From an uncultured Planctomycetaceae bacterium (lineage in GTDB: Bacteria > Planctomycetota > Planctomycetia > Pirellulales > UBA1268), in NCBI GenBank assembly GCA_903919035.1, contig CAIXGY010000221.1:1-40550 (forward strand): 40,550 bases of DNA. The letters are read 5' to 3'. Shown here piece by piece: positions 1 to 40,550 of this stretch (the first letter of the stretch is position 1; each line of letters begins with the position of its first letter). The position numbers and the translations under genes were made by a program. The notes beneath the pieces are model-generated. The model did no database searches. It was not told the DNA's origin and was given only the letters and a program-made list of their open reading frames with translations.

Positions 1-222
1 GGGATGGGCAGACCCGATCCTTCCTCGATTCCGTGGGGCGAGGCGTGGGGGATGCCCGTGCCGTCGAGCCGGCGTTGCTGCCCGCGCTCCGCAATGCGTG
101 CTGCGGTTGGCCAGCATCGAGTGAGCGACGGGCACGACGCCCGTCGCGAACGTCCGAGCGAGACGGCACGGGCATCCCCAGACGCCGGGACAGGCGCGGT
201 GACGCGCGAGGATCACGTGGGG
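1..222. repeat. Dispersed repeat, copy 1 (left part cut by window edge)
   Basis: Positions 1-50 match 31387-31436 at about 41 of 50 bases, and the block CGAGGATCACG at 207-217 recurs at 31468-31478, both in the same order and orientation. Between these matching parts, copy 1 carries roughly 115-125 extra bases bounded by a perfect 18-bp inverted repeat (48-65 and 162-179). The element overlaps the end of gluQ: the TGA stop (213-215, read on the minus strand) lies inside the conserved CGAGGATCACG block. It codes for nothing I can recognise. The family is inferred from only two copies. Confidence 0.7.
48..179. repeat. 18-bp perfect inverted repeat with internal hairpin, nested in the repeat
   Basis: GGGGATGCCCGTGCCGTC at 48-65 is the exact reverse complement of 162-179, separated by 96 bases. 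Inside, GCGACGGGC (125-133) and GCCCGTCGC (139-147) form a 9-bp stem with a 5-base loop. This part is absent from the copy at 31387-31481, so it looks like a foldback inserted into, or lost from, one copy. Function unknown; a structured 3' end for the gluQ transcript is possible. Confidence 0.7.
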
Positions 223-1070
223 GCCGTAGAACGCGAAGCACCCGAGGCGTTTCGCCAGTCCCGTACCGCCGCCGGCGACAGGCCGGCATCGCGAAGGTCG
301 CGGATCGCGAGGCCGGCGGTGCGTTTGGCGAGTCGGTTTCCAGCGGCATCGCACACGAGCGGCGCGTGGCACCACGCCGGCGGCAGCCAGCCTAGCGATT
401 CGTACAGCAGGATCTGCCGGGCGGTGCTCGTGAGCAGGTCGGCACCGCGCACGACCTCCGCGACCTCCATCGCGTGATCGTCGGCCACGACGGCCAGTTC
501 GTAGGCGGCGAGATCGTCGCGTCGCCAGACCACGAAGTCGCCGAAATCGACGCCGGCGGTGCGCCGCACGCGGCCCTCGAGGGCATCGTGAAACTCGATC
601 ACGCGGCCGTCGGGCACGCGAAATCGCCAGGCCACGCCGCCGGGGGCCGGCGCCCGATCCCACCGCGCCGGCCGCAGGCTCGGCGGAAAGACGGGTTCCG
701 CGTCGGTCTCATGCGGCGCGGTGGCGGCCTCCTCGACGTCGCGGCGGGAATGAGGGCTCGGGTAGATGACGCCCGCCGCCTCGAGCCGCCGCCAGATATC
801 GAGATACCACGCCGTCCGCTCGCTCTGTCGATATGGCCCGTGCGGCCCGCCGCGGTCGGGGCCCTCGGTCCAGTCGAGGCCGAGCCAGGCGAGATCTTCC
901 AGGGCTGCGGCCGTGAATTCCGGGCGACACCGGGCCCGGTCGAGATCCTCGATCCGCAGCACCAGGCCGGCGGTTCCGGCCCGCTCGGCGGCCACGGCGA
1001 ACGTCCGCGCGTGGCCCACGTGGAGGAAGCCCGTGGGCGTCGGCGCGAGGCGGCCGCGGAGGCCGCTCAC
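213..1070 (-). CDS. gluQ: Glutamyl-Q tRNA(Asp) synthetase (GluRS-like, no anticodon domain)
   Basis: The family activates glutamate and attaches it to queuosine in the anticodon of tRNA-Asp. The 285-residue protein has only the class I catalytic half: APTPTGFLHVGH with the HIGH-type motif HVGH at residues 17-20, RIEDLDRAR shortly after, and NRLAKRT in place of KMSKS near the end. The length fits GluQRS (about 300) and is far below a full GluRS. I chose GTG at 1070 because its bases overlap the TGA of the upstream protease gene (GTGA), suggesting translational coupling; GTG at 1079 is the alternative. The cysteines that bind zinc in the E. coli enzyme appear absent: the stretch after GVIYPSP has His and Ser instead. 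The C-terminus ends inside a dispersed repeat that provides the stop codon. Confidence 0.85.
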   Translation of the reverse strand: MSGLRGRLAPTPTGFLHVGHARTFAVAAERAGTAGLVLRIEDLDRARCRPEFTAAALEDLAWLGLDWTEGPDRGGPHGPYRQSERTAWYLDIWRRLEAAGVIYPSPHSRRDVEEAATAPHETDAEPVFPPSLRPARWDRAPAPGGVAWRFRVPDGRVIEFHDALEGRVRRTAGVDFGDFVVWRRDDLAAYELAVVADDHAMEVAEVVRGADLLTSTARQILLYESLGWLPPAWCHAPLVCDAAGNRLAKRTAGLAIRDLRDAGLSPAAVRDWRNASGASRSTAPT

Positions 1071-1813
1071 CAGAGCCACCAGGTGCCCGTCTGCACCACG
1101 TAAAGACCGAGCGCGAGGTTCGTGGCGGCATGGGCGAGAATTGCGTCGATCGGCTTGCGCGTGGCCGCGGTGATGCCGCTGACCGCCGCGAACCAGCCGA
1201 CCGCGGCCACTGCCTCCGCCGGGTGCGTGAGCGCGGCGTAGCCGACGCACGCGATGAGGGCGGCCGGCACGAGCCGACCGAACGGAACCCGCCAAAACTC
1301 CTCATCGACGACGTACCGCATGAGAAACCCCCGCAAAAAGAGTTCCTCGACGATCGACACCACCACGACGAGCCCGAAGAAACGCAGGGCCAGGAATGCC
1401 CAGGCCAGCGTCGAACCGGCGCCGAATTCGGTGAAGGGGTCGAAGGCCGACCGTTCGCCGAGGATCGCGCCCCAGCCGGTCTGCCGCTGGAGGCTCGCCA
1501 GCGTCACCCACGGCACGACCAGGGCCAGCCCGAGCAGCGGCGGCCACCAGGTCGGCCTCCCCACCCAGGCGGCCAGCGGCCGCCAGCACCACGCGAGCAC
1601 GGCGAGCGTGGCCGCCAACCGCAGGGCGTAGCAGACGGGATAGGCCGAGTAGGACAGGCCGAGAGCGCCCGCCAAACCGCCGCCTGACGCGACCGGTTCC
1701 GCGGCGCCGGCAGCGAGAAACACCGCGTAGGGCACCACGCACACGTGCCACGGCCGGGCCGGCCCGTGGTCGGTCGCGGCGGCCTGATCGGGGGCGACGG
1801 ATGCTGGCGTCAT
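1067..1813 (-). CDS. CPBP/CAAX-type intramembrane metalloprotease
   Basis: A 248-residue multi-pass membrane protein of the CPBP (Abi/Rce1) family of glutamate-type intramembrane proteases. Motif 1 is visible as EELFLRG (E156, E157, R161), motif 2 as a histidine in the helix GYAALTH (H197, with Ala where Phe is usual), and motif 3 as HAATN (H228, N232). Hydrophobic segments cover roughly residues 25-45, 55-80, 90-107, 135-155, 182-212 and 225-240. The layout resembles the CAAX-protease-related proteins that accompany exosortase systems, but no exosortase gene is in the window, so that link is inference. The frame stays open far upstream through the antisense of fusA. I chose ATG 1813 because it lies in the divergent intergenic gap and gives a normal family length. 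It overlaps gluQ by 4 bases. Confidence 0.8.
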   Translation of the reverse strand: MTPASVAPDQAAATDHGPARPWHVCVVPYAVFLAAGAAEPVASGGGLAGALGLSYSAYPVCYALRLAATLAVLAWCWRPLAAWVGRPTWWPPLLGLALVVPWVTLASLQRQTGWGAILGERSAFDPFTEFGAGSTLAWAFLALRFFGLVVVVSIVEELFLRGFLMRYVVDEEFWRVPFGRLVPAALIACVGYAALTHPAEAVAAVGWFAAVSGITAATRKPIDAILAHAATNLALGLYVVQTGTWWLW

Positions 1814-1853
1814 GCGTGGGTTCCCGGAGGCTTCGCGAGTCCCGAAACGCCGT

Positions 1854-1883
1854 CTGTCGCGATCGGGGACGGCCGAGTATATT
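1854..1883 (+). promoter_or_regulatory. Likely sigma70-type promoter for fusA
   Basis: A -10 box TATATT at 1878-1883 is preceded by CTGTCG at 1854-1859 with an 18-base spacer. It stands out from GC-rich surroundings in the 147-base gap between the divergent protease gene and fusA. The -35 resembles the TTGTCG before sdhC. The leader of about 75 bases to the ATG includes AGGTGA at about 1945 as a possible ribosome binding site. Confidence 0.45.
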
Positions 1884-1960
1884 CCCGACTCCGACCCCAG
1901 TTTCCCTTCCCGCCACGGGGCTCGGTTTCCCGTCCGTTTTTCCCAGGTGAACGTGTCTCC

Positions 1961-4051
1961 ATGGATCTGACCAAGCTTCGCAACATGGGCATCAGCGCCC
2001 ACATCGACTCCGGCAAGACGACGCTCTCCGAGCGGATCCTCTACTACGCGGGGCGCATTCACCGCATTCAGGAGGTGAAGGGTGGCGGCGACGGGGCGAC
2101 GATGGACTACATGGATCTCGAGCGGGAGCGCGGGATCACGATCACGTCCGCCGCCACGAGCGTGCAGTGGGGCGACTGTGGGATCAACCTGATCGACACC
2201 CCCGGCCACGTCGACTTCACGGTCGAGGTCGAGCGGAGTCTCCGCGTGCTCGACGGCGCCATCCTCGTGTTGTGCAGCGTGGGTGGAGTGCAGAGCCAGT
2301 CGATGACCGTCGACCGGCAGATGAAGCGGTACAAGGTGCCGCGGTTGGCGTTCGTCAACAAGATGGACCGCACCGGCGCGAACTTCGAGCGGGTCGTGGG
2401 ACAACTCAAGGACAAGCTCGGCTGCCACGCCATCCCCTTCCAGATCCCGATCGGCAAGGAGGACAAACTCCAGGGCGTGATCGACCTCGTGCGGATGAAG
2501 GCGCTGTACTTCGACGGCGACAACGGGGAGCACGTGCGGGTCGAGGAGATTCCGGCCGACTACGCCGACAAGGCGGCCGAGGCCCGGCACAAACTGCTCG
2601 AAGATCTCGCCATGTATTCCGATTCCCTCATGGAGAAGCTCCTCTCCGAGGAGGTGCCGACCGAGGATGAGATCCATGCGGTCACGAAGGCGGCGGTTCA
2701 TGCGCAGAGCATCACGCCGGTGTTTTGCGGCAGCGCCTACAAGAACAAGGGCGTGCAGCCGTTGCTCGATGCCGTCGTGCGATACCTGCCCAATCCGCTC
2801 GAGCGGAAGGTGATCGCCAAGAACTGGTCGAACGCCGACGAGAAGTTCGACCTCGAGGCCGATCCGAAGAAGCCGCTCGTGGCCATGGCCTTCAAGATCG
2901 TGGACGATCCGTTCGGCCAGCTGACGTTCATGCGGATCTATCAGGGCACGATGAAGAAGGGCGACGCCTACATCAATCAACGGACGAGCCAGAAGCAGCG
3001 GTTCAGCCGCATCGTGCGGATGCATGCCGACAAGCGGGAGGAGATCGACGCCGCCGAGGCGGGCGACATCGTCGCCGTGATGGGTGTCGACGCCGCCAGT
3101 GGCGACACCTACGCCTCCGACGCGAAGTATTGCACGCTCGAGAGCATGTTCGTGCCGGAGCCGGTCATCAAGATGGCCATCACGCCGACCCAGCGCGACG
3201 GCCTCGACAAGCTCAGCAAGGCGCTCCAGCGGTTCACGCGCGAGGATCCCACCTTCCGCGTGGCCACCGACGAGGAGACGGGCGAGACGCTCATCGCCGG
3301 CATGGGCGAGCTGCACCTCGACATCTACGTGGAGCGCATCAAGCGGGAATACAAGGTGGACGTCACCGTGGGCGCGCCCAAGGTGAGCTACCGCGAGGCC
3401 CCCACGAAGGCGACGGCCTACGACTACAAGCACAAGAAGCAGACGGGTGGCTCGGGCCAGTATGCCCACATCATCGGCCACCTGGAGCCGCTGCCCGAGG
3501 ACTCGACCGAGAACTTCGTGTTCGAGGATGCGGTCGTGGGCGGTCGCGTGCCCCGGGAATACATCCCGTCGGTCGAGAAGGGCTTCCTGGCGGTGCTCGG
3601 CAAAGGCCCCATCGCCGGGTTCCCGATCGTGGGCGTGAAGGCCACGCTCGAGGACGGGTCCTACCACGACGTGGACTCGAGCGACATGGCCTTCCAGGTC
3701 TGCGCCCGGGCCGGCTTCCGCGAGGCCTTCCTCAACACGAAGCCGGTGCTGCTCGAGCCGATCATGAAGATGGAGGTCGAGGTGCCGGCCGACTTCCAGG
3801 GGGCGGTGACGGGCGAGCTCAACAAGCGTCGCGGCCTGATCATCTCGACGGAGACGGTGGGCAACACGTCGACGATCATCGCCGAGGTGCCGCTCGCCGA
3901 GACCTTCGGCTACTCGACCGACCTGCGGAGCATGACGCAGGGGCAGGGGGTGTTCACGATGGAGTTCGCCAAGTATCGGGCGACTCCGGGCAACATCCAG
4001 AAGGAGATCATCGAGGAGCGGAAGAAGCAGGATCTCGCCATGGCGAAGTGA
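1961..4051 (+). CDS. fusA: Translation elongation factor G, spdEFG1/mitochondrial EF-G1-like
   Basis: GTPase of 696 residues that drives ribosomal translocation. G1 is AHIDSGKTT (residues 13-21), G3 is DTPGHVDF (79-86) and G4 is NKMD (133-136); the RERGITI switch-I motif is at 55-61, and domains II to V follow at normal length. Several signatures match mitochondrial EF-G1 better than canonical bacterial EF-G: Ser instead of Ala in the P-loop (HIDSGKT), LYYAGRIHRIQEVKG, LCSVGGVQSQSMTVDRQMKRY (where canonical EF-G has AVGGVEPQSETVWRQA), and GSAYKNKGVQPLLDAV. Planctomycetes and spirochaetes are known to carry spdEFG1, related to mtEFG1, alongside a second factor spdEFG2. It is monocistronic, with accD convergent 49 bases downstream. 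No clear terminator is visible in that gap. Confidence 0.96.
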   Translation: MDLTKLRNMGISAHIDSGKTTLSERILYYAGRIHRIQEVKGGGDGATMDYMDLERERGITITSAATSVQWGDCGINLIDTPGHVDFTVEVERSLRVLDGAILVLCSVGGVQSQSMTVDRQMKRYKVPRLAFVNKMDRTGANFERVVGQLKDKLGCHAIPFQIPIGKEDKLQGVIDLVRMKALYFDGDNGEHVRVEEIPADYADKAAEARHKLLEDLAMYSDSLMEKLLSEEVPTEDEIHAVTKAAVHAQSITPVFCGSAYKNKGVQPLLDAVVRYLPNPLERKVIAKNWSNADEKFDLEADPKKPLVAMAFKIVDDPFGQLTFMRIYQGTMKKGDAYINQRTSQKQRFSRIVRMHADKREEIDAAEAGDIVAVMGVDAASGDTYASDAKYCTLESMFVPEPVIKMAITPTQRDGLDKLSKALQRFTREDPTFRVATDEETGETLIAGMGELHLDIYVERIKREYKVDVTVGAPKVSYREAPTKATAYDYKHKKQTGGSGQYAHIIGHLEPLPEDSTENFVFEDAVVGGRVPREYIPSVEKGFLAVLGKGPIAGFPIVGVKATLEDGSYHDVDSSDMAFQVCARAGFREAFLNTKPVLLEPIMKMEVEVPADFQGAVTGELNKRRGLIISTETVGNTSTIIAEVPLAETFGYSTDLRSMTQGQGVFTMEFAKYRATPGNIQKEIIEERKKQDLAMAK

Positions 4052-4100
4052 TGACCGGCGGTCCGGGCTGACGGTGATCGGTGCGGCTCAGGGTGGTCGG

Positions 4101-5042
4101 TCAGCCGCCGCAGTAGTCGATGGCCCGGGCGATCTCGCTCTTGAGATCCTTGCGGGCCACGATCCGGTCGATGAAGCCGTGCTGCAGGAGAAACTCGCTC
4201 GTCTGGAAGCCCTGCGGCAGTTCCACGCGGATCGTCGCCTTGATCGTCCGCGGCCCGGCAAAGCCAATGAGGGCCCGCGGTTCCGCGAAACAGAGGTCGC
4301 CGAGCGAGGCGAAACTCGCCGCCACACCTCCCATGGTGGGGTTCGTGAGCACGGAGATGAACAGCCCGCCGGCCTGCGAGTAGCGGGCGAGGGCCGCCGA
4401 CACCTTGGCCATCTGCATGAGCGAGAGGATGCCCTCATGCATGCGGGCGCCGCCTCCCGACGCGCTGATGATGATCAGCGGCAGCCGATCGGTTGTGGCG
4501 CGCTCCACGAGTCGCGTGAGCCGTTCGCCGACCACGCTTCCCATGCTGCCCATGATGAACGATGAATCAGTCACCCCGCAGGCGACCCGCCGGGCGCGGA
4601 TCATGCCGGTGCCGGTGAGGGCGGCATCGCGGAGGCCGGTTCGCTTCTGCTCGGAGACGATCCGTTCGGCGTAGGGCTTCTTGTCGCGAAACCCGAGCGG
4701 GTCGGTGGGCCGGAGGTTGGCGTCCCATTCCTCGAAGGTTCCCGCATCGAGGAGCTGACCCATCCGCGCCGCCGCCGAGACGTACCAGTGGTAGCCGCAC
4801 TGCGGGCAGACGTTGAGCAGTTCCTCGGCCTCCTTGCGGTAGATCGTGGCGCCGCAGCCATCGCACTTGAGCCAGAGCCCTTCGGGCACGCCCCGCTTGG
4901 CCCGCGGCCCGCGGTCCGCGGCCTTCCCCTCGGGGCGGCCGCCCGGTGGGGCGTCCGCCCGCTGGGTGTCGGCCGCGCGAGGCGGCGCGGTGTCGATGAC
5001 CGACTCGGCTCGCGGGACGGTCGATGGGCTACGGCGTTCCAT
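4101..5042 (-). CDS. accD: Acetyl-CoA carboxylase carboxyltransferase, beta subunit
   Basis: Zinc-binding half of the carboxyltransferase that transfers CO2 from biotin to acetyl-CoA in fatty acid synthesis; it works with AccA, which is not in the window. From ATG 5042 the protein has 313 residues. A Pro/Arg/Ala-rich tail of about 50 residues precedes the zinc ribbon (C60, C63, C79, C82), then the crotonase-like domain with [35 protein letters not shown] and [14 protein letters not shown] at 5087 would add 15 residues; the short low-complexity tail gives no way to decide, and neither start has a clear Shine-Dalgarno sequence. The gene is followed at some distance upstream by two other minus-strand genes and is convergent with fusA. 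Confidence 0.95.
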
Positions 5043-5146
5043 GGGCGTCGGGCCCGGAGGCAAGGGGGCGGAACAGAAACTCCGCACAGTCTAGCCCCGC
5101 CGGCCGCCGCCGGGCTGCGCCGAATCATCCGCGAAAATCGCCGGCC

Positions 5147-5743
5147 TCACACCCGGGCACGCCGCCGCACCGGGTGCCATTGGGCCGCGAGCGGAAACTC
5201 CGCGACGGGCGGCCGCTCGGGCTCACCTCCCCACAGATCGCCCATCGACTGTCCCGACACGATCCAGCGCAGGATCTGGTCGAGCGGCGGCGGCACGACC
5301 ACGGCCACGCGTCCGCCGCGATGCCGACGGACGAGCGTCTCGAGCACCCCCTCGATCCGCATGCAGGCATCCTCGAGCAGCTCGCCTTCCGGCGGCGCGA
5401 CCGCCCAGGGGTTGTCCTGCCACTGACGATACAGACGCGGCTGTTTGACGCGGATCTCGTCGACCAACATGCCCTGCCAGAGACCCTGGTCGAGGTTCTC
5501 GAGGTCGTTCAGCCGCTGCGGCCGCAGCCCGCAGGCCCGCCCGACGATGCGGGCCGTCTCCGTGGCGCAGGCGTCGCCGGACGTGTAGAGCCTGTCGGGG
5601 GGCGTGGAGGCCACCAGATCCGCGGCCAGTCGGGCGTCGGTGAGACCGTCCGCGGACAGCGGCATCCGCAGCGTGCCGCGGATGCGGCCGTGCCGCTCGT
5701 AGTCGCTGGCCCCCGCACGGACGATGATCAGATGGTCGGGCAT
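5147..5743 (-). CDS. Histidine-phosphatase-fold protein lacking both catalytic histidines
   Basis: A 198-residue protein that follows the histidine phosphatase (phosphoglycerate mutase-like) pattern throughout: LIIVRAG at the N-terminus, TSGDACATETA in place of the SSPLxRAxQTA helix, LENLDQGLWQG for the ExxxGxWEG segment, and VAVVVPPPLDQILR for the second histidine strand. The nucleophilic His of RHG is Ala (R9-A10-G11), the Arg of the SSPLxRA helix is not conserved, and the second His is Pro (P151). I infer that it has no phosphatase activity and may act as a binding or regulatory protein. The reading frame is intact and of normal length, so it is not a pseudogene. It lies 30 bases downstream of rpe on the same strand and is probably co-transcribed with it. 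Confidence 0.75.
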   Translation of the reverse strand: MPDHLIIVRAGASDYERHGRIRGTLRMPLSADGLTDARLAADLVASTPPDRLYTSGDACATETARIVGRACGLRPQRLNDLENLDQGLWQGMLVDEIRVKQPRLYRQWQDNPWAVAPPEGELLEDACMRIEGVLETLVRRHRGGRVAVVVPPPLDQILRWIVSGQSMGDLWGGEPERPPVAEFPLAAQWHPVRRRARV

Positions 5744-5773
5744 CGGCTGGAGTGGTTTCCGCTGGAGTGTGCG

Positions 5774-6493
5774 TCAGGGGGCGTTCCGGGCGAGCGATTC
5801 CAACTCGTCGATGGCCCGCGCGTAATCGTCGGAACGGATCACGGCGCTGCCGGCCACGATGAGCTGGGCACCCGCCGCGGCCACCGCAGCGATCGTGTCG
5901 GTGGCGATGCCGCCATCGACACCGAGCAGGAACGACGCGCCGCGCCGGGCCCGTAGGTCCGCGAGGCAGGCGAGTTTTTCGAGCGCGACGGGGTTGAATC
6001 GTTGGCCGCCGTACCCAGGCTCGACGCTCATCACCAGCACGCCGTCACAGACGTCGAGGCACGGCTCCAGCCGCTCGACGGACGTGCCGGGGCTGATGGC
6101 GACGTGGGCCCGCGGGCCAAGCGACGAGATCGCCTCCAGGGTTGCCCGAGGATCCGAAAGCCCCTCGACGTGAACGGTGATGATGTCGGCCCCGAGCCTC
6201 GCGTATTCCGCAAGCGAGCGTTCCGGCTCCTCGACCATCAGGTGAACCTCGATCGGCACCCGGGCCGCGCGACGGACGGCGTCGACCACGACCTGGCCGT
6301 AGGTCAACTGCGGAACGAAGCGGCCGTCCATGACGTCGAGGTGGAGGGCTGCAGCCCCGGCCGACTCCAGGTGCTCGACCTCTCGGGCCAGGTGGCCGAA
6401 GTCACACAGCAGGAGGGCGGGGAGAACCACAGGGCCGTGGGTTTCCAGCCTGGCCGTTACCCGATCGAAGGCGTGTCCTGCCGCTGAATTCAC
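5774..6493 (-). CDS. rpe: Ribulose-phosphate 3-epimerase
   Basis: Interconverts ribulose 5-phosphate and xylulose 5-phosphate in the pentose phosphate pathway. The TIM-barrel motifs are all present: LHLDVMDGRFVPQLTYG (metal-binding His and catalytic Asp), IEVHLMVEEPE, VMSVEPGYGGQRF, LGVDGGI (second catalytic Asp) and IVAGSAV at the phosphate site. The first strand reads LPALLLCDFGHL, where Ser is usual in the PSILSADF motif. The frame is open upstream of 6493, but the region before it is low-quality and Arg-rich. I chose GTG 6493, about 19 residues before the first strand; no ATG lies between and no Shine-Dalgarno is visible, so the start is uncertain. About 239 residues with this start. Confidence 0.92.
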   Translation of the reverse strand: MNSAAGHAFDRVTARLETHGPVVLPALLLCDFGHLAREVEHLESAGAAALHLDVMDGRFVPQLTYGQVVVDAVRRAARVPIEVHLMVEEPERSLAEYARLGADIITVHVEGLSDPRATLEAISSLGPRAHVAISPGTSVERLEPCLDVCDGVLVMSVEPGYGGQRFNPVALEKLACLADLRARRGASFLLGVDGGIATDTIAAVAAAGAQLIVAGSAVIRSDDYARAIDELESLARNAP

Positions 6494-6793
6494 GAAGGTG
6501 TAGGCGGGGTGGCGTCGGGGGCTGCCGTGCCGGCGACGACGAGGGAGAGTGTAGCATGACGCCCGAACGTTCGGGGCCCGCACGGCCCGCCATGGACGGA
6601 GATGACAGAGACGCAAGTCTTTCCAGGGATTCGACTTCCGTTCGTCATTCGTGGCCTTGCGCGACGGTTTTCCGCAGGGGCTCGCTCACGAAAACCTCAC
6701 ACTTTGGGGCTACACCTTTCCGGTGTGCAGGAGCACGGTTCGCGGCCGTCGTTCGCACGCGGGTGTGCCCCAGGGTCCCTCCGGAGACGTGTC
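6494..6793. promoter_or_regulatory. Divergent intergenic region rpe/pstS with a 14-bp palindrome
   Basis: About 300 bases separate rpe (minus) from pstS (plus), so both promoters should be here. The clearest element is a perfect palindrome CCCGAACGTTCGGG at 6562-6575. I looked for the proteobacterial Pho box (repeated CTGTCAT) and did not see one. The palindrome resembles half-sites of dimeric repressors, but its regulator is unknown. No small gene or RNA is recognisable here. Confidence 0.4.
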
Positions 6794-7789
6794 GTGGCGA
6801 ATTGGCGAGCCTCGCCCGCGGTGCGGGCGGTATGGGTCTGTGTCGTGACAGCGCTGATTGGGGTCACGTGGGGCCAGGATCTCGACCCCGCGCTGCGGCC
6901 CTACGCGAAGGTGTCGGGCGAAGTCGCGGGATCGCTCAAGTTCGTCGGCTCCGACACGATGAACAACCTCGTGGCCCTGTGGGCCGAGGGGTTCAAGAAA
7001 TTTTATCCAGGCGTCCGCGAGGCCATCGAGGGCAAGGGGTCGGCCTCCGCTCCGCCGGCCCTCACCGAGGGCACGGCGACGTTCGGCCCGATGAGCCGTG
7101 ACTGGAAGCCGTCGGAGATCGACGCCTTCACGTCGAAGCACGGCTACCCTCCGGCCGCGGTTCCCGTCGCGATCGACATGCTGGCGGTCTTCGTTCACAA
7201 GGACAACCCGCTGGCGGGGCTGTCGCTGCAGGAGGTCGACGCGATCTTCTCGAAAAATCGCACCGGCGGGGCCAAGGCCGAGATCCGCACGTGGGGCGAT
7301 CTCGGCCTCGGGGGCGAGTGGAAGGACAAGCCGATCAGCCTGTACGGCCGCAACGCATCGAGCGGAACCTACGGCTACTTCAAGGAATTCGCGCTCTTCA
7401 AGGGCGACTTCAAGCCGACCGTGAAGGAGCAGCCGGGGAGTTCGGCCGTGGTGCAGGCGGTGGCCAGCGACCGTTACGCCATCGGCTACAGCGGCATCGG
7501 GTACCGCACCGCCGACGTGCGGGCCGTCGCCATCGCCGCCAAGACCGGGGCGACGGCGGTCGAAGCGGAGGCGGCGAACGCCTATTCGGGCGACTATCCG
7601 CTGGCCCGCTTCCTGTCGCTGAGCGTGAATCACAAGCCGGGCGCCGCGCTCGACCCACTGCGCCGGGAGTTTCTCCGCTACGTGCTCAGCGCCACCGGCC
7701 AAGCCGACGTGAAAAAGGACGGCTACCTGCCCGTCACCGCCGCCGTCGCGAGGCGGTCACTCGCCGCGGTGGGCATCGACGCCCCCTGA
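6794..7789 (+). CDS. pstS: Phosphate ABC transporter, periplasmic phosphate-binding protein
   Basis: Captures phosphate outside the inner membrane and delivers it to PstCA. From GTG 6794 the protein has 331 residues: a signal peptide (hydrophobic residues about 11-25, cleavage near TWGQ), then the PstS fold with the phosphate loop GSDTMNN at 52-58 and GRNASSGTYGYF at about 185-196. This start was chosen because GGAG at 6782-6785 lies 8 bases upstream and because a signal peptide follows at once; the frame is open further upstream but without such features. The first gene of pstS-pstC-pstA-pstB-phoU. Likely induced under phosphate limitation, by analogy with other Pst systems. Confidence 0.93.
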   Translation: MANWRASPAVRAVWVCVVTALIGVTWGQDLDPALRPYAKVSGEVAGSLKFVGSDTMNNLVALWAEGFKKFYPGVREAIEGKGSASAPPALTEGTATFGPMSRDWKPSEIDAFTSKHGYPPAAVPVAIDMLAVFVHKDNPLAGLSLQEVDAIFSKNRTGGAKAEIRTWGDLGLGGEWKDKPISLYGRNASSGTYGYFKEFALFKGDFKPTVKEQPGSSAVVQAVASDRYAIGYSGIGYRTADVRAVAIAAKTGATAVEAEAANAYSGDYPLARFLSLSVNHKPGAALDPLRREFLRYVLSATGQADVKKDGYLPVTAAVARRSLAAVGIDAP

Positions 7790-7841
7790 CCGGCGGGACC
7801 GCTCCGGTCGCCGATGCCGGGCAACCATCGCGGGCTCCTTC

Positions 7842-10424
7842 ATGGACGACATCCCAACTTTCACCGGCCGGTCGCGGCGGCGGACGACACGACCGTGGGT
7901 GCGGACCGGCGACCGCATCGCCCGTACGCTCATCACGCTCGGTGGGATCGGCACGATCGTGGCCGTGTTGCTGGTGGGCGTGTTCCTGCTGGCCGTGGCG
8001 CTGCCGCTGTTCCGCGCCGCGACGGCCCGGGTGGAGGCGACCGCGTCGCTCGAAGCCGACATTCCCGTGCCCATGGCCCTCGGAGTCGACGAGTCGGGAG
8101 CCGTGGCGTGGGCCGTCGATCGTGACGGCGACCTGCGGCTCGTCGCGGTGGCCGATGGTCGGCCGCTCGGGTCGATTCCCGGTGACGCCGCCGGGCTCGA
8201 GGGCCTGACGGCGCTGCGGGTCGTTCCTGGAACGCTCCACGCCGCCGCCGGATTCGCCGACGGCTCCGTGCGCAGCGGTCGGCTGGGACTGGAGTCGTCG
8301 TTCGTCGAGGAGTCGGACGTGCCCGTGGGCACGGCCCTGCCGGACCGCGGCACGGCCCTCGCGGGCGACGCCGGCCTGCTGATCCGCGCTGCGAACGGTC
8401 GGCTGGCGCGGCTCCGCATGGTCGCCGATTTCGCCCCGCCCACCCGGAGCCTCGACGACGCGGTCGTGGACGTCGACGTCACGCCGCTGGCTGGCGGGTT
8501 GCTCGTCGCGGCCATCGACGCCGCTGGTCGGACGCGGGTGGAGTCCGTGTCGTCCAAACGCAACCTGCTGACCGACGAGGTGGTGACGACCTCGGTCGGC
8601 GGCACGATCGAGCCCGAGGGCGACTTCCGTCCCCGGTTCGTGCGGGTGTCGGAGTTGGGAGATCAACTCTTCCTGATCGCGGCGGACGGCCGGGCGCGGC
8701 GCCATGTGATCCGCGACGTCGAGGCACCGGTCGCGATGGAGGCGTTCACCGTATCGCCGGGGGGCAGCGTCGTGGCCGTCGAGCGGCTGTTCGGCGGCAC
8801 GTCTCTGGCCGTCGCCGATGCTGCGGGCACGGTGCGGATCTACTTCCCGATCCGCGGAGCCGTGTCGGCCGGGGCCGACGGCCTGGCCACGCTGCCGGCC
8901 CGGGAGTTCGCGTCGCCCGGCGTCGCCGTGACCGGCCTCGCGGCATCCCCACGGTCCCGGCTGTTCGCCGTCACCGACGCCTCGGGCGGCGTCAGGCTCC
9001 TGCAGGCGACCACCGGGGCGACGGTCATTCGCACCGAGTTCGACGGGCCGCAGGCGGACGTCGCCCGCGCGTGCGTCGGACCCCGGGAAGATCGCGTGGT
9101 CGTGGCGGCCGGCGGACGACTGGCAGCGATCGCCTTCGACGCCGGTCATCCGGAAGTGTCGTGGCGGACGCTCGTGCGGCCGGTGTGGTACGAGAACTAC
9201 CCGGGTCCCGTCCATGCCTGGGAAACCACCGGTCACGACGCGTTCGAGTCGAAGTTCGGCCTCGTGCCGCTGGTGTTCGGGACGATCAAGGCCACGCTGT
9301 ATGCGATGCTGTTCGCCGCCCCGGTGGCGATCCTGGCGGCGATCTACGCCAGCCAGTTCATGCACCCGACCTGGAAGGGGCGGATCAAGCCCACGATCGA
9401 GTTGATGGCCGGTTTGCCGAGCGTGGTCCTCGGCTTCGTGGCCGGGCTCGTCTTCGCCCCGTGGCTGGAGGTCGCGGCGATGCCGGTGATCACCGCCTTG
9501 TTCGTGGTGCCGCTCTCGCTCGCCGTGGCCGCCCACCTGTGGCAGCTCGTGCCAGCCGGCTGGCGGAGCCGGCTGGCTGGCTGGAGGTTTGCGATCGTGG
9601 CCCTGGTCGCGCTGCCGGCCGGCGTGCTCGCGGCCCGCGCCGCGGCGCCCGCGGTGGAGCGCGGGCTGTTCCAGGGGGATTTCCGGGCCTGGCTCGACGG
9701 TCGGGGGGGCAGCGGGTTCGGCGGCTGGATGCTCGCGCTTCTGCCGCTCGCTGCCGTGGCGGCGACGGCCGTGACCGGCCGCGTCGCCGGACCGTGGCTG
9801 CGGCGGGCAGGGCGGGGCTGGACCGATCGCGGGGCGGCCCTGGCCTCGCTGGGCGTGTTCGTCGGCGTCGCGGTCGCGGCGGTCGCACTCGCGGCGGCGG
9901 GCGCGGTGTTTCTCGACGCCCTGCGGCTCGACGTCCGCGGCGGCTTGTTCGGCACCTACGTGCAACGCAACGCGCTGGTCGTCGGGATCGGGATGAGCTT
10001 CGCGATCATTCCCCTGATCTTCACGATTGCCGACGACGCCCTGACGAGCGTGCCCGAGCACCTGCGGAGCGCGTCGCTGGGGGCCGGAGCCACGCCGTGG
10101 CAGACGGCGGTCCGCGTGATCGTGCCGGCCGCGGCCAGCGGGCTGTTCTCGGCCGTGATGATCGGCCTGGGCCGAGCGGTCGGCGAGACGATGATCGTGC
10201 TCATGGCCGCCGGCAACACCCCGATCATGGATTGGAACGTGTTCAACGGGTTTCAGACGCTGTCGGCCGCGATCGCGACCGAGTTGCCCGAGGCCGCCCG
10301 CGGCACGGCCCACTACCGCGTGCTCTTTCTGGCGGCTCTCGTGCTCTTCGCACTCACGTTCGTGGTCAACACGGTGGCCGAGGTCGTGCGGCAGCGCTTT
10401 CGGAGGCGGTCGCATGAGCTCTGA
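7842..10424 (+). CDS. pstC: Phosphate ABC transporter permease PstC with large N-terminal insert
   Basis: Inner-membrane subunit of the phosphate importer, but 860 residues long against about 300 in E. coli. A first membrane helix (about residues 30-55) is followed by some 400 residues of soluble sequence rich in short beta-like repeats (for example VAVADGRPLGSIPG, LAVADAAGTVRIYF, FAVTDASGGVRLLQ), compatible with a propeller-like domain outside the membrane. The permease core starts at about residue 472 (FGLVPLVFGTIKATLYAM) and holds the EAA loop EHLRSASLGAGATPWQTA. A second insert of about 150 residues, with helices, separates the early core helices from the EAA part. Long PstC forms are known in some gammaproteobacteria. 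The gene overlaps pstA by 11 bases. Confidence 0.9.
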   Translation: MDDIPTFTGRSRRRTTRPWVRTGDRIARTLITLGGIGTIVAVLLVGVFLLAVALPLFRAATARVEATASLEADIPVPMALGVDESGAVAWAVDRDGDLRLVAVADGRPLGSIPGDAAGLEGLTALRVVPGTLHAAAGFADGSVRSGRLGLESSFVEESDVPVGTALPDRGTALAGDAGLLIRAANGRLARLRMVADFAPPTRSLDDAVVDVDVTPLAGGLLVAAIDAAGRTRVESVSSKRNLLTDEVVTTSVGGTIEPEGDFRPRFVRVSELGDQLFLIAADGRARRHVIRDVEAPVAMEAFTVSPGGSVVAVERLFGGTSLAVADAAGTVRIYFPIRGAVSAGADGLATLPAREFASPGVAVTGLAASPRSRLFAVTDASGGVRLLQATTGATVIRTEFDGPQADVARACVGPREDRVVVAAGGRLAAIAFDAGHPEVSWRTLVRPVWYENYPGPVHAWETTGHDAFESKFGLVPLVFGTIKATLYAMLFAAPVAILAAIYASQFMHPTWKGRIKPTIELMAGLPSVVLGFVAGLVFAPWLEVAAMPVITALFVVPLSLAVAAHLWQLVPAGWRSRLAGWRFAIVALVALPAGVLAARAAAPAVERGLFQGDFRAWLDGRGGSGFGGWMLALLPLAAVAATAVTGRVAGPWLRRAGRGWTDRGAALASLGVFVGVAVAAVALAAAGAVFLDALRLDVRGGLFGTYVQRNALVVGIGMSFAIIPLIFTIADDALTSVPEHLRSASLGAGATPWQTAVRVIVPAAASGLFSAVMIGLGRAVGETMIVLMAAGNTPIMDWNVFNGFQTLSAAIATELPEAARGTAHYRVLFLAALVLFALTFVVNTVAEVVRQRFRRRSHEL

Positions 10425-12078
10425 TTCGCAGCGGCCCCGCCGGCAACGCAGCGCCCACGCGAGCCTGGCCGCCCACGGCGAGCCCTGGGTGTGGCTCACG
10501 GCCGGCGCGTTGGCGCTGGCGATCGGCATGATCGTGGGTCTGCTCGCCTTCATCGCGGCCCGGGGCGCCGCGACGTTCTGGCCGGTGCCGCTGGAACTCG
10601 TCGAGCTGCGCGACGGCCGGCGGGTGCTCGGCGAGATCTCGGGCCGCGAGGACGACCCCGGCAGCGGCGTCGCCCGCCGACTGCTGAGAACCGCGAACTT
10701 CGAGCTCACCGGCAGCCACTTCGAGTGGGTCGACGACGCCGCCGTGGGCGGGACGAGCCTGCCGGAGTGGGCGACCGCCGTCGAGCGGCTCGAGGGGGGG
10801 CGATTCCACGGACTGCCGACGCGGTTGCTCCATGGCGCGGAGGTCGTGGCCGAGGGGCCGGCGGAGGTCTGGATCGCCTACGAGGCGGCGCATCCCGAGG
10901 CGCGGCGCCGCTGGCGGCAGGCCCTGCGGATCGACAAGGTCGAACGGGGGGAACTCCAGCGCGAACTGCGGGCGGCCCGCCTCGCCGTGGTGCAGGCCCG
11001 GCTCGACCATGGTGCCGGCAGCGCGGCCGAGACGCGGGCGGAGGGGGATGCCGCGGAGGTGGTCGCCCGCGTCAATGCCGCGGAGGCCGCGCTCGACGCG
11101 CGGGCCGCGGCCCTCCGCGATCACAACGCCGGTTGGGCCGTGGAGTTCGAGACCGCCGACGGCCGCGCGGTGCCGATTCCGCTCGACGGGATCGTGCGGG
11201 CGTGGCAGCCGAACCGGCTCTCGCTGGGAGCGAAGATCCGCGTCTACCTCGGACGCTGGGCCGAGTTTCTCACCGACGACCCCCGCGAGGCGAACAGCGC
11301 CGGGGGCGTCTTTCCGGCGATCTTCGGCACCATCGCCATGACGCTCATCATGGCCCTGCTCGTGGCTCCGTTCGGCGTGCTCGCCGCGCTCTACCTCCGG
11401 GAGTATGCCGGCCGCGGCCCGGTGACCACCGCCGTCCGCGTGGCCATCAACAATCTCGCGGGCGTGCCGAGCATCGTGTACGGCGCGTTCGGCCTGGGCT
11501 TTTTCTGCTACGGGCTCGGCGCCGGCATCGACGAGCTCTTCTTCAAGGCCAGCCTCGTGGCCGACAGCCAGCCCACGTTCGGCACCGGCGGCCTGCTCTG
11601 GGCGTCGCTCACGCTCGCGTTGCTCACGCTGCCGGTGGTGATCGTGGCCACCGAGGAGGCGCTCGCGGCCGTGCCCAACTCGATGCGCGAGGGTTCCTAC
11701 GCGTGCGGCGCCGGGAAGTGGCAGACGATCCGGCGGATCGTGCTGCCGCGGGCCCTGCCGGGAATCATGACGGGCCTCATCCTGGCGATGGCACGCGGCG
11801 CCGGCGAAGTGGCCCCGCTCATGCTCGTGGGCGTGAAAAAACTCGCCCTCGACCTGCCCATCGACGGCACGTTTCCGTTCGTGCACGCCGAACGGGAGTT
11901 CATGCATCTCGCCTACCTGATCTACGACGTGGGCTTCCAGAGCCCCAATGCCCAGGCGGCACGGCCGATGGTGTTCACGATCACCTTCCTGCTCGTGGCG
12001 ATCATCGCCCTGCTCAACGTGGCCGCGATCCGCATCCGATCGCGGCTGCGGCGGCGGTTCGTCGCGCAGCAGTTTTGA
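10414..12078 (+). CDS. pstA: Phosphate ABC transporter permease PstA with periplasmic coiled-coil insert
   Basis: Partner of PstC in the membrane channel. It has 554 residues instead of about 290. A membrane helix at about 27-50 is followed by roughly 230 extra residues (about 55-285), including a charged, coil-like stretch with many Ala, Glu and Arg (around 170-240). The permease core begins near residue 298 (FPAIFGTIAMTLIMALLVAP) and contains NNLAGVPSIVYGAFGLGFF and the EAA loop NSMREGSYACGAGKWQTI. The enlargement of both permeases in the same operon suggests that the two extra domains meet outside the membrane, perhaps around PstS; this is inference. The ATG lies inside the last codons of pstC, implying coupled translation. 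Confidence 0.92.
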   Translation: MSSDSQRPRRQRSAHASLAAHGEPWVWLTAGALALAIGMIVGLLAFIAARGAATFWPVPLELVELRDGRRVLGEISGREDDPGSGVARRLLRTANFELTGSHFEWVDDAAVGGTSLPEWATAVERLEGGRFHGLPTRLLHGAEVVAEGPAEVWIAYEAAHPEARRRWRQALRIDKVERGELQRELRAARLAVVQARLDHGAGSAAETRAEGDAAEVVARVNAAEAALDARAAALRDHNAGWAVEFETADGRAVPIPLDGIVRAWQPNRLSLGAKIRVYLGRWAEFLTDDPREANSAGGVFPAIFGTIAMTLIMALLVAPFGVLAALYLREYAGRGPVTTAVRVAINNLAGVPSIVYGAFGLGFFCYGLGAGIDELFFKASLVADSQPTFGTGGLLWASLTLALLTLPVVIVATEEALAAVPNSMREGSYACGAGKWQTIRRIVLPRALPGIMTGLILAMARGAGEVAPLMLVGVKKLALDLPIDGTFPFVHAEREFMHLAYLIYDVGFQSPNAQAARPMVFTITFLLVAIIALLNVAAIRIRSRLRRRFVAQQF

Positions 12079-12131
12079 GACGGGGCAGGTAGGATTCCCA
12101 GGCGTTCGCACCGAGGGCAGGAACCAGCGGC

Positions 12132-13043
12132 ATGCAGGCACAGACCGAAGCCGGACCCGAGAAGTCCGGCATCAGCGAGCAGTCCCCGACGCCGCCGCGG
12201 CCCGCGGTCGACCCGCCGGCCGACCGGCTGGTGGAGGTGGCTGCCGGCCGCGAGGTGACCGCGGAGGTGCACGGGGCCGTGCTCGGCGAGACGCCGGTGC
12301 TCGAGATCGACCGCTTCAATCTCTGGTACGGCACGAAACAGGCCCTCCACCGGATCACCATGCCGATCCCGCACGGCAAGGTGACGGCCCTCGTGGGCCC
12401 CAGCGGCTGCGGGAAGTCGACGCTCCTGCGGAGCGTCAACCGGCTCAACGATCTCGTCGCCAGCGTGCGGATCACCGGCGACATGCGGCTCAACGGCGAC
12501 TCGATCTACGACCCGCGGATGGACGTGATCGAACTGCGGAAGCGGATGGGGATGGTGTTTCAAAAGCCCAATCCGTTTCCGATGAGCATCTACGAGAACG
12601 TGGTCTACTCGCTGCGGATCGACGGGGAGAACTGCCGGGCCGTGCTCGACGAGGTCTGCGAGGCGAGCCTGCGGGGCGCGGCGCTGTGGGACGAGGTGAA
12701 GGATCGGCTCCACGAAAGCGCGCTGGGACTGTCCGGCGGCCAGCAGCAGCGGCTCTGCATCGCCCGGGCGATCGCCGCCGAGCCGGAGGTGCTCCTCCTC
12801 GACGAGCCCTGCTCGGCCCTCGATCCGATCGCCACCGGCAAGGTGGAGGATCTCATCCAGGAGCTCCGGGGCCGGTACTCCGTGCTCATCGTGACCCACA
12901 ACATGCAGCAGGCCAGCCGCACGAGCGACTACACGGCCTTCATGTATCTGGGCCGGCTCATCGAATACGGCCCCACGACCGACATCTTCACCAAGCCGAT
13001 CCTCAAGGAGACGGAGGCCTACGTCACCGGCCGGTTCGGCTGA
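12132..13043 (+). CDS. pstB: Phosphate ABC transporter ATP-binding protein
   Basis: ATPase that powers PstCA. In 303 residues: a non-conserved N-terminal tail of about 50 residues, Walker [10 protein letters not shown] at 89-97, [21 protein letters not shown] typical of PstB after the Q-loop, the signature LSGGQQQR starting at residue 200, and Walker B VLLLDEP at 220-226 followed by the D-loop SALDP. The switch histidine is in IVTHNM. An AGGA about 10 bases before ATG 12132 supports the start, although the family usually lacks the tail. It lies 53 bases after pstA and 32 bases before phoU. Confidence 0.96.
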
Positions 13044-13075
13044 CGCCACCGGCCCCGGCCCGAGGGTAGCCTGCG

Positions 13076-13735
13076 ATGACCAAGCACATCGAACGCCAGA
13101 TCGCGAGTCTCAAGGAGCGGATCCTCCGCGTGGGCACGCTCGTCGAGGAGGCGATCTCCAAGTCGATCACCGCGCTCATCAACCGCGACGTGGCGCTCGC
13201 GCAGCGGGTGATGGCCAGCGATGAGGAGATCGACCGCATGGAGGTGGAGGTCGAGGAGGAGTGCCTGAAGATCCTCGCCCTCTATCAGCCGGTGGCCGCG
13301 GACCTGCGGCTCGTCGTGGCCGTCCTCAAGATCAACAACGACCTCGAGCGGATGGGCGATCTCGCCAAGAACATCGCCAAGCGGGTGGCCCAGCTCGCGG
13401 CCGGCAAGGCCTACGAGTTGCCCCCCGAGATCCGCGTCATGGCGATGCAGGCGCAGGACATGGTCAAGCAGTGCCTCGACGCTGTCGTCAACGGCGACCC
13501 GACGCTCGCCCGTCAGGTTCGCGAGGAGGACGACGCGGTCGACGCGGCCCGCCAGAAGATCCAGCGTCGCGTGATGCAGGGCATCAAGGACGACCCCGAC
13601 AACGTCGAGAGCCTGCTGCGGATCAATTCCGTCTCCAAGCACATCGAGCGGATCGCCGACATGGCGACGAACATCGCCGAGGACGTGGTCTACATGGTGG
13701 AGGGCGACATCGTCCGCCACCGGGCCACCGATTGA
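13076..13735 (+). CDS. phoU: Phosphate signalling protein PhoU
   Basis: A 219-residue helical protein that in other bacteria links the Pst transporter to the PhoR/PhoB system and restrains phosphate uptake. The two-fold repeat of three-helix bundles is visible: the first half contains KSITALINRD and VAADLRLVVAVLKINNDLERMGDLA, and the second half contains INSVSKHIERIADMATNIAEDVVYMVEG. Both halves carry the E/DxxxD pattern around ERMGD and ERIAD that binds metal ions in PhoU. Last gene of the pst operon. No phoR or phoB is in the window. Confidence 0.96.
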   Translation: MTKHIERQIASLKERILRVGTLVEEAISKSITALINRDVALAQRVMASDEEIDRMEVEVEEECLKILALYQPVAADLRLVVAVLKINNDLERMGDLAKNIAKRVAQLAAGKAYELPPEIRVMAMQAQDMVKQCLDAVVNGDPTLARQVREEDDAVDAARQKIQRRVMQGIKDDPDNVESLLRINSVSKHIERIADMATNIAEDVVYMVEGDIVRHRATD

Positions 13736-13831
13736 CCCGGGTCCCGGGGTTCACATCCGCGGCTTCCCCGTGGTAGCCTTCCGGCCGCCCGGCGATGAGA
13801 CACGACGCGGGCCCTTCGGAGCGTGCCATTC

Positions 13832-15103
13832 ATGATGCCTGCGGCGCTGCGGCGAGGCGGTGGGGTGGGGTGGGCGGTGACGCTCGCGCTGGTCGTGGGC
13901 CTCGCTCGTGCCGAGGATGACGTCCTTGTGAACATCACCGGTCCGCTCGCGGGCACCGTGGGCGACCGGGTGAGCTTCGACGTCGAACTGGTGAACCGCT
14001 CCGGACGCAATCTGGAAAAGCTGCGGGTCGTCGACTACTTCGACGCCGGCTTTCATCACGAGGCGTCGAAGAGCCCCATCGAGCAGAAGGGCACCATCGA
14101 CCTGGCCGCGGGCACGGCGCGGCGGATCACGCTGGATTTTCTGCTCGACGAGCCCGGTCGCCAGTGCCACCGGGTGGAGATCCTCGATCAGGCCAACCGG
14201 TTCATCGGCGGGGCGACCGAATGCGTGCAGGTGGCGCCGGCCATCGCGGCAGCGGCCGCGAGCCCTCCGCCGTTCATTCCGCCCCCGGTCGTCGCTCCGC
14301 CGGCCGCGCCGACCCCCGCGTCCACGGCGAGCGTCACGCCGACGGCCCCCGCGGCACCCTCGATCTCCTTCGATCTCGCGGGACCGATCGAGGCGACGTC
14401 GGGCGCCGTCACCGAATACGTGGCCACGGTCCGCAACACGGGCAACGCGCCCTCGGGGCCGGCGACGGTGGCCCTGGCGTGGGACGAGGGTTTCGTGCCC
14501 CTCGAGGCCTCCGACGGCTACGCGCTGGCGTCGTCCCGCGTGACGTGGAACCTGCCCCCGATCGAGGCCGGCGGCCAGGCCAAGCGGCAGATCAATCTCC
14601 GGGCGCAGGCGCCGACCTCCGCATACGCGGATTCCGAGCCCACGCGGGCCTGCGTGCGGGCGGAGTTGGCCGGCCTGGGCGGCGCGATCATCGGCGACCA
14701 GGAGTGCGTGCGGATCCGTTCCACCACGCCGCGGCCGCGGCTGCGGACGCCGGCGGAGGCCGGACTGCGGCTCGCGCTCGCGGATCTCGACGACCCGGTG
14801 CGCAGCGGCGACGCGACCACGCTCGTCTGCACGGTGTTCAACGACGGCACGGCGGCATCCGGGCCGTTGAGCCTCGCGTTGGATCTGCCGCGCGGAGCGC
14901 GGCTCGTGGGCGACTCCCGCACCCGGGTTGACGACGGTCGTGTCTACTTCGACGCCGTCGACGTGCCCGCCGGCCGACAGCAGTCGTTCGAAATCTCCTA
15001 CCGCGCCGCCGAGTCGGGCCGCGCGACGGCGTCGGCGTCCGTGTCGGGCGCGAACCTGGACGGCCGGCTCGACCGGTCGTGCCAGACCGAGTTCCTGCCG
15101 TAG
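13832..15103 (+). CDS. Exported protein with three DUF11-type beta domains
   Basis: A 423-residue protein with a signal peptide (Arg-rich start, hydrophobic stretch, cleavage near ARAEDD). Three Ig-like/DUF11-type domains follow: about 28-130 (DVELVNRSGRNLEKLRVVDY), about 175-290 (YVATVRNTGNAPSGPATVAL) and about 310-420 (LVCTVFNDGTAASGPLSLAL), with a Pro/Ala-rich linker at about 135-175. Each domain ends with a single cysteine-containing strand (RQCHRVEI, CVRAEL, SCQTEFLP). Such domains usually sit in cell-surface proteins. ATG 13832 is preferred because GGAG at 13818-13821 is 10 bases upstream; GTG 13823 is too close to it. The role is unknown and the link to the pst operon may be only positional. 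Confidence 0.75.
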   Translation: MMPAALRRGGGVGWAVTLALVVGLARAEDDVLVNITGPLAGTVGDRVSFDVELVNRSGRNLEKLRVVDYFDAGFHHEASKSPIEQKGTIDLAAGTARRITLDFLLDEPGRQCHRVEILDQANRFIGGATECVQVAPAIAAAAASPPPFIPPPVVAPPAAPTPASTASVTPTAPAAPSISFDLAGPIEATSGAVTEYVATVRNTGNAPSGPATVALAWDEGFVPLEASDGYALASSRVTWNLPPIEAGGQAKRQINLRAQAPTSAYADSEPTRACVRAELAGLGGAIIGDQECVRIRSTTPRPRLRTPAEAGLRLALADLDDPVRSGDATTLVCTVFNDGTAASGPLSLALDLPRGARLVGDSRTRVDDGRVYFDAVDVPAGRQQSFEISYRAAESGRATASASVSGANLDGRLDRSCQTEFLP

Positions 15104-15229
15104 TTGGCCTGGCGGGCGAGTCTGCGCCGGCCCCGGCCCGCACATGTTTCCCGGCCTCCGCGATCCGCATGGCCGCTCCCGCCTCGCGCCGCGGCCGGCG
15201 ACCGGGCCGATGAGAGTCGGGGGGACGTC

Positions 15230-16471
15230 ATGCTGGTCGTCGCGGCGAATTGGGGATTCACGGACGGCACGCTCGTGCGCAGGCCAGCGGCCGCCCGCGC
15301 CGCGCGGGAGTGGCTGTCCAGGGTCGGCCGCGCCGCGATCCAGTCGGGATTCGCTCGCGACGGGGCATATCGTCCGCCGGCCGCCGTCGACCTGGTGCTC
15401 GCCGGCGACACGTTCGACTGCCTGCTGTCCGCGGCGTGGTGTGGCCGGGATCGACCGTGGCACGCCGGCGCGCGGGTCGCCGCGGCCCGTCGTCGGGTGT
15501 TGGTCGACTGCGCGCGTCGGGCGGCGCCACTCGTGAACGGTCTGCTGCGGCTGTCGAAGGGGGGGCTCACGGTGCCCGCCGCGGATCGCCGTGGTCGACC
15601 GGACCTGTCCGCGGTGGTTCGGGTGGCGGTGCGGCCGGTGCTCGTCGTCGGCGACCGCGATCTCCCGCTCGCCGAGGTTGCAGCGGACGTCGTGACGCGG
15701 GGGGTGGCGGTGGCCCCAGCATGGGGCGACGGCGTGGTGTTCGTCAGGCACGGCCATGAATTCGACCCGGCCTGCCACGTCGAATCCGTCGCGGCGGTCG
15801 CCGATCGGCCGCCGACGCTCGGCGAGAGCGTGGCCGTCGATCTCGTCGGCCGGTTCGCCGTCGAACTCGAGGCAGCCGGCGTGCCGCGGTCGCTCGGAGG
15901 GTCGTTGCTCGAGGCCCTGGCGGCCGCCGGCGTGACGGAGGTGTCGGCGCTCGTGGCCGCGTGGCTGCGCGCGGATGCCGCGGCGGCGGCGGAACGGATG
16001 CGTTGCGGCGTCGAGTCCGCCTGGCGGCGGGCGGTGGACGGCTGGGAGCGGGAAACCCGCCGCGCGCCTCCCGACGTCGGCCACGCCGCCAGTCCGATCG
16101 CCGATCTCGCCGCCTGGTTCGTCGGGGCGGACGGACCGCCGCCGACGCTCGCGCATCTGCTCGACCGCAGTCCGAGGTGCCACGGCGGGGCGCGCACGCT
16201 CGTGCTCGGTCATGCGCCGGGATCCCGAGCAGAGGAGGGCGTGATTTGCCTCGGTCGAGCCGCCGTGCCACGATGGCGGCCGATCGTCGTGGTGAGTGCC
16301 GACGGGGCCGCGTCCGCGGCCTGCGTCGAGGGCTCCGGCTCGGACGAAGTGCCGGTGACCATCGCATTCCAGCCCCGCGACGAACACCCCGACTGGCGGC
16401 AGATCGCAGGCGCCCAGTGGCGCGACGCCATCCCCGCGTCGCGCCTCGCGGCGTTCGTCGACGCCGCCTGA
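15230..16471 (+). CDS. Metallophosphoesterase-like protein with degenerate metal motifs
   Basis: A 413-residue protein with no signal peptide. In order it shows LAGDTFD (59-63, like GDxxD), VGDRDLPL (141-144, where GNHD is usual), RHGHEFD (173-179, like the xHGHxxD strand) and VLGHAP (327-330, like GHTH). This order is that of calcineurin-like phosphoesterases such as LpxH. The first motif (DxH) is missing: the N-terminus reads LVVAANWGFTDG. An unknown helical insert (about 185-300) separates the last two motifs. I infer a distant or inactive member of the family; enzyme activity is unproven. ATG 15230 follows a GGGGGG run; the upstream part of the open frame is Arg/Pro-rich and looks non-coding. 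Confidence 0.6.
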   Translation: MLVVAANWGFTDGTLVRRPAAARAAREWLSRVGRAAIQSGFARDGAYRPPAAVDLVLAGDTFDCLLSAAWCGRDRPWHAGARVAAARRRVLVDCARRAAPLVNGLLRLSKGGLTVPAADRRGRPDLSAVVRVAVRPVLVVGDRDLPLAEVAADVVTRGVAVAPAWGDGVVFVRHGHEFDPACHVESVAAVADRPPTLGESVAVDLVGRFAVELEAAGVPRSLGGSLLEALAAAGVTEVSALVAAWLRADAAAAAERMRCGVESAWRRAVDGWERETRRAPPDVGHAASPIADLAAWFVGADGPPPTLAHLLDRSPRCHGGARTLVLGHAPGSRAEEGVICLGRAAVPRWRPIVVVSADGAASAACVEGSGSDEVPVTIAFQPRDEHPDWRQIAGAQWRDAIPASRLAAFVDAA

Positions 16472-16504
16472 CGGCCCGCGTCGATCCGAGCAGTGAGCCG
16501 ACCC

Positions 16505-16843
16505 ATGACCCAGCCGACGCCCTCGTCCACGATCGTCGAGATCCGCACCACCTTCAGCGCCCGCGCGGCGGCCGAGGCCTGCGCGGCACGGCTCGTCCGC
16601 GACCGTCTCGCGGCCTGCGTGCAGGTCGAGGGGCCGATCGTCAGCACCTATCGCTGGCGGGGGAGCGTCGAGACGGCGGAGGAGTGGCGGTGTGTCTGCA
16701 AGACCACGCCCGGTCGGGCCACCGACTGTCGGACGGCCCTCGCGGCGGGCCATCCCTACGAGGTGCCGGAGGTGATGGAAGCGCGGGTCGAGTCATCGGC
16801 GGCCTATGCGGCCTGGGTGCGGGACAGCGTGGGAGACGCCTGA
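16505..16843 (+). CDS. cutA: CutA1 family divalent-cation tolerance protein
   Basis: A 112-residue protein of the trimeric CutA1 family, with a ferredoxin-like fold; members bind copper and other divalent ions and have been linked to metal tolerance, but the precise role is unsettled. Diagnostic stretches: AARLVRDRLAACVQVEGPIVSTYRWRG (strand-turn with the conserved Cys) split across 31-57, EEWRCVCKTT, and HPYEVPEVM. ATG 16505 is used; a GTG at 16493 would add four residues. It follows the phosphoesterase-like gene by 33 bases. Confidence 0.93.
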   Translation: MTQPTPSSTIVEIRTTFSARAAAEACAARLVRDRLAACVQVEGPIVSTYRWRGSVETAEEWRCVCKTTPGRATDCRTALAAGHPYEVPEVMEARVESSAAYAAWVRDSVGDA

Positions 16844-16870
16844 CCATCCGCGTGGTGGCCGACGAAGTCG

Positions 16871-17335
16871 ATGACGCACGACGCCCTCTACACCTTCGAC
16901 GTCTCGATTCATGCCCGCCCGGCCGAGGCCGAGTCGGCCGGCACCTACCGTGATGCCTGGGGGGAGTGGATGACGCTCGACGTGCCGCGGGCGGCGCTCG
17001 CCACACCGCTGGCGGTCGACTTCGACGTCTTCCTCGCGAGGCTCGCGGATCTCGAACGCATGTATGCCGAGCCGGACGGCTCGTTCGTCTGGACGAGCCC
17101 GCGGGAGGGGCTGTCGTGGCAGGTGGACGGCAATGCCGCGGAGCGGGCTGGACGCGTGCTGCTCGTCGATCTGCGGGGCTCGTGTCCCCCCGCCGACCTC
17201 GATCGGCTGCTTGTCGCCCTGGGCTGGCCCGACCAGCGGCTGATGTTCGAGTTGCTCCGACCGGCCGTGTTTCTCGCCGAGGAGACGTTTCGCGGGCACG
17301 CGCGGGCCCGCGGATCCGCCGGAGCGGCAACGTGA
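16871..17335 (+). CDS. Conserved-looking protein of unknown function
   Basis: A 154-residue soluble protein that I do not recognise. It starts 27 bases after cutA and is codon-wise like its neighbours. Visible segments include WMTLDVPRAA, a region around DGSFVWTSPREGLSWQVDG that would form beta strands, and LLVDLRGSCPPADLDRLLVALGWP. No membrane helix, signal peptide or metal motif is present. The end AETFRGHARARG is basic. Its position in a tight run of plus-strand genes supports it as real, but nothing indicates a function. Confidence 0.6.
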   Translation: MTHDALYTFDVSIHARPAEAESAGTYRDAWGEWMTLDVPRAALATPLAVDFDVFLARLADLERMYAEPDGSFVWTSPREGLSWQVDGNAAERAGRVLLVDLRGSCPPADLDRLLVALGWPDQRLMFELLRPAVFLAEETFRGHARARGSAGAAT

Positions 17336-17542
17336 CCCGGCCTCGTCGCCGTCGACCCTGACGGTTATCCGGCCTGCGGGCGGCACACGGGGCCGAGGGA
17401 ACGCGATGGGTCGATAGGATCACGAGACAGGGTCGGCCGTCCGCGGAACTCCCCGGCGCCGTCCCGGTAGGCTCGCGCCGACGCCGGGCCCGTCGAGTGC
17501 CGTTCGGGGAACGGTTGCGGACCGCAGACGCGGAGACAGCGG

Positions 17543-18271
17543 ATGAGCATGAGGTGGCGACGCGCGGGCTCGTGGGTGCGGCGGCTCGCGCCGGTGGTGG
17601 CGATCGCGGCGATGGCCGACGTGTCGCCGGGGCAGGGGCTGGACGACCTCTCGCTCACGCGGACATTCGGCGCGGGAGTCCACGCCTACTTCTCGGGAGA
17701 CCTCGAGCGGAGCTACGACGAGTTCACCGCCGCCATCGAGGCCGGGTCCGAGGACCCCCGGGCCCGCTACTTCCGTGGGCTCGCGGCCCTGCGGCTGGGA
17801 CGGCTCGACGAGGCCGAAGCCGACTTCTCCGCGGGAGCCGACCTGGAGGCCCGTGCGTTGGGCGGCTGGCCCGTGTCGCGATCGCTGGAGCGGATCCAGG
17901 GCCACGACCGGCTGCGACTGGAGCGGCATCGGGTGCGGGCCAGGGTGGCCGCGCTGCAGTTGGATCGCGCCGCCGCGGCCGAGCGCTACTCCGGGATCGA
18001 GGATGCCCAGCCGAACGTGCTTCGCAGCCGCAGGCCCACCGCGCTTCCGGCGCCGGCCGGCGACGCGTCGAACCCCTTCATCGAACGACCCGAGCCCGTC
18101 GCTCCGGCGACACCGACCGGCGAAACCCCGGAGCCCTCGCCGGTGCCGGATGCCGAGCCGCCCGCCGCCGACGCTGCGCCGTCGACGGTCGAGCTCCCTG
18201 TCGAGGCCCCGGCGGAGAGCCCGTTCGCCGAGCCCGAGCCCGAACTGCCGTTCGGCGGCGGCCGTCAGTGA
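17543..18271 (+). CDS. Exported TPR-like protein with Pro/Glu-rich tail
   Basis: A 242-residue protein with an N-terminal signal peptide (Arg-rich start, hydrophobic residues about 15-27, cleavage near SPGQ). About two tetratricopeptide units follow at 40-105 (HAYFSGDLERSYDEFTAAIE and RYFRGLAALRLGRLDEAEAD). After a helical stretch the C-terminal third (about 165-242) is a low-complexity tail rich in Pro, Glu and Ala. Such proteins are common in planctomycete envelopes, but the function is unknown. GGAG at 17532-17535 is 7 bases before ATG 17543. Its 3' end overlaps the convergent DUF423 gene by 7 bases. Confidence 0.75.
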   Translation: MSMRWRRAGSWVRRLAPVVAIAAMADVSPGQGLDDLSLTRTFGAGVHAYFSGDLERSYDEFTAAIEAGSEDPRARYFRGLAALRLGRLDEAEADFSAGADLEARALGGWPVSRSLERIQGHDRLRLERHRVRARVAALQLDRAAAAERYSGIEDAQPNVLRSRRPTALPAPAGDASNPFIERPEPVAPATPTGETPEPSPVPDAEPPAADAAPSTVELPVEAPAESPFAEPEPELPFGGGRQ

Positions 18272-18690
18272 GTCGGCCGCGTTGCTGATGGCGTGGTGAG
18301 CCGCAGGCCGCCCCATGCCAGCGCCATCCAACCGGCGATCAGCAACACGCCACCGATGGGCACGACGGCGCCGAGCACGCGCATGCCGGTGAGTGCCAAC
18401 ACCCACAGGCAGCCGCTGAACACGAGCGTGCCGAGCGTGAAACACCATGCCGCGGTCGCGAGGCTGCGCACGGCGCGGCCCGCAGTCGGCAGTGCGGCAG
18501 TCAGGCCGCAGGCCACGAGGGCCAGGGCGTGGGCGAGCGCGTATCGGGAGGCGGTCTCCCAGTTGGCCGCCTGCCCGCTCGCCTCCAGGAGCGGCTTGAG
18601 CCCGTGGGCCCCGAAGGCGCCCGCGGCCACCGCGCCGGCGCCGAGCAGGCTGCCGAGGGCGATGCAGGTGCCGGCCAGCCTCCCGCTCAC
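18265..18690 (-). CDS. DUF423 family small membrane protein
   Basis: A 141-residue protein with four hydrophobic helices (about 8-28, 46-66, 76-98, 105-127). The family signature AGAFGAHGLKP is at 22-32, and the second helix starts NWETASRYALAHALAL. The family includes E. coli YgdD and eukaryotic TMEM256; its function is unknown. The GTG start (18688-18690) overlaps the TGA of the upstream secretin gene (GTGA), so translation of the two is probably coupled even though their roles are not obviously linked. Confidence 0.9.
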   Translation of the reverse strand: MSGRLAGTCIALGSLLGAGAVAAGAFGAHGLKPLLEASGQAANWETASRYALAHALALVACGLTAALPTAGRAVRSLATAAWCFTLGTLVFSGCLWVLALTGMRVLGAVVPIGGVLLIAGWMALAWGGLRLTTPSATRPTH

Positions 18691-21485
18691 GGCCGTGAGG
18701 TTCCCATGAGCTTCTCCTCTTCCTCCTCCTGGATGATGATCCGCGGCGTGACCATCAGCATGAGGCTGTCCGTCGTCCGGCCGAGGCCGACGTTCTTGAA
18801 CAGGCGGTTGATGTAGGGAATCTTCGACAGGATCGGCACGCCGTATTCGTTCCGACCCTCGCGGAGCCGCTTGATGCCGCCGAGCAGCACGGTGCCGCCG
18901 TCGGGCACGCTCACGGTGGTGGTCACGGTGGTGAACAGGAACTCCGGCAGCTGGATCGTGGTGCCGTTCGACTGCACCTCCAGTTCATCGCTCGACTCGT
19001 CTCCGGTGGCCAGGTCGACGAGTCCGTTCGTGCCCGTGCCGGCGAGCTGGCCGAGCACGCCCGACCGACCGCTGACGCCCGACTTCGAGTCGCTGCTCTT
19101 CGCCTTCGTCGACCGCTGGCCCTCGAACTGGAACGATTCCACGCGGCCGATCTGCGAGAAGAACGGCACCAGCGTGAGCCGCACGAACCGGCGATCGTTC
19201 GACACCACGGCCTGCACGTTCACGGCGGTGCCCTCGTTGAGCACCGTGATCACCGGCTGCTGCGCCGCGGCGAAATCACCGACCACCGGGATCACGGCCG
19301 TCACGAAGGGCCGCTGGCGGGTGTCGGACACGAAGGCGTTCTGCCCGTTGAAGAGCGTCACCTTCGGCGACTGCATGACGTTCGACCGCGTGTTGCCCTG
19401 GGCGGCCTGGATGAGGAAGTAGGCCTCGATGTCGGAGAGGATCGCGAAGCCGAAGTTCGCGGCCGAGGTGGCCGGATCGGGAAGGCCCGGCAGCTGGGGC
19501 ACCGTCGCCGCGCCGAAGCTGTTTTGCCGGAAGGGGATCGAGAAGAAGTTTTGCGCGGCGGGGCCCAGCGTCTGCTGCCCCTGACCGACCAACGGGTTGG
19601 CGAACGGGCTGACCGCGACGCCCGGATTCCCCGTGCTGTCGAGGCCGATCGTCTGCGTCGGGCCGCCCGGTGCGGCGGTGATGCCCTGCTGGAACGGGTT
19701 GGTCGAGCTGTTCCCCTGCGTGGGAATGGCCGTCATGTTGAGCGGTTGGTTCACGCCCGATTGGATGTTGAAGTCGAAGTCGACGCCGATCCGTTCGAAG
19801 AAGGTGTCGTTGAGGCTGATGAACCGCACCTCGATCGTGACCTGGAGATCCTGGAGGCGGCGGAGTTGTTCCAGGAGGTCGGCGATCTCCTCATGCACCT
19901 CCTGCGTCTGGCTGACGACGAGACTGAGGTTCGTGGCGAAGGGCTGGATCGCGCCCGGACCGCCCACGGTGTCCCAGGTGTCGGCGGCCACCGTGCTCTG
20001 GATGAGGCCGATGAGCGACTGGAAGTCGGCCTGCGCGCCCCCCGCGGATGGTGGTCCGAAGGGAATCGACGGCGTGGAGCCCGTTCCCGGCGGTCCGGAC
20101 CTGCCCCCGGGGATCTGGGCCAACGCGCTGGTCGCGAGGTCTCCCGCGGCGGCCCGTCCGCCGCCGATCCCGGCCGGCGGCGGCCCCACCTCGACCGCCA
20201 GGGCGTTGCGGAGCGACGCCTGCGAGTAGCCGTCGCGGAGCGCGCCGGTGATGCCCAGGCCGTCGGACGAGAAGTTCGGCACGGGGAGGACGAGGTCGGC
20301 GACCGGGTAGGTGACCGCGTAGACGTCGCCGCGGACGAGCCGGGGGCTCGTCACCTTGAGCACCTCGTCGCGAATCGCGTAGCCGAGGTGCAACGGTTCC
20401 AGGATCAGCTTCAAGGCGCTCTTGAGCGAGATCGGCTGATCGAGGGCCAGCGTCACGCTCGTGTCGCTGCGGACCGCCTCTTCGTCGAGGCCCGCGAGGT
20501 CGAGATGCACCGCCACGTCGGCCTGGGCGCCGAGATCCTCGAGCACCTTTGCGAGCGGCGCGTCGTGATAGGCGGGTTTCACCTTCGTGTTGAGCCGCCG
20601 CTGGATCTCTCGCTCGACCGGAGAGGCTTGGGCCCGGGCGGCGGCCTGCAACTCGCCGCGGCTCTTGGTGAGGTCGCGCCAGTCCTTCGTGTCGGGGAAC
20701 TCGATCGGTCCCGCGAACGGCGCCGACGATCGCTCCACGTCCTCGACCACGTCCATGAAGCCAGCCTGCTTGTCGGTGGCGATCGACTGCTGGGCGTCGA
20801 GTCGCCGGATCACCCGGCTCTGGGCGAGGAGTTGGCGGACCACCGGATTGTCCGGGGCCAGTTCGCCGGCCTTCTTGGCGATCGCCTCGGCCTCGGGAAA
20901 CCGCTGCTGGTCGATGAGCGTGTTGTATTCCTCGACGAGCATGGCGATCCGCTGATCCACCTCGACCCGCCGGGAGCGATCACGGTCGATCTCGGCCTCG
21001 ATGCGGCTGTTCTGGGCCTCGAGGGCCAGTTCCGCCCGCCGCTTGCCGGTCATCTCCTCGATCTCGCGGCGGGTCCGCTCGATCCGCCGCAGAAACTGAT
21101 CCCGCGCGGCCTGCGGAAGCCCGCGGCCGTCGAGACCCTGCGCGGCGGCGTCGAGCAGCGCGAGCGCCTCAGCCGGCGACCGCTGCGCGAGCCGTTTGGC
21201 CTCGAGTTGCTTGGCCGCCAACTCGGCCGAGGTGCGGGCGAGCGTCAGCGGATCCGCTTCGGCGTTGGCCGTCGCACCGCCCTGCTCCGTGGACGTCGTC
21301 GGGGCGGTGGCGGAGGGCTCTGGCGCGGCCGCGGCGTCGATGGCCTGCCGGATGATCCGCCGCGCCGTCTCGGCATCGCCGGCCGCGGCGGGCGCGGGAA
21401 GGTCCTCGCCGCGGCTGGTGCCGGTCAGGGCGAGGCCGGGCAGCAACAGTCCGCACGCCGCGACGAGACGAAGGGTGGATGTCAT
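18687..21485 (-). CDS. Secretin (GspD/PilQ superfamily), orphan, planctomycete type
   Basis: Outer-membrane pore protein of 932 residues. A signal peptide (about 1-26) is followed by an Ala-rich segment and a long charged helical region (about 85-230). An N0/STN-like domain is at about 300-385 (YHDAPLAKVLEDLGAQADV ... LLEPLHLGYAIRDEVLKVT in pieces), then VTYPVADLVLPVPN. The secretin region covers about 500-932: QDLQVTIEVRFISLND, SPKVTLFNGQNAFVSDT, DRRFVRLTLVPFFSQIG and, from 859, VPDGGTVLLGGIKR and GVPILSKIPYINRLFKN. No other type II secretion or type IV pilus gene is nearby, so its partners must be encoded elsewhere. It shares much sequence with the giant VWA protein at 33515-38167. A leader of about 200 bases separates it from the upstream receiver gene. 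Confidence 0.93.
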   Translation of the reverse strand: MTSTLRLVAACGLLLPGLALTGTSRGEDLPAPAAAGDAETARRIIRQAIDAAAAPEPSATAPTTSTEQGGATANAEADPLTLARTSAELAAKQLEAKRLAQRSPAEALALLDAAAQGLDGRGLPQAARDQFLRRIERTRREIEEMTGKRRAELALEAQNSRIEAEIDRDRSRRVEVDQRIAMLVEEYNTLIDQQRFPEAEAIAKKAGELAPDNPVVRQLLAQSRVIRRLDAQQSIATDKQAGFMDVVEDVERSSAPFAGPIEFPDTKDWRDLTKSRGELQAAARAQASPVEREIQRRLNTKVKPAYHDAPLAKVLEDLGAQADVAVHLDLAGLDEEAVRSDTSVTLALDQPISLKSALKLILEPLHLGYAIRDEVLKVTSPRLVRGDVYAVTYPVADLVLPVPNFSSDGLGITGALRDGYSQASLRNALAVEVGPPPAGIGGGRAAAGDLATSALAQIPGGRSGPPGTGSTPSIPFGPPSAGGAQADFQSLIGLIQSTVAADTWDTVGGPGAIQPFATNLSLVVSQTQEVHEEIADLLEQLRRLQDLQVTIEVRFISLNDTFFERIGVDFDFNIQSGVNQPLNMTAIPTQGNSSTNPFQQGITAAPGGPTQTIGLDSTGNPGVAVSPFANPLVGQGQQTLGPAAQNFFSIPFRQNSFGAATVPQLPGLPDPATSAANFGFAILSDIEAYFLIQAAQGNTRSNVMQSPKVTLFNGQNAFVSDTRQRPFVTAVIPVVGDFAAAQQPVITVLNEGTAVNVQAVVSNDRRFVRLTLVPFFSQIGRVESFQFEGQRSTKAKSSDSKSGVSGRSGVLGQLAGTGTNGLVDLATGDESSDELEVQSNGTTIQLPEFLFTTVTTTVSVPDGGTVLLGGIKRLREGRNEYGVPILSKIPYINRLFKNVGLGRTTDSLMLMVTPRIIIQEEEEEKLMGTSRP

Positions 21486-21642
21486 GGGATGCCGGGTCCT
21501 CGGCTGGCAAAAGACGTTCGCGGCGGGAGAAGTAGCGGGGTCCGCCGGGCCGGGTCAAGTCGTGCGCCGACCGGAGACGACGCCGCCCCCGGTCGCCCGC
21601 AGTTCGCGACACGCCGCAGACATCGCGAATTGCCCGGTTTGA

Positions 21643-21670
21643 CGCCCCGCGTGTCCGTGCGTGCGGGGCG
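21643..21670 (-). terminator. GC-rich hairpin after the PAS-GAF-receiver gene
   Basis: CGCCCCGC (21643-21650) pairs with GCGGGGCG (21663-21670) around a 12-base loop, 17 bases past the stop of the upstream minus-strand gene. On the minus strand the stem is followed by TCAAACC, so there is no clean U tract. It could be a weak intrinsic terminator or a leader structure of the secretin transcript. Confidence 0.45.
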
Positions 21671-21687
21671 GTTCGTCCACGCGTCGC

Positions 21688-23241
21688 CTACGTGGCCGGT
21701 GCGACGCGGCGGGCGACGGCCTTTTCCACCGTGTCGAGCAGTTGATCGACGCGGAAGGGCTTGAACAGCACGAGATCGACCCCAGCCTGACGTGCTTTGA
21801 CGATCGAGTGCCCCGGGTCGTATCCAAACCCGGTCATGAGCACGAGCGGCACCGTGTCGAGGATTTCCTGGAGTTTGAGAAGCAGTTGATAGCCGCTCAT
21901 GTCGGGTAGGCGGATGTCGGTGATGATGACGTCGTAGGCATCGCCGCCGCCGGTCCGCACGAGCGACGCCGCCTCGGCCCCGTCGCGGGCCGTCTCCACC
22001 ACGCATCCGTACCGTTCGAGGAGCGCGTGGGCGGCGGCCCGCACCTGGTCGTCGGCGTCGACGACCAGGATCCGACGGTCGGCGAGCGCCGGCCGCCGGT
22101 CGCCGTGGCGGCGCTGGGCGTGAGCGACGCTCGGCGTCATCCGCTCGCCCACCCGCTGAATCACCTGCTTGATGTCGCGGGCGTTCCTGAGGATCCGCTG
22201 CAGCCGCTCGACCACGTCGGGCTCGTGGCCGATGTACCGCTCCATCACGTTGACGGCATCGTTGAGGATGTCGTCGACGGGCAGTGCGACGGCGCCGTGG
22301 ATCGCCTCGATGCTCTCGGCAGTGCTCGACACCTTCTCCGCGGCGAGCAGTTCCAGCGTGTTGAGCGCCGCGGCCACGTCTCGGGAGAAGATCTCCAGGA
22401 ACTGCAGGTCGGTGGCGGTGAATCCGCCCGGCTCCGGGCTCTCGACGTTGAACGTGCCGATCACCTCGTCGTGGAGCATGAGGGGCACCGTCAGCGAGCT
22501 CTTGGCCCCCTTGCAGCCCTCGAGATACAGCGGGTCCTTCGTCGTGTCGTCGCAGAAGTAACTCCTGCCCGTGGCCGCGACGAAGCCGGTCACCCCGTTG
22601 TGTTCGGGCCGGGCGTACAGGATGCGGGCCTCCGCCTCGGGCTGCATGCCCTCCGCGAGCAGCGGCTCGAGCCTGCCGGTCTGCCGATCGAGCAGCCGGA
22701 TCTCGACCACGTCGAACTGCAACAGATCCTTGGAGTGGTGGAGGATGTTGCTCTTCAGCAGTTCGATGCGCTCGTCGACCGTCATGTCGGCCAGTTCGGC
22801 CGGTGACAGGTCGGCCAGCGTCTGGCCGGCGGCGTGGATCGCCGCCCGCTTCTGTTGTTCGAGGATCGTCGTCGTCACGTCGCGGACCGCGACCACGGCC
22901 CGGGCGGCGTCGGACCCGGCGTGGAACGAGCCCGAGCATTGCACGTCGAAGAAGCGGCCCGCACCGGTGCGCACGGTGGCCCGCCCGCGGCGGCCGGCGG
23001 CAACCGCGGATCGGAAGGCGGCGACATCGTCCGCGCTCTCGGTTGCGGCGCCGAGGACGGCGAAGAAGTCGCGGCCGGCGCCGCCGTCGGTGGCGGACCA
23101 GGCGGCCAGCATCTCGTTGGACCAGTGCACCACGCACTGGTCATCGAGCAGCGCGATGCCGTCCGGCAGGTGATCGACGATCGCGCGGTCCAGTCGCGTC
23201 GCCGCCGGGTCGTCGCCAGGGCCTGCCGAAATCTCCGTCAC
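21688..23241 (-). CDS. PAS-GAF sensor with C-terminal receiver domain, no kinase domain
   Basis: A 517-residue cytoplasmic signalling protein. Domains: PAS at about 18-125 (IVDHLPDGIALLDDQCVVHWSN), a linker with a coil, GAF at about 165-310 (GVTGFVAATGRSYFCDDTTKDP, SLTVPLMLHDEVIGTFNVES in pieces), a helical hairpin at about 320-380 resembling a dimerisation domain, and a receiver from 390 with acidic residues D395/D397, phospho-acceptor D442 (ITDIRLPDMSG), T470 and K494 (LFKPF). No HATPase domain and no DNA-binding output are present, so it must receive its phosphate from, or act on, another protein. GTG 23241 is preceded by GGAGG at a 7-base spacing. It diverges from sdhCAB across 174 bases. 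Confidence 0.88.
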   Translation of the reverse strand: MTEISAGPGDDPAATRLDRAIVDHLPDGIALLDDQCVVHWSNEMLAAWSATDGGAGRDFFAVLGAATESADDVAAFRSAVAAGRRGRATVRTGAGRFFDVQCSGSFHAGSDAARAVVAVRDVTTTILEQQKRAAIHAAGQTLADLSPAELADMTVDERIELLKSNILHHSKDLLQFDVVEIRLLDRQTGRLEPLLAEGMQPEAEARILYARPEHNGVTGFVAATGRSYFCDDTTKDPLYLEGCKGAKSSLTVPLMLHDEVIGTFNVESPEPGGFTATDLQFLEIFSRDVAAALNTLELLAAEKVSSTAESIEAIHGAVALPVDDILNDAVNVMERYIGHEPDVVERLQRILRNARDIKQVIQRVGERMTPSVAHAQRRHGDRRPALADRRILVVDADDQVRAAAHALLERYGCVVETARDGAEAASLVRTGGGDAYDVIITDIRLPDMSGYQLLLKLQEILDTVPLVLMTGFGYDPGHSIVKARQAGVDLVLFKPFRVDQLLDTVEKAVARRVAPAT

Positions 23242-23322
23242 CGAGCAGCCTCCAGCGTCGATGATCCGATGCCCCGAAAGTATAAATTCCGCGCCGGCGA
23301 GCCGCCAAATCCGCGGCCGGCG

Positions 23323-23350
23323 TTGTCGGCTCGGCCGGGCTTCCTATACT
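23323..23350 (+). promoter_or_regulatory. Likely promoter of sdhCAB
   Basis: TTGTCG at 23323-23328 and TATACT at 23345-23350 are separated by 16 bases, a good sigma70-type match, 66 bases before the sdhC start. In the same divergent gap TATACT also occurs on the minus strand (23279-23284), where it could serve the PAS-GAF-receiver gene, although its -35 is weak. Confidence 0.5.
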
Positions 23351-23415
23351 CCCTCGGGCGTCCGTCACAGCCGTCGTCGACCCAGGCACGTCGGACTCAC
23401 CCGACGAGGACTCTC

Positions 23416-24225
23416 GTGAGCGATCCAGCCGAATCGTTTCTGGCCCGACACCAGTTCCTCATTTATCGGCTCTTCTCACTGTCGGGCCTCGTGCCCGTGG
23501 GCGCGTTTCTTGTCGTCCACCTGCTGACCAACGCGTCGATCCTCGCGGGGCCGGGAACGTTCCAGTCGCGGGTCGACCTGATCCATTCGATCGGAGAGCG
23601 GGTCCTGCCGATCGTGGAGTGGGCGTTCATCTTTCTCCCGATGCTGTTCCACGCCACCGTCGGGTTCGTGATCATCGCCAACGGCCTGCCCAACGTGGGC
23701 TCGTATCCATACGTGGGGAATGTCCGCTACACGCTGCAGCGGGCCACCGGCATGATCGCGTTCGTGTTCATCATCGGCCACGTGATCCACCTGCACTGGA
23801 TGGGCAAGCCGCTCGGCGGAGGCCAGTTCGACCCGCATGCGGCGTCGAGTTCCGCGGCCGTCGCGATCCAACCGGCCCTGGCATCGGCGTTGTACGCCAT
23901 CGGCGTCTTGTGCGCGGTGTTTCACTTCGCGAACGGCCTGTGGACGCTCGGGATCACCTGGGGCCTGTGGACGAGCCCAGCCGCCATGCGGCGCGCCAAC
24001 GCCGTCAGCATCGTCGTCGGCGTCGCGCTGGCGGCGGCCGGTCTGGGTTCGTTGGCGGGCCTGCAGGGGCTCCGCGGACAGAAGCTCGACGACGCCCGGG
24101 CGATCGAAGCCAACATGCACGAGGACCGGGAGGCGCGGGAGCGGCTGCTGCACGGTGGCGACAGGGCCACGTCGGCCGTCCGGCCCGCCGTCGGAGCACC
24201 GGTCGCGGACTCCAGGGGAGGGTGA
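23416..24225 (+). CDS. sdhC: Succinate dehydrogenase cytochrome b558 subunit
   Basis: Membrane anchor of succinate dehydrogenase (complex II), which carries heme and passes electrons to quinone. The 269-residue protein has five hydrophobic helices (about 18-38, 70-95, 108-130, 150-175, 195-220), as in the single-anchor type found in Bacillus and Bacteroidetes, so no sdhD is needed. Helix histidines lie in VVHLLTN, LFHATVG, IGHVIHLHW and VFHFANG. The C-terminal 50 residues are charged and not typical. GTG 23416 with GAGGA about 7 bases upstream was chosen; the frame is open further upstream through the antisense of the receiver gene. The gap to sdhA is 4 bases. Confidence 0.9.
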   Translation: MSDPAESFLARHQFLIYRLFSLSGLVPVGAFLVVHLLTNASILAGPGTFQSRVDLIHSIGERVLPIVEWAFIFLPMLFHATVGFVIIANGLPNVGSYPYVGNVRYTLQRATGMIAFVFIIGHVIHLHWMGKPLGGGQFDPHAASSSAAVAIQPALASALYAIGVLCAVFHFANGLWTLGITWGLWTSPAAMRRANAVSIVVGVALAAAGLGSLAGLQGLRGQKLDDARAIEANMHEDREARERLLHGGDRATSAVRPAVGAPVADSRGG

Positions 24226-24229
24226 CGGC

Positions 24230-26215
24230 ATGGCGCAGCCGAGGGTCTTGGTCGTCGGTGGTGGGCTGGCCGGCTTGGCGGCCACGATGCGGCTCGCAGA
24301 GCTCGGCGTCGGAGTCGATCTCGTGAGCCTCGTCCCCGTGAAGCGGTCGCACAGCGTGTGCGCCCAGGGCGGGATCAACAGCGTCAATGCCCTGACCAGG
24401 CAGCAGGGCGACAACGAGTGGAAGCACTTCGACGACACCGTGTATGGCGGTGACTTCCTGCAGCACCAGCCCCCGGTGAAGGAGATGGCCGACTGGGGTC
24501 CACGAATCGTCGATCTGATGGACCGGCTCGGAGTGCCGTTCAATCGCACGCCGGAGGGCTTCCGCGACCAGAGACGGTTCGGCGGCACGCTGTACAAGCG
24601 GACGGCGTTCGCGGGCGCGACCACCGGACAACAACTGCTGTACGCACTCGACGAGCAGGTTCGCCGGCGGGAGGTCGAGGGCAAGGTGAAGAAGTGGGAG
24701 TTTTGGGACTTCCTCGCGCCGGTGCTCGACGATGCCGGCCGCTGTCGCGGCGCGATCTGCCAGGACCTGGTGACGATGGAGTTTCGGGCCTTTCCGGCCG
24801 ACGCCGTCGTGCTCGCCACGGGTGGCAACGGCCTGATTTACGGCCGGTCCACGATGTCGATGGTCTGCACCGGTAGCGCCGTGAGCCGGGCCTATCGGGC
24901 GGGGGCGGCGTACGGCAACGGCGAATTCATTCAGGTGCATCCCACGGCGATCCCCGGCGCCGACAAACTGCGGCTGATGAGTGAGAGCGCCCGCGGCGAG
25001 GGCGGGCGGGTGTGGGTGCCGAGGAAGCCCCAGGATCCGCGGGATCCGCGGGATATTCCCGAGGCCGACCGCTGCTACTTCCTCGAGGAGCGGTATCCGA
25101 AATACGGCAATCTCGTCCCTCGCGACATCGCCACGCGCGAGATCTTCGACATCTGCACCACGGATGGTCTCTCGGTGGAGAAGGACCGGCTCTGCGTCTA
25201 CCTCGACGTCACCCACATCCCCAGGGAGACGCTCGACCGCAAGCTCGGCGGCATCCTGGAGATCTACGAGAAGTTCCAGGGCGTCGACCCGCGGTCCGTG
25301 CCGATGAAGATCTTCCCGGCGGTGCACTACTCGATGGGTGGTCTGTGGGTCGACTACGAGCGGAGTTCGTCCGGCGGCATGGTCGAAGGGGCGATCCGCA
25401 ACCAGCAGACCAGCATTCCCGGGCTCTACGCGATCGGCGAGTGCGACTACCAGTACCACGGTGCCAATCGGCTCGGGGCCAATTCGCTCCTGTCGTGCAT
25501 CTTCAGCGGGCTGTTCGTGGCTCCGACGCTCGCGGCGGCCGCCGGAGCCACCGCGCCGGTCGATCGGCGGCTCTTCGAGGCGACCGAGCGGCGGGAGGAG
25601 GAGCGACACCGGGCGTTGCTGGGCCGGACGGCTGGAGACGAGAACCCCTACGACCTCCACCAGCAACTTGGCGGACTCATGACCCGAGTGGCCACGGTCG
25701 TGCGGCGGAACGACCAGCTCGAGGCGGCCTATGGCGAGGTCTGTGCGATGGAGGAGCGTTGGAAGCGTTGCGCGGTGAGCGATACGGGCAACTGGACCAA
25801 CCAAAACGTCGTCTTCACGAAGGCCTTGGGTGACATGTTCCCGGTCGCCAAGTTGATCCTCAAGGGCGCCCTGCTTCGCGATGAATGCCGCGGCGCCCAC
25901 TTCAAGCCGGCCTTCGCGATGCCGGGGATCTCGGCGACGGATCCCGCCGGCCAGCGGCGAGAGGCCGAGGAGTGGTGCGACCGGTTCGAGGCCAACACGC
26001 GGAAGTGGCTCAAGTCGACGATCGCAACCTGCGACTCCGCCGGCAATCCCGAGATTTCCTACCAGGACGTCGATACGTCGCTGATCCCGCCGCGGCCGCG
26101 GCTGTACGGCCTCGTCGGGGCCGACGTGATCGAGGAGGTCTGGAAGGAGCGGCATGCGACCGCAGACGCCGGCGGCACCGCCGCGGAGCCGCGGCTCGCG
26201 GCGGCGGCGACCTGA
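24230..26215 (+). CDS. sdhA: Succinate dehydrogenase flavoprotein subunit
   Basis: Oxidises succinate to fumarate with covalently bound FAD; part of the TCA cycle and respiratory chain. In 661 residues: FAD-binding VVGGGLAGLAA at about 7-17, the flavinylation region SHSVCAQGGINSV, VVLATGGNG, the substrate motif HPTAIPG with SARGEGGRVWV, and HYSMGGLWVDY, then ANRLGANSLLSCIFSG. The layout is that of the Bacillus-type enzyme. A Gly/Ala-rich tail of about 20 residues ends the protein. GGGGAGGG before ATG 24230 supports the start. Flanked by sdhC (4 bases) and sdhB (14 bases). Confidence 0.96.
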   Translation: MAQPRVLVVGGGLAGLAATMRLAELGVGVDLVSLVPVKRSHSVCAQGGINSVNALTRQQGDNEWKHFDDTVYGGDFLQHQPPVKEMADWGPRIVDLMDRLGVPFNRTPEGFRDQRRFGGTLYKRTAFAGATTGQQLLYALDEQVRRREVEGKVKKWEFWDFLAPVLDDAGRCRGAICQDLVTMEFRAFPADAVVLATGGNGLIYGRSTMSMVCTGSAVSRAYRAGAAYGNGEFIQVHPTAIPGADKLRLMSESARGEGGRVWVPRKPQDPRDPRDIPEADRCYFLEERYPKYGNLVPRDIATREIFDICTTDGLSVEKDRLCVYLDVTHIPRETLDRKLGGILEIYEKFQGVDPRSVPMKIFPAVHYSMGGLWVDYERSSSGGMVEGAIRNQQTSIPGLYAIGECDYQYHGANRLGANSLLSCIFSGLFVAPTLAAAAGATAPVDRRLFEATERREEERHRALLGRTAGDENPYDLHQQLGGLMTRVATVVRRNDQLEAAYGEVCAMEERWKRCAVSDTGNWTNQNVVFTKALGDMFPVAKLILKGALLRDECRGAHFKPAFAMPGISATDPAGQRREAEEWCDRFEANTRKWLKSTIATCDSAGNPEISYQDVDTSLIPPRPRLYGLVGADVIEEVWKERHATADAGGTAAEPRLAAAAT

Positions 26216-26229
26216 ATGGAGATGCGACC

Positions 26230-27111
26230 ATGATCAAGGCTGTCGAGACGAACGGGCACGCGTCGAATGCTGAGCACGACGGTGGCCACGTGGCCCGCCG
26301 TGTCCGGGTGAGGATCCTGAGGCAGGACGTCGCCGGGGGCGAGAGCTACTGGGAACGCTTCGAGGTGCCCCACGAGCCCAATATGAACGTCATCAGCGTG
26401 CTCCAAAAGGTGGCCGCGCAGGCGAAGTCGCAGGACGGCCGCGCGGTGGCGCCGGTCGCCTGGGATTGCTCCTGTCTGGAGGAGGTCTGCGGCTCCTGCA
26501 CCATGCTCATCAATGGCCGCACGCGGATGGCCTGCTCGGCGCTGGTCGACAAACTGCTCGACGAGTCCGAGGAGATCGAGCTTCGGCCGATGTCGAAGTT
26601 TCCGGTCGTCCGAGATCTCGTTGTCGATCGGCGGCGTCTGTTCCGTTCGCTGGAGCGGGTGCAGGCCTGGGTCCCGGTCGACGATTCGTATGACCATGGC
26701 CCGGGGCCGCGGATCTCGCCTCGGGAACAGGAAGACGCCTATCCGCTGTCCACGTGCATCAGTTGTGGGTGCTGCCTCGAGGCCTGTCCGCAGTTCACGA
26801 AGATCGAGGTGGTGCGGCGGGACGGGGAGTCGGAGGCCGATTTCGTGAAGCGGCGGAAGGCGGCGTTCGACGCCGGGTTCGTCGGCGCCCACGCGATCAG
26901 CCAGTCGATGCTGTTCAACGCGCATCCGACTGGCGGGATGATCGCGGGCGAGCGGCTGGAGACGCTGACAGGTCAGGGTGGTATCCAGGTCTGCGGCAAC
27001 GCGCAAAACTGCGTGGCCGTCTGCCCGAAGAGCATTCCTCTCACGCGGTCGATCGCCAGGGCCGGCCGAGCCGCGACCGTATGGGCGATCAAGAAACTGT
27101 TCGACCGCTGA
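26230..27111 (+). CDS. sdhB: Succinate dehydrogenase iron-sulfur subunit
   Basis: Carries electrons from FAD to the quinone site through three iron-sulfur clusters. The 293-residue protein has the [2Fe-2S] ligands CLEEVCGSC and a later Cys (TRMAC) and the [4Fe-4S]/[3Fe-4S] motifs CISCGCCLEACP and CGNAQNCVAVCP. A tail of about 20 residues with several His (NGHASNAEHDGGHVARR) precedes the ferredoxin domain. GGAGA at 26218-26222 supports ATG 26230. It ends 12 bases before the stop of the convergent citrate synthase gene, without a visible terminator between them. Confidence 0.96.
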   Translation: MIKAVETNGHASNAEHDGGHVARRVRVRILRQDVAGGESYWERFEVPHEPNMNVISVLQKVAAQAKSQDGRAVAPVAWDCSCLEEVCGSCTMLINGRTRMACSALVDKLLDESEEIELRPMSKFPVVRDLVVDRRRLFRSLERVQAWVPVDDSYDHGPGPRISPREQEDAYPLSTCISCGCCLEACPQFTKIEVVRRDGESEADFVKRRKAAFDAGFVGAHAISQSMLFNAHPTGGMIAGERLETLTGQGGIQVCGNAQNCVAVCPKSIPLTRSIARAGRAATVWAIKKLFDR

Positions 27112-27123
27112 ACGGCCGGGAAC

Positions 27124-28275
27124 TCAGCCGCGGGCGGCGAGCGGCAGGTAGTCCCGGGGCGCTGCCCCGGTGTAGATCGACAGCGGACGGATGATCCGGT
27201 TGTCGCCCACCTGCTCGATGACGTGGGCCGTCCAGCCGCTCATGCGGGCCACGACGAAGATCGGCGTGAACACGTTCACCGGCAGGCCGAGCGCGTGATA
27301 GACCCGGGCCGCGGGCCAGTCGAGGTTGGGCTTGAGCGCCTTGGCGGCAAGCATGATCCGCTCGACGCGATCGGCGAGATCCTCGAGCGCGTCTCCGGCC
27401 GTGCCCCGCACCATCTCCCGGCACATCGTGCCCAGGAGCTTCGCCCGCACGTCGCCGTCCTTGTACACGCGATGGCCGAAGCCCATCACCACCCGCTTGG
27501 CGGCGAATTGTTCGTGCACCCAGGCCTCGGCACGGTCGGCGGTCCCGATCGCGCCGAGCACCTCCAACACCTTCTCGTTGGCGCCGCCGTGGAGCGGACC
27601 CTTCAGCGCGCCGATGGCGGCGGTGATGCACGAGTGCATGTCGGAGCCCGTCGAGGCCACCGTGCGGGCCGCGAACGTCGAGGCGTTGAATTCGTGCTCC
27701 GCGTAGAGCACGAGCGTGGTGCCGAAGATCGCGGCGTGCGGCGCGGCGGGGGCCCGGCCGGTGAGTCGCTCGAGGAGCGCCGTGGCCAGCGAGCCTGACG
27801 GCCACGGCGCCACCGGTCGGCCGGCCGCAAGGTCGAGCCAGGCTGCGAGGAGCGCCGGGACCTGGCCCAGGAGCCGTTCCGCCTGCACGAGGAGCGCCGT
27901 CCGGTCGCCCGGGGTGTCGTCGCGCTCGACGAGCCCCAGCATGCTCACGCCGGTTCGCAGGGCGTCCATCGGCGCGGCGTCGGGCCGGGCCGCGGCGAGC
28001 CGTGCCAGGGCGTCGAGCGCGGCGGCGGGCAGCGAACGAGCTGCGGCCGCGACGCGGTCGCCGAAGGCGGCATGTTCGCGCTGCGTGGGCAGTTGACCGT
28101 GCAGCAGCAGGTATGCCACTTCCTCGAAGTCACCCGCGCGGGCCAGCGGCTCGATGTCGTAGCCCCGGTAGCGGAGCGTGCCTTCGAGCGAGGCAATCGC
28201 GGTGGTGCCCGCGACCACGCCCGCCAGCCCCTTGGCGAACTCCGTGGCGGCGGCTGGGTTCGGCGTGGCGCTCAT
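27124..28275 (-). CDS. Citrate synthase / 2-methylcitrate synthase
   Basis: Condenses acetyl-CoA or propionyl-CoA with oxaloacetate. The 383-residue protein has the family's catalytic motifs: GPLHGGANE (first His), GFGHRVYK (second His) and PNLDWPAARVYHALGLP (Asp), followed by FTPIFVVARMSGWTAHVIEQ. This short form, with MHSCITAAIGALKGPLHGG, belongs to the citrate synthase II/PrpC-like group, which cannot be split reliably by eye. The ATG overlaps the TGA of the preceding lyase gene (ATGA), which favours the methylcitrate role; PrpD is not in the window, and plain citrate synthase remains possible. Confidence 0.9.
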   Translation of the reverse strand: MSATPNPAAATEFAKGLAGVVAGTTAIASLEGTLRYRGYDIEPLARAGDFEEVAYLLLHGQLPTQREHAAFGDRVAAAARSLPAAALDALARLAAARPDAAPMDALRTGVSMLGLVERDDTPGDRTALLVQAERLLGQVPALLAAWLDLAAGRPVAPWPSGSLATALLERLTGRAPAAPHAAIFGTTLVLYAEHEFNASTFAARTVASTGSDMHSCITAAIGALKGPLHGGANEKVLEVLGAIGTADRAEAWVHEQFAAKRVVMGFGHRVYKDGDVRAKLLGTMCREMVRGTAGDALEDLADRVERIMLAAKALKPNLDWPAARVYHALGLPVNVFTPIFVVARMSGWTAHVIEQVGDNRIIRPLSIYTGAAPRDYLPLAARG

Positions 28276-29204
28276 GGACGGGTCTCCGCAGGGTTGACGA
28301 CGGCCCGGTGCCGCTCGGGATGTCGAGGATCGTAGCCCAGGAGGTCGTAGAGCTCCTCCCGCGACTGCATGAGGTCGAGCAGGCTCTCCTGCGTCGCCTC
28401 GGCCCCCAGCACGGCCAGCCCCGCCTCCATCGCCTTCATGGCAAGCCGCAGCAGCGTGACCGGGTAGAGAACAGCGGCGAAGCCGAGGCCGGAGAGATCG
28501 GGCAACGTCATGAGCGGGCCGGCGCCGAACTCCGTCATGTTGGCCATGAGCGGGGCGATGCCGGCGAACTCACGGCCGACCCTCGCGAACTCCTCGCGCC
28601 GGGCAAGAGCCTCCGGAAACAGCCAGTTCGCGCCGGCGCCGCGATACGCGTGGAGGCGCAGGATGCAGTCGTCGAGACCGTGCACCGCACGGGCGTCGCT
28701 GCGGCCGATGATCACCGTCCGCGGATCGCTGCGGCCCGCGCAGGCGGCCAGGATCTTGTCGGTCATCTCCGCGGATTCGATGACCTGCTTGCCCGCCAGA
28801 TGGCCGCACCGCTTGTCGGCCTCGCGTTGATCCTCGAGCTGGATCGCGGCGGCACCGGCGGCTTCGAGCAGCCGCACCGTTTCCTCCACGTCGCGCGGGC
28901 CGCCGAAACCGGTGTCGGCATCTACGATGACCGGCAGGGTCGTGGATCGGGCGAGGATGCGGGTCTGCTCGACCAACTGGTCGCGGGTGAACAGTCCGAT
29001 GTCGGGCACCCCGAGCGTGCCGGCGGAGAAGGCGGCCCCCGACAGATAGACGGCGTCGAAGCCCGCCCGCTCCACCAGCGCGGCGGCCAGGGCGAAGGGC
29101 GCGCCGACGATGCCGAGCGTGCCCTGGGAGGCGGCGCGGTGGAGCGCCGCGCCGCCCGCGGCGGTGGCGGGGCCGGTGGGCGCGGGGGAGCGGGTCGTGT
29201 CCAT
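28272..29204 (-). CDS. prpB: Isocitrate lyase/PEP mutase family protein, probable 2-methylisocitrate lyase
   Basis: In the methylcitrate cycle this enzyme splits 2-methylisocitrate into succinate and pyruvate. The 310-residue TIM-barrel protein has AVYLSGAAFSAG, VDADTGFGG (metal-binding Asp), IQLEDQREADKRCGHLAGK, containing the KxCGH active-site loop typical of PrpB, and IIGRSDA. An N-terminal tail of about 20 Ala/Gly/Pro-rich residues is unusual. Family members include oxaloacetate decarboxylase and carboxyvinyl-phosphonate mutase, so the substrate is inferred from the motif and from the overlapping synthase gene. Its succinate product could feed the adjacent sdhCAB. It starts at ATG 29204, divergent from the membrane protein gene. 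Confidence 0.82.
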   Translation of the reverse strand: MDTTRSPAPTGPATAAGGAALHRAASQGTLGIVGAPFALAAALVERAGFDAVYLSGAAFSAGTLGVPDIGLFTRDQLVEQTRILARSTTLPVIVDADTGFGGPRDVEETVRLLEAAGAAAIQLEDQREADKRCGHLAGKQVIESAEMTDKILAACAGRSDPRTVIIGRSDARAVHGLDDCILRLHAYRGAGANWLFPEALARREEFARVGREFAGIAPLMANMTEFGAGPLMTLPDLSGLGFAAVLYPVTLLRLAMKAMEAGLAVLGAEATQESLLDLMQSREELYDLLGYDPRHPERHRAVVNPAETRP

Positions 29205-29246
29205 GCGCGTGGGCTATCCTGTCGGGTTGCTGAGCCGGAGTTATAG

Positions 29247-30881
29247 GTGTTCGCGATGTCGGGCGGAAGCAGTCGGTTGCGATCGGCGGCGGTGCGGGCG
29301 ACCGGCGAGGTGCTCGCGGCGGCGGCGCTGTTCGCGGCCGCTGGCGCCTGGCCGACGCCCGACATCAACGAGAGTGTCTACCTGACGAAGGCGCTCCACC
29401 GCGCTGATCCCGCCTGGTGTCGCGGCGACTTCTTTCTGGAGACTCCGGATGCGCACGGCGTGTTTTTCGTCGCGTTCGGCCCGCTGATCGCCGCCCTGCC
29501 TCCGGACTCGGCCGCCTGGGTCGGCCGCATCCTCGGGTGGCTGGCGCTGGCCGCCGGGTTTCGCCATGCGATCGCCCCCCTCGTCGACCGGTCGTGGGCG
29601 CGGATCCTCGCGGCAGCCATCTTTTCCATGGCCGTGCGCTACACGCCGGCGGCTGGCGAGTGGGTGATCGGCGGCTGCGAGGCGAAGGTGTTTGCATGGG
29701 CGGCGCTGCTCGCGGGCGTCGGCGAGGTGGTACGCGGCCGGCATGCGATCGCGTGGGTTCTGTGCGGCGCCGGCGCGGCGGTCCATCCGGTCGTGGGCGG
29801 CTGGGGCATGGTCGTCGTCGCAGCGACCTGGCTCGCGGGCCATCGACGAGACCAGGGGCCATCGTGGCGCGGCGTCACGTCGCCGGGCGTCGCCCCCACC
29901 GCGTGGCTCGTCGTCGGCGTGGCGCTCGCGGCCTGCGGGGCGGTGCCGGCCGCGCGGCTGTCGGCCGACGCCGACGCGGCCACGCGGGCCGCCGCGAATC
30001 TCATCTACGTGGTCGAGCGGCTGCCGCACCACCTCCTGCCACGCAGTTTCGCCGCCGGGCTCGTGGCCCGCCACCTGCTCGCCATAGCCGTGTGGTGGCT
30101 GCTCGCGCGGGATCTGCCCGCGACGGCGCCGCGGCGCCGGCTGACGCTCCTCGTGGGGGCGACCCTGATGCTGTCGCTCGTCGGCTGGCTCGTGTCGCTG
30201 GCGGAGCCGTGGGCGCCGGCCGTCGTGCACGGGGTGCTGCGGTTCTACTGGTTTCGGCTCGCCGACGGGATCGTTCCTCTTGCGCTCGCGGCCACGGTCG
30301 CCGCCATCCTCGAGGACGACGGGCTCGTGTGCCGGGTGATTCGCGTCACCCCGGCTGTCGTCCGCGGAGTCGTCGTGGTCGCACTCGGCCTCGACCTCGG
30401 CGTGGAGGCGGCCCATTGGCCCCTGCCGGGCCGCGCGGTCGTCTCGCGGGCCGACCTGAAGGTCGATGCGCGCGCCTGGGCGGATGCATGTGCATGGGTG
30501 CGCGATCACGTCCCGAGCGACGCCTGCTTCCTCACGCCGCGTGCCAGTGCGTCGTTTCTCTGGCGGACGGGCCGTCGCGAGGTCGTGTGTTGGAAGAACA
30601 GCCCGCAGGACGCCCGGTCACTCGTCGAGTGGCGGCGGCGGATCGTCGACTGCCTGTCGCCCGATGACGGGATCACGCGCTTGGGGGCCTCGACCGCGGC
30701 ATTCGGGGCGGACCGCATGCGGGCGGTGGCGGCCCGCTACGGCGCGACCCATGCGATCGTGCCGCTCGACACCTGTGGCCTCGATGCGCTTCCCTTTCCG
30801 AGGCTCTACGCCAACGCCGGCTTCGCGGTGCTCAGGCTCGAGCCGCTCACGGCAGCCGCACGCCCAGGCGATCGGCCTTGA
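29247..30881 (+). CDS. Multi-pass membrane protein, resembles DUF6798 proteins
   Basis: A 544-residue protein with about ten hydrophobic helices between residues 20 and 395 and a soluble C-terminal domain (about 405-540). The loop after the first helix, INESVYLTKALHRADPAWC and DFFLETPDAH, resembles planctomycete membrane proteins annotated with DUF6798. The loop-first, many-helix layout is reminiscent of GT-C glycosyltransferases, but no catalytic motif is certain. The soluble part has WVRDHVPSDACFLTPR and YGATHAIVPLDTCGL, which fits proteins that read a substrate or sugar acceptor outside the membrane; this is inference. GTG 29247 has GGAG 6 bases upstream; ATG 29256 is an alternative. The 3' end overlaps the convergent small gene by 35 bases. 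Confidence 0.8.
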   Translation: MFAMSGGSSRLRSAAVRATGEVLAAAALFAAAGAWPTPDINESVYLTKALHRADPAWCRGDFFLETPDAHGVFFVAFGPLIAALPPDSAAWVGRILGWLALAAGFRHAIAPLVDRSWARILAAAIFSMAVRYTPAAGEWVIGGCEAKVFAWAALLAGVGEVVRGRHAIAWVLCGAGAAVHPVVGGWGMVVVAATWLAGHRRDQGPSWRGVTSPGVAPTAWLVVGVALAACGAVPAARLSADADAATRAAANLIYVVERLPHHLLPRSFAAGLVARHLLAIAVWWLLARDLPATAPRRRLTLLVGATLMLSLVGWLVSLAEPWAPAVVHGVLRFYWFRLADGIVPLALAATVAAILEDDGLVCRVIRVTPAVVRGVVVVALGLDLGVEAAHWPLPGRAVVSRADLKVDARAWADACAWVRDHVPSDACFLTPRASASFLWRTGRREVVCWKNSPQDARSLVEWRRRIVDCLSPDDGITRLGASTAAFGADRMRAVAARYGATHAIVPLDTCGLDALPFPRLYANAGFAVLRLEPLTAAARPGDRP

Positions 30882-31161
30882 GCCGCAGCGCGTGGGCAAA
30901 GGCCGGAAAGGGATACTTCCTGCCACGGCGGATCGCCCAGACGTAGGTCGCATCGACGAGATCCTCGGGCAACCGGCCGACGCGCACGAGCCGTGCGACC
31001 TCGTCGCAGAAGGCGACGTCGCGCGGGGCCTGGACGCGGAGGCCCGTCTTGAGTTGCTCCGCGAGCGTGTCGGTGGCGAGGTTCGCGGCGGCGGCCCTCG
31101 GCGGCGAGGTCGTCAGCGGCACCATCAGCCCGAGCGCGACGGCGACGGAGATGGATCGCAT
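30847..31161 (-). CDS. Small exported protein of unknown function
   Basis: A 104-residue protein with a signal peptide (MRSISVAVALGLMVPL, cleavage near AAAANLA). The mature part of about 80 residues is helical, with one Cys (VAFCDEVARL) and the segment DATYVWAIRRGRKYPFPAFAHALRL. I believe similar short exported proteins occur in planctomycetes, but no function is known. ATG 31161 is supported by GGAG 8 bases upstream; the frame extends to 31215 without a signal-like start. It overlaps the convergent membrane-protein gene by 35 bases. Confidence 0.7.
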   Translation of the reverse strand: MRSISVAVALGLMVPLTTSPPRAAAANLATDTLAEQLKTGLRVQAPRDVAFCDEVARLVRVGRLPEDLVDATYVWAIRRGRKYPFPAFAHALRLKADRLGVRLP

Positions 31162-31236
31162 GGCATGAACTCCGGGGCGGCGGAGGGTCGCAGCCGGGCT
31201 GGCGGGCGTCAACATCGGCCGTCTCGCGCGACTGAT

Positions 31237-31485
31237 CCGTGAGCCTCACGGGCCGACGCGCGCAACCGGTTCGGGTCTGCCCACACCCTCTCGCCGGACG
31301 CTCGCTGGCATCCTGCCCTGCGCTCACTCGGGGGTGCCTTCGCTCCCGCCCTCCGGGCTGCGCTCGGCCACCTACGCCGTCTCGAGGGGATGGGCAGCCC
31401 CGAACCTTCCTGGCGTCCGCTGGGCAAGGCGTGGGCGTCCCCGACGCCGGTTGGGCGTGTTGAGGCCCGAGGATCACGGGGGAGC
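31237..31485. repeat. Dispersed repeat, copy 2, with inverted-repeat ends
   Basis: This 270-base gene-free stretch between the small exported protein and tyrS holds the second repeat copy. The part 31387-31436 matches 1-50, and 31468-31478 matches 207-217. GGTTCGGGTCTGCCCACACC at 31268-31287 is an imperfect reverse complement (about 17 of 20) of 31387-31406, so the unit can fold back over about 100 bases. A small palindrome CCGTGAGCCTCACGG lies at 31237-31251. The conserved block ends 12 bases from the tyrS stop. No gene is apparent in it. Confidence 0.65.
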
Positions 31486-31489
31486 CGTG

Positions 31490-32767
31490 TCACACGAACC
31501 GGGCGAGGGCGTAGGATTTCTTCCCTGATCGCAGCACGAGCGTGGTCGAGCCCGCGAGATCCCGGGCCGTGAGCCGGCTGGCGGGGTCGGTGACGCGGCG
31601 GTTGTTGACGTAGGCCCCACCCTGCTCGACGGTGCGGCGGGCGGCGCTCGTGCTGGCCGCGAGTCCGGTGGCCTTGAGAGCCTCCACGAGCGGCAGGCCG
31701 TCGGCTTCGAGCACACCGCGGGCGAAGGCGTGGCTGGGCACGTCGGCGAAGATCTCGGCGAGGGCCGCGTCATCGAGGCTCGCGATTTCGGCGCCGAAGA
31801 GGATCTCCGTCGCCTGGCGGGCGGCGGCCAGACCCTGCTCGCCGTGCACGAGGCGGGTGAGTTCCTCCGCCAGCCGCTTCTGCGTGTCGCGGGCGGCGGG
31901 ATTCGTCGCCCGCCGGGAGTCGAGCGCACCGATCTCTTCGAGCGGCAACTCGGCGAGCCGGTGCAGGCACCGGCCGGCGTCGTCGTCCTCGAGGTTGATC
32001 CAGTATTGATAGAACCGATAGGGGCTCGTGCGGCGCGGGTCGAGCCAGACCGCGCCCGACGCGGTCTTGCCCATCTTCGTGCCGTCGGCCTTGGTGAGCA
32101 GCGGGCAGGTGATGCCGTGAAGCTCACGGCCGCGGAGTCGGCGGCCGAGCTCGATGCCCGCGGTGATGTTGCCCCACTGGTCGCTGCCGCCGATCTGCAC
32201 GCGGCAGTCGAGTGCGTCGGAGAGGTGCACGAAGTCCCAGGCCTGGAGGAGCATGTAGCTGAACTCGGTGTAGGAGATGCCCCCCTCCCGCTCGAGGCGG
32301 CTCTTCACGGAGTCCTTGCCGAGCATCTGTCCGAGCGGCACGTGCTTGCCGACGTCGCGGAGAAACTCGAGATAGCCCACGCCCCGCATCCAGTCGCCGT
32401 TGTTCACCACGTGGACCCGACCGCCGGCCGAGGCCAGGACGGCGCGGATCTGTCGCTCGACGGCGGCGACGTTGGAGGCGAGCTCGTCGGCCGAAAGCAG
32501 GTTTCGCTCCTCGCTGCGGCCGCTCGGGTCGCCGATCATGCCCGTGGCACCCCCCACGAGCGCCACCGGCTCGTGACCCGCCGCGGCCACGCGTCGCAGC
32601 AGCACGAGGGCCACGAGGTGGCCCACGTGGAGGCTGTCGGCCGTCGGGTCGAAGCCTGCGTAGACGCGGCGGCCCGGCTCGGTGAGCCACCGCCCGAGCG
32701 CGGCCGGGTCGGTGGCCTGCTGCACGAGGCCCCGGGACGTGAAGTCGGCGAGCAGATCGGAAGCCAT
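31490..32767 (-). CDS. tyrS: Tyrosyl-tRNA synthetase
   Basis: Charges tRNA-Tyr. The 425-residue class I enzyme has FDPTADSLHVGHL (HIGH motif as HVGH), GGATGMIGDPSGRSEER, the tyrosine-site motif QIGGSDQWGNI, KADGTKMGKT in place of KMSKS, and a C-terminal S4 RNA-binding domain (AARRTVEQGGAYVNNRRV). The bacterial TyrRS length is about 420. ATG 32767 follows the TGA of ispD by 2 bases; a GTG at 32773 would overlap it, so the start is one of these two. The gene is the last of the giant protein-ispD-tyrS run, and the dispersed repeat follows directly. Confidence 0.96.
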   Translation of the reverse strand: MASDLLADFTSRGLVQQATDPAALGRWLTEPGRRVYAGFDPTADSLHVGHLVALVLLRRVAAAGHEPVALVGGATGMIGDPSGRSEERNLLSADELASNVAAVERQIRAVLASAGGRVHVVNNGDWMRGVGYLEFLRDVGKHVPLGQMLGKDSVKSRLEREGGISYTEFSYMLLQAWDFVHLSDALDCRVQIGGSDQWGNITAGIELGRRLRGRELHGITCPLLTKADGTKMGKTASGAVWLDPRRTSPYRFYQYWINLEDDDAGRCLHRLAELPLEEIGALDSRRATNPAARDTQKRLAEELTRLVHGEQGLAAARQATEILFGAEIASLDDAALAEIFADVPSHAFARGVLEADGLPLVEALKATGLAASTSAARRTVEQGGAYVNNRRVTDPASRLTARDLAGSTTLVLRSGKKSYALARFV

Positions 32768-32769
32768 GG

Positions 32770-33510
32770 TCACCGCCAGACGTCGTCGCCTGCGAAGGGG
32801 TGCGCGGGGCCGCCGAGCCGCGGTGTCGGCAGGGCCTTGAGGGCCTGTTCCGCGAGTTTCAGATCCTCCCGGCTGGTGATCTTCATGTTGATCGGCGAGC
32901 CGGGCACGACGGCCACGGCATGGCCGAGCGCCTCGACCGCCTGGGCCTCGTCGGTGGGCCGGTCGGCTGGGGCGGCGGCGAAGGCCCGCATCAACAGGTC
33001 CCGGGAAAAGACCTGCGGTGTCTGGGCCTCCCAGAGACCGGTGCGATCGACCGTCTCCGTGATGACGTTGCCGGGGCCGACCCGCTTGAGCGTTCCGGCC
33101 ACGGGGATCGCGAGGATGGCCGCGCCCGTCCGGCCGCCGACCTCGAAGACCCGGTCGATCCAGGCCTGCGCGATGCAGGGTCGGGCGGCGTCGTGGATGG
33201 CCACCGTGTCGATGGCCGGGTCGAGTTTCTCGAGGCCGCGGCGCACCGACTCGGCCCGGTGGGCGCCGCCTTCGGCAAGGGTGATGCCCATGAAGGCCAG
33301 GTTGGCACCGAACTTTTCGACGAAGGCCGCGCGGTCCTCCGGCGCAACGACCACCACGACCTGCTTCACGTCGGGGCGATCGATGAACTTTTCGGCCGAG
33401 TGGATCCAGACCGGCCGGCCGGCCAGCGGCGCGAACGGTTTCTTGTAATTCGCGTCGTTGAAGCGGCTGCTCTGGCCCGCGGCCGCGAGGATCACGCCAA
33501 AGGTCGGCAT
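32770..33510 (-). CDS. ispD: 2-C-methyl-D-erythritol 4-phosphate cytidylyltransferase
   Basis: Third step of the non-mevalonate (MEP) isoprenoid pathway: couples CTP to methylerythritol 4-phosphate. The 246-residue protein has the nucleotide-binding loop VILAAAGQSSRF (Ser where Gly is common), the lysine KKPFAPLAGRPVW, HDAARPC, PVAGTLKRV, EAQTPQVF and TDEAQAVE. A C-terminal tail of about 20 residues (GGPAHPFAGDDVWR) goes beyond the usual end. ATG 33510 is 4 bases after the stop of the giant protein gene, and its end overlaps or touches tyrS, indicating co-transcription. Confidence 0.92.
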   Translation of the reverse strand: MPTFGVILAAAGQSSRFNDANYKKPFAPLAGRPVWIHSAEKFIDRPDVKQVVVVVAPEDRAAFVEKFGANLAFMGITLAEGGAHRAESVRRGLEKLDPAIDTVAIHDAARPCIAQAWIDRVFEVGGRTGAAILAIPVAGTLKRVGPGNVITETVDRTGLWEAQTPQVFSRDLLMRAFAAAPADRPTDEAQAVEALGHAVAVVPGSPINMKITSREDLKLAEQALKALPTPRLGGPAHPFAGDDVWR

Positions 33511-33514
33511 GGCG

Positions 33515-36500
33515 TCAGAGCCCGAAGGAGGGCAGCGGCCGGCCCGTGACGACACGATCCATCAGCAATTTCACCAGGGCTTTGGCGACGGGCTTGTCGC
33601 GCAGCCACCCGGCAAACGTCTCGCCGTGGGTGACATAGGCGTCGCGGAGCGGGGTCGGCGCGTCGGTCAGCAGCCAGTCGCGGAACACGAGCCACCGCGG
33701 GTCATCGCTGCCGTAGACCTCGCGGGCCACCCAGCAAAAACCCTGACCGCCCATGCCACCCATGCCGCCCATGCCGCCGCCCATTCCGCCCATACCGCCA
33801 CCCATGCCACCCATGCCACCGCCCATGCCACCGCCCATGCCACCGCCCATGCCACCCATGCCGCCGCCCATGCCACCCATGCCGCCGCCACCGATGCCGC
33901 CGCCGGTGTCCCCAGACACGTAATTGAACGTCGTCACGTTCCCGACACCCGAGAACAGGGGCGTGGCCGTAATCCGGACATACCGGCGATCTGCCGACAC
34001 GACCGCCCGGGCGAACATGTTGATGCCCTCGGGAAGGGTCGTGATCACGGGCTGGTAGCCGACCGCTCCGCCCCGGAAGAATGGCAAGCCCGACGCCGGC
34101 GCAGCCGCGCCGCCCTGCCGGCTCGCAGCCAGGGCCGCCGTCGCCTGCGGATCGCTGAGCGACGAGAGTTGCTGGGCGAGCGCCGTTTGGCCGACATGGT
34201 GCTGCACGGCGACGTCCTGAGCGACCTGGGCGTCGAGCAGCGGCTCACGGCGTCGACCCGAGCCCAGATTGACCACGATCAGCGACTCGTCGCCCTCGAT
34301 GCGAATCTGTTTGGTCTGCCGCTCTTCCTGATCCGTCCCGCGACGGATCACGGTCTCGGCCGTGATCGTGTCGGCCTCGACCTTGCCGCAGACGCGACGA
34401 ACCAACGCCCGGTAGGTTCCCGGAAAGGCCTCGACCACGACATACCGCTCGCGGTGCACGCCTCCCGCATCCACCCCACGATTCGGATCGGAGATCAACG
34501 CTCCGCCGGCCATCGATCGGGCGGCGACGGGAGAGCAGACGCTGCCAGACGGTTCCTCCACGAGCAGGTCGATGTCGGCGTCGCCGCTCCAACTGATCTC
34601 GAGAACCAGGTCCCTCACCATGGCGGCCGCGACGTCGGCCTGGAAGGCCGCGGCCTCTTCGGCCTTGCCGGCCTTCGCGAGGGCGTCGATCGTGGCCTTC
34701 GACAGCCGGGTCGCCCTGGTGACGACCACCTGCTGGGCTGCCGGCCACTCGTGGGCCAGCACGCCGGCGCATGCCCAGCGCAGGGCAGCCGTGTCGCCGG
34801 ATCGCTCGGCGAGGGTCATGGCCAACGCGTAGGCTTCGCGATTGGCCGAATCGATCCGCGTCACGCGGCGGCACATCCGCAGGGCCTGCCTGTCGGACCC
34901 GAACCGCGCCAGGTAGTTGGCGAGTTGCAGCAACTCCGCCGGACTGGATGCGAAATCGGCACTCGACAGGAGTGCTCGCTCCACCTCACCGCGCGGCCGG
35001 CCGGCGGCCTCGAGGGCCAGCGCGAGCGACTCATACATCCACGGCTCCGCGCGGCCGCATGCGATCGCCGCCGAGATGAGTTCCGCGGCTCTGTCGAAAT
35101 CGCCCGCCGCCCCGAGGTCTCGGGCCGACGCCCGCACCTGGGCGAGTCGATCGGCTGTTTCACGACTCATCGTTTCATCGGACGCACTGCCGGAGGATGC
35201 CTGGTTGCCGGCAAGGTATTCGGTGACCGCCGCACGAAGGTCGTTCGCCTCGACGACGTGCGCCGGCAGCCCGTCACCACCTTCTCCGGCGGTGGGGGCG
35301 GGGGCATCGTCGTCGCCATCCGCCTCGGCGCTGCGGGCCAGCCGCGCCTTCGCGTCGGTGATCTGGAAGTGACCGCCCGTGCCGTTGAGGCCGGCCAGCC
35401 GAGGCTGAACGACGGCATCCATCAGGCATCGCAGGCCCGACTTGGCGACCGGGCGATCGTGCAGCCACTCGGCCGCGGACGGTCCCACGGCGACGTAGGC
35501 CGCACGCAACCACGCCGGTGCCTCGGCGGTCATCCAGCCGCGAAACACGAGCCAGCGCGGGTCGTGGGCGCCATACACCTCGCGGGCGACCCAGCAGAAC
35601 ATGCCGCCACCGCCACCCATGCCGCCGCCCATGCCGCCCATGCCACCACCCATGCCACCACCCATCCCACCCATGCCGCTGTTGATGCTGCCCGCCCCGC
35701 CCATGCCGCCGCCCATCTGGAATGGATTGACGCCGGAACTCGGGTTCACGGGCAGCACGAGGTCGGCGACCGGATAGACCTTCACGACGAGGTTTTCTTG
35801 AGCCTTCTCCTTCGTGGTGACGAGCAGCACCTCGTCCTTGATGAGATAGGTGAGGCCGGGTTCGCGCAGCAGCAGCCGGAGCGCCGACCGCAGCGAGACG
35901 CCCTGAAGTTTCTGGGTGACCGTGGTGGCGTCGAGGTCGATGCCGGCGTCGGTGAGCGCCTGCATGTCCGGAACGATGGGAATATTGAACTCGTCCTGCA
36001 GTTGGCTGATCACGGCCCGCAGCGGAGTCTCCTGGAAGTCGAAGGTGCGGGTCACCTCCCGCTCCAGCGAGTCGTAGATCCGCTTCTCGTTGGCCGTCGG
36101 ATTGGCGAGATCGACCGACTTGTATTTCTCGCGGAGCCGACTGATCTCCCGCCAGCGCTGGGCCGTCGGATAGATGATCGGCGGCTCGTCGGGGAATGGA
36201 ATCGCGGCCACGTCCACGAGGTGGAGCGTGTCCATGAAGCCCCGTTCCTGATCCCGCTTCGTGCGGACGTTTTCCGCGTCGTAATCCCGGATCCGGGCCT
36301 CGACGAACGCCTTCCGGGCCATCGCGCGGGCGGTGATCGGCACCGGATGATTGGCAAACAGCTCGGGCGCCTCCTCCATGAGTTGCTCGCCGGGGAGGCG
36401 CTCGGCTTCGGTGAAGACGGTCGTGGGCGCGTCGGTGCGCTCGATCCGGTCGGCGAACTGTCCGGTGTTGTCGCCGAGCACGGCGGGGTAGCGTTCGGCG

Positions 36501-38167
36501 CGGTCGTAGCCGATCCGGATGCCCTCCTCGACGAGCGCGTTGTAGCGCTCGGCGAGCTGCTTGATGCGATCCTCCCGGCGGCGGAGCTCGTCGTTCAGCC
36601 GCATCCGCTCGCGGCCGATCGCGGCGCGGCGCTCGGCCGCGAGGTCGCGATCGACCTTCTCCCGGGAGCGCACGATCGACTCGCGAATCCGCATCTCCAA
36701 CTGCCGCAGGAGTCGCTGCTTGTCGGCCGCGTCGAGATCGTCGGACTTGGAGACGAGCATCTGCGCCTCCTTGAGCAGGTCACGGGATCGGTCCGGATCG
36801 GTGGTGAGCAGGTCGCGGGCCTCACGGATCCGCACGGCCGTCTCGCGTTCGAGCTGTTGCCCGCGGACCCTCCGCATGGACTGGAGTTCCGCGAGTTCGC
36901 CGGAGTCGATGGCCGGCTCGACCCGGGGAAGCGCCTCGGCCGCTGGCTCGCCGGCGGCAGCGTCGGCCTTGCGGTGCAGCGACACCTCGCGGATCACGGC
37001 CGCTTCCGGGTTGTCCGGATCGCGGCGGAGGGAAGCCTCCGCGAGACGGCGGGCCGACTCGGACGCCCCCGCCGCTTCCGCCTGGCGGGACATCGCCGCG
37101 AGGGCGGCGGCTTCTCCACGAATGACGTCCCGGGCCAGCAGCAGCCCCTCCCGGCCGAGCAGCGGCAGAAAGATGCCGTCGGTGTCACGGGCGTTGCGTG
37201 CGAGTTCGGCGACGAAGGCGTTGTCGTCGCGGGGCTCGGCGACCGGCACATCGACGGCCGACGTCCGCGGATGACCCGCCGAGTCGTGCAGCGTGCACGA
37301 GAGGCGGAGGCCGTCTCGATTGCCCTCCACGAGGACGACCGAGTCGCGATCGGCCCGCAGGGGCGGAAGCCGGGCCGGCAGCATGCGGAGCGGTGCGTCG
37401 CCGGCGGCCGTGAGTGCGACGTCCTCCGGCCACAGCACGGCCTGCACGGCCTGCGCACCGAGGGTGCCGCCCGTCATCTTCGCACCGTCGTCCTCGCCGG
37501 GCACGGCGAGCATGCCGCCGCTGGCGCTGGCAAGGGCCGCCAGGCACGGCCAATTCACCTGCGGGCCCACGCCACAGCTGGATACGGCCACCCGCCTGGC
37601 ACGCACGAGATCGATCAGGCTCGCGAATTCCTCGCGATCGACGCCCCCGAGGGCCGGACCGTCACCGATGTAGATGATGGCTTTCGGGCCGGCACGGTCG
37701 CCGAACAATGCGGCGCCCGACTCGATCGCCTCCGACAGCTCGGTCGACCCGAGTGGCGTCTTCGCGTCGAGTGCCCGGCCGGCGGCTTGGATCGCGGGCG
37801 ATGCCGCCGCATGAAACCCGTCGACGACCGGCGTGCAGGCCACGTCCACGGTGGCGATCGCGAACCGGTCCTCGGGCCGGGCCGACTCGATGATGCCGGC
37901 CACCGCATCGAGGGCGCGTTGCCGAAACGCGCCCGTCTGGCTGGCCGACGTGTCCACGAGAATGACGACGTGCGCGGGGGGCGCCGGCTCCTGGCCGACC
38001 ATCGTGAGACCGATGGCCGCCACGGGCACGTCGCCCGGAGCCTGGCCGGCTGGGCAGGCATCGACGAACGTCACCTCAGGGGCCGCGTCGGCGGCAGCGC
38101 CGACACCGGCTGGAAGCATGAAGGACACGGCGGCTGCGGCGAGCAACAGCGGACGGAGAAACGACAT
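33515..38167 (-). CDS. Giant exported mosaic protein: VWA, secretin-derived parts, TPR, YfaP-like domain, duplicated C-terminal module
   Basis: A 1550-residue protein. Signal peptide at 1-24 (FLRPLLLAAAAVSFML), then a VWA domain with metal-site motif DTSAS at 72-76 (to about 250). A charged coiled-coil region (about 430-600) leads to an N0/STN-like domain at about 708-795 and KVYPVADLVLPVN; these parts resemble the secretin at 18687-21485. A Gly/Met-rich run (about 816-855) and a 70-residue module starting CWVAREVYG follow. Next are TPR-like helices (about 980-1180), a beta domain from about 1186 (ISWSGDADIDLLVEEPSG) like DUF2135/YfaP, a secretin-like fragment at about 1371-1420 (QPVITTLPEGINMF, ADRRYVRITATPLFSGVG), a second Gly/Met run and a second CWVAREVYG module to the end. 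The secretin pore-forming C-terminus is absent. ATG 38167 has GGAG 10 bases upstream and opens a signal peptide; the frame continues to 38365. Function unknown. Confidence 0.85.
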   Translation of the reverse strand: MSFLRPLLLAAAAVSFMLPAGVGAAADAAPEVTFVDACPAGQAPGDVPVAAIGLTMVGQEPAPPAHVVILVDTSASQTGAFRQRALDAVAGIIESARPEDRFAIATVDVACTPVVDGFHAAASPAIQAAGRALDAKTPLGSTELSEAIESGAALFGDRAGPKAIIYIGDGPALGGVDREEFASLIDLVRARRVAVSSCGVGPQVNWPCLAALASASGGMLAVPGEDDGAKMTGGTLGAQAVQAVLWPEDVALTAAGDAPLRMLPARLPPLRADRDSVVLVEGNRDGLRLSCTLHDSAGHPRTSAVDVPVAEPRDDNAFVAELARNARDTDGIFLPLLGREGLLLARDVIRGEAAALAAMSRQAEAAGASESARRLAEASLRRDPDNPEAAVIREVSLHRKADAAAGEPAAEALPRVEPAIDSGELAELQSMRRVRGQQLERETAVRIREARDLLTTDPDRSRDLLKEAQMLVSKSDDLDAADKQRLLRQLEMRIRESIVRSREKVDRDLAAERRAAIGRERMRLNDELRRREDRIKQLAERYNALVEEGIRIGYDRAERYPAVLGDNTGQFADRIERTDAPTTVFTEAERLPGEQLMEEAPELFANHPVPITARAMARKAFVEARIRDYDAENVRTKRDQERGFMDTLHLVDVAAIPFPDEPPIIYPTAQRWREISRLREKYKSVDLANPTANEKRIYDSLEREVTRTFDFQETPLRAVISQLQDEFNIPIVPDMQALTDAGIDLDATTVTQKLQGVSLRSALRLLLREPGLTYLIKDEVLLVTTKEKAQENLVVKVYPVADLVLPVNPSSGVNPFQMGGGMGGAGSINSGMGGMGGGMGGGMGGMGGGMGGGGGMFCWVAREVYGAHDPRWLVFRGWMTAEAPAWLRAAYVAVGPSAAEWLHDRPVAKSGLRCLMDAVVQPRLAGLNGTGGHFQITDAKARLARSAEADGDDDAPAPTAGEGGDGLPAHVVEANDLRAAVTEYLAGNQASSGSASDETMSRETADRLAQVRASARDLGAAGDFDRAAELISAAIACGRAEPWMYESLALALEAAGRPRGEVERALLSSADFASSPAELLQLANYLARFGSDRQALRMCRRVTRIDSANREAYALAMTLAERSGDTAALRWACAGVLAHEWPAAQQVVVTRATRLSKATIDALAKAGKAEEAAAFQADVAAAMVRDLVLEISWSGDADIDLLVEEPSGSVCSPVAARSMAGGALISDPNRGVDAGGVHRERYVVVEAFPGTYRALVRRVCGKVEADTITAETVIRRGTDQEERQTKQIRIEGDESLIVVNLGSGRRREPLLDAQVAQDVAVQHHVGQTALAQQLSSLSDPQATAALAASRQGGAAAPASGLPFFRGGAVGYQPVITTLPEGINMFARAVVSADRRYVRITATPLFSGVGNVTTFNYVSGDTGGGIGGGGMGGMGGGMGGMGGGMGGGMGGGMGGMGGGMGGMGGGMGGMGGMGGQGFCWVAREVYGSDDPRWLVFRDWLLTDAPTPLRDAYVTHGETFAGWLRDKPVAKALVKLLMDRVVTGRPLPSFGL
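33743..33897 (-). repeat. Gly/Met-rich coding repeat, second run
   Basis: About 50 codons of GGM and GGMG units inside the giant protein gene; the DNA is a run of near-identical 9- to 12-base units (CCGCCCATGCCACC variants on the plus strand). It ends directly at the last CWVAREVYG module. Prone to slippage and to assembly error, so its exact length is uncertain. Confidence 0.9.
35602..35712 (-). repeat. Gly/Met-rich coding repeat, first run
   Basis: About 35 codons of GGM/GGMG units, similar to the run at 33743-33897 and, like it, directly followed by a CWVAREVYG module. The pair marks an internal duplication in the giant protein. Confidence 0.9.
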
Positions 38168-38429
38168 CGGGGGGACACTCCGGGTGCGCGGTTCAGGAGC
38201 GGGCGGCAGCCTCTTCTGCAGAGCATATTTCGGCGGGTGCTGAGCCGCCAACGTCGGATTCTGCGGAATTTCGGGCGTTTTCGGGGTCTGGGGAGGCATC
38301 GGCGTGCGCGAGACCGCGTCGGGAACCCGTCTTGGATGACTCCATCTCGGGCGCGGATACTCCACGGTCGACCGTCGGGCAACGGGCCCGCGAGTTCTTC
38401 CGAACCGTCACCGTCATCGACCGCACGCC
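38168..38429. other. Divergent intergenic region, giant protein/htrA
   Basis: The 262 bases between the two divergent starts should hold both promoters, but I see no convincing -10/-35 pair. The part 38200-38365 is also an open extension of the giant protein frame (Pro/Gln-rich, no signal peptide), which I regard as untranslated. Confidence 0.4.
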
Positions 38430-39506
38430 ATGCAGCGACTCGTCTTCGTTCTCGGGAGCCTTCTTGCACTGCTGCCGGTGCCGGCCTCGGCCCGGGAGGG
38501 CACGGCCGCGCTGCGTGACTTCACCCCCGAGGAGCGGACCAACATCGCGGTCTACGAGGCCGTCAATCGGAGCGTGGTGAACATCAACACGAAGGCCACG
38601 GTGACCACCGGGCTGTTCCTGCTGGAAGTTCCGTCCGAGGGGGCCGGTTCGGGCATCGTGCTCGACACGCAGGGCCACGTGCTCACGAATTTCCACGTGG
38701 TCGAGGGGGCGCAGAAGATCCAGGTGCTGCTCTACGACGGTTCCGCCCACGAGGCGACGGTCGTGGGCTCGGATCCTGCGACCGACGTGGCCGTGCTCCG
38801 CGTGGAGGCACCCCGTGACCTGCTGCAGCCGGTGGAATTCGGTTCGTCGAACGACCTGCGGGTGGGCCAGCGAGTGTTCGCGATCGGCAACCCGTTCGGC
38901 CTCGAGCGAACCTTGACGACGGGGATCATCTCCAGCCTCAATCGTTCGCTGCCCACGCGGACGGGTCGGACGATCAAGTCGATCATCCAGACCGACGCGG
39001 CCATCAATCCAGGCAATTCCGGCGGGCCGCTCGTCGACAGCGGTAGCCGCCTGATCGGCATGACCACGGCGATCGCCAGCCGCACCGGGCAGAGCGCGGG
39101 CGTCGGGTTCGCCATCCCGGTGGGCACGCTGGCGCGCATCGTGCCGCAACTCATCCAGCGCGGGCGGGTGATTCGCCCGGACGCGGGCATCGTGCGGGTC
39201 TACCAGACGGACGCGGGGCTCGTGGTGGCCCAACTCGCCCCCGGCGGGGCGGCCGAGCAGGCCGGGATTCGCGGGTTCAAGGAGGTGCGGGAGCGTCGGC
39301 GGCAGGGGCCTTTCACCGTGGAAACCGTGCGGGTGGACCGGTCCGGGGCGGACCTCGTCGTTGCCGTGGCTGGCCAGTCCGTCAAGACGGCCGACGACTT
39401 TCTCTCGGCCGTGGAGTCGAAAAATCCAGGTGATCGCGTGCTCATCACGGTCCAGCGGGAGGGGCACCAGCTCGACATCCCGGTTGTTTTGGCCGCCGAA
39501 AACTAG
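38430..39506 (+). CDS. HtrA/DegP-type periplasmic serine protease
   Basis: A 358-residue S1C protease with one PDZ domain, likely in envelope protein quality control. A signal peptide covers about 1-21 (cleavage at ASAREG). The protease domain (about 40-235) shows the triad: His in TNFHVVEG, Asp in ATDVAVLRV and Ser in NPGNSGGPLVD. The PDZ domain is at about 250-355 (VAQLAPGGAAEQAGIRG, AGQSVKTADDF). The linker between beta strands, GTLARIVPQLIQRGRV, is typical of the DegS/HtrA group. A single PDZ is closest to DegS/HhoB forms; without a membrane helix it should be soluble. No Shine-Dalgarno is visible before ATG 38430. A hairpin follows 6 bases after the stop. Confidence 0.93.
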   Translation: MQRLVFVLGSLLALLPVPASAREGTAALRDFTPEERTNIAVYEAVNRSVVNINTKATVTTGLFLLEVPSEGAGSGIVLDTQGHVLTNFHVVEGAQKIQVLLYDGSAHEATVVGSDPATDVAVLRVEAPRDLLQPVEFGSSNDLRVGQRVFAIGNPFGLERTLTTGIISSLNRSLPTRTGRTIKSIIQTDAAINPGNSGGPLVDSGSRLIGMTTAIASRTGQSAGVGFAIPVGTLARIVPQLIQRGRVIRPDAGIVRVYQTDAGLVVAQLAPGGAAEQAGIRGFKEVRERRRQGPFTVETVRVDRSGADLVVAVAGQSVKTADDFLSAVESKNPGDRVLITVQREGHQLDIPVVLAAEN

Positions 39507-39512
39507 CTGTCC

Positions 39513-39543
39513 GTGGACAAAGCCATCCATGGCCTTTGTCCAC
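39513..39543 (+). terminator. Hairpin after the HtrA-type protease gene
   Basis: GTGGACAAA (39513-39521) pairs with TTTGTCCAC (39535-39543), and the stem continues inward as GCCAT/ATGGC with one bulge. It begins 7 bases after the stop. No U tract follows, so it is either a non-canonical terminator or a stabilising 3' structure. Confidence 0.6.
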
Positions 39544-39547
39544 TTGG

Positions 39548-39583
39548 CCGACCGGTCAAAAAGCCGAGGTTTTCGACGGTCGG
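39548..39583. repeat. Second hairpin in the htrA-rrn gap
   Basis: CCGACC (39548-39553) pairs with GGTCGG (39578-39583); inside, GTC pairs with GAC and AAAA with TTTT, each offset by a one-base bulge, leaving an 8-base loop. With the stem just before it, this makes a double hairpin that could stop transcription from either side. Confidence 0.55.
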
Positions 39584-39705
39584 CGGTCGCCGCATCCTGC
39601 GGCGGCAGACTTGTTCCACAGTCTGCTAGACGTTTCCGCGTTCCTCCGTGACTTGCGCTGCGCCGAAACACGGCCAGCCGAGGCGGGGGAAAGCCGCAGG
39701 AGCCT

Positions 39706-39759
39706 CGATTTTTTGCCCCGCTGGATTCACCATTCCACACGGCATGCGGCAAAAAATCG
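39706..39759. repeat. 12-bp perfect inverted repeat with A6/T6 tracts
   Basis: CGATTTTTTGCC (39706-39717) and GGCAAAAAATCG (39748-39759) are exact reverse complements separated by 30 bases. They are the most AT-rich part of a GC-rich region and lie about 150 bases upstream of the rRNA promoter. An operator pair, a bent-DNA site or a hairpin are all possible. The 400 bases from 39507 to 39910 contain no gene I can support. Confidence 0.6.
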
Positions 39760-39858
39760 TAGCGATGGAGCCTTTTCTCCGCCTCGGCGCCCCGCCGGCG
39801 GCCTGCGGTGCCTGCGCGCGAACCTTTACGGGCCAGGGGGCGTATTTCTGGAATCCGG

Positions 39859-39879
39859 ATGGCATCGCGTCGATGCCAT
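39859..39879. repeat. Hairpin upstream of the rRNA promoter
   Basis: ATGGCATCG (39859-39867) and CGATGCCAT (39871-39879) form a perfect 9-bp stem with a 3-base loop, ending 31 bases before the -35 box. It may be an operator for rRNA transcription. Confidence 0.5.
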
Positions 39880-39910
39880 GTGGTCGGTTCGGCCCGGGAA
39901 AACCAGGCCG

Positions 39911-39938
39911 TTGACCGCTCCCCATGTGCTGCTACACT
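39911..39938 (+). promoter_or_regulatory. Probable rRNA operon promoter
   Basis: TTGACC (39911-39916) and TACACT (39933-39938) with a 16-base spacer form the best sigma70-like match in the region, about 240 bases before the 16S gene. A perfect TTGACA at 39987-39992 suggests a second promoter, but no good -10 follows it. Confidence 0.5.
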
Positions 39939-40021
39939 TGGGGGCTCGACGTGATTCGCCTCACCGCGAACCGCGTCGGCTGATCCTTGACAATTCGGCA
40001 GTTCGATCTCTTTTGGTTTCG

Positions 40022-40132
40022 GCCGGCACGCGATCGTGACCGGCGAGCGACCAAGGGCTGCGGGCATTCGTGTCCGCGGAACCGGTCGCGAACCATTTAT
40101 TCACAGACAGATCGAATCTCTTCCTGAGATTC
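40022..40132 (+). other. rRNA leader with two hairpins
   Basis: GCCGG+CACG (40022-40030) pairs with CGTG+CCGGC (40035-40044, one bulge), and GAATCTC (40114-40120) pairs with GAGATTC (40126-40132). They lie between the promoter and the mature 16S end and may take part in leader folding or processing. Confidence 0.45.
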
Positions 40133-40180
40133 CGGAAACTCAACCGCCGGCGCCGCAAGGCTCCGGCCTGACGATCCAAT

Positions 40181-40550
<370 letters not shown>

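Follow-up and report, generated by a model that had tools for sequence, protein, structure and literature searches.

The window analyzed in this study, a 40,550-nucleotide stretch of planctomycete DNA, encodes a 1550-aa exported protein (referred to below as the VWA protein), which carries a VWA head and shares two blocks, in conserved order, with the secretin encoded in the same window. The VWA protein is a class-wide planctomycete envelope protein. In two sister families (f21 and f22) its gene is divided between two overlapping frames at a run of exactly nine adenines (A9), which points to programmed slippage yielding a short and a long form of the product. The proposed slippage concerns the relatives: the gene of the window is unsplit and its lineage encodes the long form only. 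The data as a whole are best explained by a secretin-associated subunit combined with transcriptional slippage at A9 in the sister families, a composite reading to which we give roughly an even chance of being correct. The A9-split relatives are the new element of this analysis, and could not have been recognized from the window alone.

Organization of the VWA gene and its product

The VWA gene runs on the minus strand from an ATG at 38167 to a stop codon at 33515. From the N to the C terminus, its product comprises a signal peptide, the VWA domain, helices, an STN domain, a Gly/Met linker and the first CFI-box-like module, followed by TPR helices, a beta domain, a secretin hairpin, the second Gly/Met linker and the second CFI-box-like module. 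The coordinates of these parts, together with those of the neighboring and related loci, are presented in Table 1. Where residues are numbered in the P0002 series, counting starts at a GTG at 38365, i.e. 66 residues before the ATG.

Table 1. Features of the VWA gene, of other genes of the window and of the split loci
Feature	Position	Strand	Evidence or remarks
Whole VWA gene	33515..38167	-	One open frame, 1550 aa; in-frame orthologues throughout the order
VWA domain, DTSAS and GDG metal-site motifs intact	37508..37972	-	Pfam VWA_3, E 6e-13; motif retained in orthologues
Block homologous to the secretin (coiled coil, GFMD segment, STN/N0 and YPVADLVLPV)	35666..36907	-	E 1e-63 over 352 columns against the secretin family (hhalign)
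STN/N0 domain	35792..36052	-	AlphaFold2 pLDDT about 87-92; Pfam STN in 6/25 orthologues
YPVADLVLPV, common to the secretin	35747..35776	-	Sequence; several positions invariant in the family
Gly/Met linker 1, ancestral	35600..35716	-	Found without the module in order-level orthologues
CFI-box-like module, internal copy, genus-specific insertion	35399..35599	-	Weak NCBIfam NF041770 match
TPR helices	34619..35263	-	Pfam TPR_14 in 13/25 orthologues; AlphaFold2 mostly pLDDT 85-95 in the conserved part
Beta domain (YfaP-like by eye)	34250..34618	-	AlphaFold2 mostly pLDDT 80-95; no Pfam match
Secretin hairpin, AVGYQPVITTLPEG...ADRRYVRI...PLFSGVG	33914..34066	-	Aligned by hhalign to residues 739-789 of the secretin (E 2e-20, 49% identity)
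Gly/Met linker 2	33740..33910	-	Sequence
CFI-box-like module, C-terminal copy, family-specific	33539..33739	-	Presence/absence among orthologues
Divergent HtrA-like serine protease gene, conserved neighbor	38430..39506	+	HtrA-like by its sequence
True secretin of the window, homologue used for comparison	18687..21485	-	Pfam Secretin, E 8e-22
A9 split loci	L118-L125, L130-L132, L135, L138-L157, L188-L206		A10 locus: L134

The first-pass annotation of this DNA had described an exported frame of this length with a VWA domain and TPR-like helices, and all three were confirmed, the frame being placed on the minus strand. The VWA fold retains the DxSxS, T and D metal-site residues. An STN-like fold had been proposed at residues 708-795; the AlphaFold2 model has, at residues 775-858 of the P0002 series, the element order strand-helix-strand-helix-strand-helix-strand-strand, and structure prediction thereby upheld the proposal. 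The beta domain, which had been called YfaP-like, was modeled confidently as a beta domain, but its relationship to YfaP was not recovered, as neither the protein nor its 25 orthologues matched Pfam YfaP/DUF2135. Good confidence was also obtained for the helical CFI-box-like module, as for the STN domain and the TPRs, and the pLDDT fell below 50 in the 51-residue secretin hairpin and in Gly/Met linker 2. A Foldseek search with this model returned nothing below E 0.001, the best matches (every one with E > 0.001) being TPR proteins. A search of PDB sequences with the profile of the VWA-protein family yielded low-complexity, coiled-coil and TPR matches only.

Both joints of the protein carry Gly/Met repeats, and the frame might on this account be regarded as an artefactual join of two genes in the assembly. 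This explanation was rejected as having a negligible probability: the same domain order recurs in many independent assemblies, single-contig genomes included.

The genome containing the window comprises 3.46 Mb in 338 contigs. Of 21 loci, 14 carry the HtrA-like protease gene (neighbor cluster 2) beside the VWA gene, and the arrangement is shared by several families of the order. On the downstream side lies a gene named from its sequence as an IspD-like cytidylyltransferase, with a start near position 33510. The VWA and secretin genes are separated by 12 kb and do not share an operon. An open frame of 1686 aa lies antisense to the whole VWA gene (positions 33458-38518, plus strand) and is probably an artefact of the high GC content.

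Relationship to the secretin

The relationship between the two proteins was analyzed by comparing a profile of 25 orthologues of the VWA protein with one of 17 orthologues of the secretin. The main match extends from the coiled coil, through the STN domain, to just beyond the YPVADLVLPV strand. In segment-wise hhalign comparisons the STN block by itself matched the secretin with an E value of 2e-39, and the control segments (TPR, beta and CFI) gave no match to it. The claim that the VWA protein shares pieces with the secretin in the same order was borne out by these comparisons, as was the reported absence of the pore-forming C terminus: the VWA protein has the STN/N0-type N-terminal domain of secretins, does not match Pfam Secretin (PF00263), and lacks the VPDGGTVLLGG-type C-terminal strands, a single hairpin being the only matching part of the C-terminal secretin domain. 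The phrase "built from pieces of a secretin" therefore holds for the sharing as such, i.e. two ordered blocks without the C-terminal signature, whichever the direction of exchange.

The AlphaFold2 model of the window's secretin was poor, with an unreliable pore domain. The lack of folding of the hairpin in the monomer model of the VWA protein may fit the need for a partner; a shallow alignment would account for it equally well. From the shared blocks, we consider it possible, at a little under even probability, that the VWA protein is a secretin-associated periplasmic subunit.

Distribution in the class

When 198 sampled genomes of the class were searched with a profile of the TPR-beta-hairpin region, matches were obtained in 197 of them. 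Seven of these matches were weak (E > 1e-20) and may correspond to the hairpin of the secretin alone; orthologues of the VWA protein are thus present in about 190 of the 198 genomes, including single-contig ones. The secretin profile matched 196 of the 198, and the co-occurrence of the two proteins in the class is near-universal. The domain order, for which a survey had been suggested, is the same in these roughly 190 genomes. All 40 of the nearest relatives match the VWA protein. The order-level orthologues measure 1199-1415 aa, and several of them come from long contigs or single-contig assemblies. Their core is that of the window's protein, running from the helices and the STN domain through a Gly-rich linker to the TPRs, beta domain and hairpin, and the VWA domain is present in nearly all of them. 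In the phylum sample outside the class the whole protein was not found; only partial matches were obtained, in most cases confined to the hairpin or to the beta segment.

Among the papers available for searching, none dealt with Planctomycetes, secretin and VWA together, and the main text of one on the essential genes of Planctopirus is silent on VWA, secretin and frameshift alike.

The CFI-box-like module

The two CWVAREVYG modules, noted earlier as a duplicated C-terminal element, are indeed present in two copies that share 63% identity. They do not belong to the core of the protein: none of the order-level orthologues examined carries the module, its C-terminal copy is found in the window's family (f1), and the second, internal copy is confined to the window's genus, where it is placed within a Gly/Met linker that is free of the module in relatives. 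The CWVAREVYG module is, by this sequence comparison, a late addition outside the core architecture.

The start of the module is similar to the Cys-aromatic-Val-Ala...Tyr-Gly start that we take to be typical of the CFI-box-CTERM family. The profile of this family (NF041770) gave weak, full-length matches for 9 of 10 modules (best E 0.0026). Assignment to the family by score was rejected (13.9 bits for member 1, against a curated cut-off of 40) and we refer to the module only as CFI-box-like. No mention of the "CFI-box" was found in the papers available for searching.

Similar modules were observed in other contexts. In the window's genome, a Wza-like polysaccharide export protein (L082 = G000:C60; also L083) ends in a CWVAREVYG module, and a 409-aa exported protein (L081 = G000:C332) contains one within a Gly-rich linker, directly preceding an FQV motif, as in the VWA gene of the window. 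A fragment of an STN protein (L042:1-1577) ends with a Gly/Met linker, the module and a short tail, and the gene that follows it encodes a relative of the 409-aa protein lacking the module. The module looks like a movable cassette.

Split orthologues and the A9 run

In family f22 the orthologue is encoded by two overlapping frames: ORF1, comprising the VWA domain, helices, STN domain and Gly linker, and ORF2, comprising the TPR, beta and hairpin regions. In family f21, ORF1 lacks the VWA domain and no hairpin was matched in ORF2. The split in both families falls directly downstream of Gly/Met linker 1. All 51 overlaps (31 in f22 and 20 in f21) contain exactly nine A's a few bases ahead of the stop codon of ORF1, which is located 3-30 nt downstream of the run. 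The shift needed to enter ORF2 is -1 at 49 of these loci and +1 at the other two, both of which come from draft genomes and may reflect sequence errors. In one f22 genome the run is ten A's long (A10) and the frame is fused; if reduced to A9, this gene would have a stop six codons past the start of the run, as in its relatives. Apart from this case, the longest A run in the fused genes examined is 7; in the gene of the window, a single frame, it is 4.

The 60 bases flanking the run have a median pairwise identity of only 0.28 between species, which shows that the A run alone is conserved. Runs of at least nine A's other than those at the split sites occur five times in 1.44 Mb, with both strands counted. 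Whole genomes contain 5 to 10 exact A9 runs in three cases, and 54 and 87 in two (G092, G104, G116, G134 and G148); these other runs may mark further slippage genes. Two hallmarks of programmed transcriptional slippage genes are found in f21 and f22: (i) the frames change over at a conserved A/T homopolymer no shorter than 8-9 nt and (ii) ORF2 is without an independent start and fused homologues exist. No description of this frameshift was found in the papers available for searching.

The overlap of the frames and the internal ATGs of some ORF2s would also suit two ordinary genes, with ORF2 translated either by coupling or from a start of its own. This is very improbable, since an ATG is present near the ORF1 stop at only one of the 51 loci and any start codon within 30 nt of it at five, no ATG at all occurs between A9 and the conserved core in 30 of them, no signal peptide was seen at the ORF2 ends inspected, and fused orthologues exist in other families. 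We consider it equally improbable that A9 is a phase-variation tract, turning the long form on and off at the DNA level. Such variation is frequent in surface-type proteins and the A10 genome with its fused frame would suit it, but a contingency tract should vary in length, whereas A9 is uniform, being found in 51 of 52 species.

A less remote alternative, although still an unlikely one, is that A9 acts through -1 ribosomal frameshifting (A_AAA_AAN) rather than slippage of RNA polymerase; short and long forms would be produced either way. The predominance of -1 loci agrees with it, as do the presence of the slippery heptamer in every phase of A9 and the mildly stable folding downstream of the run (mean z -1.0). 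On the other hand, exactly nine A's are retained where seven would suffice, the two +1 loci weigh against simple -1 shifting, which gives no +1, and an SD-like stimulator is present at two of the 51 loci and absent from 49. A transcriptional mechanism is favored by the exact length of the run, by the loci that need +1 and by the scarcity of SD-like stimulators, and the proposed slippage in f21 and f22 is probably of this kind.

Proposed function

The architecture of the protein, in which an exported VWA head precedes the helical and STN/N0 part that makes up the N-terminal half of the local secretin, and a flexible Gly/Met linker leads on to a TPR-beta platform with the hairpin, suggests a periplasmic or outer-membrane accessory subunit, which would either bind the secretin or form an N0-type ring of its own. 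In such a subunit, (i) the STN block could provide the ring interface, (ii) the hairpin could dock onto strands of the secretin and (iii) the VWA head could bind a ligand or fiber. In the sister families, RNA polymerase would slip on A9, adding an A, and a short form that stops beyond the Gly/Met linker would be made in a set ratio to the long form with its TPR-beta-hairpin part, as described for TssM and DnaX.

That the VWA protein works with the secretin is suggested more weakly than the slippage. The placement of the two genes in the window, 12 kb from each other and outside a common operon, counts against it. The idea of contact with the secretin does not apply to all members, because f21 lacks the VWA domain and its hairpin is unmatched. 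Alternatively, the protein may serve in surface adhesion, in sorting or as a scaffold, roles proposed in the first-pass annotation, and may have kept secretin modules for reuse while losing contact with the secretin itself. The intact motifs of the VWA head are compatible with this role, and CFI-box-like modules also form the C terminus of other exported proteins; against it, most of the family lacks these modules, both secretin blocks have been retained in order, and a secretin co-occurs almost everywhere. We rate this alternative as tentative, slightly below association with the secretin.

Outer-membrane complexes known as crateriform structures are described as unique to Planctomycetes in a paper that does not name their proteins (PMC5394234). 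A near-universal protein that shares blocks with the secretin and apparently exists in two lengths in two families is a candidate component of crateriform-type complexes, a link put forward here only as a hypothesis. In its fullest form, which we regard as rather unlikely, the A9 locus of the two families would set the ratio of the short and long forms of a secretin-derived subunit, the task of which would be to build or gate an outer-membrane complex specific to planctomycetes, such as the crateriform structures. The site is absent from the window's lineage, where the adjacent linker would have taken up the mobile CFI-box-like module.

Comparison with known systems

The succession of N-terminal helices, STN/N0 domain and YPVADLV strand, followed by one hairpin from the secretin domain, is common to the VWA protein and to secretins of the PilQ/GspD type (PF00263). 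The VWA protein differs from them in that TPRs and a beta domain replace the N1-N3-type repeats as well as the greater part of the secretin domain, in lacking the conserved C-terminal strands, and in its added VWA head. The CFI-box-like module resembles CFI-box-CTERM (NF041770) in its length of about 65 residues, its all-helical model and its usual C-terminal position, the difference being that the module of the window's genus is also located internally, within Gly/Met linkers.

The closest parallel to the split loci in an envelope system is the tssM gene of Citrobacter rodentium, in which transcriptional frameshifting occurs at A11 and both forms, as well as their ratio, are required (PMC4256274). 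In tssM1, as in the planctomycete genes, a poly-A run directly precedes a stop codon and slippage restores a longer protein of an envelope secretion system. That case involves a run of eleven A's in one T6SS gene and has also been shown in one Yersinia cluster (PMC4256274), whereas the planctomycete site consists of exactly nine A's, recurs across 51 species from two families, and is absent from the window's own gene. The length of the run is matched by dnaX of Thermus thermophilus, where transcriptional slippage takes place at nine A's; a reporter cassette containing nine A's gave a measured frameshifting of about 40% (PMC3711429). Two products in a set ratio are made from nine A's in dnaX, as would be the case in f21 and f22, but the dnaX product is a DNA polymerase subunit, while that of the planctomycetes is an exported envelope protein.
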